Assembly: GCA_903970615.1 (NCBI GenBank)
Contig: CAJCJH010000052.1
Span: 1-64,000 of the forward strand
Direction: 5' to 3'
Source of the DNA: Rhodospirillales bacterium
Lineage (GTDB): Bacteria; Pseudomonadota; Gammaproteobacteria; Nevskiales; Nevskiaceae
DNA: 64,000 nt
The position numbers were made by a program, and so were the translations under genes. Shown piece by piece: positions 1-64,000 of the stretch; within the stretch, counting starts at the first letter, position 1, and each line of letters opens with the position of its first letter. The notes under the pieces are model-generated. The model saw only the letters and a list, made by a program, of their open reading frames with translations, was not told the DNA's origin and made no database searches.

Positions 1-1041
1 GGCCGAGGCGGCGATCTTCCGACGCTGCTTCGTTCGCCGAGCCTCTTCAGGAATCTGCGGGACGAGGAATTCGCCGGTCTGATTCTCTGGATCCGTGCCT
101 ACAACATACAGGCAAATCATCCGGTGCACGTGATCGGCATCGACTGCCAGGACGGCGGTATCGATGCCGAGTATGCGTTGCGCTTCTTACGCGCCCGAGA
201 TCACAATATGGCGGCTCGATTCGATGGCGCATTTACTTCTCTGCTGTCAGGCACCACCCGACCACGATTTGCCGTTTGGGCGACCACCGCAAACGTATCT
301 GACTACGTCAAAGCAAACGAGGCTTCTCGTGAGCTTGAGCAGTTGTTCACTACGCACCAAGCGGCCTGGGCAGATAAATCCGGCTATGCGGAAGCCGCGT
401 ATGCGGCAAAAAGCGCACGGCAGGCTTTCGACGCTTTCGAACTGGATGGCGGTCGGGGTGATCCCGAAAAGGACGGCATGGAATACTACGGCCGACGTGA
501 CCGTTACATGTCGGCCAATCTGTTGGAACGTTTGAATGGACGAAACGGAGTCTTCTGGGCCCACGACATGCACGCAATGGCGGACCTGCCAGCGTCCGAT
601 GGCTGGCCGTTGGGATACACCTGGGTTGGACGCGAGGTGCATAAAGTGCTTGGCGATCGATATCAAACCGTTACTTTCGCTTGGAGCAAAGGATCATTCC
701 GTGCTCAGACGCAGAATGGGGACGTGGACACCGAAGTTACGCACCGCAAACCGTTGGTGCCGCAAACGCTTCCGAATGACGGGGTTGGCGACCTTGGCGG
801 TGTGCTCCTGCGCACGGGATTCGAAGGCTTCTGGGCCGACCTGCGCACGTTGCCAGCAGAGCCATGGGCGCAGCGTTTTACCTCGACCAACTACGCTCGC
901 GGCTGGGCCGGCTGGCGCGTCGATGCCAAAACATGGAACGCCGACATTAGCGACCATGCTTCACTTCGCCCCGCAACCGACATCCTTGTCTGGTTCAAGC
1001 AGATAACGCCATCCCACATGCTTCCGGGCGATGATTTTTAA
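1..1041 (+). CDS. Erythromycin esterase family protein, 5' end outside the window
   Basis: The reading frame is open from the first base, so the N-terminus lies upstream; 346 codons are visible. The visible part matches the C-terminal half of the erythromycin esterase (EreA/EreB-like) family: a segment ending ILWIRAYN near residue 35, RDRYMSANL (bases 499-525), and the active-site-region motif WAHDMH (bases 556-573), which corresponds to the AHNGH-type histidine motif of Ere enzymes. A further family feature is the GSF stretch near base 690. Members hydrolyse macrolide lactones or unknown esters; many chromosomal homologues have no proven drug activity, so resistance is not implied. It is followed by a 237-base gap and converges on the minus-strand kinase gene. 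Confidence 0.8.
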   Translation, partial: GRGGDLPTLLRSPSLFRNLRDEEFAGLILWIRAYNIQANHPVHVIGIDCQDGGIDAEYALRFLRARDHNMAARFDGAFTSLLSGTTRPRFAVWATTANVSDYVKANEASRELEQLFTTHQAAWADKSGYAEAAYAAKSARQAFDAFELDGGRGDPEKDGMEYYGRRDRYMSANLLERLNGRNGVFWAHDMHAMADLPASDGWPLGYTWVGREVHKVLGDRYQTVTFAWSKGSFRAQTQNGDVDTEVTHRKPLVPQTLPNDGVGDLGGVLLRTGFEGFWADLRTLPAEPWAQRFTSTNYARGWAGWRVDAKTWNADISDHASLRPATDILVWFKQITPSHMLPGDDF

Positions 1042-1150
1042 AGTAGAGGGGTGGTAAATTTGTAAGGATAGTCCACTCTTCGGCTTAAACGTCGACGGTG
1101 TGAAATAGCGGGCGACCGAAACCGCATGAAAATCTCGATCGCCGCCATAC

Positions 1151-1178
1151 GCGGTGCCATCATCCCGCTGTTTTTTTT
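1151..1178 (+). terminator. Possible weak terminator after the esterase gene
   Basis: A short gcgg/ccgc stem (bases 1151-1168) is followed by a run of eight T (1171-1178), about 110 bases after the esterase stop. The stem is only four pairs, so this is tentative. The rest of 1042-1278 shows no gene. Confidence 0.3.
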
Positions 1179-1278
1179 GGGCGAACCGTCTGTTCTCAAT
1201 TCGCTGTAACACTGCCTACTTAAGATAGCAGCGCTAGTTAGTTGGTTCGAGTAAGTGAGTTCAAGGCGTGGGAGGCGA

Positions 1279-2628
1279 TCAGACCGAAAGATAAACGTCG
1301 ACCTGCGCACCGCCGAGACTGCTGCGGCCGAGACTGATCGCGCCGTCGTAGACATGCACCATCTCGGCAATGGCGCCGAGACCGATGCCTTGGCCGGGCA
1401 CGTGTGTATCGGCGCGCACGCCACGCGCTAGCAGTTCGGCAGCGTTTTCGGGAAATCCTGGACCGTCGTCTTCGACCACGATATGCAAACGCCGATCGGC
1501 GAATTCAACCTTCACCGCGATGTGCTGCCTGCACCATTTTCCGGCGTTATCCATCAGGTTGCCGAGCAGTTCGTAAAGATCGCCCTGGTCCGCGCGTGCG
1601 CGCAGCGCGTACGGCACGCGGATTTCAAATTTCGGCTGTTTTTGCGCATAAACCTTGGTCAATGCACCCGCCAGTTTTTCGACGATCGGGCGCACCTGCA
1701 CCGGTTCGGAAAGGGTTCGACGGCCGGCCGCCGCCGCTTTACGCAGCTGGTGATCGGTGATGTCCTGAATGCGGCCGACCGGATCGCTCAGGCGTGCGCG
1801 CGTGGCGGCTTCGGCATCGCTATCGTCGATGATCCCGCGCAACACGGCCAGCGGCGTTTTCAGGCTGTGGGCCAGATCGTCGAGCGCGTTGCGATAACGC
1901 TTTTGTTGCGTGCGCTCGGCCAGGATCATCGCATTCAGGCCGTTGGCGAGCGGCGTCAATTCCGTTGCATAGTCCGATTCGATACGCGAGCGCTCGCCGG
2001 TTTCAACCTGATGTAGTTCGCGCGCGAGCCGTCGCAATGGACTCAAGCCCCAGCGCAGCACGAAGAACTGCACCGCGATCAAGGCCAGCCCACTGCCGCC
2101 GAGTCCGAACCAGAGAATGCGGCGAAACGTGTAGAGCTGCGCGCGATAGGTGTCCTGATCGTGAAATAGCGCGACGGTGTAGCGCTTAGGCTTTTGCTGG
2201 CCGCCCGCGGCATGCGGACCATTGGTGTCGCCGACCCAGCGCACACCGTAAGCCAGCATGAAACGGTCGCCGGAATCGAGGAACACGCTGGCGCCGACTT
2301 CCGGCGCAGGCACCTGCGGCACCGCGCCCGAAAAGCTCGGACTGCGCCACACCACTTTGCCGCGCTCGTTGAAAATCAGGGCGTCCAGACCTGAAAGGAC
2401 ATGGCCGAGCCGTGGGTCGGGCAGCGCGCCGTCGGGAATCGTCAGCGCGCCGTTGGGGCCGGATTCGGCTGCGCCGAGCAGCGCGAAAACCATGCCTTCG
2501 AGACGATCCTGTTCGCCCTGTTCCGCCGCTGCGCGAAACGCCTGTTCGAGTGCTTCGCCGGACAGCAACAGAAAGGTCGCCAGCACCAGCGAGGCAACGA
2601 CCAGCAGGCGTGTGCGCAGCGATTTCAT
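1279..2628 (-). CDS. PhoQ-like sensor histidine kinase
   Basis: A 449-residue two-component sensor. Membrane helices at about residues 6-28 and 171-195 bracket a periplasmic sensor region of about 140 residues; a HAMP-like linker follows. The dimerisation box LAHSLKTPL contains the phosphoacceptor His254. The ATPase domain shows the N box (Asn357, Asn361 in LGNLMDNAGK), the G1 box DDGPGF (388-393) and the G2 box GQGIGLG (412-418). The architecture, and the regulator encoded just upstream, resemble PhoQ of Xanthomonadales and relatives, which sense cations, acidity or cationic peptides; the signal here cannot be read from sequence. It is separated from the regulator gene by 250 bases, unusually far for such a pair. 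Confidence 0.9.
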   Translation of the reverse strand: MKSLRTRLLVVASLVLATFLLLSGEALEQAFRAAAEQGEQDRLEGMVFALLGAAESGPNGALTIPDGALPDPRLGHVLSGLDALIFNERGKVVWRSPSFSGAVPQVPAPEVGASVFLDSGDRFMLAYGVRWVGDTNGPHAAGGQQKPKRYTVALFHDQDTYRAQLYTFRRILWFGLGGSGLALIAVQFFVLRWGLSPLRRLARELHQVETGERSRIESDYATELTPLANGLNAMILAERTQQKRYRNALDDLAHSLKTPLAVLRGIIDDSDAEAATRARLSDPVGRIQDITDHQLRKAAAAGRRTLSEPVQVRPIVEKLAGALTKVYAQKQPKFEIRVPYALRARADQGDLYELLGNLMDNAGKWCRQHIAVKVEFADRRLHIVVEDDGPGFPENAAELLARGVRADTHVPGQGIGLGAIAEMVHVYDGAISLGRSSLGGAQVDVYLSV

Positions 2629-2786
2629 GGGCGACAGTTTGCCGGTTGAGTGCCTTGTTGACGCTTACTTTAATCGGAGCGATCGAGCCGGGTACTGGCA
2701 GGCCTTGGTCGACTTTGCCCGTAATATTGCTGTGCGACGGGGGGCCAGCTACGCCAGAAATTCGAGCCGTAGGCTTGGGCGGACAT

Positions 2787-2880
2787 GGAAACTCTCAGCG
2801 AAATTGTTGCGGGAAATCTCGTGGAAAATTTTCTGGAAAGTCGCCAGGAAATCTGCCGGGGAACTTGTTGAGAAATCTTC
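2787..2880. repeat. Degenerate tandem repeat of about 12 bases between regulator and kinase genes
   Basis: The core GAAA (once GAAC) recurs at bases 2788, 2800, 2813, 2824, 2836, 2848, 2861 and 2872, a spacing of 11-13. Consensus on the plus strand is roughly GGAAATCTnnnn. The repeat ends at the stop codon of the response regulator gene. No ORF I trust uses it. Confidence 0.6.
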
Positions 2881-3556
2881 AGGTTCGCGGCACATCCCAG
2901 CGATAGCCGGCGCCGCGCAAGGTGGCGATCGGGTTCAGGCTGTTTTCCGGATCGAGCTTGCTGCGCAAGCGGCGCACGAAAACTTCGATGACGTTGCTGT
3001 CGCGTTCCTCATCCTCGTTGTAGAGATGTTCGGTCAAGGTGGATTTGGAAACCACCTGACCCGCGTGCATCACCAGATATTCGAGCACGCGATACTCGAA
3101 GGCGGTGAGTTCGATCATGGCGCCGTTCAAGCTGACGGTTTTGGCGCCGGTGTCGAGCACGATCGGGCCGCATTCGAGCCGCGATTGCGCCCAGCCGCCG
3201 CTGCGGCGCACCAGCGCACGGGCACGCGCGAGCAACTCCTCCTTGTGGAACGGCTTCACCAGATAATCGTCGGCGCCGGCTTCCAGACCTTCGACCTTGC
3301 TTTGCCAGCCGTCGCGCGCGGTGAGAATCAGGATCGGGAATTTGCGGCCGGCCTTGCGCGCAGCCTTGATGACGCTGATGCCGGAAGCTTTCGGCAACCC
3401 CAGATCGATCACCGCGATATCGACCGGATATTCCACTGCCATGTAAGTGCCTTGCTCGCCATCCGCGGCTTCGTCGATGGCATAGCCGTCTTCCTTCAAA
3501 TGACGGATGACTTGTGCCCGCAACTGCGGATCGTCCTCGATGACCAAAGCGCGCAT
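2879..3556 (-). CDS. PhoP-like OmpR-family response regulator
   Basis: A 225-residue DNA-binding regulator. The receiver domain begins MRALVIEDD with acidic residues Glu7, Asp8 and Asp9, the phosphorylation site Asp51 (VIDLGLP), Thr79 and Lys101 (VKPF). A winged-helix Trans_reg_C domain fills residues 125-220 and ends GAGYRWDV. The ATG at 3556 is chosen because it gives the standard receiver start; an in-frame start 19 codons upstream would overlap the preceding gene. It sits between the PepSY-like gene (53-base gap) and the histidine kinase, so the three genes probably form one operon. The phosphorylated form probably activates or represses envelope genes. Confidence 0.92.
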   Translation of the reverse strand: MRALVIEDDPQLRAQVIRHLKEDGYAIDEAADGEQGTYMAVEYPVDIAVIDLGLPKASGISVIKAARKAGRKFPILILTARDGWQSKVEGLEAGADDYLVKPFHKEELLARARALVRRSGGWAQSRLECGPIVLDTGAKTVSLNGAMIELTAFEYRVLEYLVMHAGQVVSKSTLTEHLYNEDEERDSNVIEVFVRRLRSKLDPENSLNPIATLRGAGYRWDVPRT

Positions 3557-3609
3557 GGTTGTCTCGTTATTGTTATGGCAAGAAAAATCTGAAGATACTG
3601 CCGGGGGTA

Positions 3610-3981
3610 TCAACCGCCGGGTACTGCGATCACCCGAACTTCACCTTCCTTCAACACTTTTACGCGATAGCCCGGTCCATTCGGATCGACCGCGAGGATG
3701 CGGCCGCCGCCGTTCATCTGCTGCGCGCGGCGTGCGGCATCACCCGGCGAGAATTCATTTTGCGGACGTGCGAATTGCGGTTCGCTGCGTGGCCCGAAAG
3801 CTGCTGCCGGCGCACGCGGATACTGTGCTGGATATTGCGGCTGCAGCTGGCGCGGGTCGCGCTGAAACTGCGGTTGCTGCATCAGGCCCGGCGCAGCGCG
3901 GCGATCATCATGGCCATGCGCCCAAGCGGGCTGGATCGCCAGCGCGGCAGCCATAATCAGCAGGTTCCATGAAGTTCGCAT
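3610..3981 (-). CDS. Small secreted PepSY-like protein next to a two-component system
   Basis: A 123-residue protein with a signal peptide ending at about Ala21 (QPAWA), a Gln/Pro/Arg-rich middle (residues 30-80), and a C-terminal stretch of about 40 residues with the pattern DAARRAQQ-GGGRILAVDP-GYRVKVL-EVRVI, typical of PepSY or PepSY-like folds. Periplasmic PepSY proteins are frequently encoded beside PhoPQ-type systems and may modulate the sensor; that role here is inference. It is the first gene before the regulator and kinase genes on the minus strand. Confidence 0.65.
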   Translation of the reverse strand: MRTSWNLLIMAAALAIQPAWAHGHDDRRAAPGLMQQPQFQRDPRQLQPQYPAQYPRAPAAAFGPRSEPQFARPQNEFSPGDAARRAQQMNGGGRILAVDPNGPGYRVKVLKEGEVRVIAVPGG

Positions 3982-4047
3982 CAGATTACTTTAGCGGCTT
4001 TGATGCCAGCTGTATGCTCTGCAGCCGGCATCTTGATAAGCGCCTGG

Positions 4048-4629
4048 TCAATACGGTGCCGGAGCGACATTGACGTTCACCGCCATGCGCGGACCAGGAT
4101 CGTACGGCAAGCGTGTGGTGTAAACGCGGCCGGCGTAACGGTAGGTGACGTTGTAGCCATCGATCTGCTGCTCGTCGTGAAACGCGTCGACCGTCTGGCA
4201 TTGCTCCTGATAGCCCACCTGCGGCGGACCCTGATTGCGGTTGGCGATGTTGTTGCCGAGGCTCGCGCCCACCGCCGCACCGCCGACGGTTGCCAGCACG
4301 CGGCCGGAGCCATGACCGAATTGATCGCCGAGTACGCCGCCCAGAATGCCGCCGATCAGCGTTCCGGCCACGGTGTTGTCGCGGTTGCGACCGTCGTCGT
4401 AAACCACTTGTTGCTGATAGCACTGCTGCTGCGGCTGGTTGACACGGACGATACGATAGATCGGCTGGGTGCTCAGCACTTCGGCATACACCGGCCCGGC
4501 ATAGTCCGGCGGCGGTGGCGCAAAAGGTGGCGGTGCAACCGGCGGCGGCGGATAGGGATACGCCAGCGCAGCATGGCTGAGGCCGAGTGCGATGATCGCG
4601 GCAACGACGCTTGAAATCCAGGTGCGCAT
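4048..4629 (-). CDS. Glycine-zipper 2TM envelope protein
   Basis: A 193-residue protein with an N-terminal signal sequence (residues 1-23), a proline-rich stretch (residues 24-42), and a glycine-zipper hairpin (about residues 85-130, TLIGGILGGVLGDQFG and GGAAVGASLGNNIAN) as in the 17-kDa surface antigen / Rick_17kDa family. The C-terminal part has QTVDAFHDEQQIDGYNVTYR, common in this group. These proteins are thought to be outer-membrane or periplasmic structural proteins with unknown detailed function. The gene reads toward the PepSY/two-component operon with a 66-base gap; linkage is possible. The 217 bases upstream (4630-4846) show no gene. Confidence 0.75.
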   Translation of the reverse strand: MRTWISSVVAAIIALGLSHAALAYPYPPPPVAPPPFAPPPPDYAGPVYAEVLSTQPIYRIVRVNQPQQQCYQQQVVYDDGRNRDNTVAGTLIGGILGGVLGDQFGHGSGRVLATVGGAAVGASLGNNIANRNQGPPQVGYQEQCQTVDAFHDEQQIDGYNVTYRYAGRVYTTRLPYDPGPRMAVNVNVAPAPY

Positions 4630-4846
4630 GGTGCTTCTCCAAAAGTCACGCCAAAAATGGCGAAAACTTATCGCGGTAAATTACGCGCGCGACCTGAATT
4701 CAGCCTGAATCGATCGCCCTTAACGCCCTATCGCTGTTGGCTTTACACAGGTTTTCGCCGAATCGGAATCCTGCTAGTCCATAGCATTCCAGCCGATCGG
4801 CTGCTTGCCCGTCGCGGCGAATTCAGTGGCGAATCGAATCATCCAA

Positions 4847-5473
4847 TCAAGCCGGCATCGGCAATCCATTCTTGGCGTAAGCGCGGAACAGGGTGCGCGC
4901 CAGCACGTCCAGAATGCGTTGCACTTCTTCGTGCGATTGATAACGCAAGGGCAGGATCACCACGGCTTCGACCAGCGCGATGATGGCGCGCGAAAAATCT
5001 TCGAGATCACCGTGCAGATCGAACTGGCCTTGGTCGACGCCGCGTTGCAAGGTCGCCGCCACCACCTGCTGCGACGCCAGCTCGAAGCGGCGTTGCGCGG
5101 CTGCGAGTTCGGCCGTTTCCGGCGCCGATGGCAACAGCCAGAAACCGGCAATACCGCTGCGGATGCTGGGAATTTCGATCAGCAACTCTACGCCGCGAAA
5201 CAGCCCGAGCACGGCCAGCTGCGCATCCGGCTGTTGCGTCATCGGCGTGAAAATGAATTCATCGAACATCGCGTGCAGCCGTTGCAGGCAATCCAGAAAC
5301 AAAGCTTCCTTGCCGGAATAATGCCAGTACAGCGCGCCCTTGCTGAGATTCGCCGAGGCGGCGATATCGCCGATCGAAACGCCATCGTAACCATAGCGGC
5401 CGAACAGATCGAAGGCGCGTTCCTGCAGAATTTTCAGCGTGTCGAATTGCTCGTGGGCAGGTTTTCGCGGCAT
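4847..5473 (-). CDS. TetR/AcrR-family transcriptional repressor
   Basis: A 208-residue regulator starting MPRKPAHEQF. The N-terminal helix-turn-helix covers residues 10-55, with the family motif FGRYGYDGVSIGDIAASANLS followed by KGALYWHYSGKEALF. The C-terminal ligand domain (residues 65-200) resembles AcrR/TtgR-type sensors. The ATG at 5473 is preferred over one 20 codons further upstream because it gives the usual TetR length. It is divergent from the sirtuin gene, but no efflux or metabolic target gene lies beside it, so its target is unknown. Confidence 0.88.
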   Translation of the reverse strand: MPRKPAHEQFDTLKILQERAFDLFGRYGYDGVSIGDIAASANLSKGALYWHYSGKEALFLDCLQRLHAMFDEFIFTPMTQQPDAQLAVLGLFRGVELLIEIPSIRSGIAGFWLLPSAPETAELAAAQRRFELASQQVVAATLQRGVDQGQFDLHGDLEDFSRAIIALVEAVVILPLRYQSHEEVQRILDVLARTLFRAYAKNGLPMPA

Positions 5474-5718
5474 GCTGAAATGCGATGATCGGTTGCGTAA
5501 ATGAATGTCGGAGCGGGCTGCAAATGTACACACCAGCGAGCAATCGGATCGAAGACCGCGCGCGGCACCTCGCCGTCATGCGCGAGTATAACTTTGCCGC
5601 ACTCATTACCGGCGCCGAAAGCCGATTGCTGGCGACGCACTCGTCATTCATGGTGATTGAAGATGGCGCTGCATTTGATTCCCGGTGCCCGATTGTGAGT
5701 GATGCCAAGGCCGCATAA

Positions 5719-6486
5719 GTGAGCGCAACAGCCATCGAAGCCTTGGCGCGCGATTTGCGCGCAGCCCAGCGCGTACTGGTGATTACCGGCGCAGGCATGT
5801 CGGCGGATTCCGGCTTGCCGACTTACCGCGGCGTCGGCGGACTTTACGACGCTGGCCCGACGCCGGAAGGTGTGGCGATCGAGGATGCGCTATCGGGCGA
5901 AATGCTCCGGCGCGACCCCGCTCTGTGCTGGAAATATCTCACCGAAATCGAGCGCGCCACGCGCGGGCGTGCGCCGAATGTCGGGCATCAGGCGCTGGTG
6001 AAAATGGCTGCGCATTTCAAGCGCTTTACCGTGCTGACGCAGAATGTCGACGGCTTTCATCGACGCGCCGGCCAGCCGGACTTGATCGAGATTCACGGCA
6101 ATGTTCACGGGCTGCATTGCACCGTTTGCGACTACCAAACGCTGGTCGAAAATTACGAGTATCTGAGCCTGCCGCCGGCTTGTCCGCAGTGCTCAGCGCT
6201 GGTGCGTCCGCGCGTGGTTTTATTTGGCGAAGCATTACCATCGCCAGAGTTGCAGCGACTCGAAACGGTTCTGCGCGAAGGTTCGGATGTGGTGCTTTCG
6301 ATCGGTACCACCAGCGTGTTTCCGTATATCGCCTGGCCAGTGCGCAATGCCGCGCGCGCCGGCTTGCCGACTGCGGAAATCAATCCGGGCGACAGCGAAG
6401 TTTCGCAGCTGGTGAAGTACCGCATTCGTGCCGGTGCGGCGCAAACACTGGCAAGTCTGCTGGATTTACTCGATCGCCCAGCCTGA
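5719..6486 (+). CDS. NAD-dependent protein deacylase of the Sir2 family
   Basis: A 255-residue sirtuin starting at GTG. It has the NAD-binding motif GAGMSADSGLPTYRG (residues 24-38), TQNVDGFH (107-114), the catalytic histidine His126 in IEIHGN, and four zinc cysteines at 134, 137, 155 and 158 (CTVC and CPQC). Sirtuins remove acyl groups from lysines using NAD and release nicotinamide and O-acyl-ADP-ribose. Whether it is a deacetylase or a desuccinylase of CobB type cannot be decided; I do not see the tyrosine/arginine pair of class III enzymes with certainty. Bases 5474-5718 upstream hold no convincing gene. Confidence 0.92.
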   Translation: MSATAIEALARDLRAAQRVLVITGAGMSADSGLPTYRGVGGLYDAGPTPEGVAIEDALSGEMLRRDPALCWKYLTEIERATRGRAPNVGHQALVKMAAHFKRFTVLTQNVDGFHRRAGQPDLIEIHGNVHGLHCTVCDYQTLVENYEYLSLPPACPQCSALVRPRVVLFGEALPSPELQRLETVLREGSDVVLSIGTTSVFPYIAWPVRNAARAGLPTAEINPGDSEVSQLVKYRIRAGAAQTLASLLDLLDRPA

Positions 6487-6619
6487 GCTTTTGCCGCGCC
6501 GCTGCATGCTGCGCCCGCAGGCGTTATCGTGTGGTCTTGAACCTGCGTTGCTGCGCCCGCATCTATCGCCGCAGCGCATTCAGCAAAAATTCAAGCAAAA
6601 CCTGTCGGAGCTTTGGAAC

Positions 6620-7000
6620 ATGCCGTTTTACGAATACGTCTGCACCGAGTGCGGCCAACAGACCGAAGTGCTGCAACGACTTTCCGATCCGCCGGAAACG
6701 GAATGCCCGAATTGTCATCAACCGGCGCTGATCAAGCAGGTTTCCGCCGCCGGTTTCCGTTTGAAAGGCAGCGGCTGGTACGAAACCGATTTCAAATCCG
6801 GCAACAAACGCAATCTGGAAGGCGAGAGCAGCGCACCGTCGGCGGTGGTGAAAGACGGCGCCGCCAAAGCCGAATCCAAGCCCGATGCCAAAGCGGCCGA
6901 GCCGGCTCCCGCGAAAGCCGAAAGCAAGGCGGAATCGAAATCGGCCAAAGCCGAGCCTGCCAGCAGCACGTCGTCGTCCGGCCCGAAAACGCCGGCATGA
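6620..7000 (+). CDS. FmdB-family zinc ribbon protein
   Basis: A 126-residue protein beginning MPFYEYVCTECG. Cysteines 8, 11, 29 and 32 form the zinc ribbon of the FmdB/CxxC regulatory family; GSGWYETDF follows at about residue 53. From residue 75 the sequence is an Ala/Lys/Glu/Ser-rich low-complexity tail ending in polar residues. The ATG at 6620 was chosen because the motif must begin directly at the start. Function is unclear; the family is often linked to aspS in proteobacteria, and that gene lies downstream here. Its stop overlaps the next start (ATGA). Confidence 0.88.
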   Translation: MPFYEYVCTECGQQTEVLQRLSDPPETECPNCHQPALIKQVSAAGFRLKGSGWYETDFKSGNKRNLEGESSAPSAVVKDGAAKAESKPDAKAAEPAPAKAESKAESKSAKAEPASSTSSSGPKTPA

Positions 7001-7614
7001 TCAAGCGCTGGTTCCTGGCGGGGCTGCTGGTCTGGATTCCGCTAGGCGCCACGCTGCTCGTCATCCGCTTTTTGCTCGGCCTGCTGGATACCAGCCTATT
7101 GCTGATTCCGCCGTCGCTGCGGCCGGATATTCCCGGCCTCGGCGCGCTGCTGAGTGTTGCGCTGGTGCTCGGCACCGGCGTGCTGGCCGCGAATTTCCTC
7201 GGCAGCAAGTTGCTCGAATGGATCGAAAATCTGTTCCAGCACATTCCGCTGGTGCGCTCGCTCTATGGCGGCATGAAGAAACTGGCCGAGACGCTGTTTT
7301 CCGAAAACGGCACCTCGTTCCGCAAGGTCTTGCTGATCGAATGGCCGCGAGCGGGGCAGTGGTCGGTCGGCTTTCAGGCTGGCGAACCGCTGCGGCAGGC
7401 GGCTGCAATCACCGGTGAAGAAATGGTGACGGTGTTCGTGCCGACCACGCCGAATCCCACCTCCGGTTTTCTGATGCAGGTGAAGAAGCGCGAAGCCGTG
7501 GTGCTGGACATGACGGTCGAAGAAGGCATGCGTTATGTGATCTCGCTCGGCGTGGTGCCGCCTACGGCAAGTGCTGTGTCCACTCCAAGGACGCCCAGCG
7601 TGCCGATTGCCTGA
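6997..7614 (+). CDS. DUF502 family inner-membrane protein
   Basis: A 205-residue protein starting in an ATGA overlap with the FmdB gene. Two N-terminal membrane helices (about residues 5-27 and 46-70) are followed by the family region with IPLVRSLYGGMKKLAETL and a soluble part containing VFVPTTPNPTSGF, the hallmark of DUF502. Molecular function is unknown. The fmdB-DUF502-aspS order is widespread in Beta- and Gammaproteobacteria, which supports both assignments. The 233 bases before aspS carry a tandem 12-base duplication (7728-7752) and no gene. Confidence 0.9.
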   Translation: MIKRWFLAGLLVWIPLGATLLVIRFLLGLLDTSLLLIPPSLRPDIPGLGALLSVALVLGTGVLAANFLGSKLLEWIENLFQHIPLVRSLYGGMKKLAETLFSENGTSFRKVLLIEWPRAGQWSVGFQAGEPLRQAAAITGEEMVTVFVPTTPNPTSGFLMQVKKREAVVLDMTVEEGMRYVISLGVVPPTASAVSTPRTPSVPIA

Positions 7615-7850
7615 GCGGTTGTTGCGGCAGCGGGTCTGGGCAAAACGTGCGGTACTAAACCGGTGCGGCAATCCCGTGCAGCCGGCGGGTCAACCGACTA
7701 AATCGTTGCTTTATCCAAAGTCGTCGAGTCTTTACTGGGGTCTTTACTCGGGAATCTATTCTTCGCAGTACACGCCCACCGCCGCGCGCGGCTACAATTC
7801 GCGCTTGATGATTTTTCGTCGCTCTGGCCTCTGGTTGTGATTTTCTGATG

Positions 7851-9686
7851 ATGCGTTCTCACTATTGCGGCTCGGTCAACGAGACCTCGACCGGCCAGCC
7901 GGTTCGCGTCTGTGGCTGGGTGCAGCGCCGCCGCGATCACGGCGGGGTTATTTTCATCGATCTGCGCGATCGCGAAGGCGTGCTACAGGTGGTGTTCGAT
8001 CCCGACAAGCCGGATATTTTCAAGCAGGCCGAGCGGCTGCGCAGCGAATACGTGGTGCAGATCAGCGGCCGCGTGCGGCCGCGTCCGCAAGGCACGGTCA
8101 ACTCCAATCTGGCGACCGGCAAGATCGAATTGCTGGCCGAACATCTGGAAGTACTGAACCGTTCGGAGCCGCCGCCGTTCACGCTGGACGACGACGCGGT
8201 CGGCGAAGAAACGCGGCTGAAATATCGCTATCTGGATTTACGCCGTCCAGCGATGCAGAAAAATTTGAAGCTGCGTCACGATGTGATCCGCCGCATTCGT
8301 GCGTCGATGGATGCGCTCGGCTTCATCGATGTCGAAACGCCGATTCTGACCCGCGCCACACCCGAAGGCGCGCGCGACTATCTGGTGCCGAGCCGCACCC
8401 ACGCCGGGCATTTCTTCGCGCTGCCGCAGTCGCCGCAATTGTTCAAACAACTGCTGATGATCGGCGGGCTCGATCGTTACTACCAGATCGCGCGCTGCTT
8501 CCGCGATGAAGATCTGCGCGCCGATCGGCAGCCGGAATTCACCCAGCTCGACGTCGAAACCTCGTTCCTCGGCATGGACGAAATCATGTCGCTGGTCGAG
8601 ACCATGTTCGTTGATCTGTTCCGCGACGTGATGCAGATCGATCTCGGCAAGCTGCCGCACATGAGCTATGCCGATGCGATGTTGCGCTTTGGCTCGGACA
8701 AACCCGACCTTCGCAACGCGCTGGAACTGGTCGAGATCAAGGACCTCGTTGCCGACAGCAGTTTCAAGGTATTCGCCGCGCCGGCGAACGATCCGAAATG
8801 CCGCGTCGCCGCGATGCGCGTGCCGGGCGGCAAGGAAAAACTGTCGCGTGGACAGATCGACAGCTTCACCGAATTCGTCAAGCAATATGGCGCGCGCGGG
8901 CTGGCTTACATCATCGTCAACGACAAAGCCAAAGGCCGCGACGGTCTGCAATCGCCGATCGTCAAGAATCTTTCGGATGCCGCGCTCGCCGGCATTCTGG
9001 AGCGCACCGGCGCTGTTGACGGCGACGTGATTTTCTTCGGCGCCGACAAATTCAAGGTGGTCTGCGATGCGCTCGGTGCCTTGCGCATCAAGCTTGGCGC
9101 CGAACTTGGCTTCACTGCGCCCGGCTGGCGCGCGTTGTGGGTGGTCGATTGGCCGATGTTCGAGTGGGATGATGAAGCCGCGGAGGGCGCTGGCCGCTGG
9201 CTTGCGCTGCATCATCCGTTTACCGCGCCGAAAACCCAGAATGGACCGGACGATGCCGAAGCGCTGATGCGCGATCCCGGCGGTGTGCTGTCGCAAGGCT
9301 ATGACCTGGTGCTCAACGGCATCGAAATCGGTGGCGGCTCGGTGCGCATCCATCGTGCGGACATCCAGCAAGCCGTGTTTCGCCTGCTCGGCATCAGCGA
9401 CGAACAGGTGCAGGAAAAATTCGGCTTCCTGCTCGACGCGCTGCGTTTCGGCGCGCCGCCGCACGGCGGTATCGCGCTCGGGCTGGATCGGCTGGTCATG
9501 TTGATGACCGGCAGCAGTTCGATCCGCGAAGTCATCGCCTTCCCCAAAACCCAGACCGCGCACGATCCGCTGACCGATGCGCCCGGTCTGGTCGATGCGC
9601 GACAATTGCGCGAGCTTTCCATCCGCAGCACCGTCGCCGCCGCGGCGCCTGCGGCCACGAATCCTGCGGTGACCGTTTCCCAATGA
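7851..9686 (+). CDS. aspS: Aspartyl-tRNA synthetase, probably non-discriminating
   Basis: A 611-residue class II synthetase charging tRNA-Asp. The N-terminal OB-fold anticodon domain (residues 15-105) is followed by the catalytic core with motif 2 ([18 protein letters not shown]), a GAD insertion, and motif 3 ([11 protein letters not shown] near residue 545). In the anticodon domain RRRDHGG carries His30 and a later Gly81; in Pseudomonas aeruginosa the equivalent His/Gly pair marks enzymes that also misacylate tRNA-Asn, whereas E. coli has Leu there. So GatCAB-dependent Asn-tRNA formation is predicted. ATG at 7851 rather than the ATG three bases earlier matches the common MR-HYCG start. The stop overlaps the next gene. 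Confidence 0.96.
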
Positions 9687-11275
9687 AGACTTTCGATCGA
9701 ATGATGTCCAGCCTGATGCGCTTCAAAGCCAAGCTGCTGTTTCCTCTGCTGGCCGCGATGCTGCCCTTGGCGATCGCCGCTTGCGGCAGTTCTAGCGGCG
9801 TGATCGGCAGCGGCAACGGGCCGGCGTATCTGGTGGTGACTTCGCCCTCTGCCTTGCCGGGCGCGACGTTTTTCCAGATGTACGAATGCTTCCGCACTAC
9901 GGTGACCGCAACGCTGTTTTTCCAGAACGGCAGTTCCGGCAACTACACCAATCGCGTCGTCTGGTCGAGTTCCAGCCCCGGCACTGTCACCGTCAGCACC
10001 AGCCAGCCGGGCGATTTGATCGGCAATCAGCCGACGCCGAGCGGCGGTTATTATCCGCCCGGAACGGTGACGCCGATCGGCGGCGGGAATGCCACGATCA
10101 CCGCCGATTATTTCGGTATTCAGGCCTCGATCGGCGTTCAGGTGGGCACGCCGCAATCGCTCACGGTCAAGCGCATCGTGCAGGGTAATTCGGTATTGCC
10201 GCCGGCATTGCCGGCAAGCCAGGTTCAAACCAACGGAAACTCGCTGACCAGCACCGGGTTCAAAATGGGCGTGGGTTCAAGCGAAAGCCTGACCGTGGTA
10301 GCGCAGCTCAATGGCCAGGAGCAGAACGTGCAGACGACGGGCGTCGAGTGGAGTTTCCTGGTGCCGAACCAAGGCGAAGCTACGATCAATCCAACGACCG
10401 GCGTTATCACCGCAGTTTCTGCCGGTGCGCCGCTGATTGCGGTGGTCGGTTTCGATTCCTGTATTTATACGGCGACGACGCAGGTCACGGTGGCAAGCGT
10501 GCAGTCGATTGTCGAACAGCCTGAATTTTCCGGAAATCCGGCGCTGGTGGTCGGCAATACGGAAAAGGTCAATGTCTACGCCTGCCTGAACGCGACGCCA
10601 ACGGCGGCCGAGGCCATCCCTGCGTCGGGATGTCCAAGCGATGAAACGCCGCAGGACATCAGCACGCAGGCGCAGCTGGTTTCGAGTGATACCGGAGTCT
10701 TGTCGTTCGGCGTAGCTGGCATCACGAACGTCGCCTCGGCGGGGGCAGCAGGCGGCCCGGTGAACATTTCGGCCAGTTTCACCCAAGGTGGTTCGCAGCT
10801 GTTGACCGCGACCAATCTGCAAATCACCACCGTGATGGCGACGCTGGAGTCCTTTCAATACACCCTATTGCCGCGACCGCCGAACAATCTGCAAACACCG
10901 GTCGCGCCCAATCCGAATGATCCGACGCAGGCATCGGATACCGTGCCGCAGGACTGCGCGATGATGACCACGACCGCTCAATTTTTTAACGCCAATCAGC
11001 CTACGGCAATCGTTTATATCGGCAGTACCGTTCCGCTGCAATTCTGCATACTCGGCAGCTATGACAACGGCACCATCCAGCAGGACATTACGCGCCAGAT
11101 GACGTGGACGCTGAGCGATCCGACGCTGGTGCAGATCAACGGCAGCACCAAGCCGCAGACCTCTGGCCAGGCGTTCGCGCTAACGACCCAGACCAGTACG
11201 ATTCTGGTGACGCCGGTTTCGCCCAATCCATCGGTGAATAACCAGCGCATGATCCCGCTCACCATCAGTGATTGA
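9683..11275 (+). CDS. Secreted lipoprotein with Ig-like (BIG2-type) repeats
   Basis: A 530-residue protein with an N-terminal signal and lipobox LAIAAC, with lipid attachment predicted at Cys34 followed by Gly-Ser-Ser-Ser. The rest is Thr/Ser/Asn/Pro-rich beta-structure. At least one bacterial Ig-like unit is visible around residues 220-270 ([24 protein letters not shown]), and a similar unit at residues 90-145. There are a few scattered cysteines. It is probably an outer-membrane-anchored surface protein; its partner is unknown. The start codon overlaps the aspS stop by four bases, yet a role in translation is not suggested. Confidence 0.75.
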
Positions 11276-11400
11276 GCCTGTTTATCGACGATTGATCGAT
11301 GGGATTCGCCCGGCCTGCGCACCGAGGTTCATCGGCTGGCGCGGGCGAATCGGTTAAAATAACGATTGGTGATTAGTGGTTTCGACCAGCGAGGTCTGTC

Positions 11401-12498
11401 ATGGCTGCCGCACTCAAGATCGATCGCTTCAATCTGCTGCCGGATGAAGACTGCGATGCACGCATCGTCGCGGCCAAACGTATTCTCGGCAAGCGTCTGG
11501 CGGTACTGGGACATCACTATCAGCGCGATGAAGTTTTCAAGCACGCGGATTATTCCGGCGATTCGCTGAAACTGTCGCAGATGGCCGCCAATTCCGAGGC
11601 CGAACACATCGTGTTCTGCGGCGTGCACTTCATGGCCGAAGTCGCCGACATTCTCACGTTCGGTCAGCGCAACGTCATCCTGCCGGATCTCGCAGCCGGC
11701 TGCTCGATGGCGGACATGGCGAATCTGGTGAAGGTCAGAAAATGCTGGAGTGAGTTGTCGGAAGTGCTGGATCCCGATCAGAAAGTCACGCCGGTGACCT
11801 ACATCAATTCGGCCGCCGACCTGAAGGCTTTTTGCGGCAGCCACGGCGGTATCGTCTGCACCAGTTCCAATGCGCGCGGTGTGCTCGAATGGTCGTTCTC
11901 GCGCCGCGAGAAAGTGCTGTTTTTCCCCGATCAGCATCTCGGCCGCAATACTGGCCATCGCATGAATATTCCGCTGGATGAAATGGTGCTGTGGGATTTC
12001 ACCAAACCGATGGGTGGCCTCACTGCAGACGAAATCCGCAAGGCAAAGATCATCCTGTGGAAAGGCTTCTGCTCGGTACATCAGATGTTTCATCCTCAGC
12101 ACATCGTGAAGTTCCGCCGCGAAGTGCCGGACGGGAAAGTGATTTCGCATCCGGAAAACGATTTCGAGGTCTGCGAGAATTCGGATTACGTTGGCTCGAC
12201 CGAATACATCCTGCGCACCGTGCGCGCGGCCGAGGCCGGTACGCATTGGCTGGTCGGCACCGAACTGAATCTGGTCAACCGGCTGCGCGACGAAATGAAG
12301 CCGAAAGGCGTGACCGTGCAGTTCATGTCGCCGATGGTCTGCATGTGCTCGACCATGTTCCGCACCGATCCACAGCATTTAGCGTGGACGCTGGATAATC
12401 TCGTTGCCGGGCAGGTCGTCAACCGCATCCAGGTACCGCGCGAGATCGCCGATCCGGCGCGCTCAGCGCTGAACCTGATGCTGGAAGTGGTGGACTAG
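11401..12498 (+). CDS. nadA: Quinolinate synthase A
   Basis: A 365-residue cytoplasmic iron-sulfur enzyme that condenses iminoaspartate with dihydroxyacetone phosphate to quinolinate, the de novo NAD precursor. Signatures include GHHYQRDEVF near residue 38, Cys101 in AGCSMAD, Cys224 in GFCSVH and the pair Cys314/Cys316 (CMC), of which three ligate the 4Fe-4S cluster. A GAGG ribosome site sits seven bases before the ATG. nadB and nadC are not in the window. It lies ahead of glyA in the same direction with a 96-base gap. Confidence 0.96.
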   Translation: MAAALKIDRFNLLPDEDCDARIVAAKRILGKRLAVLGHHYQRDEVFKHADYSGDSLKLSQMAANSEAEHIVFCGVHFMAEVADILTFGQRNVILPDLAAGCSMADMANLVKVRKCWSELSEVLDPDQKVTPVTYINSAADLKAFCGSHGGIVCTSSNARGVLEWSFSRREKVLFFPDQHLGRNTGHRMNIPLDEMVLWDFTKPMGGLTADEIRKAKIILWKGFCSVHQMFHPQHIVKFRREVPDGKVISHPENDFEVCENSDYVGSTEYILRTVRAAEAGTHWLVGTELNLVNRLRDEMKPKGVTVQFMSPMVCMCSTMFRTDPQHLAWTLDNLVAGQVVNRIQVPREIADPARSALNLMLEVVD

Positions 12499-12594
12499 CA
12501 AGCATCGGCACATCTGCTCGAAGCCGTCTTGCGCGCCTGCGATCGAACACTTCGTCGCGCCGCCAGCGGCAAAATTTCTGGAGAAAATCAAACC

Positions 12595-13881
12595 ATGTGG
12601 ACCCAAGCAAAATCCCTCGCCCAAGCCGATCCTGAACTGTTTCGTGCCATCGAAGCCGAGCGCTCGCGGCAGGAAGCGCATATCGAATTGATCGCATCGG
12701 AGAACTACACCAGCCCGGCCGTGATGGAAGCGCAGGGTTCCGAGTTGACCAACAAATACGCCGAGGGTTATCCGGGCAAGCGCTATTACGGCGGCTGTGA
12801 ATTCGTCGACATCGCCGAAACGCTGGCGATCGAGCGCGTCAAGCAATTATTCGACTGCGATTACGCCAATGTTCAGCCGCACTCGGGCGCGCAGGCGAAC
12901 GCGGCAGTGTTCATGGCGCTGATTTCGCCCGGCGACACCATCATGGGCATGAGCCTCGCGCACGGTGGCCATCTCACGCACGGACATCCGGCCAATTTTT
13001 CCGGCAAGCACTACAAAGTGGTGTCGTATGGGCTCGATCCGGAAACCGGACTGATCAATTATGACGAGATGGAACGCATCGCGCTGGCCGAAAAACCGAA
13101 GCTGCTGATCGGTGGCTTTTCGGCTTATTCGCGTATCAAGGACTGGGCGCGCATGCGCGCGATTGCGGACAAGATCGGTGCGCATTTCTGGGTCGATATG
13201 GCGCACATTGCCGGCCTTGTTGCCGCCGGGATTTATCCCAGCCCGCTGCCGTATGCGCACGTCGTCACCAGCACCACGCACAAAACGCTGCGTGGTCCGC
13301 GCGGCGGCATCATCCTCAGCAAAGGCCAGCCGGAAGATTTCAACAAGAAATTCAACTCGGCGGTTTTTCCGGGCATTCAGGGCGGGCCTTTGATGCACGT
13401 CGTCGCCGCAAAAGCGGTCGCGTTCAAGGAAGCACTGGCGCCTGAATTTGTGGACTACCAGAGGCAGGTCGTCGCCAACGCGCGCGCGATGGCGAAAGTG
13501 TTTCTGGATCGCGGCTACAAAGTCGTTTCCGGCGGCACCGACGACCATCTGTTCCTGCTCGATCTGGTAGCCAAGAACGTCACCGGCAAGGATGCGGAAG
13601 CCGCGCTCGGGCAAGCGCATATCACCGTCAACAAGAATGCCGTGCCGAACGATCCGCGCTCCGCGTTCGTCACCTCGGGCCTGCGCATCGGCAGCCCGGC
13701 CAGTACTACGCGCGGCTTCGGCGAGCGCGAAATGGCGGAGATCGCCGGCTGGATCGCAGACATCGTCGATGCACAAAGCGCCGGCGATGCGGTCGAGGCC
13801 ACCATCAACCGTGTGCGTGGGCAGGTGGCTGCCTTGTGCGCGCGGCATCCGGTTTATCAGCTGGCAAAAAAAGCCGCGTGA
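12595..13881 (+). CDS. glyA: Serine hydroxymethyltransferase
   Basis: A 428-residue PLP enzyme interconverting serine and glycine while loading one-carbon units on tetrahydrofolate. It shows [19 protein letters not shown] (residues 31-49), [14 protein letters not shown] (54-67) and the PLP-lysine Lys230 in [12 protein letters not shown]. The ATG at 12595 follows a GGAG ribosome site by about ten bases; in-frame codons upstream are not conserved. It precedes nrdR and the riboflavin genes, the standard gammaproteobacterial arrangement. The 110-base gap to nrdR shows no riboswitch I recognise. Confidence 0.97.
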
Positions 13882-13991
13882 ACCGAACCAGCGCAGATGT
13901 GCTTTCAGCAGTCCTGAATCAACCGGCGGCACCCGCTTGCTGTCGTCGCAGGAATGGTTTTGCAGCCACTGTTTTTAGCGGCACCTGATTC

Positions 13992-14528
13992 ATGCAATGT
14001 CCTTTCTGCAAAGCGCCGAACACGCGCGTGATCGACTCGCGCCTTTACGAAGAAGGCACGCAGGTGCGGCGCCGGCGCGAATGCGAACGCTGCAACAGCC
14101 GCTTCACCAGCTTTGAAAAAGCGCAGCTGACAATGCCGTTCGTGCTCAAGCGCAACGGCGTTCCCGAGCCGTTCGACGAAGACAAATTGCGCCGCGGCAT
14201 CGGCATCGCGCTGTATAAACGTCCGGTGCTGCCGGAAGCGGTGGATCACGCCATCGAAAACGTCATGCGCAAGCTACGCGCAAGCGGTGAACGCGAAGTC
14301 GCCTCTCGGCGCATCGGTGAATGGCTGATGGATGAACTGCGCGATCTCGATCATGTCGCCTACGTGCGCTTTGCGTCGATCTATCGCAGCTTCGAGGATA
14401 TCAACGAATTCCGTGAAGAAATCGAACGCCTCGAAAAATTGCCGAGCGCGGAATTGCGCCGCAGCCAGATGCAGTTGATCGTCACCGAAGAGGCGCCGAC
14501 GCTGCCCTCGCGTAAGCGCGATGACTGA
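13992..14528 (+). CDS. nrdR: Transcriptional repressor of ribonucleotide reductase genes
   Basis: A 178-residue protein with a zinc ribbon (Cys3, Cys6, Cys31, Cys34) followed by an ATP-cone domain (residues 49-139, starting PFVLKRNG). NrdR binds NrdR boxes upstream of nrd operons when loaded with ATP and dATP. The last residues (about 150-178) extend beyond the shorter forms of the family, as in several gammaproteobacteria. The stop codon overlaps the ribD start by eight bases, indicating translational coupling. Confidence 0.96.
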
Positions 14529-15669
14529 TGCGATGACTGCGTTGCCGCCGCCGCTGTCCGCAATTGAACCTGCGAATTTCATGGCCGAGGCGCTGCGTCT
14601 TGCGGCGCTGGGTTGTGCAACCACGCAGCCGAATCCGCGCGTCGGCTGCGTCATCGTTCAAGCCGGTGAAATCGTCGGTCGCGGATTCCATCAACGTGCC
14701 GGCGAGCCGCATGCCGAAGTGCTCGCCTTGCGCGAAGCTGGCGCACGCGCGCGCGATACCGATGTTTATTTGACGCTCGAACCCTGCTCGCATTTCGGCC
14801 GCACCCCCCCCTGCGCGGACGCGCTGATCGCCGCCGGTGTGCGCCGCGTTATCGCTGCCATGCAAGATCCCAACCCGCGTGTCGCCGGCAGCGGCTTTGC
14901 GCGTTTGCGTGCGGCCGGAATCGAAGTGCATTGCGGGCTGCTCGGCGAACAGGCTGCGGCGCTGAATCGGGGCTTCATTTCGAGGATGACGCGCGCGCGT
15001 CCCTGGGTCACGCTGAAGCTCGGTGCCAGTCTCGATGGCCGCACTGCTGCGGCTTCGGGCGAATCGCAATGGATCACGGGCACTGCCGCGCGTGCCGATG
15101 TGCATCGCCTGCGAGCGGAAGCCGGTGCCGTACTGACCAGCAGCGCCACCGTGCTGGCAGACGATCCGCAGCTGAACGTGCGCGATTACGCCGGCGCAAA
15201 CGGTCTTGAAGTGCGCCAGCCGGATCGTATCGTGATTGATCGTCATCGCCGCGTGCCTTCAACTGCGAAAGTCTGGTCGAATGCCGATAATGCGCGCCGT
15301 TTCCGGCTGGTCGGTCACGCAGTTGCGTCGTCAGCAAATATTGACGACAACGGCGCGCAGCCATTGCCGTTGCTACTCAAGCCCGATGGCCGCGCCGATC
15401 TCTCCCAAGTGCTGAGCCTGCTCGCGCAACAGGAAATCAACGAACTGCTGATCGAAAGCGGGCCGACGCTGGCTGGCGCTTTTCTGGCGGAAGATCGGGT
15501 GGATGAACTGGTGTTGTATCTCGCCCCCAGTTTGCTCGGCGACTCCGCGCGGCCGCTGGCGCATCTGCCCGAATTATTTCGGCTGGATCAACGCATCGAC
15601 TGGCGCATCACCGACCTCAAAATGATCGGCGAGGATCTCCGTATCGTCGCCGTGCCCAGGAAACATTGA
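14521..15669 (+). CDS. ribD: Bifunctional diaminohydroxyphosphoribosylaminopyrimidine deaminase / reductase
   Basis: A 382-residue enzyme of the second and third riboflavin steps. The N-terminal deaminase domain has the zinc site HAE (His64, Glu66) and [11 protein letters not shown] (Cys89, Cys98). The C-terminal reductase domain begins near residue 150 ([14 protein letters not shown]) and includes [10 protein letters not shown]. The ATG at 14521 lies inside nrdR; a second ATG at 14533 is possible. A run of eight C occurs at the PPC codons near 14805, a possible spot for sequencing error, but the frame continues normally. Confidence 0.96.
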
Positions 15670-16298
15670 TGTTCACAGGAATCGTCGAAGCGCTGGGCCG
15701 GATTTCTGCAATCGAAATTGTCGGTGGCGATTGCCGCCTGACGATCGAAACCGCCGGCGCGTATCTTGACGGCGTCCAGCTCGGCGACAGCATCGCCGTC
15801 AGCGGCGTTTGCCTCACCGCGGTGGAGTTGCTGCCACGCGCGTTCGTCGCCGATGTCTCGGTGGAAACGCTGGACGCGACTATCGCCGGAACCTGGGAAG
15901 TCGGCACGCCAGTGAACCTGGAATGCGCGCTGACCCCAGCCAAGCCGCTCGGTGGACACCTGATGGTGGGCCATGTCGACGGCGTCGGTTTCCTGCGCGA
16001 AAAACACGAGGATGCGCGCTCCTGGCGTTTGAGTTTTGAAGCGCCCGCCGCGATCGCCCGCTACATCGCGCGCAAGGGTTCGGTGGCGATCGATGGCGTC
16101 AGCCTCACCGTCAACGAAGTTCAAGGTTCGCGCTTTGGCGTTAACATCATCCCGCAAACCTGGACGCATACGACGCTGGGCCGCTTGCAGCCGGGTTCGG
16201 CGGTGAATCTGGAAGTCGATCTGATTGCGCGTTATCTGGAGCGCTTGATCGAAGCGCGTGATCTGGGCGGTGATGCAAGTAGTGAAGTGAAAAGTTGA
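15669..16298 (+). CDS. ribE: Riboflavin synthase alpha subunit
   Basis: A 209-residue enzyme that dismutates two 6,7-dimethyl-8-ribityllumazine molecules to riboflavin. It starts with the canonical [10 protein letters not shown] and contains two repeated lumazine-binding barrels (about residues 1-95 and 96-195), the second with LMVGHVDGVG. The ATG shares a TGATG overlap with the ribD stop. It sits between ribD and ribBA in the riboflavin operon. Some annotations call this gene ribC. Confidence 0.95.
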   Translation: MFTGIVEALGRISAIEIVGGDCRLTIETAGAYLDGVQLGDSIAVSGVCLTAVELLPRAFVADVSVETLDATIAGTWEVGTPVNLECALTPAKPLGGHLMVGHVDGVGFLREKHEDARSWRLSFEAPAAIARYIARKGSVAIDGVSLTVNEVQGSRFGVNIIPQTWTHTTLGRLQPGSAVNLEVDLIARYLERLIEARDLGGDASSEVKS

Positions 16299-16315
16299 GG
16301 CGGGAGCAAACGAAA

Positions 16316-17458
16316 ATGAGCAAGGTTACTGCGATGAACGACGCACGCGCGCCGCTGCTGGATACGATCGAAGATGTGGTCGCGGATATCCGCGCCGGCC
16401 GAATGGTCATCATGATGGACGATGAAGATCGTGAGAACGAGGGCGATCTGATCATGGCCGCCGAAGCGGCGACGCCGGAAGCGGTAGCGTTCATCGTGCG
16501 CCATTCCAGCGGCATCATCTGCATGCCGATGACGCGCGAACGGCTCGAACAGCTGCGGCTGCCGTTGATGGTGGCGGAGAACACCGAAAGCCACCGCACC
16601 GCGTTCACCATTTCGGTCGATTTCAAGCATGGCACGACCACCGGTATTTCCGCGGCGGACCGCGCGAAAACCGCGCGCGCTTTGGCCGACCCCGCGACCC
16701 AGCCGGACGATCTCGCACGGCCCGGACACATTTTTCCGCTGCGCTGCGCGGAAGGCGGCGTACTCACCCGCGCCGGCCATACCGAAGCTTCGGTCGATCT
16801 GGTGCGGCTCGCGGGATTATCGTCGCCGTCTGCAATCATCTGCGAAATCGTCAATGACGATGGCACCATGAAACGCGGCGCCGAGCTGATCGCATTCGCG
16901 CGCGAGCACGATCTGAAAATCGGCACGATTGCCGATCTGATCCGCTATCGCCTCAGCAACGAGCACACGATCGAGCGCGTTGCCGAAACCAATGTGCAAA
17001 CCGAGTTCGGCGAGTTCCATCTGGTGACCTATCTCGATGCGATCGAGAACACCGTGCATCTCGCGCTGGTGCGCGGCAAGATCGGCGGCAACACGCCGAC
17101 GCTGGTGCGCGTACATGTGCGCAACATGTTGTCGGACATGCTCGGCGTGCAGCACGAACGCTTCAGCTGGCCGCTGCGCCGCGCATTGCAGCGCATCGCA
17201 GAAGAAGGCAGTGGCGTGGTGATCCTGCTGCGCAAGCCGGAGCCGCCGCGCGAACTTGTGCAGCAGATCGTTTCGCTGAACCTTCCGCAGCACGAGGAAA
17301 TCCACGACAGCCGGCCGATGCTGCGCACGTACGGTGCGGGCGCACAGATACTGGCGGACCTCGGCGTACATAAAATGCGCGTGCTATCTGCGCCAAAAAA
17401 AATGCAGGCGTTATCCGGTTTCGGTCTGGAGGTGGTCGAATACGTCGCCTGCGATTGA
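16316..17458 (+). CDS. ribBA: 3,4-dihydroxy-2-butanone-4-phosphate synthase with a degenerate GTP cyclohydrolase II domain
   Basis: A 380-residue protein. The N-terminal DHBP synthase domain is intact: DDEDRENEGD (residues 35-44), HSSGIICMPM, and AGHTEASVDL. The C-terminal half aligns with GTP cyclohydrolase II (starting VQTEFGEFHLVTY) but the zinc-ligand motif of active enzymes (C-LTGD-SLRCDC) reads HVRNMLSDMLGVQH with no cysteine, and the GTP-binding arginine region is altered. It therefore probably makes only DHBP, as known for RibBX-type proteins, and a separate ribA is expected elsewhere. The ATG at 16316 follows a GGGAG ribosome site; an earlier in-frame TTG is less likely. Confidence 0.93.
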   Translation: MSKVTAMNDARAPLLDTIEDVVADIRAGRMVIMMDDEDRENEGDLIMAAEAATPEAVAFIVRHSSGIICMPMTRERLEQLRLPLMVAENTESHRTAFTISVDFKHGTTTGISAADRAKTARALADPATQPDDLARPGHIFPLRCAEGGVLTRAGHTEASVDLVRLAGLSSPSAIICEIVNDDGTMKRGAELIAFAREHDLKIGTIADLIRYRLSNEHTIERVAETNVQTEFGEFHLVTYLDAIENTVHLALVRGKIGGNTPTLVRVHVRNMLSDMLGVQHERFSWPLRRALQRIAEEGSGVVILLRKPEPPRELVQQIVSLNLPQHEEIHDSRPMLRTYGAGAQILADLGVHKMRVLSAPKKMQALSGFGLEVVEYVACD

Positions 17459-17536
17459 TCGAAGCGCGCGCCTCAATTTTCCAACGACACCTCAGTTGCT
17501 CGCCCGCTTCTCCCAGCCAGGATTCAAAAGTATCCA

Positions 17537-18091
17537 GTGCCGCCCAAAACTAAAAAAATAGTCGCCGTTAAATCTCACGCCGAGCGCGCCGTCAAAGCCG
17601 GTTATGCAGCGCCGGCCAAACCCGTTGCGCGCGAATTCCGTGCGCTCGACATCGCCATTCTGGCGACGCGCTGGAATGTGGATATCGTCGATCCGCTGAT
17701 CGCCGGTGCGCATCGCTGCCTGAAAGATTGGGGCGTGCCATTGTCAAAAGTGCAGGAATTGCGTGCGCCCGGCGCGTTTGAATTGCCGCTGGCACTGGCC
17801 GCGCTCGCAAAAAGCGGCCGTTACGATGGTGTGGTCGTACTCGGTGCGGTGATCCGCGGCGATACGCCGCATTTTGAATTCGTCGCTGGCGAATGCTCGC
17901 GCGGTCTGCGCGAAGTTTCCACCAAACATCGACTGCCGCTGGGCTTCGGCGTACTCACCGTCAACACGCCCGCGCAAGCGCAGGAACGCGCCGGCTCGGG
18001 TGACGACAACAAAGGCTACGAAGCCGCCGCGGCGATGCTCGAAATGATCCGTTTGCTGCGCACGATTGGCAGCGGTGCGATGAATGTCTGA
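17537..18091 (+). CDS. ribH: 6,7-dimethyl-8-ribityllumazine synthase
   Basis: A 184-residue enzyme that joins the ribD product pathway to DHBP to form lumazine. The core starts IAILATRWN (residue 39), with VPGAFELP-like RAPGAFELPLALAAL, GAVIRGDTPHFEFV (His for catalysis in the HFEFV segment) and GFGVLTVNTPAQAQERAG. The first 37 residues are a Lys/Ala-rich extension not found in most homologues. The only start seen is GTG at 17537, since no in-frame ATG precedes the core; a later start would shorten the extension. The stop overlaps nusB by eight bases. Confidence 0.94.
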   Translation: MPPKTKKIVAVKSHAERAVKAGYAAPAKPVAREFRALDIAILATRWNVDIVDPLIAGAHRCLKDWGVPLSKVQELRAPGAFELPLALAALAKSGRYDGVVVLGAVIRGDTPHFEFVAGECSRGLREVSTKHRLPLGFGVLTVNTPAQAQERAGSGDDNKGYEAAAAMLEMIRLLRTIGSGAMNV

Positions 18092-18527
18092 TCAGCCCCC
18101 GCAAAGCCGTCGCGGACTGGCGCGCCGATTGACCATGCAAGCGCTGTATCAATGGCTGGTCAACGAAACTCCGCCACAGACGCTGCTCAAACAGTTCCGC
18201 GAACAACCGGAAGGCTTGGGCCGAGCCGATCCCGACTATTTTTCCGAATTGTTGTGCGGAACGGTAGAGCACGCCGCTGCGCTGGTTGAACTGGTGCGTC
18301 CGCAGTTGGATCGTCCGCTCGACCAGCTCGATCCGGTCGAATATGCGGTGCTGCTGCTGGGTGCTTATGAACTGCAATTCCGCCCGGAAGTGCCGTGGAA
18401 AGTGGTGGTCAACGAGTCTGTTAGCCTGGCCAAAACCTTTGGCGCGGAAGACGGCTTCAAGTTCGTCAACGGCGTGCTCGACAAGATCGCACGCAGCACG
18501 CGCGCTGCCGAGATCGCCGTCGGCTGA
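18084..18527 (+). CDS. nusB: Transcription antitermination protein NusB
   Basis: A 147-residue all-helical RNA-binding protein that, with NusE, binds boxA RNA in rRNA operon antitermination. Family pattern: RRLTMQALYQW near residue 14, a central DYFSELLCGTVEH, and the conserved C-terminal block INE/VNESVSLAKTFG followed by FVNGVLDKI. It starts in an eight-base overlap with ribH, the normal order in gammaproteobacteria. Confidence 0.95.
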   Translation: MSDQPPQSRRGLARRLTMQALYQWLVNETPPQTLLKQFREQPEGLGRADPDYFSELLCGTVEHAAALVELVRPQLDRPLDQLDPVEYAVLLLGAYELQFRPEVPWKVVVNESVSLAKTFGAEDGFKFVNGVLDKIARSTRAAEIAVG

Positions 18528-18593
18528 TCCGGCCCTCGCTCGCCTTTGCTCGTTATCGATTCGCCTCGCGTTCGAGCCGGTAAACCGGAAGGT

Positions 18594-19586
18594 TTGCACA
18601 TCAACGAATTCGATCTCATCCGCCAGTATTTCGATCAGCCCGGCCTAGCCGACGCTGCCGATTCGATCGCGCTCGGCATCGGCGATGACTGCGCCTTGCT
18701 GCGGCCGATCGCGGGCCATGTCGCCGCGATCACTACCGACACTTTGGTCGCTGGCCGTCATTTTTCGGCAGACACTCCAGCCCACGCGATCGGTTGGAAA
18801 TCGCTGGCGGTAAGCTTGTCGGATCTCGCTGCGATAGGCGCGACGCCGCAGGCTTTTTTGCTGGCGCTGACGCTGCCAGAATTCAACGCGAGCTGGCTTG
18901 CAGATTTCGCGGCCGGCCTGCACGCGCTATCGAACGAGACCAGCATTCACCTGATCGGCGGCGACACCACGCGTGGACCTTTGACGATCAACATCACCGC
19001 GATCGGGCAAGTGCCGGAAATGCAGGCGCTGCGCCGCGCGGGTGCCAAGCCCGGCGATTTCGTCTGCGTTACTGGAGCGCTGGGCGACGCGGCATTGGCG
19101 CTGCGATTAACGAAGCCTCCACTAAGCCTGGCTGATGATTTGTCAGATGCCTCGTCATTCGCGCTTTATGAAAGCCTGCAAAAACGTCTCGATTATCCAA
19201 CGCCGCGGCTGGCAGAAGGCATTCGCTTGCGCGGCATCGCCAGCGCGGCGATCGATCTTTCCGATGGACTCGCAGGCGATCTTCGACACATTCTCGATGC
19301 CAGCAATGTCGGCGTCGAAATCAATGTGGACGATCTGCCGATGTCGCCCGCGTTTGAATGGTTCCACGATCACCGCCAACGCTTGCAATTACAGGCATCT
19401 GGCGGCGATGACTACGAACTTTGCGTATGTATTCCGCCGCAGCGGCTCGCTGAAGCGCAGGCTGCGGTCGGGCATCTGCTGAAACCTGTCGGCCGCATCA
19501 CCGCTCGAACCGGGCTGCGCTGGCTCGATCACAATGGTGCGGTTCTGAATGTCGAACTGAAGGGCTATGACCATTTCCGTAGCTGA
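18594..19586 (+). CDS. thiL: Thiamine-monophosphate kinase
   Basis: About 330 residues. It phosphorylates thiamine monophosphate to the active cofactor thiamine diphosphate. Family motifs are present: GIGDDCALL, DTLVAGRHF, ALAALAIGATPQAFLL-like block, and GGDTTRGP. No ATG precedes the conserved NEFDLIRQYF start; TTG at 18594 gives the usual length, whereas an in-frame TTG at 18546 would add 16 residues. A GGAAGG sequence lies immediately before 18594, too close for a standard ribosome site, so the start is uncertain. The 3' end overlaps murI by 20 bases. Confidence 0.93.
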   Translation: MHINEFDLIRQYFDQPGLADAADSIALGIGDDCALLRPIAGHVAAITTDTLVAGRHFSADTPAHAIGWKSLAVSLSDLAAIGATPQAFLLALTLPEFNASWLADFAAGLHALSNETSIHLIGGDTTRGPLTINITAIGQVPEMQALRRAGAKPGDFVCVTGALGDAALALRLTKPPLSLADDLSDASSFALYESLQKRLDYPTPRLAEGIRLRGIASAAIDLSDGLAGDLRHILDASNVGVEINVDDLPMSPAFEWFHDHRQRLQLQASGGDDYELCVCIPPQRLAEAQAAVGHLLKPVGRITARTGLRWLDHNGAVLNVELKGYDHFRS

Positions 19587-20376
19587 AACCGGCGCCCCGA
19601 TCGGCGTGTTCGATTCCGGTCTCGGCGGACTTTCGGTGCTGCGCGAACTGGCGAAAAAGCTGCCTTTGCAGAAATTCATTTATGTCGCCGACAGCGGCTA
19701 TTGTCCTTACGGCGGAAAATCGCAGGATGAAATCATCGCGCGCGCCGTGGCCGTCACCGATTTCCTGATCGCGCGCGGCGCCAAGCTGATCGTGGTCGCC
19801 TGCAATACCGCGACCATCGCCGCGGTGGAATATCTGCGCGCGAATTACTCGCTGAATTTCGTCGGCATGGAACCCGCGGTGAAGCCGGCGGTGGCGCTGA
19901 CGCAGAGCGGCGTCGTCGGCGTGCTCGCAACCGGTGCGGCACTCGCCGGCGAAAAACTGCTGCGGCTGATCGATCGCCATGCCGGCAACGTGCGCGTGAT
20001 CACGCAGCCGTGCCCCGGTCTGGTCGAGCAGATCGAACGCGGTGAACTGGATTCGTCGGCCACCCGCGAACTGCTGGCGCGTTACACGCAGCCGCTGCTC
20101 GATGCCGGCGCGGATGTCATCGTGCTCGGCTGCACGCACTATCCTTTTCTGCGCGAGCGGATCGCCAAAATCGCCGGACCGAAAGTGCAGCTGATCGATA
20201 CCGGCGAAGCGGTTGCGCGCCGCGCAGCACAATTGATTGCCGAGCGCAGCGGCCAGATCGCACCGCCTGCCGGCACCGCAATCGAATGGTTCAGCAGCGG
20301 ATCGCCCGCACAAATGCAGCGCGTGGGCGCACAGCTTTGGGGTGAATCCTTTAGGGTAATGGCTTTGCCGGTTTGA
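19567..20376 (+). CDS. murI: Glutamate racemase
   Basis: A 269-residue enzyme making D-glutamate for peptidoglycan. It shows the start PIGVFDSGLGGLSVL, the two catalytic cysteines Cys79 (VACNTAT) and Cys189 (GCTHYPF), and the DSGYCPYG segment. It starts 20 bases inside the thiL reading frame and is followed after nine bases by pgpA. Its position between thiL and pgpA is not the usual gammaproteobacterial order. Confidence 0.95.
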   Translation: MTISVAETGAPIGVFDSGLGGLSVLRELAKKLPLQKFIYVADSGYCPYGGKSQDEIIARAVAVTDFLIARGAKLIVVACNTATIAAVEYLRANYSLNFVGMEPAVKPAVALTQSGVVGVLATGAALAGEKLLRLIDRHAGNVRVITQPCPGLVEQIERGELDSSATRELLARYTQPLLDAGADVIVLGCTHYPFLRERIAKIAGPKVQLIDTGEAVARRAAQLIAERSGQIAPPAGTAIEWFSSGSPAQMQRVGAQLWGESFRVMALPV

Positions 20377-20385
20377 AGGGTGAGG

Positions 20386-20931
20386 ATGAACGAGCCGAAT
20401 CAAAAATCGAAACGCGATTACCAGCCGCCGCCGCGTCTGATTTTTACGACTTGGCAGCATCTGTTGGCGTTCTGGTTCGGCGCGGGGCTGTCGCCGCGCG
20501 CGCCCGGCACGATGGGCACTCTGGCCGCCTTGCCGTTGTGGTTTCTGCTGCGGCCCTTGCCGCTGGAAATTTATCTGCCGCTGCTTGCCGCGCTGTTCAC
20601 TTTCGGCTGCTGGGTCTGCGGCGTCAGCGCCAAACGCCTTGGCGTCCATGACCACGGCGGTATCGTTTTCGATGAAGTCGTCGGCCTGCTGGTGACCTGC
20701 ATTCCGTTGTTGCCGGCCTTGCGAATCGCCAGCGGCAGCTGGCCGTGGCAAGCCGCCTGGGCGTTTGCAGCGTTCGCGCTTTTTCGTTTATTCGATATCT
20801 GGAAACCCTGGCCGATCCGCACGCTGGATCGCCGCGTCGAAGGCGGTTTCGGCATCATGGTCGATGATCTAATCGCCGCTTTTTACGCCGCCATCCTGTT
20901 GTGGCTGCTGGTGTTGATCACGCATCCTTGA
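20386..20931 (+). CDS. pgpA: Phosphatidylglycerophosphatase A
   Basis: A 181-residue inner-membrane phosphatase converting phosphatidylglycerol phosphate to phosphatidylglycerol. The conserved start region FGAGLSPRAPGTMGTL (about residues 35-50), HDHGGIVFDEVVG and the C-terminal GFGIMVDDLIAA are present, with about four membrane helices. ATG at 20386 is chosen because a GAAGGG ribosome site sits five bases upstream; an in-frame GTG two codons earlier is less suited. It ends the riboflavin/nusB/thiL operon. Bases 20932-21098 show no gene. Confidence 0.93.
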   Translation: MNEPNQKSKRDYQPPPRLIFTTWQHLLAFWFGAGLSPRAPGTMGTLAALPLWFLLRPLPLEIYLPLLAALFTFGCWVCGVSAKRLGVHDHGGIVFDEVVGLLVTCIPLLPALRIASGSWPWQAAWAFAAFALFRLFDIWKPWPIRTLDRRVEGGFGIMVDDLIAAFYAAILLWLLVLITHP

Positions 20932-21098
20932 GCAGCTTCCTGCAACGGCGTGTCGACCTGAGCAATAATGAGTCATCGCTTCCTGACGCATGAACCGCGC
21001 AATCGGCAAGCACAGGTTTTGTTGCCGCATGCCGAGACTCAGGCGGCTTAAAATTGGCAAAGGCTTTTATCACGTCGACCTTGAGATTCATTTTCTAA

Positions 21099-21812
21099 AT
21101 GACCGACTCGCACGAAAATTGTCAGCACAACCCGGAAACTTCGCTGCAGAATTTACTGGATAAAAACAGGCAGTGGGCGGAGCGCATCGCTGAGCTCGAT
21201 CCGGGTTTTTTCCCGCGTCTGGCGGCGCAGCACAAGCCGGAATATCTGTGGATCGGCTGCTCCGACAGCCGTGTGCCGGCGAATGAAATCTGCGGGCTGC
21301 TGCCGGGCGAGATTTTCGTCCACCGTAACATCGCCAACATCGTGCTGCAGTCGGATTTCAATTGCGTATCGGTAATCCAGTTCGCGGTCGACGTGCTGAA
21401 GGTCAAGCACATCATCGTCACCGGACACTACGGCTGCGCTGGCGTATATGCCGCGCATGAAGAACAACGCATCGGGCTCGCAGATCACTGGATCGCGCAT
21501 GTGCGCGCGGTGTTCTCGCGGCACGAGGATCTGCTGATGGCAGAACCGGTGCACCTCGAGCGCGAGCGCATGCTGGTCGAACTCAACGTGATCGAGCAGG
21601 TGGTCAACGTCTGCCGTCTGCCGGTGATGCAGGATGCCTGGAATCGCGGTCAGGATGTCACCGTGCATGGCTGGATTTACGGCTTGCAGGACGGCCGTTT
21701 GCGCGATCTCGGCCTGTGCGTGCGCGAGCGCCGGCGCACCGACGAGCTGCGCCGCGAAGCGGTGACGGCCTGGATGGCCAAGCGCACGCGGGAATCCAGC
21801 CTCGCGGCTTGA
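21099..21812 (+). CDS. Beta-class carbonic anhydrase
   Basis: A 237-residue zinc enzyme interconverting carbon dioxide and bicarbonate. Zinc ligands and catalytic dyad are visible: Cys54 and Asp56 in WIGCSDSRVP, His110 and Cys113 in GHYGCAGV. Length and the tail motif WIYGLQDGRLRDLG match the Can/CynT group of Gammaproteobacteria. It stands alone, 167 bases after pgpA and 101 bases before the ETF-QO gene. Bicarbonate supply for carboxylases is its likely job. Confidence 0.95.
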   Translation: MTDSHENCQHNPETSLQNLLDKNRQWAERIAELDPGFFPRLAAQHKPEYLWIGCSDSRVPANEICGLLPGEIFVHRNIANIVLQSDFNCVSVIQFAVDVLKVKHIIVTGHYGCAGVYAAHEEQRIGLADHWIAHVRAVFSRHEDLLMAEPVHLERERMLVELNVIEQVVNVCRLPVMQDAWNRGQDVTVHGWIYGLQDGRLRDLGLCVRERRRTDELRREAVTAWMAKRTRESSLAA

Positions 21813-21841
21813 GGCGCCATCGCCGCTTGTCAATGCGGCGC

Positions 21842-21871
21842 TTCGCAATTGCGGCTGCGGACCCTTAAAAT
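21842..21871 (+). promoter_or_regulatory. Possible sigma-70 promoter for the ETF-QO gene
   Basis: A TTCGCA box (21842-21847) and a TAAAAT box (21866-21871) are separated by 18 bases, 42 bases before the ATG of the ETF-QO gene. The match is by eye only. Confidence 0.35.
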
Positions 21872-21913
21872 AGAAGGGTTGCACCAACCCCTTCAGCAAG
21901 GTCCGATTCTCAC

Positions 21914-23569
21914 ATGACTGTTGAACGCGATGTAATGGAATACGACGTGCTCGTCGTCGGCGCCGGCCCGGCCGGACTCGCCGCCGCGTGCCGGCTGAAG
22001 CAGAACGCCGCCGAAGCCGGTAAGGAAATCAGCGTCTGCGTGGTTGAGAAAGGTTCTGAAATCGGCGCGCATACCTTGTCGGGCGCGGTGTTCGAGCCGC
22101 GCGCCTTGAATGAGTTATTCCCGAATTGGAAAGAACTCGGCGCGCCCTTGAATACGCCGGTAAAGCGCGATGAAGTCTGGTTCTTCACCAGTCCCGAAAA
22201 AGGCATCAAGACGCCAGGCATGTTCGTGCCGCGGACGATGCACAACGAGGGCAATTACGTCATCTCGCTCGGCAACCTGTGCCGCTGGCTGGGCCAGCAG
22301 GCCGAGAGTCTCGGCGTCGAAATCTACCCAGGCTTTGCGGCCCAGGAAATCCTCATCGACGAGAATAATGTCGTGCGCGGCGTGCAGATCGGCGACATGG
22401 GGGTTGATCACAACGGTCAGCCGAAGGAAGGTTTTTACACGCCCGGCATCGAACTGCGCGCCAAGTACACGCTGTTCGGCGAGGGCTGCCGCGGACATCT
22501 CGGCAAGCGCCTGTTGAAGCGCTACCAGCTCGACGAAAATTCCGACGCGCAGCATTACGGCATTGGCCTGAAGGAACTCTGGACGATCGATCCGGCCAAG
22601 CACGAGCAGGGCTTGGTTATTCATGGTGCGGGCTGGCCGCTGAACAGCGCGAATCCCGGCGGATTCTTCCTGTATCACCTCGAAAACAATCAGGTCTACG
22701 TCGGCCTGATCGTGGATCTTTCGTACAGCAATCCACATCTGTCACCGTTCGATGAATTCCAGCGTATCAAGCATCATCCGGTTTTGAAGCAATATCTGGA
22801 AGGCGGCAAGCGTGTGTCCTACGGCGCGCGCGCCATCTGCAAAGGCAGTTACAACTCGCTGCCGAAGATGGTGTTTCCGGGTGGCGCACTGATTGGCTGC
22901 GATCTCGGCACGCTGAATTATTCCAAGATCAAGGGCAGCCATTCGGCGATGAAGTCCGGCATGCTCGCCGCCGATGCCGCCGCTGAGGCGCTGCTGGCCG
23001 GTGGCGAAGGCGGCGACGAACTGAACGGCTACACCGAAAAGTTCAAGGCGAGCTGGCTGCATGACGAGCTGTACCGCGATCGTAACTTTGGCCCGGCGAT
23101 GCACAAGTTCGGCGTGCTGTTCGGCGCGGCGTTCAACTACGTCGACCAGAACTGGTTCCGCGGCAAGAGCCCGATCACGCTGCACGACGACACGCCGGAT
23201 CACACCACGCTGAAGCTGGCTGCCGAGAGCCAGAAGATCGTCTACCCGAAGCCGGATGGAGTCATCAGTTTCGACAAGCTGTCGTCGGTGTTCATCTCCA
23301 GCACCAATCATGCAGAAGATCAGCCGGTGCATTTGAAGCTCACCGATCCGAACATTCCGATCGGCAAGAATCTGCCGCTGTACGACGAGCCGGCGCAGCG
23401 TTATTGCCCGGCCGGCGTTTACGAAGTGATCGGCGACGCCGAAAAGAAATTCCAGATCAATGCACAGAACTGCGTGCATTGCAAAACCTGTGATATCAAA
23501 GACCCGGCGCAGAACATCAACTGGATCGCGCCGGAAGGTTCCGGCGGCCCCAATTACGGCAGCATGTAA
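21914..23569 (+). CDS. Electron transfer flavoprotein-ubiquinone oxidoreductase
   Basis: A 551-residue peripheral membrane flavoprotein that moves electrons from ETF to ubiquinone. The N-terminal dinucleotide site reads VVGAGPAGLAAACRL (residues 15-29). Substrate and quinone domains follow, with GEGCRGHLGK and the C-terminal ferredoxin-like 4Fe-4S site at Cys498, Cys520, Cys523 and Cys526 (CVHCKTC). Length and order equal human ETFDH. etfB and etfA follow directly, so the full route from acyl-CoA dehydrogenases to quinone is encoded here. Confidence 0.96.
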   Translation: MTVERDVMEYDVLVVGAGPAGLAAACRLKQNAAEAGKEISVCVVEKGSEIGAHTLSGAVFEPRALNELFPNWKELGAPLNTPVKRDEVWFFTSPEKGIKTPGMFVPRTMHNEGNYVISLGNLCRWLGQQAESLGVEIYPGFAAQEILIDENNVVRGVQIGDMGVDHNGQPKEGFYTPGIELRAKYTLFGEGCRGHLGKRLLKRYQLDENSDAQHYGIGLKELWTIDPAKHEQGLVIHGAGWPLNSANPGGFFLYHLENNQVYVGLIVDLSYSNPHLSPFDEFQRIKHHPVLKQYLEGGKRVSYGARAICKGSYNSLPKMVFPGGALIGCDLGTLNYSKIKGSHSAMKSGMLAADAAAEALLAGGEGGDELNGYTEKFKASWLHDELYRDRNFGPAMHKFGVLFGAAFNYVDQNWFRGKSPITLHDDTPDHTTLKLAAESQKIVYPKPDGVISFDKLSSVFISSTNHAEDQPVHLKLTDPNIPIGKNLPLYDEPAQRYCPAGVYEVIGDAEKKFQINAQNCVHCKTCDIKDPAQNINWIAPEGSGGPNYGSM

Positions 23570-23634
23570 AACGCCGTTCAAAAGGCGTTTCCAAAAAATC
23601 AAACCGCAAAATCAAACCGCACAGAGACTAGTGA

Positions 23635-24381
23635 ATGAAAGCCTTAGTAAGCGTGAAGCGCGTAGTGGACTACAACGTCCGCATCCAGGTGAAGCCGGAT
23701 GGTTCTGGCGTAGTCACCGACGGCGTCAAGATGAGTATGAACCCGTTTGACGAAATCGCTATGGAAGAAGCGGTGCGTCTGAAAGAGAAAGGCAAGATCA
23801 CCGAGATCATCGCCGTCACCATCGGCGGCGCCAAATGCGAAGAAACCCTGCGCACCGCCCTGGCCTTCGGCGCCGACCGCGCCGTGCATGTGAAGGAAGA
23901 AGGCGACATTCAGCCGCTCACCGCTGCCAGCGCACTCGCCGCCGTCTTCAAGAAAGAAGATGCCCAACTATTCCTGCTCGGCAAACAGGCGATCGACGAC
24001 GACGCCAACCAAACCGGCCAGATGGTCGCCGCACTGCTTGATCTCGGCCAGGCCACGTTCGCTTCCAAGGTCGATATCGACGGCAGCAAGATCACCGTCA
24101 CCCGCGAAGTTGACGCCGGCCTCGAAACCCTCGAACTCGACCTGCCCGCCATCGTCACCACCGACCTTCGCCTCAACGAACCGCGCTACCTCAAGCTGCC
24201 CGACATTATGAAGGCCAAGAAGAAACCGCTCGAAGCGATCTCGTTTGAAGCGCTTGGCGTCAAGCCGGCTGCCGGCCTGAAAACCCTCAAAACCACAGCC
24301 CCGGCCAAACGCAGCAAAGGCGTCATGGTCAAGACTGTCGACGAACTGGTCACCGCACTCAAAGGCAAAGGACTCCTCTAA
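23635..24381 (+). CDS. etfB: Electron transfer flavoprotein beta subunit
   Basis: A 248-residue subunit that binds AMP and pairs with EtfA. Start MKALVSVKRVVDYNVRI, the loop SMNPFDEIAMEEAVRLKEKG, and the C-terminal PRYLKLPDIMKAKKKPLE are family hallmarks. It accepts electrons from acyl-CoA dehydrogenases. Its stop overlaps the etfA start by one base (TAATG). The preceding ETF-QO gene ends 65 bases upstream. Confidence 0.97.
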   Translation: MKALVSVKRVVDYNVRIQVKPDGSGVVTDGVKMSMNPFDEIAMEEAVRLKEKGKITEIIAVTIGGAKCEETLRTALAFGADRAVHVKEEGDIQPLTAASALAAVFKKEDAQLFLLGKQAIDDDANQTGQMVAALLDLGQATFASKVDIDGSKITVTREVDAGLETLELDLPAIVTTDLRLNEPRYLKLPDIMKAKKKPLEAISFEALGVKPAAGLKTLKTTAPAKRSKGVMVKTVDELVTALKGKGLL

Positions 24382-25316
24382 TGGCAAAGATACTGGTTAT
24401 CGGTGAAATTTCCGACGGTAAACTCAACGCCGGCACCGCCAAGGTTCTGGCGGCAGCCAATGCGATCGGCGGCGAAATCGTTGTTGCACTCTTGGGTGCG
24501 GATGTCGGTGCGGCGGCGGAAGGCGCCAGCAAACTCGCCGGGGTGACCAAAGTCCTGAAAGTCGAACGGCCCGAGAACGCCCACATCCTCGCCGCCACCT
24601 ACGCCCCACAGATCGTCGAACTCAGCAAAGGCTATAGCCACGTGCTGTTCCCCGGCACCGCCTTCGGCAAGGACATCGCACCGCGTGTCGCCGCCAAGCT
24701 CGGCGTGCAGCAGGTCAGCGACATCATGGCCGTTCACAGCGCTACCAGTTTCGACCGGCCGACCTATGCCGGCAATGCGATTCTGACGATCGAAGCGCCC
24801 GCCGAACCGGCGATCGTCGCCACCATCCGCCTGGCCTCTTTCACCGCAGTCGAAGCCAGCGGCAGCGCTGCCATCGAAGCGGCCAGCACCACGGCAACGC
24901 TGCCGGCGCACACCCGCTTCGTCAAGCTCGAAGCGCAGAAGAGCGAGCGTCCCGATCTGCAAGCGGCGAGCAAGGTGGTGTCCGGCGGCCGTGCGCTCGG
25001 CAGCGCCGACAACTTCAAGATCATCTACTCCTTCGCCGACAAGATCGGTGCGGCCGTCGGTGCCAGCCGCGCCGCAGTCGATTCCGGCTATGTGCCGAAC
25101 GACATGCAGGTGGGGCAGACCGGCAAGATCATCGCGCCGGAACTGTATTTCGCCATCGGCATCTCGGGTGCGATTCAGCATCTGGCCGGCATCAAGGATG
25201 CGCGCACGATCGTGGCGATCAACAAGGATGCGGAAGCGCCGATCTTCGAGATTGCGGACTACGGCCTGGTCGGCGATCTGTTCAGCGTGGTGCCAGAGTT
25301 AGAAGCGAAGGTTTGA
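24381..25316 (+). CDS. etfA: Electron transfer flavoprotein alpha subunit
   Basis: A 311-residue FAD-binding subunit. The N-terminal domain begins MAKILVIGEISDGKLN, and the FAD domain in the C-terminal half has VVSGGRALGSADNF, GASRAAVDSGYVPND, QVGQTGKIIAPELY and SGAIQHLAGIKDARTIVAINKD. The heterodimer feeds the ETF-QO gene product encoded upstream. A strong hairpin follows 80 bases after the stop. Confidence 0.97.
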   Translation: MAKILVIGEISDGKLNAGTAKVLAAANAIGGEIVVALLGADVGAAAEGASKLAGVTKVLKVERPENAHILAATYAPQIVELSKGYSHVLFPGTAFGKDIAPRVAAKLGVQQVSDIMAVHSATSFDRPTYAGNAILTIEAPAEPAIVATIRLASFTAVEASGSAAIEAASTTATLPAHTRFVKLEAQKSERPDLQAASKVVSGGRALGSADNFKIIYSFADKIGAAVGASRAAVDSGYVPNDMQVGQTGKIIAPELYFAIGISGAIQHLAGIKDARTIVAINKDAEAPIFEIADYGLVGDLFSVVPELEAKV

Positions 25317-25396
25317 TCGCCTGAACCCATCGCTTGGACTAATCCCCTGGATCAGGCGCGTCGCGTGAAGCGCCAGTAAAGCAGGATGTTGCAATC

Positions 25397-25430
25397 AAAG
25401 AAGGCCGGGAAACCGGCCTTCTTTATTATT
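25397..25430 (+). terminator. Strong hairpin terminator after the ETF genes
   Basis: A perfect 12-pair stem (aaagaaggccgg with ccggccttcttt) closed by a GAAA tetraloop, 25397-25424, followed by attatt. It ends the ETF transcript. Confidence 0.85.
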
Positions 25431-25435
25431 GCAAA

Positions 25436-25459
25436 GGCGCCAGAGCGAACTCCGGCGCC
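25436..25459 (-). terminator. Terminator of the first OmpA-family gene
   Basis: On the minus strand the stem GGCGCCGGAG/CTCTGGCGCC (one G-U pair) closes with a TTCG tetraloop and is followed by TTTGC. A near-identical structure ends the second OmpA-family gene. Confidence 0.7.
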
Positions 25460-25476
25460 CTTGGGTTTAACCCAAG
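25460..25476. repeat. Perfect palindrome between ETF and OmpA genes
   Basis: CTTGGGT-TTA-ACCCAAG, seven perfect pairs, lies directly against the GGCGCC hairpin and ten bases from the OmpA-gene stop codon. It may strengthen termination. Confidence 0.55.
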
Positions 25477-25485
25477 ACCAAGAAC

Positions 25486-26811
25486 CTATTGCGGTTTAGT
25501 CACCGGGCCGCTGTCGATCACCGGTGCCGGAGCTTTGTGCTTGGCATGATGATGGACCGGAGCGCTGCCTTCCGCGGCCGCTTCGGATTGCGCGCTTGGG
25601 CCCTTATCCAGCACTTTCACCGCGAACGGCTGGCTCAGCACCACGAACTCGACGCGGCGGTTTTGAGCCCGGCCGTCTTCGCTGTCGTTGCTGGCAATCG
25701 GACTGGCCTTGCCGAAACCTTTTGCCAGCAGATTGCCAGGCGCAACGCCGTGGTCAGCCAGATAGCGGCGCACGGATTCAGCACGTTTCTGCGACAGCCT
25801 CAGGTTATACGCGGGCGAGCCGGTCGCGTCGGTATAGCCGTTGATCTGCACGCGCAGCGCGGGCTGGCTGCTCAAGGCTGCGGCCACCTCGGTCAGCGTC
25901 TGCTGCGAAGGCATCGTCAGCTGATCGGAGTTGACCTCGAAGTCCACCGCGCGCAGCACCACCGTCTGTTCGATGATGCAACCGCTGGCATCGACCTTGA
26001 AGCCATGCGGCGTACCGGGGCAGTGATCCAGATAATCTGGCACGCCGTCGCCGTCGCTATCGGCCGGTGGCGGCGGTGGCAAGAGCGGCGGCGGTTCTTG
26101 TACCGGAATGACTTGCACCGGCGGTTCCTCAGGCGCCGGAATCGATAGCGCAGGTTCGCCGAACGAATATTGCAGCCCGAAAATAACCGATTGCGCCCGA
26201 TAGTGTGCTGTCTGCAGCGATCCCGAGCCGGTGATATCGACATCGCCCAGATTGGTTTGCAGATAACGCCAGCCGACCGAAAGCTTCAGATTCGGCGTGA
26301 GATCGACGCCCACGCCCGCGCCGCCTTGGTAGGCAAATTTGATGTCGTAATCGTTGCGCGGCGTTTCGTCATAAATGGCGAAACTGGTGCTGCCGATGCC
26401 GCCGCCGATGTAGGGATGGACGATGCTGAAATAGCCTTCCGGCAGCTTGAAGTCATACCAAAGGTTCGCCATCACGCTGTGCGCGCTTTCAAATCCGGCG
26501 CCGATCCCGATATTGGAAAAACTTTTGAAGTCGTTGCGGCGATAGGCATATTCCAGCTCGGGCCGCAGGCCGATCGAAGTGCCGTAGCCCACCGTCAATC
26601 CGCCGATGTAAGCCACCTTGAACGGGTCCGTGAAAGTGGCCGTGCCTTCCACGCCGCCATTGGTCTTGAAGCTCTGCGGACCTTCAAAATTGAGGCCGCC
26701 TTCAACCCCGATATAAAGGCCTTCGCCGGCCTGCGCCAGCAGCGGCAGCGCCAAGGCACCGCACGCTACGGTGAATATGGCGCGCTTGACTTTGTCTCGT
26801 CGCAACTTCAT
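25486..26811 (-). CDS. OmpA-family outer-membrane protein with TSP3-like calcium repeat
   Basis: A 441-residue protein with a signal peptide (residues 1-29, ending LLAQAGE), an eight-strand OmpA-like barrel (about residues 30-215), a proline-rich linker (PPPLLPPPPP), a thrombospondin-type-3 calcium motif DSDGDGVPDYLDHCPG, and a C-terminal OmpA/MotB peptidoglycan domain with NGYTDATGS and NRRVEFV. The tail is Lys/His/Ala rich. ATG at 26811 is preferred over one six codons upstream because a GGAG site lies ahead of it. It anchors the outer membrane to peptidoglycan. The next gene is a diverged paralogue, so this is a tandem duplication. Confidence 0.92.
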   Translation of the reverse strand: MKLRRDKVKRAIFTVACGALALPLLAQAGEGLYIGVEGGLNFEGPQSFKTNGGVEGTATFTDPFKVAYIGGLTVGYGTSIGLRPELEYAYRRNDFKSFSNIGIGAGFESAHSVMANLWYDFKLPEGYFSIVHPYIGGGIGSTSFAIYDETPRNDYDIKFAYQGGAGVGVDLTPNLKLSVGWRYLQTNLGDVDITGSGSLQTAHYRAQSVIFGLQYSFGEPALSIPAPEEPPVQVIPVQEPPPLLPPPPPADSDGDGVPDYLDHCPGTPHGFKVDASGCIIEQTVVLRAVDFEVNSDQLTMPSQQTLTEVAAALSSQPALRVQINGYTDATGSPAYNLRLSQKRAESVRRYLADHGVAPGNLLAKGFGKASPIASNDSEDGRAQNRRVEFVVLSQPFAVKVLDKGPSAQSEAAAEGSAPVHHHAKHKAPAPVIDSGPVTKPQ

Positions 26812-26829
26812 CAAAATCTCCAGAAACAT

Positions 26830-27205
26830 TGAATGGTGGAATGGCGCCGGCGTGCCGGCGCAGGTTTGGGCTGGGGATCAGGAAACTTCAGCGGCACGTC
26901 CCGGCAAGCTTCAGGGCCGGATGCATGGAAGCTGTCTCAAGCAACGGCGGCATCGCCGGGCAAGTGAAGCGTGCGCGCTTTCCGGCCGCACCAACGCCAG
27001 CGTCGGCGCGAAGCCGTCTCAGATATCTGCAAGTTTTCCCTTGTCCCCGTATTGATGGCAAAGCTCGTGCAAGAATGCAGCCAATTCCGCCGCAGTCAGC
27101 TAACGAAGCGCGAGTTGACCGACCGCTGGCAGATATTTCCCGCCGGCTGGTTCAATTGGCCCGCTCATCAGGCCTCGTCATGCTTCATCGTGCTCAAGCC
27201 TCACA
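26830..27205. other. Spacer between the two OmpA-family genes
   Basis: About 375 bases between the start of the first OmpA-family gene and the terminator of the second. Several open frames exist but none has a ribosome site or a known domain. Promoter elements for the gene at 25486-26811 must lie here; I cannot place them securely. Confidence 0.5.
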
Positions 27206-27209
27206 CATG

Positions 27210-27241
27210 AAAAAGGCGCCGGAGCGAAGAACTCCGGCGCC
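27210..27241 (-). terminator. Terminator of the second OmpA-family gene
   Basis: A perfect ten-pair stem (ggcgccggag, 27215-27224, and ctccggcgcc, 27232-27241) with loop cgaagaa. On the minus strand it is followed by TTTTT. It lies 75 bases after the gene's stop codon. Confidence 0.85.
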
Positions 27242-27316
27242 TGCCTGCTTTTGCAACTACGGTGCGATCAGCCGGGTCAATCAGCGCTCGCTGACTGCTG
27301 CGGCAAAGACCACCAC

Positions 27317-28606
27317 TTACTGCGCGCTGTCGTCCGCAGCCTTCGCCTTGTGCTTATGCTTGGGCTTGGCCGAAGCACTGCTCTCAGCCGCCGCTTTCGA
27401 CTGGGCGGTCGAACCCTCGTCGATCACCTTCACGGTTGCCGGCTTGTTTATCACCACGAACTCCACGCGGCGATTCTCCGTGCGGCCTTCGTCGGTGTCG
27501 TTGCTGGCGATCGGGTTGGCCTTGCCGAAGCCTTTGGCTACCAGATTGCCGGACGACACACCCTTGCTCACCAGATAGGCCTGTACCGAAGCGGCACGCT
27601 TCTGCGACAGCTTCAGGTTATAGCTGGCCGAGCCGACCGAGTCGGTATAGCCGCCGATCTGCACGCTCAAGCTCGGCTGACCCTTCAGCGCAGCCGCTAC
27701 TTCATCCAGCGTCTGTTCCGAAGGCTGTGTCAGCTTGTCCGAGTTGAACTCGAAGTTCACCGCGCGCAGCACCACCGTCTGTTCGATGATGCAGCCATCG
27801 GCATCCACCTTGAAGCCATGCGGAGTGCCCGGGCATTTATCCAGATTGTCCGGCACGCCATCGCCATCGCTATCGACCACTGGCGGCGGCGGTGGCAACG
27901 GACGCGGCGGAGGAGGAGGTGGCGGCGGTGGCGGCGGCGTCGGTGCCGCACCGAAGGAATACTTCACCCCGAGCATTGCGGACTGCGCACGGTAACGCGC
28001 ATGCTCATCGCTGCCGGAGGAGATCAGCACCAAGTCGCCACGATTGCTTTGCAGATAACGCCAGTCGGCCGACAGCGTCACGTTCGGCGAGAGATCGAAG
28101 CCGACACCCGCGCCGCCTTGGTAAGCGAACCGCGTGGTGTAATCGTTCAGCGGCGAGGCATTACGCACCGCCAGCCGCGCGCCGCCCACACCGCCGCCGA
28201 AGTAGGGATGGATCACGCTTAACAGACCTGTCGGTGTCTTGATGTCGTACCAGAGATTACCCATCGCGGTATAGGCGTTCTCGGAACCCGTCGCCGCCGT
28301 GCCATCGATGCTCTTGATATCGTTGCGGCGGTAATCCAGTTCCAGTTCCGGGCGCAGGCCCAGCCTGGTGGCGTAGCCGAACGTCAAGCCGCCGACATAA
28401 CCTGCATCGAACGGATGCTTGAACTTCGCCGTGTCATCGCCGGACAGCAGCCCCGTCGATTCGATGTTCTGCGGCGCCTGCCAGTTGGCGCCACCTTCCA
28501 CACCCACATACGGGCCATCCGCGGCCCGAGCCATCAGCGGCAGCGCGAACGCGCCGCACGCCACACTCAAGACCGTGCGCTTAACTGCAAATTTCCGAGA
28601 CTTCAT
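27317..28606 (-). CDS. OmpA-family outer-membrane protein, second tandem copy
   Basis: A 429-residue paralogue of the preceding OmpA-family gene. Signal peptide residues 1-29 (PLMARAADG), barrel domain to about residue 205, a poly-proline linker of about 25 residues (PPPPPPPPPPP then PLPPPPP), the TSP3-like motif DSDGDGVPDNLDKCPG, and the C-terminal OmpA domain with GYTDSVGS and NRRVEFV, then a Lys/Ala-rich tail. An AGGAG site sits five to six bases before the ATG. It probably binds peptidoglycan and gives small pores; calcium may bind the DxDxDG loop. Confidence 0.93.
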   Translation of the reverse strand: MKSRKFAVKRTVLSVACGAFALPLMARAADGPYVGVEGGANWQAPQNIESTGLLSGDDTAKFKHPFDAGYVGGLTFGYATRLGLRPELELDYRRNDIKSIDGTAATGSENAYTAMGNLWYDIKTPTGLLSVIHPYFGGGVGGARLAVRNASPLNDYTTRFAYQGGAGVGFDLSPNVTLSADWRYLQSNRGDLVLISSGSDEHARYRAQSAMLGVKYSFGAAPTPPPPPPPPPPPRPLPPPPPVVDSDGDGVPDNLDKCPGTPHGFKVDADGCIIEQTVVLRAVNFEFNSDKLTQPSEQTLDEVAAALKGQPSLSVQIGGYTDSVGSASYNLKLSQKRAASVQAYLVSKGVSSGNLVAKGFGKANPIASNDTDEGRTENRRVEFVVINKPATVKVIDEGSTAQSKAAAESSASAKPKHKHKAKAADDSAQ

Positions 28607-29348
28607 GTAACTCTCCTGGGGGACTCAGCCAATGTCATGGCATCCAGCAACCGATGCCTGTTTATTTGAACTTACTCATGATGAATTGCCGTGCTGATAC
28701 AGCGGACTGCACGGCGCAGCCATCGTAATCAATCAACTTACGGGTTCCTTACGATAAGAGCGGGCAACTCGCGCGTAGGACCCAGCGAGTGTCCGGAAGT
28801 TTCAATCAATGCGCGTGGGTTGCGGTGGATGCTTTCTGCCACTGCTTTATGAGCGCTGGCATGTCGAGGATGGACTCGCAGCTTGCATCAGTGAAGTGGA
28901 ACGTCACCTTCCGGCAATCCTGAAAAGATGTTGGATCGAGTGTCGATTCGACAACCGCTAGTGGAAGAGTGCGTCGCTGTACATCACCAAATTAAATCAT
29001 GACATTCGCCGAGCTTCCCTTTGCGAGCAGAGTAAGAAACGCCTCTCGGATGCCGCTGGCCGCGTCGATGAATACTGCAATCCCGCTTGAGTTGCTTGAG
29101 TCTTATCCGGGGGAAGCTTCGCCAGCAGCGCTTTGATTCCCGATTCCGTGAACTTGGCATCAACCTCTATTACGGAGTAGTTAAGCGCCAAGGAATGATG
29201 AACCTAAACAATCGAGAATTGGCCATCGAACGAATTTCCCAGAAACGTATTCAACTGTCAGTTAAGTTCAGTTTTATCGTCTCTGCCAAAGCACCCAACG
29301 ACGGAGATGAAAGCGAGAATGATAGCGAGGATTCTAAGCATTATTAGG
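28607..29348. other. 742-base stretch with no recognised gene
   Basis: The first 60 bases carry the promoter and leader of the second OmpA-family gene. The remainder contains only short open frames, the longest being 29087-29347 (plus) and 28997-29191 (minus); neither has a recognisable domain or a good ribosome site, though the former begins MSCLSLIRGKLRQQ and ends in an acidic tail. The segment around 29190-29345 looks more A-rich than its surroundings. It may be a remnant of inserted DNA. Confidence 0.5.
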
Positions 29349-30215
29349 CTAGCGCAAGGGCTCAAACCCCCGCCGCTCCGCCGCCGTCAAGGTGTTCTGC
29401 ATCAACATCGCCACCGTCATCGGCCCAACTCCGCCCGGCACCGGGGTGATCCACGCGGCGCGTTCGCGGGCGGCTGCGAACGCCACGTCGCCGGCCAGCG
29501 AGCCATCGTCGAGGCGGTTGATGCCGATGTCGATCACCGTCGCCCCCGGCTGAATCCATTCGCCCCGTACCAGCCCCGGCTTGCCGACGCCGACCACGAG
29601 GATCTCCGCCCGCGCCACTTCCGCCGCCAGATCGCGGGTGAAGCGGTGCGTCACCGTGGTCGTCGCACCCGCCAGCAGCAGCTCGAACGCCATCGGCCGG
29701 CCCACATGGTTGCTCGCGCCCACCACCACCGCCTGCCGGCCGTAGAACGTCTCGCCGGTGGACTTCAACAACTCGATCACTCCGAATGGCGTACACGGCC
29801 GCAATGCCGGCAAGCGCTGCGCCAGCCGCCCGAGGTTGTAGGGATGAAAGCCGTCGACATCCTTATCCGGGCGGATACGCTCGATCACGATCGTCGTATC
29901 GATATGCGGCGGCAACGGCAGTTGCACCAGAATGCCATCCACCGAATCGTCCGCATTCAGCCGGTCGATCTCCGCCAGCAATTCGGCCTGACTCACACTC
30001 GCCTCGAACTGTTTCGGCACCGAGCGTATGCCCACCGTCTCGCAACTGCGGCGCTTGTTGCGCACGTAGATTTCGGAGGCCGCGTCCGCACCCACCAGAA
30101 TCGTCGCCAGCGCTGGTGAATGCAGTCCATTCGCCACTCGCGCCGTCACCGCCCGGCATACCCGCGCCTGCACCTCCGCGGCCACGGCCTTGCCATCGAT
30201 CAGTCGTGCGCTCAA
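29349..30215 (-). CDS. folD: Methylenetetrahydrofolate dehydrogenase / cyclohydrolase
   Basis: About 288 residues. FolD interconverts 5,10-methylene-, methenyl- and 10-formyl-tetrahydrofolate. The conserved start [15 protein letters not shown] follows a TTG at 30215, which I take as the start because no ATG lies nearby and the frame upstream runs antisense through ccmA. Active-site Lys in [25 protein letters not shown], and the C-terminal [14 protein letters not shown] and NTL motifs are all present. It complements glyA in one-carbon metabolism. Confidence 0.93.
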
Positions 30216-30432
30216 CGCAGGTTCGTCCAAAAAGGGCCGAGAAGGGGGCCATATTGTAGGCTGCCGCAGCCGATGATCGCGCGGCTTCCCGCAGATCCCA
30301 CCCGCGCCCGCAGCAGATGCTCGCACCACTCGCGGCTCACGAATCACCCGCCTGCAGCCAACAAGCCCGCCGCCCGCAGTCACAACCCGCAGGCTTCGCT
30401 TAAACTGATCCGGAAATGCACAGGCGCAGCGC

Positions 30433-31023
30433 ATGCCCGATTTGAGGATCACCGACCTTGCCGTCCAGCGTGGCGACCGCATCGTCTTCCGCCATTTCAG
30501 CGCCACGCTCGCAAGCGGCGACATCATCCACCTGCAGGGCCGTAACGGTGCCGGCAAAACCACGCTGCTGGAGACCCTCGTCGGCCTGCGCCTGCCCGTT
30601 GAAGGCACCCTCGAGCATCTGCCGGAGCCGCAGCATCGCCACTGGCTCGGCCATCGGAACGGGCTCAACCCCGCGCTTACACCCCTCGAAAACCTGCAAT
30701 TCTGGTGTGCCTTGAATGCAGAGCGCAGCAAAGGCGTACCCGCAGCGCTCGAACAATTGGGTGTGAAAGCCCAAAGCCATCGTCCGGTCGGCAGCCTCTC
30801 CACCGGCCAGCGCCGGCGAGTTGCGCTCGCGCGGCTGCTGGCGGTGCCGCGGCCGTGGTGGTTCCTCGATGAACCCCTGGCCGGACTCGATGCCGACGGC
30901 CTGCAACTGATCGCCGAACTGCTGGCGCAACACGCCCAGACCGGCGGCACCACGCTCATCACCAGTCACCAGCCTTTGCCAGCCAGCTTGCCAAGGCTGC
31001 GTGTGTTGGCCTTGACGCGATGA
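30433..31023 (+). CDS. ccmA: Heme exporter ATP-binding protein of cytochrome c maturation
   Basis: A 196-residue ABC ATPase. Walker A reads GRNGAGKTT, the signature [15 protein letters not shown], and Walker B WFLDEP, followed by AGLD and the switch region ITSHQPL. Size and sequence fit CcmA rather than larger transporters. CcmA with CcmB and CcmC releases holo-CcmE in system I cytochrome c maturation. ccmB follows after 151 bases, and that gap is a damaged copy of this gene's 3' end. Confidence 0.9.
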
Positions 31024-31175
31024 AGTCCATCTTGAGGGCGATTGCCCGTTTACCGGCCGAACACGCCCAGACCGACGGCACCCCGCTCATCGTCCGCCTC
31101 CAAGCCTTTGCCCGCGCACCTGCCGTGCCTGCGCGCACTGGCCTTGACGTGATGAAACTCCAAATGCTGCCCGCA
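30930..31175 (+). repeat. Diverged tandem duplication of the ccmA 3' end and ccmB start
   Basis: Bases 30931-31030 (cacgcccagaccggcggc... to gatgaagtcc) are echoed at 31062-31155 (cacgcccagaccgacggc... to gatgaaactcc), an offset of 131 bases with roughly three-quarters identity by eye. The first unit runs into atgaagtccatc, imitating the true ccmB start (atgaagtccctc, 31175). The offset is not a multiple of three, so the second copy is out of frame and noncoding. Confidence 0.75.
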
Positions 31176-31852
31176 TGAAGTCCCTCCTCAGCGCGATGTG
31201 GGCTGTCTTCGCGCGCGAGCTGCGGCTGGCCCTACGCCGACCGGCGGAAGCCGCGCAACCGCTGGTGTTCTACTGCGTACTCGCGCTGCTGTTCCCGCTG
31301 GGGCTGGCCGCGCAGGATGCGGCCCTGCGCGAGGTTGCCCCTGCCATCGTCTGGGTCTGCGCGCTGCTCGCCGCCCTGCTGGGGATCGAACGCCTGTTCC
31401 GTGGGGATGTGGACGATGGCACCCTCGAACTCTGGCTGCTGGCGGCGACCCCGCTGGCCCTGCTGGTCGCCGCCAAACTGGCCGCGCAATGGCTGTTGAT
31501 CGCGCTGCCCCTGCTCATCGCCGCCCCGATCATCGCCCTCGCTTTGAATCTGGACGCCGGTGCTGCGCGCGTCCTCCTCGCCAGCCTGCTGCTCGGCACA
31601 CCGGTGCTGATCTTCAGCGGAGGCTTCGCCGCCGCGCTCACCGTCGGCGCACCGCGCGCGGGTTTGCTGATCCCCATTCTCGTGCTGCCGCTGATGTGCC
31701 CGGCCCTCATCTTCGGCGCCGGCGCCGTCCGCGCAGCCCAGACCGGCCTGAGCGTGCAAGGTCCACTGTACTTCCTCGCCGCCCTGCTGCTCATCGCCGT
31801 CACGCTGCTGCCTATCGCCACCGCAGGCGCCCTGCGGAATGCGGTGGATTGA
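31175..31852 (+). CDS. ccmB: Heme exporter permease CcmB
   Basis: A 225-residue, Ala/Leu-rich inner-membrane protein with about six helices and the CcmB start MWAVFARELRLALRRPAEAAQPLVFY. It forms the ABC complex with CcmA. Unlike the usual ccmABCDEFGH operon, no ccmC follows; the next gene is on the opposite strand. Bases 31853-32066 hold no gene. Confidence 0.9.
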   Translation: MKSLLSAMWAVFARELRLALRRPAEAAQPLVFYCVLALLFPLGLAAQDAALREVAPAIVWVCALLAALLGIERLFRGDVDDGTLELWLLAATPLALLVAAKLAAQWLLIALPLLIAAPIIALALNLDAGAARVLLASLLLGTPVLIFSGGFAAALTVGAPRAGLLIPILVLPLMCPALIFGAGAVRAAQTGLSVQGPLYFLAALLLIAVTLLPIATAGALRNAVD

Positions 31853-32066
31853 AGCGCGGCCGAGGCCCGTAAGCGCAGCGATACTCGCAGGAACCTGCTG
31901 CGCAAAGCGGCAGATTGAGTTGCGACTGTGGCAGGGGATCAGGATTGCCGAGGTCAGGGAAAGCTCACTCCATTGTCGGAACACGCTGACTCCGACTACG
32001 GAATGCCCGGACTCCAGGGTCGGATTGACCGAGCCTGTAGGGCAGGACGTTGTCCCGCTGCTCGAA

Positions 32067-33641
32067 CTATTCAGCGGGTGTCGCCGTGGGCGGCCGCATC
32101 AGCAGTTCGACGCCGCCGCGCTTGAACTCGGGGACCATTACGCCGCTGCCGATCTCTTTCTCCAGATCGGGGATGCGGTCGATGCGGATGAACACCAGTT
32201 CGCCGGGTTCTGGGGCGCGGTTAGGGGTGATTTCGCCGCGATAGACCGAAAAGCTCGGCAGGAAGGTTTTATAGCTGACGACGGGTAATTTGAGTTCGCG
32301 TGCGCGGGCAGCGGCGTCGCGTACCGGGTTTTGCTGCGCGCGTGCGGCGACGGGGACGACACCGAACCAGATCAACGCGGCGACTGCGAACGCGCTGCCG
32401 ATGAGCGCGCGGTAGGCGTCGATGTATTTCGCAGACAGCAGCACCAGCGTGGCGAGAAGGGCGCTGCCGGCGAGGATCAGATAGCTGCGATCGAACGAGG
32501 CGATGGCGAGGTTGACGATGCCGGCTTCGAACGGCCGTGTGTCCGGAAGGGGGATCTGCGGCAGTATCCACGGCAAGGCGCCGAGCAGGGCGATCAACAG
32601 CAAGGCGGGCAGCAATGCCCAGAAGCGCGAGGGCATGCGCGGCCAGCTGCGGCCGAACAGGATGAACAGCGGCGTGCAGCCGTAGAGCAGATAATGCGGC
32701 AGTTGCGTGGCGGAAAACGAGAACAGCACGAACACCAGCAGGAACCAGATCAGCAGGAACGAGTCGAGCGGATCGGCCTTGCGCGCGCGCGCGAATGCGG
32801 CGGGCAGCAGTGCGGTGAACGGTGCAACGATCAGCGGCAGCCACAGCAGATAAAACCAGGGTTTGCCGCCGTGGCCTTGCAGCGTGTTCTCGTAACGATT
32901 GAGATTGTGGTCGCGCAGGAAATGACCGAGGAAGGTGCCGTGATCCTGCTGCCACAAGGGAACGATCCACGGCGCCAGTGCGGCGGCGAACAGCAGCCAG
33001 CCGAGCGGATTGAACGCGGCCTTCAGCCAATTCGTGAAGTTCTTCTGCGAGACGAAGAACAGCAGGCTAGCGGCGAACGGCAGCGCGACGGCGATCGGCC
33101 CCTTCGCCAGAAAGCCCAAGCCCATCCACAGATAAATGCGCAGCACGCGACCGAGCGTCGGCGTCTGACTGTAGCTGTAGATGCCGAACATGGTTGCGGC
33201 GAGTAGCACGTTGAGCAGTGCATCCGCGATGGCGGCATGGCCGATCAGGCTGGCCATGATGCTGAGGCCGAGGCTGACGCCGGCGAGTAGCGCGGCGCGT
33301 GCATCGCGGGTGAAGATCAGCGTGAAGCCGTAGACCGTCAGCAGCCACAGCGTGGCGCAGATCGCGGAGGGTAGACGGAATGCGAATTCGTCGACGCCGA
33401 ATTCCTTCACCGATGCGGCTTGCAGCCAGTAGATCAGGATCGGCTTGTCGTAGCGCGGTTCGCCGTTGAGGGTGGGCGAAAGATAATCGCCGCTGTGGAT
33501 CATCTCAACGGTGGCTTCGCTGAACGCGCCTTCGTCGAGATCGAACAGCGGCAGCGCGCCGAGCTGGCTCCAGAAGCCGAGCAGGATGGCGGCGATCAGT
33601 ACCAGAAAATGCGACGCGGATGGCCGCGCGGTTTCAGCCAC
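32067..33641 (-). CDS. ArnT-like GT83 glycosyltransferase
   Basis: A 524-residue integral membrane protein of about 12 helices. The first periplasmic loop has LFDLDEGAFSEATVEM, containing the acidic pair typical of ArnT/PMT-type transferases, followed by PTLNGEPRYDKPILIYWLQ. Such enzymes move a sugar from a polyprenyl-phosphate donor to lipid A or another periplasmic acceptor. The C-terminal part ends in a soluble tail. Its ATG overlaps the preceding GT2 stop by eight bases, so donor synthase and transferase are co-translated. The sugar is probably not aminoarabinose because no arn genes accompany it; a hexuronate is suggested by the upstream epimerase. Confidence 0.85.
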   Translation of the reverse strand: MAETARPSASHFLVLIAAILLGFWSQLGALPLFDLDEGAFSEATVEMIHSGDYLSPTLNGEPRYDKPILIYWLQAASVKEFGVDEFAFRLPSAICATLWLLTVYGFTLIFTRDARAALLAGVSLGLSIMASLIGHAAIADALLNVLLAATMFGIYSYSQTPTLGRVLRIYLWMGLGFLAKGPIAVALPFAASLLFFVSQKNFTNWLKAAFNPLGWLLFAAALAPWIVPLWQQDHGTFLGHFLRDHNLNRYENTLQGHGGKPWFYLLWLPLIVAPFTALLPAAFARARKADPLDSFLLIWFLLVFVLFSFSATQLPHYLLYGCTPLFILFGRSWPRMPSRFWALLPALLLIALLGALPWILPQIPLPDTRPFEAGIVNLAIASFDRSYLILAGSALLATLVLLSAKYIDAYRALIGSAFAVAALIWFGVVPVAARAQQNPVRDAAARARELKLPVVSYKTFLPSFSVYRGEITPNRAPEPGELVFIRIDRIPDLEKEIGSGVMVPEFKRGGVELLMRPPTATPAE

Positions 33642-34707
33642 GATCGTGCGTTGCCTCGTGTGCCGATGCGGATTCGGCAGGCGGCCTGAGTAGTCGCGGC
33701 GAGGTTTGCGGCGGCGGATGCCAACCGCTTTCGACGACGGCGGGAGATTTATCCGCGAGTCGCAGCGGCCCTTTGCGGCCCTGGTAATAGATGCGCGAAA
33801 TCATTTCCGCGAGTACGCCGGTGGTGATGAACTGCATCGAGAACACCAGCAGCAGGATCGCGGTAAGAAACAACGGCCGACCGCCGATATTTTCATGCAG
33901 CGCGAATTTGACGATCAGCAGGTAAGTCATGGCGATGGTTCCGATGGCACCGAGCATCAAGCCGATGCTGCCGAAGAAATGCCCTGGCCGGCGCCGGTAG
34001 CGCAGGAAGAAGAACACCGTCAGCAAATCCAGAATCACGCGGAACGTGCGCGAGATTCCATATTTGCTTTCGCCGAATTGCCGCGCGCTGTGATTCACCG
34101 GCGTTTCGGCAATGCGCGAGGGACTCGTGACCATCGCCGCCCACACCGGAATGAAGCGGTGCATTTCGCCGAACAGCCGCACTTCCTTGATGACGCGCGC
34201 GCGCGAAACCTTGAGGCTGCACCCATAATCACGAATGGTGACGCCGGTGACCTTGCCGATCAGCCAGTTCGCCAGTTTCGACGGCAGCTTGCGCGACAGC
34301 CAGGCGTCCTGCCGGTTGGCGCGATAGCCGGCGAGCAGATCGAGATCGCGCGCGTCGAGTTCGGCCACCATGCGCGGAATGTCGGCGGGATCGTTCTGCA
34401 AATCGCCGTCGAGTGTGGCGATGATTTCACCGCGCGCGGCGTCGATGCCGGTTTGCATCGCCATCGTCTGGCCATGATTGCGCGCGAAACGGATCACGCG
34501 CACGTGCGGGCCGTACTTCGCGCCTTCGGCGAGCAGGCGTTTGCCGGTTTCGTCCGGGCTGCCGTCGTCGACGCAGATCAGCTCCCAGCTGCCGGCGTAA
34601 TCGGCGAGCGCTTCGTGTACGCGGGCCAGCATCGGCGCCACGTTGTCCTGTTCGCGGAACATCGGAATGATGATCGACAGCGAAGGCGCAGGCAGGGCAG
34701 ACGTCAC
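33634..34707 (-). CDS. Polyprenyl-phosphate glycosyltransferase (GT2, ArnC/GtrB-like)
   Basis: About 357 residues. The GT-A domain starts SLSIIIPMFREQDNV, has DDGSPD and the metal motif DGDLQNDP, and the acceptor region SRKLPSKLANWL. Two membrane helices near the C-terminus (GHFFGSIGLMLGAIGTI and LFLTAILLLVFSMQF) match the GtrB/DPM type that charges undecaprenyl phosphate with a sugar on the cytoplasmic face. Start is uncertain: GTG at 34707, TTG at 34725 or an ATG at 34809 that would overlap the neighbour. It feeds the GT83 gene that follows. Confidence 0.88.
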   Translation of the reverse strand: MTSALPAPSLSIIIPMFREQDNVAPMLARVHEALADYAGSWELICVDDGSPDETGKRLLAEGAKYGPHVRVIRFARNHGQTMAMQTGIDAARGEIIATLDGDLQNDPADIPRMVAELDARDLDLLAGYRANRQDAWLSRKLPSKLANWLIGKVTGVTIRDYGCSLKVSRARVIKEVRLFGEMHRFIPVWAAMVTSPSRIAETPVNHSARQFGESKYGISRTFRVILDLLTVFFFLRYRRRPGHFFGSIGLMLGAIGTIAMTYLLIVKFALHENIGGRPLFLTAILLLVFSMQFITTGVLAEMISRIYYQGRKGPLRLADKSPAVVESGWHPPPQTSPRLLRPPAESASAHEATHDRG

Positions 34708-34762
34708 AGCGGAACCGGTTGTCAAGAATCGCGGAAGTTTATCATCGAGGTTATGGCCGGGT

Positions 34763-35713
34763 TTACGGCCTTGCTTGCGGTGTCGGACTGCGGCCGCCGA
34801 GGCCCGCAAGCCAGGCCATAGCGCCGCTCAGCAGCGAAATCGTCAACAGCAGCAGGTGCAGATTCACCGCTGCTGCCAGCAGAGCGCCGGAAGGTGCGTC
34901 GGCCGGCGCCAGCAGCGCCAGCACGCCGGCTTCGTAGGTGCCGAATCCGCCCGGCGCATGCACCGGCAACACCGTAGATAAATCACCGCCGATGGTGCCG
35001 AGCACGCCCGCCAGCGGCGATAGATTGCCGAGCCGCGACAGCACCCAGCCAAGTGCCGCCAGCTTGACGATCCAACTGCTCCAGGTCAGCAGCAGATCGC
35101 GCAGCAGCGCGCTAGCTTGCGAAGGAATTCCGCCAAGCGCGCGTTGCACCAGAGTCGCCATTTTTCCATTGCGATTCGCCAGCGCGCGACTCAGCGGACG
35201 ATGCAGCGCAAACAGCAGCAGCGGTGCGCTGGCCGCAAGCGCGGCGGCAAGCCAGACCAGATCCGCAGCCGCGCGCGTCGACAACTGCCAACCCGCCGCT
35301 GCGCAGGCCGCGCCGATGCTCGCCAGCACATGCAGATCGAGCAGCCGCAGCCACAGCAGCGTGCCGGTGCCGCGGGCCAGATCGATCCCGAACCAGCGCT
35401 TCAGCAGAATCGGAAAACTGGCCTCGCCGGAACGCGCCGGCAGCACCAGATTCAGCGCGCTGTTGATGACGATCAGCCGCAGGCAATGCCAATAAGCACT
35501 GCTGGGAATTTCGCGCTCGGCGATGAAAATACGCAGCGCGCGGACTGCATAGCTGAGCGCCATGCCGAGCAGCGCCAGCAGCAGCGTCGCTAGCGGAATC
35601 TGCTGCCAAGGCGCCAGCAGCCGGCCCCAGCCCCAATAGCGCTGCACCGCCCAAGCAAAGGCGGCGATCACGGCGAGATTCAACAGCGTGTTGAAGATTC
35701 GTCGCGCGCTCAT
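34763..35713 (-). CDS. YbhN/UPF0104 lysylphosphatidylglycerol-synthetase-like membrane protein
   Basis: A 316-residue protein with about eight membrane helices. Family motifs are RALRIFIAER, LNLVLPARSGEASFP and the late LPVHAPGGFGTYEAG. The N-terminal half of MprF and proteins of this family are thought to move lipids or isoprenoid-linked sugars across the membrane, which fits a place between a nucleotide-sugar epimerase and a polyprenyl-sugar synthase. Direct function is unknown. Confidence 0.82.
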   Translation of the reverse strand: MSARRIFNTLLNLAVIAAFAWAVQRYWGWGRLLAPWQQIPLATLLLALLGMALSYAVRALRIFIAEREIPSSAYWHCLRLIVINSALNLVLPARSGEASFPILLKRWFGIDLARGTGTLLWLRLLDLHVLASIGAACAAAGWQLSTRAAADLVWLAAALAASAPLLLFALHRPLSRALANRNGKMATLVQRALGGIPSQASALLRDLLLTWSSWIVKLAALGWVLSRLGNLSPLAGVLGTIGGDLSTVLPVHAPGGFGTYEAGVLALLAPADAPSGALLAAAVNLHLLLLTISLLSGAMAWLAGLGGRSPTPQARP

Positions 35714-35794
35714 TCAGTCGGCATCGATCGCATCGTCATTGATCGCAGCAAGGTTGATATGCGTTTGGAGGGATCGAAATCTTCATCGACACCA

Positions 35795-36769
35795 TCACGC
35801 TGCTGCTTCGGCGCACAGCCGTTCCTTCAACCACACCGCAAAGCGCTCCAGCCCGCGATCGAAATCCGTCGCCGGTATGAATCCCAGCAAACGCTGGGCT
35901 TTATCGATGTTGGCCCAAGTGCGGCGCATTTCACCGGGCTGCCAATCCTGCCAGTCGATCTGCGCTTTCACGCCGAGTACAGCTTCGAGTTTGTGGATGG
36001 TTTCGAGCAGGCCAATCGTGCGGTGATTGCCGAGATTGAACACTTCGTAATCGCTCGCGGTGTAGTCCATCGCCGCGCGAATGCCCGCGACGATATCGCC
36101 CCAATAGGTGAAATCGCGCTCGGAACTGCCGTCGCCGTATACCGGAATGGATCTTCCGGCGAGCATCAGCTGCGCGAATTTGTGGATGGCGAGATCGGGC
36201 CGTTGACGCTCGCCGAACACCGTGAAGAATCTCAGGCCGATGAAGCGCAGGCCGAAGGTGCGGCTGTAAACATAGCCGAGCTGTTCACCCGCCAGTTTGG
36301 TCGAGGCGTAAGGATTCAGCGGCAATAAGTCGAGATCGGATTCGCTCCACGGCAGCCGCGGGCAATCGCCGTACACGCTGCTGCTGGAGCCGAACACGAA
36401 TTGCTTGATCTTGCGCGCGTGCGCGAAGCTCAGCAGATTCTGCAGACCGATGACATTGCTCATCTGATAACCGAGCGGATCGCTCAGCGAATTGCGCACA
36501 CCGGCCTTGGCGGCCAGATGCACGATCACATCGAAGCAGCCTTCGATGGGGTTGATCGCCGCCGCATCGCGGATGTCCACGTCGAGCAACCGATAGTGAG
36601 GATGCTGCAAATGTGGCGCGATATTCTGCTGCTTGATCTCGGCCGGATAGTACGGATCGAAGTTGTCGATCACGGTCACTTCGTAGCCATCGCGCAGCAG
36701 ACTATCCACCAGATGGCTGCCGATAAAGCCGGCACCGCCGGTAATCAATGCGGATTTTGCAGGTATCAC
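35795..36769 (-). CDS. NAD-dependent UDP-hexuronate (UDP-glucuronate type) 4-epimerase
   Basis: About 324 residues of an extended SDR. It has GGAGFIGSHLVDSL, the UDP-GlcA-epimerase-like segment VIDNFDPYYPAEIKQQN, FGSSSSVYGD and the catalytic NPYASTK (Tyr-x3-Lys). The sequence near DNFDPYY favours UDP-glucuronate over UDP-glucose. GTG at 36769 is used as start; a TTG four codons upstream and an ATG further up are alternatives, none with a clear ribosome site. It is the first gene of the sugar operon; UDP-galacturonate would be its likely product. Confidence 0.85.
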   Translation of the reverse strand: MIPAKSALITGGAGFIGSHLVDSLLRDGYEVTVIDNFDPYYPAEIKQQNIAPHLQHPHYRLLDVDIRDAAAINPIEGCFDVIVHLAAKAGVRNSLSDPLGYQMSNVIGLQNLLSFAHARKIKQFVFGSSSSVYGDCPRLPWSESDLDLLPLNPYASTKLAGEQLGYVYSRTFGLRFIGLRFFTVFGERQRPDLAIHKFAQLMLAGRSIPVYGDGSSERDFTYWGDIVAGIRAAMDYTASDYEVFNLGNHRTIGLLETIHKLEAVLGVKAQIDWQDWQPGEMRRTWANIDKAQRLLGFIPATDFDRGLERFAVWLKERLCAEAAA

Positions 36770-36982
36770 GGATTTATTCAAAACGGATGGCTCGACACGG
36801 AGATTTCGACACTGATAGAGCGGGCAATGAATGGTTTGCGGCTTTTTGAGCTGCGCGATTCTACGCCGCAAATCACGGCTGCGGCTTGCTTTCGGCATCA
36901 TTCAGGCGCTGCTTCATGCGCGACTGGCGCGCGCGGCCGGCATCCGCGAAAATGATCCGATGATGTTCCCGCTTCCGATCCG

Positions 36983-38728
36983 ATGAGCTACCTGGCACTC
37001 GCCCGCAAATGGCGTCCGCGCCGTTTCGAGGACGTGCGCGGGCAGGGCCATGTGGTCACGGCGCTTTCGCACGCGCTCGATGGCGACCGTCTGCATCCGG
37101 CGATTCTGCTCACCGGCACGCGCGGCGTCGGCAAGACCACGCTCGCACGCTTGATCGCCAAAGGTCTGAACTGCGAGACCGGGGTTACCTCCAAACCCTG
37201 CGGCGAATGCAGCGCCTGCCGTGAACTCGGCGAAGGACGCTTCGTCGATCTGCTCGAAATCGACGCCGCCAGCAACACCGGTGTCGACAACGTCCGCGAG
37301 CTGATCGACAACGCGCAATACTCGCCTTCGCGCGGCCGCTACAAGGTTTATCTGATCGACGAAGTTCACATGCTGTCGAAGCCGGCGTTCAACGCGCTGC
37401 TGAAAACGCTCGAAGAACCGCCGCCGCACGTCAAGTTCATTCTTGCCACCACCGATCCGCAAAAACTGCTACCGACGGTGCTGTCGCGCTGTCTGCAGTT
37501 TAATCTTAAGCGCCTGCCGCAAAGTCTGCTGCGCGAAACCTTCGCCGACATTCTGGCGCAGGAGCAGGTCGGTTTCGAGCCGGGCGCGCTGGTCGAAATC
37601 GCGCGTGCCGCCGATGGCTCGATGCGCGATGGTTTGTCGCTGCTGGATCAAGCCATCGCATTCGCCGGCGGCAATGCTTTGAGCCGCGCCTTGGTCGAAG
37701 ACATGCTCGGCACGGTCGGCCGTCGCACGCTGATGGAAATCATCGAAGCGCTTGCGCGCGGCGACGGCAGCCTTCTGCTCGCAGGCTTGCGCAAGCTCGA
37801 AGAATCCGGCCCGGATTATGCCGCGCTGTTGAGCGCGCTCGCCGGGCTGCTGCAACGCATTGCCGTGCTGCAAGTGCTGCCGCAGGCAGCGGATGCGGAT
37901 GATGATCCGCAGCTGCTGACACTTGCTAAGGAACTGTCCGCTGAGGATTTGCAACTGGATTATCAGATCGCCGTGCTCGGTCGACGCGACCTTACTTTCG
38001 CGCCCGATCCACGGCTCGGTTTTGAGATGACACTGCTGCGCATGTTCGCGTTCCGCATCGAAACCGGTAGCGCTGCGCCGGCCGGCTCGGGCGCTGGCAA
38101 TGCGGCGCCGCCGAAAGCCGCACCCCTTGCCCAATCGACCCCGGCCGCGATTGCTGCGACCACCGTGAGATCGGCCGCGCCTCCAGTGGCAGCGCCAATC
38201 GATGCGCTGATGCCGATCGCGCGCGTGCCGACTCAAGCGGATAAACCAGTCGCATCCGCGGTGCCGGGTTCCGCGCCGATGCCAGTCTCTGCTGGCACTT
38301 CTGGTGTTCACGCCGCGAAAGCACCCGCCCGCGCCAGCCTTGAAGTCGATGATGCCTGGACCCGGCGGATCGAAGCCCTGGGGCTGGATGGCATGAGCCG
38401 TCAGCTTGTGCGGCATTGTGTTCTGCTCGACGAAAATGACGCTTCGCTTCGCCTCGCAGTCGATAGCCGTGCGCGCCATTTGTTGACCGACGAACGCCGT
38501 GCCTCGCTGGAAATCGCGTTCAGCACCGCCTGCGGCCGCGCTTTGCAAGTGGTCGTCGAAGTCGGCGGCAGTGGCAGCAGCTTAAGCCCTGCTGCGCGCG
38601 AGGAACAACGTCTGATTGAACGTCAGCGCGATGCCGAACGCGCGATCGAAACGGACCCGGTGGTGCGCGCGATGCAGGAAACTTTCGGTGCCACCATCCG
38701 GCCCGGCTCGGTGCAACCGCTCGATTGA
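36983..38728 (+). CDS. dnaX: DNA polymerase III subunits gamma/tau
   Basis: A 581-residue clamp-loader ATPase. Walker A is GTRGVGKTT (residues 45-53), zinc cysteines are Cys64, Cys73, Cys76 and Cys79, the Walker B region is YLIDEVHML, and the sensor 1 region LATTDPQKLLPTVLSRC. Residues 365-450 are a low-complexity Ala/Pro linker, and the C-terminal tau domain follows. I do not see an A-rich slippery heptamer in the expected place, so a short gamma form may not be made by frameshifting. It begins the dnaX-ybaB-recR block. Confidence 0.95.
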   Translation: MSYLALARKWRPRRFEDVRGQGHVVTALSHALDGDRLHPAILLTGTRGVGKTTLARLIAKGLNCETGVTSKPCGECSACRELGEGRFVDLLEIDAASNTGVDNVRELIDNAQYSPSRGRYKVYLIDEVHMLSKPAFNALLKTLEEPPPHVKFILATTDPQKLLPTVLSRCLQFNLKRLPQSLLRETFADILAQEQVGFEPGALVEIARAADGSMRDGLSLLDQAIAFAGGNALSRALVEDMLGTVGRRTLMEIIEALARGDGSLLLAGLRKLEESGPDYAALLSALAGLLQRIAVLQVLPQAADADDDPQLLTLAKELSAEDLQLDYQIAVLGRRDLTFAPDPRLGFEMTLLRMFAFRIETGSAAPAGSGAGNAAPPKAAPLAQSTPAAIAATTVRSAAPPVAAPIDALMPIARVPTQADKPVASAVPGSAPMPVSAGTSGVHAAKAPARASLEVDDAWTRRIEALGLDGMSRQLVRHCVLLDENDASLRLAVDSRARHLLTDERRASLEIAFSTACGRALQVVVEVGGSGSSLSPAAREEQRLIERQRDAERAIETDPVVRAMQETFGATIRPGSVQPLD

Positions 38729-38772
38729 GCGCGTCGCCGCAGCGGCAAGTCATCCCTTCAGGAGATCCAAAA

Positions 38773-39090
38773 ATGAAAGGTCCACTCGGACAATTGATGC
38801 GTCAGGCGCAGGCTGCGCAGGACGCGGTAAAAAAACTTCAAGCCGAGCTGGCGCAGACGGAAATCACCGGCGAAGCGGGTGCTGGCCTGGTCAAGGTCAC
38901 GCTCAATGGCAAGCACGAAGCGCGGCGCGTGGAAATCGCGCCGGATGCGCTGGCGGAAGGCAAGGAATTCCTCGAAGACTTGATCGCTGCTGCGATCAAC
39001 GACGCCGCGCAAAAACTCGAACGCAACACCGCCGAGAAAATGGCGAAGGCCACTGGCGGCCTGAATTTGCCGCCGGGTCTTGGGCTTTAA
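38773..39090 (+). CDS. ybaB: YbaB/EbfC nucleoid-associated protein
   Basis: A 105-residue protein starting MKGPLGQLMRQAQAAQD, with a coiled N-terminal helix, GAGLVKVTLNGKHEARRVEI and a C-terminal helix ending in a Gly/Pro/Leu-rich tail. An AGGAG ribosome site lies eight bases before the ATG at 38773. It binds DNA as a tweezer-like dimer. It is the constant middle gene between dnaX and recR. Confidence 0.94.
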   Translation: MKGPLGQLMRQAQAAQDAVKKLQAELAQTEITGEAGAGLVKVTLNGKHEARRVEIAPDALAEGKEFLEDLIAAAINDAAQKLERNTAEKMAKATGGLNLPPGLGL

Positions 39091-39105
39091 TCCGCGCGAA
39101 TTCCA

Positions 39106-39723
39106 ATGGCCATGCCGATGCCCGCCAGCCGCTACAGCCCGCGCTTGACGCAGTTGATCGAAGCGCTGCGGCAGTTGCCAGGTGTCGGCCCGAAGTCGGC
39201 GCAGCGCATGGCGTTTCATCTGCTCGAACGCAATCGGGACGGCGCGCGCCGCATCGCCGAGTCGCTGATCGGCGCGCTCGATGGCATTCAGCGCTGCGCG
39301 ACCTGCCGCATGTATTGCGAAGATGGCCGCTGCAATTACTGTACGCCGGCACGCGCGGTCAGCGGCCAGTTGTGCGTGGTGGAAGGGCCAGCCGATCTAC
39401 TGGCGATCGAAACCGGCGCCGGTTTTCGCGGGCGCTACTTCGTGCTGCTGGGGCGGCTCTCGCCGCTCGATGGCTTCGGTCCGGAAGAACTCGGTTTGTC
39501 GTCCTTGCAGCAGCAACTCGCCGAGGGCTGGATCACCGAAGTCATCATCGCCACCAATCCGACGATCGAAGGCGAGGCGACGGCGTATTATCTGGCGGAA
39601 ATGTCGAAAGCCGCAGGCGTGAAAGTCAGCCGCATCGCGCATGGTGTGCCGATGGGCGGCGAACTTGAATATGTCGATGGCGGCACGCTGACGCACGCGC
39701 TGAGCGGCCGGCGACTGGTCTGA
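39106..39723 (+). CDS. recR: Recombination mediator RecR
   Basis: A 205-residue DNA repair protein of the RecFOR pathway. The helix-hairpin-helix region is [16 protein letters not shown], the zinc finger is [16 protein letters not shown], and the Toprim domain starts [12 protein letters not shown] and contains [15 protein letters not shown]. Three in-frame ATGs occur at the start (39106, 39112, 39118). It loads RecA with RecO at gaps. Confidence 0.96.
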
Positions 39724-39733
39724 GAAGCAAATA

Positions 39734-40498
39734 ATGGCACCGAATTTCCGCGAACTTGTGGGCTTTTCAACCGCCAAAGGCCGGCAGATTTTGCCGGGAA
39801 AGCTATTCCGCTCCGGCGCGTTTGAAGCGCAGGATGCGGATGCCCTGCGGCAACTGATTTCTGCCTACGGCATTCGTCTGTGTTGCGATCTGCGCAGCGA
39901 CATCGAGCGCGACAAAAATCCAATTCCGTGGCCGGAAGAGACGCCGCGTCCGCGCCTGCTCGAATTGCAGGTGCTGACCGATATCCGCGTGCTCGGCGAA
40001 TCCTCGCTGGTGCCGCTGATTGGCGATGTCGATGGTCGCGCCGCAACCGGGCTGATGCAGACCCTTTATCGAAAATTGCCGGAAACCTGCGCGCCGGTGC
40101 TGCGCCGTCTGTTCAATGAAATTGCGAATCAGGAGCAGGCCTTGCCGTTGATGATCAATTGCACGGCGGGCAAGGATCGCACCGGCTTGATCGTCGCCCT
40201 GCTGCTGACCGCGCTGGATATCGAGGAAGCGCAAATCCGGGCGGATTATCTACGCTCGACCGACCTGGTTCATCGCCCCGAATATCAGGTGAAAGTGGAG
40301 CGGCTGGTGCGGGATTTTGCTGGCGTTAAACCGGAGCCGGCGTCGTTGCAAGCCCTGATTGGCGTCAATCCGCTCTACCTGAATGCGGCGATGGCTGCGA
40401 TCAAAATGAAATACGGTTCCGTGCATCAGTATCTTCGTACTGCGGTCGGGCTCGATCTGGCTACACAATCCCGATTGCAGTCGCGCCTGCTGAAGTAA
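39734..40498 (+). CDS. Tyrosine/dual-specificity phosphatase-like protein (Y_phosphatase3 type)
   Basis: A 254-residue protein with the N-terminal NFRELVGFSTAKGRQILPGKLFRSG motif block and the P-loop NCTAGKDRTG (Cys143, Arg149), the CX5R signature of PTP-like phosphatases; the usual His before Cys is Asn here. Homologues act on phosphotyrosine or phosphoinositides, but bacterial chromosomal members have few known substrates. It starts ten bases after recR and so probably shares its transcript. Confidence 0.87.
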   Translation: MAPNFRELVGFSTAKGRQILPGKLFRSGAFEAQDADALRQLISAYGIRLCCDLRSDIERDKNPIPWPEETPRPRLLELQVLTDIRVLGESSLVPLIGDVDGRAATGLMQTLYRKLPETCAPVLRRLFNEIANQEQALPLMINCTAGKDRTGLIVALLLTALDIEEAQIRADYLRSTDLVHRPEYQVKVERLVRDFAGVKPEPASLQALIGVNPLYLNAAMAAIKMKYGSVHQYLRTAVGLDLATQSRLQSRLLK

Positions 40499-40506
40499 AA
40501 GCCCGA

Positions 40507-40845
40507 TTACGCCAGCAGCGCGTCGACCTTCGCGGCACAGATGAAATCGTTCTCCGAAAGTCCGCCGATGGCGTGCGTTGAAAACTCGAACTTGGCGTTT
40601 TTATAGCCGAAGCTGATATCCGGATGATGGTCTTCGCTGATGGCGATGTAAGCCGCCGCGTTGACGAAGGCCAGCGTGCGAAAGTAATTCTTGAACTCGA
40701 AACTCGCAGCGATTTTTTTGCCATTGTCGAGCAATTGCCAGCGCGCATTGAGCTGTTTGAGCAAGGCCTGCGCTTGGTCGGCCGTGAGCGGTTCGACGCC
40801 GCCTTCGCAGGGAACGCAGCGCTTGCTGCCGAGAGTTTGAGTCAT
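40507..40845 (-). CDS. phhB: Pterin-4a-carbinolamine dehydratase
   Basis: A 112-residue protein. The family pattern is visible: RWQLLDNGKKIAASFEFKNYF, then EDHHPDISFGY (His73, His74) and a C-terminal THAIGGLSENDFICAAKVD. It recycles 4a-hydroxytetrahydrobiopterin made by phenylalanine hydroxylase, no gene of which is in the window. It converges on the phosphatase gene with only eight bases between stops. Confidence 0.93.
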   Translation of the reverse strand: MTQTLGSKRCVPCEGGVEPLTADQAQALLKQLNARWQLLDNGKKIAASFEFKNYFRTLAFVNAAAYIAISEDHHPDISFGYKNAKFEFSTHAIGGLSENDFICAAKVDALLA

Positions 40846-40932
40846 GGTGATCGCATCCGTTTGCGCCTTGAAGTTTCCACTTGAAGCTTGAGGCCTTTTT
40901 TCGGCAGATAAGTTCGTCAGCGCGAAAACGTC

Positions 40933-40955
40933 AAGACCGGCAGTGCGCCGGCCTT
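40933..40955 (-). terminator. Hairpin after the first DUF1302 gene
   Basis: A nine-pair stem (aagaccggc with gccggcctt, one G-T pair) and loop agtgc lies just after the DUF1302 stop on the minus strand, followed by GACGTTTTC rather than a clean T run. Possibly a terminator. Confidence 0.5.
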
Positions 40956-40962
40956 GAGTGGA

Positions 40963-43464
40963 TCAGAACTGGTATTTGACGAAAGCCTGAGCGAAATCAC
41001 GATCCGACAGCAGGTTTTCATCGCCGCCGCCCCAATACCAGGTGTAGCCGAGGTTGAACGACAGCGAGGATTTGTAGCGCGTCTCCAGAAGCACATCGGC
41101 TTCCTTGCGGCCAGCGACAAATTCATAGCCAGGGCCGGGCGAGGTGCCTTGCACATCCTGCTTCAATTCGATGAACGGATGCAGGCCTACGTTGCGCAGC
41201 ACGTTCTCGTAGCTGGCGAGCACGATGATGCGATAGCCCCAGGAAACGGCATCGACGAAACCGGTCGGATCCTGCTGATGCGGGTTGAAGCGGGTGCCAT
41301 CCGGGCCATACGAGCAATCCGGAATATTGGAACAGGCCAGGCGCGAGCCATCAGCACCGGAACCGTCGGCGCCTGCGGTGGCGCTCAAGGAAGTTGCCGG
41401 CCCCTGAATTTGCAGTACATCGAGCTTCGGCAGATCGGGAATGAAATTCGCGCCGAATTCGCCGAGTACGATGATCTGGTCAGCGCCGAACGGATTGTCG
41501 GATTCGCCCAGCACGCGGGTGATGCCGAGGTCGAGCTGGATCAACTGAAAGCGTTCGTAACCCTGAATGTAGCCGGGATTATGTTTATCCAGCGGTCTCG
41601 AATAATCGGTAGCCGGATTCTGGCCGACAACGCCGCCACGATACGGAATGATGAAATTAGGAAACGAGCGCGCCGATCCGGGAATGTGGCCGACGGCGAG
41701 GTTGAACGTATCCGGATAAGGATTGGCGCCGGCCGCATTGACGAAGTCGCTGCTGCCATAAGTTTGCGTGCCGCCGGTTGGCGCATTGCCGATGGATGGC
41801 CCGCCCTGCGTGAGACTGGTGCCCTGGCAGTTCGAACTCTGCTGCGAGCAATTGCTCAGGAACGGTGCGGCTCCGGCAAAGGAAAGATCGGCGATCGAAA
41901 CCTGCATCGGCAGATTCGGCCGATAGGCGACTTCGCCCTGCAAGGAATATTCGCCGACGGTGGTATTGAAACTGACGCCGAGCAGGTGGATGTTTTCCGG
42001 ATATTGGAGGAATATCTTGCCGCTGTTCAGCGGTACCGCGTCGCTGCGCTGCGTGATCGGCGTGCCTTCGGTGAAAGCCGGAATAAATGGGCAATCGATG
42101 AAGAAGGTTTCGGTGCTTGTCGCGTTCTTGGAGCAGGCCTGCTGGCCGGCAAAGAAACCGAGGATCGGCAGGCGCGAGTGATAATTTTCATAATACAGCG
42201 ACAGATCGGTGCCACCGTTGAGCCAGTCGGCGTAATACTCTGCTTTCAGGCCGAACTGGCCCCAGGTTTTCGGCTCCATATCCGGCGCACGGCCGATGTA
42301 CGCGGTGGTGTAGGTAATCAATCCCAAAGGGTTGTCGAGTGGCTCGCCGATGTTGTCGGGGTCATCCGCCGAACCACCAAAACTGAGGTTGGCGTAATGG
42401 CCAGCGCCATTCGTGCCGATGTCGTTACTGGAAAAATAAGTGCCCGGCGTCTGCGCTTCGGTGGGTTGCCATTCGAGCTGATAAAAGCCTTCGAGGGTGA
42501 CGTTTTCGATCGGCGAAAAACTCAGGTCGAGCATGTTCACCGGCGTGAAATCTTCTTCGGTCTGATTGCCGATGCGATAGAAATTGTTGCCGTTGATCGG
42601 GTTCGCCGCGTTGATGCTATTGAATACGAGCGTGGTGCTCTCGCCCCAGCTCACCGCCTGACGTCCAAGCTTGAACGTCAGTTCCTTGTCTTCAGTGAAC
42701 GGAATCGGCAGCTTGCCGTAAAAATAGCTATCCAGATATTGCAGATTGGTACCGGACTGGCGCAGTTCTTCGCCATCCGTGCGCTTCGAGCGCACATAGC
42801 CGCCGGGACCGTACAGGCGCTCGTTGAGCGAACCTAGCGGCGCGTGATTGAGGCCGACTGCGGTCAATAGCGGAGTCAGGTTGGAAAGGCCGGTGATTGG
42901 TGAACCGAAACGGCCGACCTGATTCAAATTCTGCGGCGTGATCTCGTCCGGATGACGCTCGGTTTTATCGTCGTTGACGAAGTCGTAGAAATACAGCACG
43001 CGCGCAAAAAAACCGAAGTTCTTGTAGGTCAGCGTCAGGTCGGGCGTGACTTTCACCGGAGCCTGGAAAAACGATCCCTTGTTGTAATTGATGTCGCCAT
43101 CGTCGTTGTGCATCGAGTACTGGCCCGGCACTTCGGCCAGCCGCGCGGCGGGATAAGACTGCGTACGAAAGTCACCCTGGCAGGATTGATAAAAGATCGT
43201 ACCGTTCGCACCGGGCGCGGTGTTGCAGACATTGGGATTCAAGTCCGCTTTGCCGATCAGATTGACGCTCTGGCCTTGCGTGCGGAAGCCTGCGCCGGCC
43301 GTCAGCGTGTTGTTCAGCGTGGCGTGAATGCCGTCGCCATTGACGAAAGGCACTGGCACATCGAATTCCAAGGCCAGCGCTGCCGAGCCGCAACCCAGTG
43401 CTGAAGCAATGGCGATAGTGACGGCTGCGAAATGCCCCGGTGCAAATCCTGTTTTTGCCTGCAT
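40963..43464 (-). CDS. DUF1302 outer-membrane protein, copy A
   Basis: An 833-residue protein with a signal peptide (about residues 1-31) followed by LEFDVPVPF and long beta-rich repeats, typical of DUF1302. The ATG at 43464 is preceded by a very strong GGAGGGGAG ribosome site; an in-frame TTG five codons upstream is less likely. The C-terminus ends YQF, as in outer-membrane barrels needing the BAM complex. DUF1302 proteins often travel with DUF1329 proteins and are linked to handling of hydrophobic compounds in pseudomonads and relatives; the function here is unknown. The gene at 43760-46258 is a close paralogue. Confidence 0.85.
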   Translation of the reverse strand: MQAKTGFAPGHFAAVTIAIASALGCGSAALALEFDVPVPFVNGDGIHATLNNTLTAGAGFRTQGQSVNLIGKADLNPNVCNTAPGANGTIFYQSCQGDFRTQSYPAARLAEVPGQYSMHNDDGDINYNKGSFFQAPVKVTPDLTLTYKNFGFFARVLYFYDFVNDDKTERHPDEITPQNLNQVGRFGSPITGLSNLTPLLTAVGLNHAPLGSLNERLYGPGGYVRSKRTDGEELRQSGTNLQYLDSYFYGKLPIPFTEDKELTFKLGRQAVSWGESTTLVFNSINAANPINGNNFYRIGNQTEEDFTPVNMLDLSFSPIENVTLEGFYQLEWQPTEAQTPGTYFSSNDIGTNGAGHYANLSFGGSADDPDNIGEPLDNPLGLITYTTAYIGRAPDMEPKTWGQFGLKAEYYADWLNGGTDLSLYYENYHSRLPILGFFAGQQACSKNATSTETFFIDCPFIPAFTEGTPITQRSDAVPLNSGKIFLQYPENIHLLGVSFNTTVGEYSLQGEVAYRPNLPMQVSIADLSFAGAAPFLSNCSQQSSNCQGTSLTQGGPSIGNAPTGGTQTYGSSDFVNAAGANPYPDTFNLAVGHIPGSARSFPNFIIPYRGGVVGQNPATDYSRPLDKHNPGYIQGYERFQLIQLDLGITRVLGESDNPFGADQIIVLGEFGANFIPDLPKLDVLQIQGPATSLSATAGADGSGADGSRLACSNIPDCSYGPDGTRFNPHQQDPTGFVDAVSWGYRIIVLASYENVLRNVGLHPFIELKQDVQGTSPGPGYEFVAGRKEADVLLETRYKSSLSFNLGYTWYWGGGDENLLSDRDFAQAFVKYQF

Positions 43465-43675
43465 CTTTCTCCCCTCCAATCGATCAATCCGTGCCGTAGC
43501 CCATCGCTTTTCCGAAACGGCTCTCGACTCAAAAGCTGTTTTTTATTTTTGTATAAACGCGATGTCATGAACGCAACTTCGCACCTGCGTTCACAGTATG
43601 TTCCAACCCAAGCTCAGCTTGCCAGTGCGGTCAATCGATGTCGCTGACCGCCACGCCAGACCTGACTGGCTGCGC

Positions 43676-43709
43676 CGTCGCCAACGAATTTTTTTACTCG
43701 CTGGCGACG
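43676..43709. repeat. Long inverted repeat between the two DUF1302 genes
   Basis: CGTCGCCA pairs with TGGCGACG; one mismatch then CGA/TCG; the loop atttttttac holds seven T. Positions 43676-43709. The T run is in the loop and not after the stem, so an ordinary terminator is uncertain. Confidence 0.5.
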
Positions 43710-43759
43710 GTGCCCGGCTCGTTGCCGCAGCAGATCGGAACCCGGACCGGGCCTCTCGA

Positions 43760-46258
43760 TTAAAACTGGTATTTGATGAAAGCCTGCGCGAAATCACGAT
43801 CCGACAGCAGGTTGTAATTGCCGCCACCCCAGTACCAGTTGTAGCCGAGGTTGAACGACAGCGAGGATTTGTAGCGCGTTTCCAAAAGCACATCGACTTC
43901 CTTGCGGCCGGCTACAAATTCGAAACCCGGCCCCGGCGACGTGCCCTGAATATCCTGCTTCAAGGTCACGATCGGATGCAGGCCGACGTTGCGCAATACG
44001 TTTTCATAGCTCGCTAGTGCGATCAGTCGATAGCCCCAGGAAAACGCATCGACATAACCGGTGCGATCCTGCTGGTGCGGATTGAAACGCAGGCCGTCCG
44101 CACCATACGAGCAATCCGGGATATTCGAGCAGGCTTGTTTCGAGCGATCCGCGCCGGAGCCATCTGCGCCGGCGGTTGCGCTCAGGCCGATGCCGGGGCC
44201 ATCGATTTGCAGCACGTCGAGCGGCGGCAGATCGGGAATGTAATCGAAGCCGACTTCGCCGAGTACGATGATCTGGTCGGCGCCGAATGGATTGTCCGAT
44301 TCGCCCAGCACGCGGGTGATGCCGAGATCGAGCTGGATCAGCTGAAAGCGTTCGTAACCCTGGATGTAGCCGGGATTGCTGCGATTCAAAGGCTTGGTCG
44401 GATCGGTCGCCGGATTTTGACCAACCACTCCGCCGCGATACGGAATGATGAAATTCGGAAACGAGCGCGCCGAGCCCGGCACCTGACCGACGATCAGGCT
44501 GAGGCTATCCGCATAGCCGCCATCCACTCCTGGCGCGGTCTGGAAGCGGTTGTCGTTGTAAGCCGTCGCCGAAAATCCGCCATTCGCAGCATTGCCGACG
44601 TTTACGCCGGCATCCATGCAACCCTGACTGGCCTGCGAGCAGTTGTCCAGCGTCGGGCCGAATGCGGCAAACGCGAGGTCGGTGGCCGCCACCTGCATCG
44701 GCAGATTCGGCCGGTAAGCGACTTCGCCCTGCAGCGAATACTCTCCAATCGTGGTGTTGAAACTGGCGCCGAGCAGGTGAATGTCTTCGGGATATTGCAG
44801 GAAGAATTGCGCGGTATTCAGCGGTACCGCGTCGCTGCGCATCGTGCTGCCGGTCAAGGCCGTCAATACCGGTGCATTCGGGCAGCCCACGCCGAAGAAA
44901 TTGAGGGCATTGGTCGCCTGTTTCGCACAACTCAGCTGGGTGGCAAAGAAGCCAAGATAGGGCAGACGCGAGTGATAGTTTTCGTAATAGAGCGAAAGGT
45001 CGGTGCCGCCGTTGAGCCAGTCGGCGTAATACTCCAGCTTGATGCCGAACTGACCTGCCGTACGCGGCTGCATGTCTGGCGCGCGCTCCGCGTTCAGCGA
45101 GGTATAAGTAATCAGGCCGAGGGGGTTGTCGAGCGGATGACCAAGGCCGTTGGGATCGTCCGCGCCGCCGCCGAAGCTGAGGTTGACGAACGAGCCAGTG
45201 TCGTTGGTGCCGATGTCGTTGCTGGAAAAATAAGTGCCTGGCGTCTGCGCTTCGGTGGGCTGCCATTCGAGTTGATAGAAGCCTTCAACGGTGACATTTT
45301 CGATCGGCGAAAAACTCAGGTCGAGCATGTTGATCGGCGTGAAATCCTCTTCGGTCTGATTGCCGATGCGATAGAAATTATTGCCGTTGATCGGGTTCGC
45401 CGCGTTGATGCTGTTGAATACCAGCGTGGTGCTTTCACCCCAGCTCACACTCTGGCGACCGAGCTTGAAGCTGAGTTCCTTGTCGTCGGTCAGCGGAATC
45501 GGAATCTTGCCGTAGAAATAGCTATCCAAATATTGCAGATTGGTGCCGGACTGGCGCAGTTCTTCACCGTTGGTGCGCTTGGAGCGCACATACGCGCCCG
45601 GTCCGTAAAGCCGCTGGCTGAGCAACGGAATCGGCAGACCCAAGCCGGCCAGCGTGGAATTGGAAAGCCCAGGAATCTGCGTGCCAACGCGGCCGACCTG
45701 ATTGGCGTTCTGCGGTGTGATTTCATCCGGATGCCGCTCGGTTTTATCGTCGTTGACGAAGTCGTAAAAATACAGCGCGCGGGCGAAGAAGCCGAAGGTT
45801 TTATAGGTCAGTGTGAGGTCGGGCGTCACCTTCACCGGCGCCTGGAAAAACGAACCCTTGTTGTAGTTCAGATCGCCATCGTCATGGTTCATCGTGTAAC
45901 TGCCCGGCACTTCCCCAAGCCGCGCTGCGGGATAAGTCTGATCGCGGAAAACACCCTGGCAATCCTGATAATAAATCGTGCCGCCGGAGCCTTGGCCGGT
46001 GTTGCAGACATTGGGATTGAGATCGCCCTTGCCGATCAGATGGACATTCTGGCCTTCGGTGCGAAAACCAGCGCCGGCAGTGAGCGTCGTATTCAAGGCG
46101 CCATGAATGCCATCGCCGCCAAGGAATGGCACTGGCACATCGAATTCGAGCGCCGATGCCGCCGGCGCCAGCGCCAGACTCGCGCCGATCAATCCCGCCA
46201 AAGCGAATCCCAGCCGCGCCAGCCTGAGCGCCCGGCGGACGTAAACCTTCCGTTGCAT
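43760..46258 (-). CDS. DUF1302 outer-membrane protein, copy B
   Basis: An 832-residue paralogue of copy A. Signal peptide with Ala/Leu core (residues 8-33), then LEFDVPVPFLGGDG. Blocks such as WGESTTLVFNSINAANP and RIGNQTEEDF are nearly identical in both copies, while stretches around residues 205-220, 435-470 and 550-605 differ completely, as expected for surface loops. The C-terminus again ends KYQF. Three ATGs cluster at 46258-46267; 46258 has the GGGGGATGGG-like ribosome site at the best distance. Downstream on the other side lie the AarF-like and DUF1329 genes. Confidence 0.85.
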   Translation of the reverse strand: MQRKVYVRRALRLARLGFALAGLIGASLALAPAASALEFDVPVPFLGGDGIHGALNTTLTAGAGFRTEGQNVHLIGKGDLNPNVCNTGQGSGGTIYYQDCQGVFRDQTYPAARLGEVPGSYTMNHDDGDLNYNKGSFFQAPVKVTPDLTLTYKTFGFFARALYFYDFVNDDKTERHPDEITPQNANQVGRVGTQIPGLSNSTLAGLGLPIPLLSQRLYGPGAYVRSKRTNGEELRQSGTNLQYLDSYFYGKIPIPLTDDKELSFKLGRQSVSWGESTTLVFNSINAANPINGNNFYRIGNQTEEDFTPINMLDLSFSPIENVTVEGFYQLEWQPTEAQTPGTYFSSNDIGTNDTGSFVNLSFGGGADDPNGLGHPLDNPLGLITYTSLNAERAPDMQPRTAGQFGIKLEYYADWLNGGTDLSLYYENYHSRLPYLGFFATQLSCAKQATNALNFFGVGCPNAPVLTALTGSTMRSDAVPLNTAQFFLQYPEDIHLLGASFNTTIGEYSLQGEVAYRPNLPMQVAATDLAFAAFGPTLDNCSQASQGCMDAGVNVGNAANGGFSATAYNDNRFQTAPGVDGGYADSLSLIVGQVPGSARSFPNFIIPYRGGVVGQNPATDPTKPLNRSNPGYIQGYERFQLIQLDLGITRVLGESDNPFGADQIIVLGEVGFDYIPDLPPLDVLQIDGPGIGLSATAGADGSGADRSKQACSNIPDCSYGADGLRFNPHQQDRTGYVDAFSWGYRLIALASYENVLRNVGLHPIVTLKQDIQGTSPGPGFEFVAGRKEVDVLLETRYKSSLSFNLGYNWYWGGGNYNLLSDRDFAQAFIKYQF

Positions 46259-46408
46259 CATTCCCATCCCCCAACAACCGCGTTCGATGGCTCGTCATCG
46301 CCGCGCGCCTATCAGTGCGCGCCGATCAAGCCGCTTTTGTCAATGAATCCGAGGCCAAAAGAACCGCAGATTCAGTGGAAATATTGTAAGCCGAACAAGG
46401 TTCAAGTC

Positions 46409-46858
46409 TCACGCGATTTTCGCAAGATATTTGGTGACGGCCGCCGCCAGCGCCGGCAGCAGTGCGGCGACTTCGGTTTCGGCATCGCCGCTCAGGCGTT
46501 TGTAGATCGATTTCACCGAAGGATTTTTCACCACTGCCATGCGCCGGTCGGCAATCGCTACCAGATTGCGGCAGACGCTGTCGCTGTTCTGCAGCAGCAC
46601 CGCCTGGAAATCCGCACCGCTTTGCAGGCTTTGCGCATAACTGGGTTCGAGCGTGGCAACAATATCCGGAAGCAGATGTCCGATACCGCGCAGCAGCAGG
46701 TCCGGCCGCGCGGCTTTACCCATTGCCAGCGCGGCGCGCATGCCGATGCCGCGAATGCCGCCACGATGCGCCACGTAGTGTTCGATCACAGCTACGCAAT
46801 CCGTGGTCACTGCAGGCTGGTTGGCTGCACTCAGTAAAATGTCGCTCAGACTGGACAT
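46409..46858 (-). CDS. Unrecognised helical protein, possibly DUF6918-like
   Basis: A 149-residue protein starting MSSLSDILLSAANQPAV after a GGGAG site nine bases upstream. It is predicted mostly helical and Ala/Leu-rich, with RGIGMRAALAMGKAARPDL and LLPALAAAVTKYLAKIA. I do not recognise the family with certainty. It is divergent from the AarF-like gene, with only 47 bases between starts, which suggests shared regulation. Confidence 0.65.
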   Translation of the reverse strand: MSSLSDILLSAANQPAVTTDCVAVIEHYVAHRGGIRGIGMRAALAMGKAARPDLLLRGIGHLLPDIVATLEPSYAQSLQSGADFQAVLLQNSDSVCRNLVAIADRRMAVVKNPSVKSIYKRLSGDAETEVAALLPALAAAVTKYLAKIA

Positions 46859-46905
46859 GCTTTGATTCTCCCGATTCGCCGGATCATGCACTCAACACAA
46901 TTTTT

Positions 46906-48312
46906 ATGAACTTGAAGAAGCCGCCGCAGATTAAGCCAAGCATTGATCGTCTGGCGACCCGGCCGTTCGAGCGCAACCTTGCGCTGACCAAGCTCGGCTT
47001 CGGTGCGGGCACGCAGATCGTTGCGCATTCGGTGATGAACATTTTTCGCGGCCGCGTCGAGCGCTCCGAAGCCGACCGCGAGTTCTACGTGAAGCAGGCG
47101 CAGGTGCTGGCGGATGAACTCGGACGGCTCAAAGGCAGTGTGCTGAAAGCCGGCCAGATGCTCTCGCTGTACGGACAATATTTCCTGCCGGACGAAGCGG
47201 TGGAAGTGTTGTCGAGCCTGCAAGACGATACCCAGCCGGTGAGCTGGCGCGTGGTGGCGCCGGTTCTGGAAAAGCAGCTCGGCGCCAAGCGTCTGGCCGA
47301 ACTGGAGATCGATGAAAATCCGCTGGCGGCGGCGTCGCTCGGTCAGGCGCATCGCGCCACGCGCAAGCGCGATGGGCTTGAGCTGGTGGTCAAGGTGCAG
47401 TATCCGGGCGTGGCCGACGCGATTGACAGCGACATCAAAACCTTGTCGCGCCTGTTGCTGATGACGCGGCTGGCGCCGAAAGGGCTCGATCTGACGCCGG
47501 TTTTTACCGAGGTGCGCGAGATGCTGCACCGCGAAGTGGATTATGTCTCCGAAAAAAAATTCACCGAAGAATTTGCGCAGCGTTTGCAACACGACAAGCG
47601 TTTCATCGTGCCGCGCGTGCTGGCCGAATATTCCAGTGAACGGGTGTTGACGACGACGTTTGAAGCGGGCGTTTCCGCGCGTTCGCCGCAAGTGCTGAAA
47701 CTATCCGGCGCGCGCCGCAACAAGCTGGGTGCTGCGTTCATCGATCTGTTCGTCACCGAATTTTTCGATTGGCATCTGGTGCAGACCGATCCGCATTTCG
47801 GCAACTATCGCATCCGCATCGGCGAGCGTGCCGACGAAGATCGCATCGTGCTGTTGGATTTCGGCGCGACGCGGCCATTTCCTGCCGAATTCGTGCATCA
47901 CTACGCGGAGATCGTTTGCGGTGCGATCCAGCGCGATCGATCGCGGATCTTGCGTGGCGCAGTCGGAATTGGTTTGATGCACGCCGATTTTCCGGCTTCG
48001 GTGCAGCAGGCTTTCGCCGAAATGTGTGAGCTGATCGTCGAACCTTTCAACGTCGCTAATGATCCGGCGACGCCGCCGGAATTGTTCAACGCCAAAGGCG
48101 AATATCGCTGGGCGGCGGGCAATCTGCCGATGCGCGTGGCGAATGTGGCGGCACGCAATGCGCTGTCGCGGTATTTTCGCGTGCCGCCGCGCGAGATCGT
48201 GTTCCTGCATCGCCGCATCGCTGGCGTCTTCATCATGCTGGCGACGATGGGCGTGGAACTTAACCCGCGTGAGCGCATGTTGTCTGCGCTTGGAATCGAG
48301 TTGGCGCGTTGA
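46906..48312 (+). CDS. AarF/UbiB-type atypical kinase-like protein
   Basis: A 468-residue member of the ADCK/UbiB family. The family-specific KGSVLKAGQMLS (KxGQ motif), ASLGQAHRA in place of a usual P-loop, KVQYPGVADAI, and the catalytic-like DPHFGNY and LLDFGATRPF are visible. UbiB-like proteins act as ATPases for ubiquinone synthesis; this one is divergent, and a role in hydrophobic-compound handling with the neighbouring DUF1302/1329 genes is possible. The ATG at 46906 is chosen because upstream codons do not resemble the family. Confidence 0.88.
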   Translation: MNLKKPPQIKPSIDRLATRPFERNLALTKLGFGAGTQIVAHSVMNIFRGRVERSEADREFYVKQAQVLADELGRLKGSVLKAGQMLSLYGQYFLPDEAVEVLSSLQDDTQPVSWRVVAPVLEKQLGAKRLAELEIDENPLAAASLGQAHRATRKRDGLELVVKVQYPGVADAIDSDIKTLSRLLLMTRLAPKGLDLTPVFTEVREMLHREVDYVSEKKFTEEFAQRLQHDKRFIVPRVLAEYSSERVLTTTFEAGVSARSPQVLKLSGARRNKLGAAFIDLFVTEFFDWHLVQTDPHFGNYRIRIGERADEDRIVLLDFGATRPFPAEFVHHYAEIVCGAIQRDRSRILRGAVGIGLMHADFPASVQQAFAEMCELIVEPFNVANDPATPPELFNAKGEYRWAAGNLPMRVANVAARNALSRYFRVPPREIVFLHRRIAGVFIMLATMGVELNPRERMLSALGIELAR

Positions 48313-48498
48313 AATTGATCCGCCAACGGCTTGTGCGATAAGTGAACGCCCGGCGTGGCATTCACGGCGTATTTTCGGTAGCATTCCCCCACGAAAAAAC
48401 GGCCTCGATGCTGCATTCACCACGCTCAGCGGGTTTGCGCTCAACCGAAGTTAGAGACCAAAGTCAAAGAATCTACACCTGTGAGGAGCTTTACCACC

Positions 48499-49854
48499 AT
48501 GAAGAAACTATTGTTGTTGCTGTGCGCGGCAGGTCTGGGCATGTCTGCCCAGCAAGCGGCCGCAAAAGTCACCGCGGATGAGGCGGCGAAGCTGGGCAAG
48601 GACCTGACGCCGGTCGGCGCCGAGAAAGCCGGTAACAAGGAAGGCACCATTCCGGCCTGGACCGGCGGCCGCAAGAAAGACGGTGCGCTGTCCGGCGAAT
48701 TTCCGCATGACGATGCGATCGACGGCGAAGCGCCGCTGTTCACCATCACGCATGACAATTACACCAAGTACGCCGACAAGCTCACCGAAGGTCACAAAGA
48801 GCTGCTGAAGCGCTTTACCGATTACAAGATGAATGTGTACCCGACTCATCGTACGGTGTCGTGGCCGACGGAAATCTATGCGGCAACGGCGAAGAATGCG
48901 ACCACCTGCGAATTGCAGGGCACCGATATTCCGAACGACTGTACGCTCGGTTTCCCGTATCCGATCCCGAAAACCGGCGCGGAAGTGATCTGGAATCATC
49001 GTCTGAAATGGCGTGGCGAATCGGTGCGTCGCTACAACAACCAGTTCATCGTGCAGCCCAGCGGTGATTTCCAGGCGACCAAGATTCTGGAAGAAGTGAA
49101 GTTCTACTACGCCAGCATCAAGAATCCGAAAACGATGGTTTCGGGCAACGGCGAATTCCTGCGATATCTGTCGCACACGCTGGCGCCGCCGCGTCTGGCC
49201 GGCACTTTCATTCTCGTGCAGGAAAAATCCGGCTCGGGCGACGATGGCCGTGCGGCCTGGCTGTACAGCCCAGGCTTGAAGCGCATCCGCCGCGCGCCGA
49301 CGGTGCAATACGACAATCCGTACGAAGGCACCGACGGCAACGAGTTCTACGATCAGGTCGATCTGTTCAACGGCGCGCTGGATCGTTACGACTGGAAACT
49401 GGTCGGCAAGAAAGAGTTTTATCTGCCGTACAACTCGGACAAGATCGCCGGCAACAAGGTCAAGACCACCGACCTGATCCGGCCGAAGCACCTGAATCAG
49501 GATTTGCCGCGCTACGAACTGCATCGCTACTGGGTGGTCGAGGCCAACCTCAAGGCCGGCACCAATCACACCTTCAAGAAGCGCCGCTTCTATGTGGATG
49601 AGGATTCGTGGAATATCGAAGCGGTCGACGATTACGATAACCGCGATCAGCTCTACAAATTCCAGGAAGGCCATCTGTTCACCGCCGCCAACATTCTGGC
49701 GACTTCGACGGCACCTGAGTTGATCTACGATTTCGCCTCCGGCCGCTACTTCATCACCGCGGCATTCAACGAGGACAAGCCACCTGATGAAACGGTTAAC
49801 TTCTCCGACGATTACTTCACCGCCGCTTCGGTGCAGAAGATGAGCACCAAGTAA
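48499..49854 (+). CDS. DUF1329 periplasmic protein
   Basis: A 451-residue protein with a signal peptide (MKKLLLLLCAAGLGMSAQQAAA) and the DUF1329 pattern: GKDLTPVGAEKAGN, GTIPAWTGG, PTHRTVSWP, FPYPIPKTGAEVIWNHRLKWRG, WLYSPGLKRIRRAP and YRFDYD-like late segments with ELHRYWVVEA. A GAGGAG ribosome site lies ten bases before the ATG at 48499. The family resembles LolA/LolB-fold lipid carriers and commonly occurs with DUF1302 proteins; together they may shuttle hydrophobic molecules through the envelope. A strong terminator follows. Confidence 0.92.
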   Translation: MKKLLLLLCAAGLGMSAQQAAAKVTADEAAKLGKDLTPVGAEKAGNKEGTIPAWTGGRKKDGALSGEFPHDDAIDGEAPLFTITHDNYTKYADKLTEGHKELLKRFTDYKMNVYPTHRTVSWPTEIYAATAKNATTCELQGTDIPNDCTLGFPYPIPKTGAEVIWNHRLKWRGESVRRYNNQFIVQPSGDFQATKILEEVKFYYASIKNPKTMVSGNGEFLRYLSHTLAPPRLAGTFILVQEKSGSGDDGRAAWLYSPGLKRIRRAPTVQYDNPYEGTDGNEFYDQVDLFNGALDRYDWKLVGKKEFYLPYNSDKIAGNKVKTTDLIRPKHLNQDLPRYELHRYWVVEANLKAGTNHTFKKRRFYVDEDSWNIEAVDDYDNRDQLYKFQEGHLFTAANILATSTAPELIYDFASGRYFITAAFNEDKPPDETVNFSDDYFTAASVQKMSTK

Positions 49855-49890
49855 GCCCGGTCAGTCAATTCAGATGATGTGAGAAATCAG

Positions 49891-49920
49891 GCCGCCGGAT
49901 GAAAGTCCGGCGGCTTTTTT
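49891..49920 (+). terminator. Strong terminator after the DUF1329 gene
   Basis: A perfect nine-pair stem (gccgccgga with tccggcggc), loop tgaaag, then six T (49915-49920). It is a textbook Rho-independent terminator. Confidence 0.92.
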
Positions 49921-49946
49921 ACGAGCGATTGCAATCAGGAGGCCGC

Positions 49947-50435
49947 ATGCAATTCGAGGATCGTCAGGAATTCAATCAGCCCTGGAAGGTCGTGCAGAAA
50001 ATGTTCACCGACCCTGCCTATTTCGAGAACAAGGCGAAGTTGCTGAAGCGCATGAATGTCAAGCTGCTGGATCACGAAAAGAAAGGCGACGAGTTCAAGG
50101 TCCGCTTCAGCTTCGACGACATGGCGACGATCGAACTGCCGGGTTTCGCCAAGCGTTTTGCCGGCAAAACCGCGCATGTGATCGAGGAGGACCGCTGGAA
50201 TATCAAAACCCGCAGCGGGCGCCTGTCATTCGAGTTTCAAGGGCTGCCAGTGAAACTCGGCGCCGACATGGAAGTGCTGGATACTGACGACGGCTGCGTC
50301 AATCTGCTGCACTGGCAAGTCAGCTGCTCGGTGCCCTTGCTCGGTGGCAAACTGGAGAGGCTGATCGCGCAGGACATCCAGCACAAGGCCAGCGAAGACC
50401 TGCGCGTTTCGCAGACCTTGCTGAAAAAATACTGA
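49947..50435 (+). CDS. DUF2505 START-like protein
   Basis: A 162-residue protein starting MQFEDRQEFNQPWKVVQKMF after a perfect AGGAGG site at four to five bases. It follows the DUF2505 pattern: DPAYFENKAKLL, SFDDMATIELPGFAKRFAGKT and a C-terminal helix LERLIAQDIQHKASEDL. This fold binds lipids or other hydrophobic ligands in general. It may belong with the neighbouring lipid-handling genes; there is no direct evidence. Confidence 0.82.
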   Translation: MQFEDRQEFNQPWKVVQKMFTDPAYFENKAKLLKRMNVKLLDHEKKGDEFKVRFSFDDMATIELPGFAKRFAGKTAHVIEEDRWNIKTRSGRLSFEFQGLPVKLGADMEVLDTDDGCVNLLHWQVSCSVPLLGGKLERLIAQDIQHKASEDLRVSQTLLKKY

Positions 50436-50454
50436 AGCGCAGCGGCAAGATCGC

Positions 50455-50682
50455 ATGACCGAACCCCGACCTTCGCCCGAGCGCCGCAAGCTCACGTTCA
50501 TGCAGACCGTCGCCAGCGTGGCGGCCTCGTTTTTCGGCGTGCAGAGCCGCAAGAACCGCGAACGTGATTTCACCTCGGGCAATCCGCTCGCCTTCATCGC
50601 GGTGGGCTTGGGTGCTACGCTGCTGTTGATCCTGACGATGTGGCTGATCGTCAAACTGGTGCTGCATTTCGCAGGCGTCTGA
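50455..50682 (+). CDS. DUF2970 single-span membrane protein
   Basis: A 75-residue protein with the DUF2970 pattern VAASFFGVQSRKNRERDFTSGNP (around residues 20-43) followed by one membrane helix (IAVGLGATLLLILTMWLIV). Function unknown. It follows the DUF2505 gene after 19 bases, in the same direction. Confidence 0.85.
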   Translation: MTEPRPSPERRKLTFMQTVASVAASFFGVQSRKNRERDFTSGNPLAFIAVGLGATLLLILTMWLIVKLVLHFAGV

Positions 50683-50702
50683 AAGCTTTGCAACCGCGAT
50701 CA

Positions 50703-50718
50703 CGCGAACGGATTCGCG
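50703..50718. repeat. Short perfect hairpin between convergent genes
   Basis: CGCGAA-CGGA-TTCGCG, six pairs, sits in the 38-base gap between the stops of the DUF2970 and DUF3617 genes. There is no T run, so only a weak bidirectional terminator is possible. Confidence 0.4.
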
Positions 50719-50720
50719 CG

Positions 50721-51290
50721 TCAGCGCGGAGCCGCGCAACTCGGCGATAACCAGCGGCCGGTGACTTTCCCGGCGAATTCCAGCGGCAGCATGTTGTCGC
50801 CAAACAGTTGATGCGTGCCGGTGAACGCGAACGTGCCGTGATAGTAAGTGGGGCCGTCGAAAATCACGTGGACCTGGCCTTCACCCGCGCCGGTTTCGTC
50901 GCGGCAGACCAGTCTCAGATCGAGACTTTTCCCGCTCAGGCGGATGTTTTCCTTATGGCAGGCGGGCAGTGCCGCCGCGTTCGGTTGACCGATGCTAGCA
51001 ATATTCTGCGGCGTGATGCAAAGCCGTTCGCTGCGGCCATCGGACGCCATGTCGACGCCCGACCGACGCGCCTGATCGACGATGAAATCCGGCACATCGA
51101 AATCCATGCCGTTCAGCGTTTGCGCATGATGCTGCTCCCAAAGTCCCATACGCAGCGGCGGCTGGGTTGGTGGGCTCGCGCTGGCCGCAGCGATGGAAAA
51201 CTCCGGCACAAAGGCTGCGAAAAAGCCGATGCTTGCTGCCGCCAGCCATGCGCGCGGTTTCTCAGAACGAAGCTGGGGAATGATCGTCAT
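50721..51290 (-). CDS. DUF3617 secreted protein
   Basis: A 189-residue protein with a signal segment (residues 13-35) and the DUF3617 marks: LRMGLWEQ near the start, ERLCITPQNIAS, PACHKENIRLSG and FTGTHQLFG. Two or more cysteines of the family are present. Its function is unknown. It converges on the DUF2970 gene and follows mutS in the same direction with about 50 bases between. Confidence 0.8.
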   Translation of the reverse strand: MTIIPQLRSEKPRAWLAAASIGFFAAFVPEFSIAAASASPPTQPPLRMGLWEQHHAQTLNGMDFDVPDFIVDQARRSGVDMASDGRSERLCITPQNIASIGQPNAAALPACHKENIRLSGKSLDLRLVCRDETGAGEGQVHVIFDGPTYYHGTFAFTGTHQLFGDNMLPLEFAGKVTGRWLSPSCAAPR

Positions 51291-51341
51291 GGCGCGAGTC
51301 TAACGCTGCTGTGAACGCACGGACATCGCGCGTCGATCGTT

Positions 51342-54005
51342 TCAATGCTTACGTTCTGTGGCACGAAGACGTTTGAGTTCGTATAGTGCTGCCAGCGCAT
51401 CGCGCGGTGAAAGTTGATCGGGATCGAGCTGATCCAGCTTCTGCTGCGCAGCCGACTCGACAGATTCAAACAAGGGTAATTCCGGCTGCACGGCGGAATA
51501 CGTGCGTGGCTGCCGGGAGCTGCGTTCCAGTTCGGCCAGCAGCGCTTGCGCGCGTTGTGTCACGCTCGGCGGCACGCCGGCCAAGGCCGCCACCTGCAAG
51601 CCATAACTGCGGCTCGCCGGCCCGTCTTGAACGCGGTGCAGGAACACCAGCTGCTGGCCATTCGATGACGCATATTCAGCCGCATCGAGATGCACGTTGG
51701 CCACGCCTTCGATCTCGTTGGCGAGCGCAGTCAACTCGAAATAATGCGTGGCGAACAAGGTGAATGCCTGCGATTTCGCAGCCAGATGTTCAGCGCAGGC
51801 GCGCGCCAGTGCGAGGCCATCGTAAGTCGAAGTGCCGCGGCCGACTTCGTCCATCAACACCAGGCTGGTCGCGCTGGCGTTGTGCAGGATGTTCGCGGTT
51901 TCGCTCATTTCCACCATGAAGGTCGAGCGTGCGCCAGCGAGATCATCGGCCGCGCCAATGCGCGTGAAGATGCGATCCGTCGGCCCGATACACGCCACAT
52001 CCGCAGGCACGAAACTGCCGGCATGCGCCAGCAGCACGATCAGCGCCGTCTGCCGCATATAAGTGCTTTTGCCGCCCATGTTGGGGCCGGTGATGACCAG
52101 CAGGCGACGCGCAGCATCCAGCCGCAAATCGTTGGCGACGAAATCCATCGCCAGCGTCTGCTCGACCACCGGATGACGTCCACCGCAGATTTCATAGCCG
52201 GGCGTGTCAGTCAGCTGCGGCCGATTCCAGCGCAGCGCCGCAGCGCGTTCGGCGTAGGCACACAGCGCGTCGAGTTCCGCCAGCGCCGCAGCGGTTTCCT
52301 GCAATTCGCGCAACTGGCCGGCGATGTGTTCCAGCAGTTGATCGTACAACTGCTTTTCGCGCGCCAGCGCACGTTCGCGCGCGGTCAGCACTTGTTGCTC
52401 GAACCGTTTCAGCTCTTCGGTAATGTAGCGTTCGGCATGCGTCAGCGTTTGCCGGCGCGTGTATTCAACCGGAACGCGCGCACTGTGAACCTTGCTGACC
52501 TCGATGAAATAGCCCTGCACGCGGTTGTAGCCGACCTTCAGGCTGTCGATGCCGGAACGTGCACGTTCGCGTTGTTCGAGATCGACCAGAAAACCGTCGG
52601 CGTTGCCGGAAAGATCACGCAGTTCATCCAGCGTTGCATCGCAGCCGCGACGGAAAACGCCGCCGTCGCGGATCGTCATCGGCAACTCGTCCGCCAGCAT
52701 ATTCTTCAGTTGAACGGCGAGCGTTTGATGATCGCCCAGACGCTGGCTCAGTTCGCCCAGCAGCGGTGCTTCCGCGCTGGCGAGCCCGGCATGCACGGCG
52801 GGTAGAGCGGTCAGACTGGCGGCGAGGCCGGCCAGATCGCGCGGCCGCGCCGAACGCAGCGCGATGCGCGCGAGGATGCGTTCGACATCCGCCACCGCGC
52901 GTAGGCTTTCGCGGATCGCAACGCTCGCTTCACTGCCTAGAAGTGCGGCGACGGCGTCGTGGCGCGATTCCACGATCTTGCGATCGCGCAGCGGCCGCGC
53001 CAGCCAGCGCGCGAGCTGGCGGCTGCCCATCGGCGTGGCGCAGGTGTCGAGCAGTCCCAGCAGCGTATGTTGATGCGCGTTGGCGGTTTGATCGCTGAGC
53101 GCGCGATCGATCTCCAGATTGCGCCGCGTGGCCGGGTCGAGAATCAAGGTGTCGCCCGGCGCTTCGACACGCAGGCCGCTGAGCTGCGCGGCGTGTGCTT
53201 TCTGCGTTTCCTGCACGTATTGCAGCAAGGCGCCAGCGGCGCCGATTGCCGCGGTCAATTCATCGGCGCCGAAGCCGCGCAGATCGCGGGTGCCGAACTG
53301 GTCGATCAGCAAGCGGCGCGCGGATGCGATATCGAAATTCCACGGCGGCCGATTACGCACCGGCAGCCCGGCAAAATTTTGCGTGCCCAGGGCCGAGTCT
53401 TCTGGCAGCAGCAGCTCGCTCGGTGCGAGCCGGTGCATTTCCGCCAGCCAATCGCCCTGGCTGGCGGTTTCCAGCACGCAAAAGCGGCCGGACGAAAGCT
53501 CCATCCAGGCCAAGCCATAACGATTTTGCAGCGCGCAGGCCGCGACCAGCAGGCTTTGCGCACGCGGATCGAGCAGCGCTTCGTCGGTGGCCGTACCGGG
53601 CGTGACGATGCGTACCACTTCGCGCCGCATCGGGCCTTTGTCCGCCGCCGTTTTGACTGCCGATGATTCGGTCGTGGCGGCTTCGCCGATCTGCTCGGCG
53701 ATCGCCGCCGATTCGCCCGCTCGCAACAGCCGCGCCAGATAATTATCCAGCTGGTGATGCGGCACGCCGGCCATCACTACCGGTGCGCCGGCGGATTCGC
53801 CGCGGCGCGTCAGCGTGATGTTGAGCAGCCGAGCGGCCTTGCGGGCGTCGTCGTAAAACAGCTCGTAGAAATCGCCCATGCGGAACAACAGCAGAATCTG
53901 TGGATGCTGCGCTTTCAGCGCCAGATATTGCTGCATCAGCGGCGTATGCGCGGCTGCGTCCGTAGGTTCCCCAGAGGCATCAAGGACGGGCGGTTTCGCA
54001 GGCAT
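51342..54005 (-). CDS. mutS: DNA mismatch repair protein MutS
   Basis: An 887-residue mismatch sensor. The Phe-x-Glu mismatch motif lies in [14 protein letters not shown] near the N-terminus, the connector, lever and clamp domains follow, and the ATPase domain has Walker [14 protein letters not shown], the Walker B region [15 protein letters not shown], and HYFELT. A C-terminal dimerisation tail ends RELKRLRA-like. ATG at 54005 is used; a TTG two codons upstream is not needed. It is divergent from the DAHP synthase gene with 68 bases between. Confidence 0.96.
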
Positions 54006-54073
54006 GAGCAACGAGGACAGGGCAGGCGGAGGTCTTATACTGGCGCGCCATTATCACCCGAGCTTGTGCGTTC

Positions 54074-55474
54074 GTGAGTTCAGCAGCCGTTATTCCAGAT
54101 TCGATTTCGACAGCGATTTCCGGCGCTGCTGCGCGCGACTGGCATCCGCAAAGCTGGCAGTCGAAAGCGGCGATCCAGCAGCCTTCGTATCCGGATCAAG
54201 CCGCACTCGCTTCCGCGCTGACGGAACTCGCGCGGCTGCCGCCGCTGGTCACCTCCTGGGAAGTCAACGCGCTCAAAGCCCAATTGGCGCAGGCACAATC
54301 GGGGAAGCGCTTTGTCTTGCAGGGCGGCGACTGCGCAGAAAGTTTTGCCGATTGCGAATCCGGTTTGATCGCCAATCGCCTGAAAGTGTTGCTGCAAATG
54401 AGCCTGGTGCTGGTGCATGGCTTGCAGCAGCCGGTGCTGCGCATCGGCCGTTTTGCCGGCCAGTATGCAAAGCCGCGTTCCACCGATACCGAAACGCGCG
54501 AGGGCGTTACGCTGCCAAGCTATCGCGGCGATCTGGTCAACGCGCCTGAATTCACCGCGGCGGCGCGCGTGCCCGATCCGCAGCGTTTACTCACTGCGCA
54601 TGCGCGTTCAGCGATGACGATGAACTTCGTGCGCGGCTTGATCGATGGCGGTTTCGCCGACCTGCATCATCCGGAATACTGGAATCTCGATTGGGCGCAA
54701 CACTCGCCGCTGGCCGGCGATTATCGTCAGCGCGTGGAGTCGATCGGCGCATCGCTGCGCTTCATGGAAACGCTGGCGGGTCAGACCATCGGCGACTTCA
54801 ATCGGGTGGATTTCTATACCGCGCACGAAGCCCTGCTGCTGGCGGCCGAAGCCGCGCAAACGCGCCAGGTGCCGCGTCAGCCAGGCTGGTACAACCTGTC
54901 CACGCATTTTCCGTGGATCGGCATGCGCACGGCGGCGCTGGACGGCGCGCATGTCGAATATTTTCGCGGCATCCGTAATCCGATCGGCGTGAAAGTCGCG
55001 CCCGACATGAACGCGGAATGGGTGCAGCAACTTTGCGAGATTCTGAATCCGCAGAACGAGCCCGGCCGGCTGACGCTGATCCATCGCATGGGCGCGGCCA
55101 AGGTCGAGCAATATCTGCCTGCTTTGATCGACGCTGTGCGCAAAAAGGGTCATGAAGTCCTGTGGATTTGCGATCCGATGCATGGCAACACGCGAGCGCT
55201 CGAAAATGGTTACAAGACGCGGCGCTTCGATGATATCCTGCGCGAAGTGGAACTCAGCTTCGAGATTCATGCGGCCTGCGGCTCTCGGCTCGGCGGCGTG
55301 CATCTCGAACTGACTGGCGAAGACGTGACGGAATGCCTTGGAGGCGCGCGCGATCTCACCGAAGACGATCTGCATCGCGCCTATCGCAGCGCGGTCGACC
55401 CGCGGCTCAACTACGAGCAAGCCCTCGAACTAGCGCTGCGTATCGTTTCGATCAAAAGTGCCGCCGGCCGCTGA
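54074..55474 (+). CDS. 3-deoxy-7-phosphoheptulonate synthase, class II
   Basis: A 466-residue enzyme of the plant/actinobacterial-like class II group, first step of the shikimate pathway. Family signatures: GDCAESFADC, RIGRFAGQYAKPRS, VTLPSYRGDLVN, DFYTAHEALLL, GIRNPIGVKVAPDM, WICDPMHGNT and GSRLGGVHLELTG. The start is GTG at 54074. Class I enzymes (AroFGH) are the enterobacterial type; class II forms occur in pseudomonads and Xanthomonadales relatives, which agrees with the taxonomic guess. Confidence 0.95.
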   Translation: MSSAAVIPDSISTAISGAAARDWHPQSWQSKAAIQQPSYPDQAALASALTELARLPPLVTSWEVNALKAQLAQAQSGKRFVLQGGDCAESFADCESGLIANRLKVLLQMSLVLVHGLQQPVLRIGRFAGQYAKPRSTDTETREGVTLPSYRGDLVNAPEFTAAARVPDPQRLLTAHARSAMTMNFVRGLIDGGFADLHHPEYWNLDWAQHSPLAGDYRQRVESIGASLRFMETLAGQTIGDFNRVDFYTAHEALLLAAEAAQTRQVPRQPGWYNLSTHFPWIGMRTAALDGAHVEYFRGIRNPIGVKVAPDMNAEWVQQLCEILNPQNEPGRLTLIHRMGAAKVEQYLPALIDAVRKKGHEVLWICDPMHGNTRALENGYKTRRFDDILREVELSFEIHAACGSRLGGVHLELTGEDVTECLGGARDLTEDDLHRAYRSAVDPRLNYEQALELALRIVSIKSAAGR

Positions 55475-55519
55475 TCTCGCGCGGAAACTACCGTAGACTG
55501 CAACCGATCTTTACATGAA

Positions 55520-55535
55520 CTGACGGGTATGTCAG
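55520..55535. promoter_or_regulatory. Inverted repeat upstream of a small gene
   Basis: CTGAC-gggtat-GTCAG, five perfect pairs, with another GTCAG eleven bases downstream, 63 bases before the gene at 55598. Could be an operator; no regulator is implied. Confidence 0.25.
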
Positions 55536-55597
55536 CTTGTTGTCAGGTTTAATACAGGGCGAAGAATCAGCTGCAGGGAAACTCGGGAGAGTTCGAT

Positions 55598-55837
55598 ATG
55601 ATCGTTTACGTTTTTGCGAATAAGGCGTATCGACACGAGATCGACCTGCTGCGCGAGCAGCACGTTCATGTCGATCGCGCGCAGCCGGTGCGTGTCGCGG
55701 AAAAGCAGTCGACGGTATTCCGCGTGTGGACCGAAACCGGCGAGGTGCTGGAGCCCGATCCGAAGACTGCGTTCATGATTTTCCTCGGATCGATCGGCTT
55801 CGGCGTTGCCCGCATCGATGAAGTCCCGATCGTCTGA
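55598..55837 (+). CDS. Small unrecognised protein
   Basis: A 79-residue protein starting MIVYVFANKAYRHEIDLL after a GGGAGAG ribosome site. The central part has RVAEKQSTVFRVWTETGEVLEPD, and the C-terminal third is hydrophobic (FMIFLGSIGFGVARI). No cysteines, no signal peptide, and no family I know. It stands between the DAHP synthase gene and another small gene, with 102 bases to the next start. Confidence 0.6.
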   Translation: MIVYVFANKAYRHEIDLLREQHVHVDRAQPVRVAEKQSTVFRVWTETGEVLEPDPKTAFMIFLGSIGFGVARIDEVPIV

Positions 55838-55939
55838 AGCGGCCTGGCGGCGGCAGATATTTTTCGTGATCCCGATCGAATCGCGCCGTTTAGTGGTCAA
55901 TCGAATCAACGACCCGTCTAACGGGCTGGAAATGAGCAA

Positions 55940-56248
55940 GTGAGCGACATCAGTAGCGCCGAAATCGAATGGATGACCAAGTTGAGCGCAGCGCCGGGAC
56001 GGCTGGAAATTCCCGTCAATGTGCTCGAACGGCTGCGCGCGCGCGGTTGGGTGACTGCCCGAGGCGATGGTTCAAACGTGATGACGGGGGCTGGCCGCGA
56101 AAGCCTGGTCCGCATTCGCTATAAACTGCCAATACCCGAGACCAACATCGATCCGGAGCCGGAAAACGGTATCGAAGAACTCGAGTCTGATTTCGAAGAA
56201 ACCAACGTCGATGAAGAAGCGCTGGGTGATGACGAACCGGTGGATTGA
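55940..56248 (+). CDS. Small acidic-tailed protein, unrecognised
   Basis: A 102-residue protein, GTG start at 55940, with GGAAATGAG shortly before. Residues 5-55 may form a small winged-helix-like helical unit (NVLERLRARGWVTARGDG), and residues 70-102 are strongly acidic (DPEPENGIEELESDFEE and on). No family recognised. A strong terminator follows. Confidence 0.6.
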   Translation: MSDISSAEIEWMTKLSAAPGRLEIPVNVLERLRARGWVTARGDGSNVMTGAGRESLVRIRYKLPIPETNIDPEPENGIEELESDFEETNVDEEALGDDEPVD

Positions 56249-56282
56249 GCCGCGCGCTTGCTTTTAAGCCTCGTAATTTAGC

Positions 56283-56312
56283 AAAAAAACCCGCGCAGAG
56301 CGGGTTTTTTTT
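56283..56312. terminator. Strong, possibly bidirectional terminator
   Basis: A 12-pair stem aaaaaaacccgc / gcgggttttttt with loop gcaga, 56283-56311, with T runs on plus and A runs that give T on minus. It ends the gene at 55940-56248 and could also stop the basic small gene on the minus strand. Confidence 0.9.
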
Positions 56313-56370
56313 GTGCGATTCTCAAGTAAAGGCAAGGCTTGAGGAATGTTCAGAGGCGCGCGCCTTTGGA

Positions 56371-56460
56371 CTACTTTTTGGTCGATGCTGCCCGCGAAGC
56401 CGCTTTCTTTTCCTTGCGTGCTTTTTTATTGGCCAATGCGGTTTCTTTACGGGTTGCCAT
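56371..56460 (-). CDS. 29-residue very basic protein (small ORF)
   Basis: A 90-base reading frame with ATG at 56460 and TAG at 56371. The peptide starts MATRKETALANKKARKEKK and ends AASTKK; 12 of 29 residues are Lys or Arg and many others are Ala. A GAGA sequence lies six bases ahead of the ATG. Lys/Ala-rich small proteins resemble histone-like tails or ribosome-bound peptides; the function is unknown. It is flanked by the bidirectional terminator at 56283 on its 3' side. Confidence 0.55.
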   Translation of the reverse strand: MATRKETALANKKARKEKKAASRAASTKK

Positions 56461-56681
56461 TGAATTCTCGGATTGAAATGTTTGCAAAGATTAACATGCG
56501 GCGAAAACGCGGGCGCCAATATCGATGGCAAGATCAAGCAATTGCTGGCCGGCCGAAGACATCAGCAAACTAGTCGCTAACGTAGAAGAAAATCCTGAAT
56601 GGCCCGCAATCCAAACCGTTGAGGACCAGTATGGACGCCTATCCGTCGCGTCCATACCCGCGATGCGAATGGATGGGGGTT

Positions 56682-56990
56682 TCAGCGAACCATCGTGGTA
56701 ATGCTCGGTGCCGAACCGCTTTCGCTATCGCTCCACTGCGTCGATCCGCGGGCGTCCGAGTTGTAGTTCTGGTATGTCGACGTCGTGGAGCTCGCACTCG
56801 CCTGCGGCACAAGTTCAATTGTCGGCGAAGGAATGGCGGAACTGGTGACGACCGGAATCGGCGTCGGTACTGCGCCCGCGGCGCGCATTTCGATCGTCGG
56901 TGCGGGAATCTGCTCGGCGCTGTCGGCTGCGAATGCCGATCCGGCAGCCATCACGAAAACGCCAGCAGCAACAAGATTCATCAGCTTCAT
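56682..56990 (-). CDS. Small secreted protein, unrecognised
   Basis: A 102-residue protein with a signal peptide (MKLMNLVAAGVFVMAAGSAFAAD). The mature part is Thr/Pro/Ser-rich with APTIEMRAAG and SPTIELVPQ as a twice-repeated P-T-I-E motif. The C-terminus is Ser/Asp-rich. An AGGAGAG ribosome site lies six bases ahead of the ATG. No family known. A credible promoter lies 44 bases upstream. Confidence 0.65.
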   Translation of the reverse strand: MKLMNLVAAGVFVMAAGSAFAADSAEQIPAPTIEMRAAGAVPTPIPVVTSSAIPSPTIELVPQASASSTTSTYQNYNSDARGSTQWSDSESGSAPSITTMVR

Positions 56991-57033
56991 GGCAACTCTC
57001 CTGAGTTTTGAACCAAACAAAATCAACGCTTTT

Positions 57034-57061
57034 AATATACCGGTTGACCGTACACAGACAA
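57034..57061 (-). promoter_or_regulatory. Probable sigma-70 promoter of the small secreted protein gene
   Basis: On the minus strand TTGTCT (57061-57056) and TATATT (57039-57034) are 16 bases apart, the second box 44 bases before the ATG at 56990. TATATT is a five-of-six match to TATAAT. Confidence 0.5.
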
Positions 57062-57170
57062 CGAATAACCGCGACTGTTCCTCTAGATTACCCAGTAAAT
57101 GCAGGCAATGTCACCTGTTTCCAGAAAAGCTGCGCGATCGTGCGGCGATACTGCCAGTGTTGAATGCAAC

Positions 57171-57242
57171 TAAAATACCCAGCGATCAATCCGCTACACG
57201 GCATCGGAAAATGTCATGCTTGGCCACGGTGCCAAGCTTTTT
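57171..57242 (+). ncRNA. Candidate small RNA ending in an orphan terminator
   Basis: GCTTGGC (57218-57224) and GCCAAGC (57231-57237) form a seven-pair stem with loop cacggt, followed by five T (57238-57242). No plus-strand gene lies between the terminator at 56283 and this one, so it has no obvious protein client. A TAAAAT box at 57171-57176 could start a transcript of about 60 bases. Promoter and transcript are inference. The rest of 56991-57323 shows no gene. Confidence 0.3.
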
Positions 57243-57323
57243 CAAGCGCGGCTCGAATAGCCTGATAACAAGAAGCGCTTATCGCTTTTATCGATCGCAA
57301 CATTATTTTTGGAGTTGAACGGG

Positions 57324-57677
57324 TTGATTGTTCGTTTGTTGTTGATTGCAGGCCTGCTTGCCGGCATGCCGCGAATGGCATGCGCCGCCGAGGCCAATCC
57401 GCTCAGGGATAACTGGCTCGAACTTTCGAGTCATGTGGATACGGCGTACAAAAAAGCGCTGCGCTGCGAGGCTGGCGCGCGCAAATCCGATCGCTCCCAG
57501 TGCGCGGATTTTTCCGGTTACATGAAGCTTTTCTATCCGCGAATCGCTTATCTGAACACGTCGATCAACAATCTGCCGCCGGCACAATTACAGAAGCTTG
57601 TCGCGCCGCGCGATTACGAAAACTACAAACTGAAGTTCAACAAGCTGGCCGAGGTTTCCAACGCCTGGGGCGATTGA
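57324..57677 (+). CDS. Small exported protein, unrecognised
   Basis: About 117 residues. TTG at 57324 is favoured because GGAG lies nine bases ahead; TTGs at 57309 and 57315 are alternatives. A signal peptide runs to about Ala21 (MPRMACAAE). The mature part has LRDNWLELSSHVDTAYKKALRCEAG, a pair of cysteines, and YPRIAYLNTSINN, and looks helical. No known family. It is followed by a lipoprotein gene. Confidence 0.55.
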   Translation: MIVRLLLIAGLLAGMPRMACAAEANPLRDNWLELSSHVDTAYKKALRCEAGARKSDRSQCADFSGYMKLFYPRIAYLNTSINNLPPAQLQKLVAPRDYENYKLKFNKLAEVSNAWGD

Positions 57678-57755
57678 GCGCCGACATCACGTTTCAGCTT
57701 GGCTCATCTCGAACGATGTTGATCGGCAAAATTCCATAAGCGATATTAGGGTGTG

Positions 57756-58295
57756 ATGGCGATTAAAAAGGGGAAAATCGTGCCGCGTCTTGCAAGTCTT
57801 GCCGCCGTTCCGTTTATGGTTTTGCAGGGCTGCGCTTCGACTCCGCCCGCGACACCGACCGCTGCCTCGCTGGCGCATCTGAATGCTGCAGACGCGCTCG
57901 AATGCCGGATCGAAAGCGTGCTGTATCAGGATCTCGGACGCCTGCGCGATGCCGGCCAGCCCAGCGACGCCGCGCAGAATCGGGTCTATACGAAGTACGA
58001 GGCGCTCGCCAATAGTGTCGACGAGCGGACCGCGATCGATAACGCCTTGTCGCATCGCGCCGAATTCGCCGCGTTTGTTTACGACCATCCCACGCTGCCG
58101 CCGGAAACGCTGCGTGAAACCGGCAGCGCGATTTGCGCCATCCATGCCAGCGGCGGCCGCGATCCAGCCAGGGCAGCCGCCTTGGGCAATGCTGCCGTGG
58201 CTTGCCAGAACAATTACTCGTCGGGAACGCTCTCGGCAGAATCCGCGCTCAAAACCTGCATCGCCAACGAGGCGACCAAGCTCAGCGCGCCGTAG
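57756..58295 (+). CDS. Small lipoprotein, unrecognised
   Basis: A 179-residue protein with signal and lipobox VLQGCAS, lipidated Cys near residue 27. The mature part is Ala-rich, helical, with several cysteines (LECRIES, SAICAIHAS, VACQNN, LKTCIAN). ATG at 57756 with AGGG before it; a GTG three bases upstream is possible. No known family. It converges on the SDR gene at 58401 with about 105 bases between. Confidence 0.6.
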   Translation: MAIKKGKIVPRLASLAAVPFMVLQGCASTPPATPTAASLAHLNAADALECRIESVLYQDLGRLRDAGQPSDAAQNRVYTKYEALANSVDERTAIDNALSHRAEFAAFVYDHPTLPPETLRETGSAICAIHASGGRDPARAAALGNAAVACQNNYSSGTLSAESALKTCIANEATKLSAP

Positions 58296-58400
58296 GCTGC
58301 AGGCGAAAATCCAGCGCAAATTGTTTGGTGATGCCTTAAGCAAATTTCACAGCGCTTAACGCTGGTCGACAGGCAGTGCACGGCTCAGCGCGGCGTGATC

Positions 58401-59165
58401 TCAAACATGCCCGCCGCCATCGACGCAGAGCATCTCGCCGGAAACGAAGCTGGCCATCGGCGAGGCGAAGAACAGCACGGCGTTGGCGATGTCGGCCGCG
58501 CTGCCCAGACGGCGCAGCGGCGTTGCGGCCAGCACCCGTTCCGCCAAGCGTTTGCCGCGCGGGTCTTGCTGGATCGACAAGCCTTGCCCGGCCTCGATAT
58601 GGCCGACGCCGACGCAATTGGCGCGAATCCCATTGCGGCCTTCTTCGCGGGCGATGCCTTGTACCAGCATTTCGACCGAGGCCTTCGGCCCGGCGGACAT
58701 CACATCGAGCGGTGGAAAGCGTTTGGTTCCCGCAGTCGACAGCGCGACCAGCGAGCCGCGCGAGCGTCGCAAAAATGGAATGGCGACATGAACCAGATTG
58801 AAGAAGCCGTTGACATCGGCGTTGACGATCGTAGCCCATTCCTGCGGCGGCAAATCCGCAATCGCCGAAATCCGGACGGTCGGGCCGGAGGCGTAGACCA
58901 CGGTGTGAATGCGCTCGAATTGCTGCTCGGCTTCGGCGAACAAGGTCTTGATCGATTCGATATTGCCGAGGTCGGCCTGCCGCATCAGCGCGCGTGCGCC
59001 AGCTTGTGCCAATTCCGCGTGCAACGATTCAGCGCGTTCGACTCGCTGGTGATAATTGAACGCGACCGCGCTGCCAATCCTGGCGAACGTGCGGCTGATT
59101 TCGGCCCCAAGCCCACCGCTGCCGCCGATCACCACGGCGCAACCTTGCTGCAATTCTGTAAACAA
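58401..59165 (-). CDS. SDR-family protein lacking the catalytic tyrosine
   Basis: A 254-residue classical-type short-chain dehydrogenase: cofactor loop GGSGGLGAEISRTFA in the Rossmann start, then the NAD-loop YASGP, and NADVNGFFNLVH. The catalytic zone reads ALSTAGTKRFPPLDVMSAGPKAS where active enzymes have Ser, Tyr-x3-Lys; no tyrosine is at the expected place. It ends with the usual FVSGEMLCVDGG. It may be a FabI/FabL-like or inactive relative; a reductase reaction is therefore uncertain. It faces the AraC-type regulator gene in the same direction, 144 bases further upstream. Confidence 0.8.
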   Translation of the reverse strand: MFTELQQGCAVVIGGSGGLGAEISRTFARIGSAVAFNYHQRVERAESLHAELAQAGARALMRQADLGNIESIKTLFAEAEQQFERIHTVVYASGPTVRISAIADLPPQEWATIVNADVNGFFNLVHVAIPFLRRSRGSLVALSTAGTKRFPPLDVMSAGPKASVEMLVQGIAREEGRNGIRANCVGVGHIEAGQGLSIQQDPRGKRLAERVLAATPLRRLGSAADIANAVLFFASPMASFVSGEMLCVDGGGHV

Positions 59166-59309
59166 TGGTGCGAGGCTCCAGTTCTAATTCAGGCTTGCCT
59201 GCTGCGCTAAAGTCCATCAGCAAGATATAAAGCTGGATGAGCGGTCGATCTCGTTCGGCAGTTTGCAATTTCAAACGATGGCTTTGAGCGGCGACCCGTA
59301 ACCATGCCG

Positions 59310-60389
59310 CTACCAGTGCGCTTGCGGCGGCTCGGCGCGGTAAGTGTTCTGCGGCTGTCCGCGCATCGATCGTGACTTGCGAAAACCACCGCTGGATTGA
59401 AACGAACCGACGGTTTTGCCGGTCCAGGTCTTGAACGCGCGCCGGAACGCATCAACCTGCGAAAAGCCCAATAGAAAAGCCACTTCCTTCGCCGGCATCA
59501 TGCCCGCGCTGAGATATTCCCGCGCCAGTCCGCTGCGGAACTCATCGAGCACTTTCTGGAAGCTGGTGTTTTCGTCCTGCAGATAACGCCGCAGCGAGCG
59601 GGCGCTCATGTTGAGCGCTTCGGCGGCTTCCTCCAGCGCAGGAATGCTGCCGCGCGTGGTCAGCACCTGTCGCAGGCGCGAACTCACCGGGCCATTGCGG
59701 GAAATCTGCCGGACCAGATGCGTGCAGTGGCGGATGCAAAGCTCGCGCAGTTCGCTGTCATTGCTCTTGACCGGCGAATCGAGCATCGGTGCGCGCACCA
59801 CGGCGCGGGTTTCCGGCGCATCGAAAGCGATCGGGCATTGAAACATGCGCTCGTATTGTTGCCAGTGCGCGGGGCGCGGGAACGAAAATGCGGCGTCGAT
59901 GATTTCCAGCGGCTTGCCGGTCAACAGCAGCGAGAATTTCATCCCCATGACAAAGGTTTCTTCGACATAGAAGCGGAACACCGAACCGCTGATGCCATGC
60001 GGCGTGGCCGCAACGCCCCAGCTTTCGCCCGCGCCGGGATCGAGCTTGTCGAGCAGTTTCAAGGTGAAGGGAAAACCGACCGGCGAGCTGCCGTATTGCA
60101 GCCACAACCCGATCGCTTGCCCGAGCGTGCTGGACGAGGCCATCGCGTAACCGACTATGCCGAGATCGTTGAGCTGGGTCGCCTCGCCGACCTGCAGGCC
60201 AATGCCGGCGTTATCGGTCAGCCGGATCATGTTGGCGGCGACGGCATGACACTGATTCAGTTCGACCAGATAGGCGGAATCGCTGAGCCGGTCCGCATCG
60301 ATTCCAGTCCCCGCGAGCACCGCGCTGGCGGCGAATCCGCGCGACTGCATGAAGTTGACGTATTGACGAACCTGAGTGGGACGCAGCAT
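59310..60389 (-). CDS. AraC-family regulator with arabinose-binding-like N-terminal domain
   Basis: A 359-residue regulator. ATG at 60389 is chosen because GGAGGAG lies six bases before it. The N-terminal domain (residues 1-200, with QLNDLGIVGYAMASSSTLGQA) matches the type found in OruR/ArgR-like and lipid-metabolism regulators of this class. The C-terminal HTH domain (residues 250-335) has LNMSARSLRRYLQDEN and AFLLGFSQVDAFRRAFKTWTG. Regulators of this class commonly control neighbouring degradation genes, here the divergent flavoprotein operon at 60855. Confidence 0.9.
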   Translation of the reverse strand: MLRPTQVRQYVNFMQSRGFAASAVLAGTGIDADRLSDSAYLVELNQCHAVAANMIRLTDNAGIGLQVGEATQLNDLGIVGYAMASSSTLGQAIGLWLQYGSSPVGFPFTLKLLDKLDPGAGESWGVAATPHGISGSVFRFYVEETFVMGMKFSLLLTGKPLEIIDAAFSFPRPAHWQQYERMFQCPIAFDAPETRAVVRAPMLDSPVKSNDSELRELCIRHCTHLVRQISRNGPVSSRLRQVLTTRGSIPALEEAAEALNMSARSLRRYLQDENTSFQKVLDEFRSGLAREYLSAGMMPAKEVAFLLGFSQVDAFRRAFKTWTGKTVGSFQSSGGFRKSRSMRGQPQNTYRAEPPQAHW

Positions 60390-60529
60390 CTTTTTCTCCT
60401 CCATCATGACCGTGCAATCGTGGTTGCAATGTCGATAGTTCGCTAGCGTACGGAATTCTGCGGAGGCGAGCAACTGGGCATCGCTTCCATTGCAGATCGT
60501 CGTGGATCAACTTCGGCGGGCGAGTTTTG

Positions 60530-60554
60530 TCCGGGCTCTGACTTTCAGCCCGGA
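60530..60554. repeat. Inverted repeat 1 in the divergent control region
   Basis: TCCGGGCT and AGCCCGGA pair perfectly (eight pairs) around a nine-base loop ctgactttc. No T run follows on either strand, so it is more likely a regulatory or RNA structure than a terminator. Confidence 0.55.
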
Positions 60555-60584
60555 AACCTTGAATCCGAAAGCGTTCTGCATTCC

Positions 60585-60603
60585 GCGGCTGACCCCCAGC
60601 CGC
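60585..60603. repeat. Inverted repeat 2 in the divergent control region
   Basis: GCGGCTG and CAGCCGC pair perfectly (seven pairs) around the loop acccc, 30 bases after repeat 1. No T run follows. Confidence 0.5.
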
Positions 60604-60854
60604 CTGGCGCAAGCCTGCGGTTTGGCCACTTTTGCATGATGGTCGGCCTGATTTGCCGGTTGAAGCTGTTCTAACTTACCGGTCCAAGCAGTGCTGATCC
60701 GCTTCGATTTTCGCTGCGATCCGGCAAGGTTCGTGTCTCTCGATATCAATCGCGCGCCACAGCAGGCCGGCTGCAAGCGATGCAGCGGCGGCTCGTGAGC
60801 CTCGCGCACATCGTCAAATCTGATTCAAATTAAAACTCAAGAGGAGCAAAAATA

Positions 60855-62447
60855 ATGTCGAGCGGATATGACATCGTCGTGATGGGCGCCGGCAGCAATT
60901 CGCTGGTGGCGGCTGCGTATCTGGCGAAGGCCGGCAAGCAGGTGCTGGTGCTGGAAAAGAACGATCAGTGCGGCGGCGGCGTGGTGTCGATCGAAATTGC
61001 GCCGGGCTTCATCCACGATCCGCATGCCTCGGGCTATTACCTGTGCATCGCCAGCCCCGCGGTCAAGGATGACGAACTCGGCCTGGCTTCCAAATTTGGT
61101 TTGCAATGGAAGACCTGGCAGGCCGGCTTCGCCACCATTTTCGACAGCGGCGACGGCCTTGTGGCGTATGGCGATCTCGACAAGACCTGCCAGGACATCG
61201 CCCAGTATTCGCACAAGGATGCCGAGACTTATCGCGCCTTCGCCACCAATTGCATCGCGCTGTTGCCGCTGCTGAGCAAGAGCGCTTCAACGCCGCCGCT
61301 GCCGACCGGCGCGTTCATTTCGCTGCTCGACCAAAGCGCCAGCGGACGCCGCCTGGTCGACATGATGTTCATGAGCGTTTACGACATTCTCGAAAACCTG
61401 TTCGAGAGCGATGAAGTCCGCATTCACTTGAGCAAGTGGTGCGCCGAGGCGATGGAAGGCCCGGACGTGAAAGGCACCGGCGTGACGCTGGTCAACCTGC
61501 TGGGTCTCGCACATGCCTACGACGGCCACATTCCGGTCGGCGGTTCGCGCGCAGTGACCAATTCACTGATCAAGTGCATTGAGCATTACGGTGGCACCGT
61601 GCGCACCAACGCCGAGGTCAAGCAGGTGCTCATCAGCAGCGGCAAGGCCACCGGCGTGCTGATGGCGGATGGCGAAAAAATTCTGGCGAAGGATGCCGTG
61701 ATCGCCAACATCCATCCCTGGCGCATCGAGGAATATCTGCCGGGCGCAGTCGATCCCGCGCTGGTTGCGGCCGCGCGCGGCGTCAAGCTCAGCAATCACG
61801 GCGCGCTCAACCAGCAGATCGCGCTATCGGAATGGCCGCAATTCAAGGCCGGTCAGGAGCCGTGGTCGCAGGCGCTGTGCATCGAATATGTGCGCAAGGA
61901 TTTAACCGGCATCCGCAAGGTGTTCGATCAATACCGTTATGGCGAAATTCCACAACACCATTTGTCGCCGCTGACGATTCTGAATTCGCGCAAAGACCCC
62001 ACGCGCGCACCGAGCCACGATCACTGCGCGATGTATCTGTATCACTTCGCGCCGCGCGTGCTGGCAGATGGCGGGCTCGAAGGCTGGAAGAAACATGGCC
62101 AGGCGTTTGCCGATGCGATCTGGGAAGAATTCAAGAGCTACTGCACGAACATGGACGATTCCAAAATCATCGCGCGCCACATCGAAACGCCGCTGGATCA
62201 TCACCATCACTCGAACAACATGATGACCGGCGACATCTTCGGCATCGGCACCACTGCCGGCCAGTTGCTCGGCCGCCGGCCGCTGGTGGAACTGGCGCAG
62301 TACAAAGTGCCGGGCATCGACGCGCTGTATCTCGCGGGCCCCGCGCAGCATCCGGGCGGCACCGTCACGTTCGGCGGTCGCGCTACTGCGATGAAGATGA
62401 TGATGGACTGGAAGATGGATTTGAAGAAAGCCTTTACGGTCATTTGA
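60855..62447 (+). CDS. NAD(P)/FAD-dependent oxidoreductase, phytoene-dehydrogenase-like
   Basis: A 530-residue flavoprotein. The dinucleotide site reads VVMGAGSNSLVAAAYLAKAG, then VLEKNDQCGGG; central GGSRAVTNSLIKCIEHYGG matches the CrtI/retinol-saturase group, and the C-terminal HPGGTVTFGGRAT motif closes the FAD site. GAGGAG lies eight bases before the ATG. Members desaturate or isomerise isoprenoid or other hydrophobic chains. As no carotenoid synthase gene is near, the substrate is unknown. It heads a four-gene operon under the AraC-type regulator. Confidence 0.85.
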   Translation: MSSGYDIVVMGAGSNSLVAAAYLAKAGKQVLVLEKNDQCGGGVVSIEIAPGFIHDPHASGYYLCIASPAVKDDELGLASKFGLQWKTWQAGFATIFDSGDGLVAYGDLDKTCQDIAQYSHKDAETYRAFATNCIALLPLLSKSASTPPLPTGAFISLLDQSASGRRLVDMMFMSVYDILENLFESDEVRIHLSKWCAEAMEGPDVKGTGVTLVNLLGLAHAYDGHIPVGGSRAVTNSLIKCIEHYGGTVRTNAEVKQVLISSGKATGVLMADGEKILAKDAVIANIHPWRIEEYLPGAVDPALVAAARGVKLSNHGALNQQIALSEWPQFKAGQEPWSQALCIEYVRKDLTGIRKVFDQYRYGEIPQHHLSPLTILNSRKDPTRAPSHDHCAMYLYHFAPRVLADGGLEGWKKHGQAFADAIWEEFKSYCTNMDDSKIIARHIETPLDHHHHSNNMMTGDIFGIGTTAGQLLGRRPLVELAQYKVPGIDALYLAGPAQHPGGTVTFGGRATAMKMMMDWKMDLKKAFTVI

Positions 62448-62475
62448 TCCTCCGTTCGCAAGGCGAGGTCCTGAC

Positions 62476-63204
62476 ATGGCAATGTATGAAACCCGAGCGG
62501 TTCTTCAAACCGTCGATCAACATGCGCTGCCGATCATGGCGTTGTGCATGCTGGCGCTGGTGGGCAACTATATTTACTGGATTGAAAATCTCCGCCTGGG
62601 CTTTCGCCACAAAATCTATTCGATGCCGGTCGGCTGCCTGCTGTTTTTCCTGCCGCACGACGCCACTTTCGTCGCTCTGTATTGGCATTGGTTCCACGAC
62701 ATCAATCATTGGTTTCCGAAGTTGTGGTGGGCTGGGCTTTGCGTCACCGTCTGCATGGAGCTTGTCTTCCTGACGATGCTGCTCAAGTACGGACGAAAGG
62801 AGCTGGCTCCGCGCGCCAGCCAAAGCTTGTTCTCCGGCATCATCCTGTTGGGGCTGATACTTTGCAGCATCGCCTGGCTGGTGGTGAAAAGCACCATGGA
62901 TGATGAACTGTTCCTGGTGATCTTCGGCGTTACCCTTTTCTGGTGCGCGCCCTTCAACTTTGGATTGATGGCGCTGCGGCAGTCCGCTGTCGGCCAGTCG
63001 CAATTGGCCTGGCTGGGTTTCCTGATGATGCCGATCTTCTATTATCCGGCGACAATGATGCTCTCCCCCGGATTCCACTCACCGTTGTGGATCGCGTTTG
63101 GCGTCGCCACCGTGGTCGGCGGCCTCGTCAATCTTGCTTACATTCGTTCACTTCAGCATCTGCGAATTCCTGCGGCAGCGGCCCAGCTTCTCCAATCCAG
63201 ATAG
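62476..63204 (+). CDS. Seven-helix membrane protein, Pyr4/PaxB-like (tentative)
   Basis: A 242-residue protein with seven hydrophobic helices (about residues 15-34, 48-68, 82-102, 117-137, 143-163, 176-196, 204-223). A GAGG site lies nine bases before the ATG. Size and topology, and the LVGNYIYWIENLRLGFRHK and LLKYGRKEL pieces after helices 1 and 3, recall transmembrane terpene cyclases of fungal meroterpenoid clusters. Asp62 sits in helix 2 (PHDATFV), where the fungal enzymes have a catalytic Glu; the second acidic residue of their last helix is absent here. So catalysis is unproven. It follows the flavoprotein gene by 28 bases. Confidence 0.5.
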   Translation: MAMYETRAVLQTVDQHALPIMALCMLALVGNYIYWIENLRLGFRHKIYSMPVGCLLFFLPHDATFVALYWHWFHDINHWFPKLWWAGLCVTVCMELVFLTMLLKYGRKELAPRASQSLFSGIILLGLILCSIAWLVVKSTMDDELFLVIFGVTLFWCAPFNFGLMALRQSAVGQSQLAWLGFLMMPIFYYPATMMLSPGFHSPLWIAFGVATVVGGLVNLAYIRSLQHLRIPAAAAQLLQSR

Positions 63205-63212
63205 GATCCCGA

Positions 63213-63416
63213 ATGAAACTGTTAACGTCCGATCAATCCGAGCTGATGGAAGTCAGCGGGCTCAAATCCGAAGGCAACAATCTTATCGTCGTCGGCACCA
63301 TCATGGGTGCGATGCCGGTGGAAGCGGTGCTGACGCCGGCACAATTGCGTCAGGCGTTCAAGCTGCTGAGCCTGGGGATTCTGTTTTTCATCGTCGGCAT
63401 GCTGTTCAAGAAATAG
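63213..63416 (+). CDS. Tiny membrane protein, 67 residues
   Basis: Starts at ATG 63213 with AGGA six bases ahead and nine bases after the preceding stop. Residues 20-33 form a hydrophobic/Gly patch (NNLIVVGTIMGAMPVE) and residues 50-64 one membrane helix (LLSLGILFFIVGMLF) ending in two lysines. Family unknown. It sits inside the operon between the membrane protein and the crotonase. Confidence 0.6.
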   Translation: MKLLTSDQSELMEVSGLKSEGNNLIVVGTIMGAMPVEAVLTPAQLRQAFKLLSLGILFFIVGMLFKK

Positions 63417-63419
63417 CGC

Positions 63420-64000
63420 ATGGAATTATCCGGCTACCAGACGCTGGCATTGGCCCGCGACGGCGCGGTGCTCACCGTTGCGCTCAATCGCCCCGAGTTG
63501 ATGAACGCGACCAATGCGCTGATGGAGATCGAGCTGTGCCGATTCTTTATCGAGGTGTCGACCGATCCCGAAACGCGCGTCGTCATTCTCACTGGCCAAG
63601 GCAAGGCTTTCAGCGGCGGCGGTGATTTCGGCTACATCCGCGAAGCGATGGACCAGCCTGAGCGTTTCTGGAATGCGATGCCCTACGCCAAGCGGCTGAT
63701 TTTTTCGATGCTCGATTGCCCCAAGCCGATCATCGCCAAGATCAATGGTCACGCGATGGGTCTGGGTGCGACGCTCGCGCTTTTTTGCGATGTCACCTTC
63801 GCCGCGAATCACGCGAAGATCGCCGATCCGCATGTCGCTATCGGCTTCGTTGCCGGCGATGGCGGCGCGGTGATCTGGCCGCAACTGGTGGGCTACAACC
63901 GCGCGAAGGAATATCTGTTCACCGGCGAAGCGCTGCTCGCGTCGGAGGCGGAACGCATCGGCTTAATCAATCACGCCGTGCCTGCGGAAGAACTCGATCA
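63420..64000 (+). CDS. Enoyl-CoA hydratase/isomerase (crotonase) family protein, cut at the window end
   Basis: 193 codons are visible and the frame is open at the last base. The oxyanion-hole sequence GKAFSGGGDFGYI and GHAMGLGATLALFCDVTFAAN mark the crotonase fold. The catalytic glutamates of hydratases are replaced: DPHVAIGF has His and VAGDGGAV has Asp, a pattern common in isomerase- or hydratase-like subfamilies with GDGG. It begins four bases after the 67-residue protein. It implies a CoA-thioester intermediate in the operon's pathway. Confidence 0.9.
   Translation, partial: MELSGYQTLALARDGAVLTVALNRPELMNATNALMEIELCRFFIEVSTDPETRVVILTGQGKAFSGGGDFGYIREAMDQPERFWNAMPYAKRLIFSMLDCPKPIIAKINGHAMGLGATLALFCDVTFAANHAKIADPHVAIGFVAGDGGAVIWPQLVGYNRAKEYLFTGEALLASEAERIGLINHAVPAEELD

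Follow-up and report, generated by a model that had tools for sequence, protein, structure and literature searches.

A flavoprotein of the CrtI/CrtO superfamily (here FADox) and a 67-residue protein form a unit whose conservation goes far beyond chance. We identified the pair in the window, which comprises the whole 64,000-nucleotide stretch analysed (contig C52, positions 1-64000, part of a 3.17 Mb genome assembly). Here, the two are encoded in one operon with a seven-helix membrane protein and a crotonase (Table 1).

Organisation of the operon

The four frames are all open on the plus strand and are separated by 28, 8 and 3 bases, in agreement with the initial annotation, which had described four tightly packed genes opposite an AraC-type regulator. 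An alternative start of the seven-helix gene at 62482 is possible. Third-codon G+C is 0.72-0.78 in the long genes of the locus, consistent with genuine coding. The regulator assignment was borne out by Pfam matches to Arabinose_bd (2.7e-34) and HTH_18 (5.9e-16), and an AraC relative is likewise divergent from a FADox gene on contig C162 of G450, a metagenome-assembled betaproteobacterium. No sigma-70 consensus site was found in the divergent intergenic region, and promoter and terminator scans of the locus gave results no better than those for shuffled sequence.

Table 1. Coordinates of the operon and adjoining features in the window
Feature	Position	Strand	Basis or remark
SDR oxidoreductase	58401..59165	-	Pfam adh_short_C2
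AraC-type regulator with Arabinose_bd domain, divergent from the operon	59310..60473	-	Pfam and NCBIfam
Divergent intergenic region, presumed AraC operator/promoter	60474..60854	.	Position alone
FADox, CrtI/CrtO-superfamily FAD-dependent oxidoreductase of the His57 clade, 530 aa	60855..62447	+	Pfam, NCBIfam, tree
GFIHDPHA motif of FADox	61005..61028	+	His57 codon 61023-61025, predicted covalent flavin attachment site
Seven-helix membrane protein, 242 aa, undescribed family	62476..63204	+	AF2 model, 25 relatives
67-aa flavoprotein partner with hydrophobic C-terminal helix, undescribed family	63213..63416	+	Adjacency to FADox, predicted helix
Crotonase (enoyl-CoA hydratase/isomerase), 264 aa	63420..64214 (last part beyond the window end at 64000)	+	Pfam ECH_1 7.6e-42

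Beyond the crotonase, the contig encodes a CurA-like oxidoreductase on the minus strand and a second seven-helix paralog (65.5-66.3 kb), followed further 3′ by a DapB/2,4-diaminopentanoate-dehydrogenase-like protein, two more membrane proteins, a second AraC regulator and a TonB receptor. Two DUF1302 proteins and one DUF1329 protein are encoded at 41-50 kb of the window, and an 88% identical relative of the SDR oxidoreductase adjoins seven-helix genes in Hydrocarboniphaga. The crotonase is the loosest part of the operon: the gene is present, as first annotated, but it is placed differently in relatives, the best of which (44%) lies 3 kb away in Diaphorobacter.

FADox and the 67-residue protein form a unit

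The initial annotation had made its idea of a pathway depend on conserved neighbourhoods, and for the small protein these were found. Among 85 genomes of the order, 5 encode it, and these 5 are exactly the ones that have close relatives of FADox (E below 1e-120). Across the class (369 genomes), the two coincide at strong scores in the same 3. With our own genome left out and kinship uncorrected, the probability of such overlap by chance is about 5e-7 for the order and 1.5e-5 for the class. Plasmids gave the same result: of 72,556, the small protein is encoded on 8 (at 9 places), which are exactly the 8 best FADox matches, and the two genes always adjoin. On 29 plasmids with weaker flavoproteins (30% identity or less), there was no small-protein match.

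The small gene lies beside a gene of the FADox clade (the His57 clade, described below) in 23 cases, including the window, where the seven-helix gene intervenes. It may come before FADox, after it or be divergent from it, and this variable order suggests that selection has kept the pair together, as opposed to a single segment having been inherited recently. Since the pairing recurs in distantly related bacteria, the two genes belong together and are not neighbours by accident. A FADox paralog on contig C120 of the same genome (56% identical) is also paired, in the order small gene then FADox. Some FADox genes stand without the partner: the small gene adjoins 5 of the 12 FADox-family genes in G450, where side-by-side flavoprotein pairs are present without it, and it is absent from the C55-type FADox paralogs. 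The sole exception in the class to pairing with FADox is G248, in which a small-protein relative overlaps a FAD_binding_2 flavoprotein gene (Pfam 4.2e-27) by 4 bases, with no CrtI-like protein within 15 kb around it. This small-protein match is weak, and a wider profile and the place of the gene behind a flavoprotein make it look real. Therefore, the partners of the small proteins appear to come from more than one family of flavoproteins.

Members of the small family are 63-85 residues long and share the core ELMEI...G..L...G.I[MF]GAMP....L.PEE.R, followed in the alignment by a hydrophobic helix with a basic end. In the model of the window protein, this helix (residues 42-65) has a pLDDT of 85-95, and the model is poor outside it (pLDDT 67). 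No Pfam or NCBIfam family matched above cut-off. The tiny membrane protein of the initial annotation can be described more precisely, as a dedicated flavoprotein partner with a predicted hydrophobic C-terminal helix. Its steady place beside the flavoprotein, together with the helix, suggests a membrane tether or an electron-transfer subunit.

The seven-helix protein is linked to flavoproteins and may be an intramembrane enzyme

The seven-helix protein is also linked to the flavoprotein, less tightly than the small protein. It is rare in the order (3/85 genomes, all with the FADox-small pair) and is present in a single genome of the class, our own (1/369). The only one of the 72,556 plasmids to encode it, from Diaphorobacter sp. 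HDW4B, is also the one with the best FADox match. On the island of this plasmid, the seven-helix gene is accompanied by a FADox relative of 74.5% identity, by two FADox-small pairs and by genes for relatives of the 236- and 273-residue membrane proteins encoded downstream of the window. The association extends to Actinomycetota, where 7 of 346 genomes match the seven-helix profile. In Aeromicrobium sp. Root495, one seven-helix gene shares a 4-base overlap with a FADox-superfamily gene, and a different seven-helix gene begins 4 bases after a second such flavoprotein gene; another actinomycete, G498, has two such adjacent pairs. The flavoproteins of both are 26-28% identical to the window FADox at best, and those of Aeromicrobium fall outside the His57 clade, which indicates a link between the seven-helix protein and the wider flavoprotein family. 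Some seven-helix genes are placed otherwise, for example a paralog on contig C66 beside cytochrome-oxidase-subunit-like genes.

The AF2 model of the window protein has seven membrane helices and a mean pLDDT of 90.1. In a structural search with this model, the top 16 rows were all cystinosin, KDEL receptor or SWEET proteins (Z 8.3-12.8; rmsd 3.8-5.6 Å over 178-201 residues; 7-13% identity) and the next row dropped to 5.4; values under 13 can be reached by chance for helical bundles and may reflect merely a common helix arrangement. Foldseek agreed weakly, and a viral structure library returned weak PQ-loop rows alone. Within that limit on Z, the predicted fold resembles the SWEET/cystinosin/KDEL-receptor type. 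By sequence, no Pfam or NCBIfam family matched the seven-helix family, and a PDB search gave no relative of the window protein.

On these grounds, the protein could be a SWEET/PQ-loop-type carrier that moves a hydrophobic substrate or intermediate across the inner membrane, with FADox and the small protein acting at the cytoplasmic face. We regard this as possible but doubtful, because the PQ motif is absent from the window protein, Pfam PQ-loop/MtN3 matched none of 10 seven-helix members, and several paralogs occur per genome (4 in G000 and 5 in G010). In addition, eight residues are invariant in 25 relatives (H61, D62, W72, W79, W85, E95, D143 and T153), and such a set, with His-Asp, Glu, Asp and three Trp, is more suggestive of an active site. 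With His, acidic and Trp residues that lie in the membrane or close to it, the seven-helix protein resembles enzymes that protonate alkenes and steady carbocations, and by this analogy it is more likely an enzyme than a carrier.

If an enzyme, the protein might be a bacterial counterpart of the Pyr4-like transmembrane terpene cyclases, in which case the operon would serve terpenoid or meroterpenoid biosynthesis. Pyr4-like cyclases are, in general terms, compact membrane proteins of seven helices that use an acidic residue in catalysis, and the window protein agrees with this in its size, helix number and conserved intramembrane acids; only 264 of 1107 bacterial candidates lie near terpenoid genes (PMC13307353). 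The seven-helix members are found here in catabolic neighbourhoods. They are accompanied by catabolic CoA enzymes, uptake proteins and TonB receptors (G000, G010, G450, Diaphorobacter and Aeromicrobium), neither a prenyltransferase nor a polyprenyl synthase was seen beside the members examined, and a terpenoid-biosynthesis context was recognised in none of the 7 actinomycete genomes. We therefore consider a Pyr4-like role improbable and favour a catabolic enzyme.

FADox belongs to a clade with a putative flavin-binding histidine

FADox matches the Pfam families Amino_oxidase/NAD_binding_8, and its superfamily and length are those of the CrtI/CrtO carotenoid desaturases and ketolases, in line with its first description as CrtI-like. 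Every score against the NCBIfam carotenoid-enzyme models was below the curated cut-off; the best were CrtO with 231 bits (cut-off 1000) and the crtI family (crtI_fam) with 82 bits (cut-off 238). In a tree of 41 relatives, FADox falls in a clade of 24 members (support 100/100) that is separate from CrtI. All 24 have His in the His57 column, where CrtI has Gly, within the motif P-G-[FY]-x-[HNC]-[DE]-x-H-[AS]; the corresponding sequence in the CrtI of the same genome is GFTFDAGPT. One archaeal protein outside the clade (from Salinirubellus) also has the motif His, so this residue alone does not define the clade. A viral scan for FADox relatives found none.

We rejected the CrtI assignment on the basis of the His57 clade and the scores below cut-off. 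FADox is very unlikely to be an ordinary CrtI/CrtO-type desaturase or ketolase for carotenoids or isoprenoids, with a non-covalent flavin and incidental neighbours. CrtO and crtI are its best NCBIfam matches, and the solved structure closest to it in sequence is that of a phytoene dehydrogenase (4dgk). However, it groups apart from CrtI, and its association with the small protein far exceeds chance. No carotenoid genes were seen in 57-74.5 kb of the contig, and the CrtI-like/phytoene-synthase-like gene pair of this genome lies elsewhere, on contig C85.

The clade motif points instead to two other flavoenzymes, CtmAB (limonene dehydrogenase of Castellaniella defragrans) and the delta-24 steroid desaturase of Sterolibacterium denitrificans. 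In the part of the literature consulted, the His of their consensus G-F-L/R-X-N/S-T/L-H-A holds the flavin covalently (PMC11061730). FADox agrees at G, F, H and A, and has I, D and P at the degenerate positions L/R, N/S and T/L, respectively. Its flavin is likely to be covalently bound, at the predicted site His57. Since both enzymes attack allylic isoprenoid positions, our best guess by analogy is that FADox is an allylic dehydrogenase.

The genetic organisation matched no described operon, as the initial annotation had supposed. Judged by motif and description, CtmAB is, like FADox, a CrtI-superfamily flavoprotein with His at the covalent-flavin position. However, it consists of two unlike subunits and works with the ferredoxin CtmE and the reductase CtmF, whereas the window operon encodes one flavoprotein, the 67-residue partner and the seven-helix protein, and no ferredoxin. 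Two unlike flavoprotein subunits encoded together are a trait of CtmAB and the delta-24 desaturase (known members range from 34 to 38% sequence identity); here, there is one FADox gene in the operon, and the C120 paralog is elsewhere. The CtmAB island includes acyl-CoA dehydrogenases, a citrate-lyase-like gene, a tyrosine phosphatase and transport genes, and ctmB is followed by two hypothetical genes, ctmC and ctmD, that had no database match in 2014 (PMC4109377). The delta-24 steroid desaturase, with its covalent flavin at the same motif position as His57, acts on the isoprenoid side chain of sterols and has a proposed alpha4beta4 architecture; the portion of its description consulted mentions neither a small partner nor a seven-helix protein (PMC11061730).

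Neighbourhoods suggest a hydrophobic substrate

Genes around the relatives in Hydrocarboniphaga (G010), G027, Diaphorobacter and G450 encode, in varying sets, TonB receptors, DUF1302/DUF1329 proteins, MMPL proteins, acyl-CoA ligases, acyl-CoA dehydrogenases, Rieske oxygenases, EcKL-type phosphotransferases and AveC-like membrane proteins. In Novosphingobium and Burkholderia, the genes found with FADox relatives are extradiol-dioxygenase-like or encode quinone oxidoreductases, and the class of substrate may therefore differ between carriers. Our own genome has a KstD-like enzyme (593 bits, under cut-off) and a cluster that reads like Ipd/HsaC steroid genes. In G450 and Aeromicrobium, no HsaC-type dioxygenase was found at E 1e-20, and steroid-ring catabolism as a trait common to all carriers is thus unsupported. 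Together, these results suggest a hydrophobic, probably isoprenoid substrate and indicate no single compound. From the range first proposed (isoprenoid, sterol-like or a hydrophobic CoA-ester), a hydrophobic isoprenoid- or sterol-like compound appears likely.

Proposed role of the operon

We propose, with about an even chance of being right, that the AraC regulator controls a catabolic operon for terpenoid- or sterol-like substrates, in which FADox, probably with a covalent flavin, would act on allylic positions with the small protein as a putative membrane tether and the seven-helix protein as a partner. FADox, its flavin probably attached to His57, would dehydrogenate a hydrophobic substrate of isoprenoid- or sterol-like type at an allylic position, and the reaction would be a desaturation or a water-dependent hydroxylation, as in CtmAB and the delta-24 steroid desaturase. 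The C-terminal hydrophobic helix of the 67-residue protein would keep FADox at the membrane, the site of both the substrate and the electron acceptor. Before or after the FADox step, the seven-helix protein would handle the same membrane-dissolved substrate, most likely as an intramembrane acid-base enzyme of isomerase, hydratase or cyclase type acting through H61-D62, E95 and D143; a carrier role is less likely. The product would then enter beta-oxidation through the crotonase and the CoA enzymes around it. The interpretation in the initial annotation is partly supported: a conserved unit with a likely hydrophobic substrate is upheld, FADox is moved away from CrtI, and the small protein is defined more closely.

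More speculatively, the seven-helix family might be a new class of intramembrane enzyme on a SWEET/KDEL-receptor-like fold that carries out proton-driven carbocation chemistry on terpenoid or sterol substrates, in a complex with a covalent-flavin allylic oxidase assembled through the 67-residue adaptor, which would also serve other flavoproteins. We think this extension unlikely as a whole.

In the parts of the literature surveyed, CtmAB and the delta-24 steroid desaturase are the only two characterised O2-independent flavoenzymes named as oxidising allylic positions of terpenes or sterols. To these, our analysis adds a clade that is defined by sequence and shares their flavin-site histidine. 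It also provides a dedicated small partner that could serve to mark genomes, and a seven-helix family, so far undescribed, that is linked with flavoproteins of this kind in two phyla. The membrane needs of these flavoenzymes thereby become a directly testable question.

Families associated with the flavoprotein and seven-helix genes

Downstream of the window, the contig encodes a 236-aa membrane protein for which Pfam and NCBIfam searches gave no match. Its relatives repeatedly adjoin seven-helix or flavoprotein genes in both Pseudomonadota and Actinomycetota, and multiple copies beside these genes are common. A seven-helix paralog on another contig of the same genome (C66) adjoins genes resembling those for cytochrome-oxidase subunits III/IV, together with a NorD/NorQ-like pair, as judged by eye. 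Oxidase-like neighbours resembling these were also observed in the Diaphorobacter and Aeromicrobium islands. More distant seven-helix relatives (17-19% identical) occur in lactobacilli next to a divergent TetR-like gene, and no FADox (the CrtI-like flavoprotein) was found in these genomes.

Both contigs carrying FADox paralogs encode AveC-like membrane proteins, confirmed by Pfam for that on C120. The window itself contains a DUF1302/DUF1329 set, a frequent companion of hydrophobic-compound uptake.

The 2.6-Mb betaproteobacterial assembly G450 has 12 FADox-family genes, some in side-by-side pairs resembling the alpha/beta subunits of the known enzymes. In a genome from another family of the window organism's class, a relative of the 67-aa small partner and an FAD_binding_2 flavoprotein share a 4-base overlap; the small-partner family may be wider than the CrtI-like clade.

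Positions of the associated features
Feature	Location	Strand	Pfam match
236-aa membrane protein	L007 7655-8365 (C52:67655-68365)		
Seven-helix paralog with neighbours	L020 4346-8919 (C66)		
Distant seven-helix relatives, lactobacilli	L039 8001-8723; L040 8001-8720		
AveC-like membrane protein	L021 1802-2866 (C120)		PF17198, 2.6e-47
AveC-like membrane protein	L022 208-1269 (C55)		
Two DUF1302 proteins	Within window 40963-49854	-	
One DUF1329 protein	Within window 40963-49854	+	
Small-partner relative and FAD_binding_2 flavoprotein	L148 6037-7742
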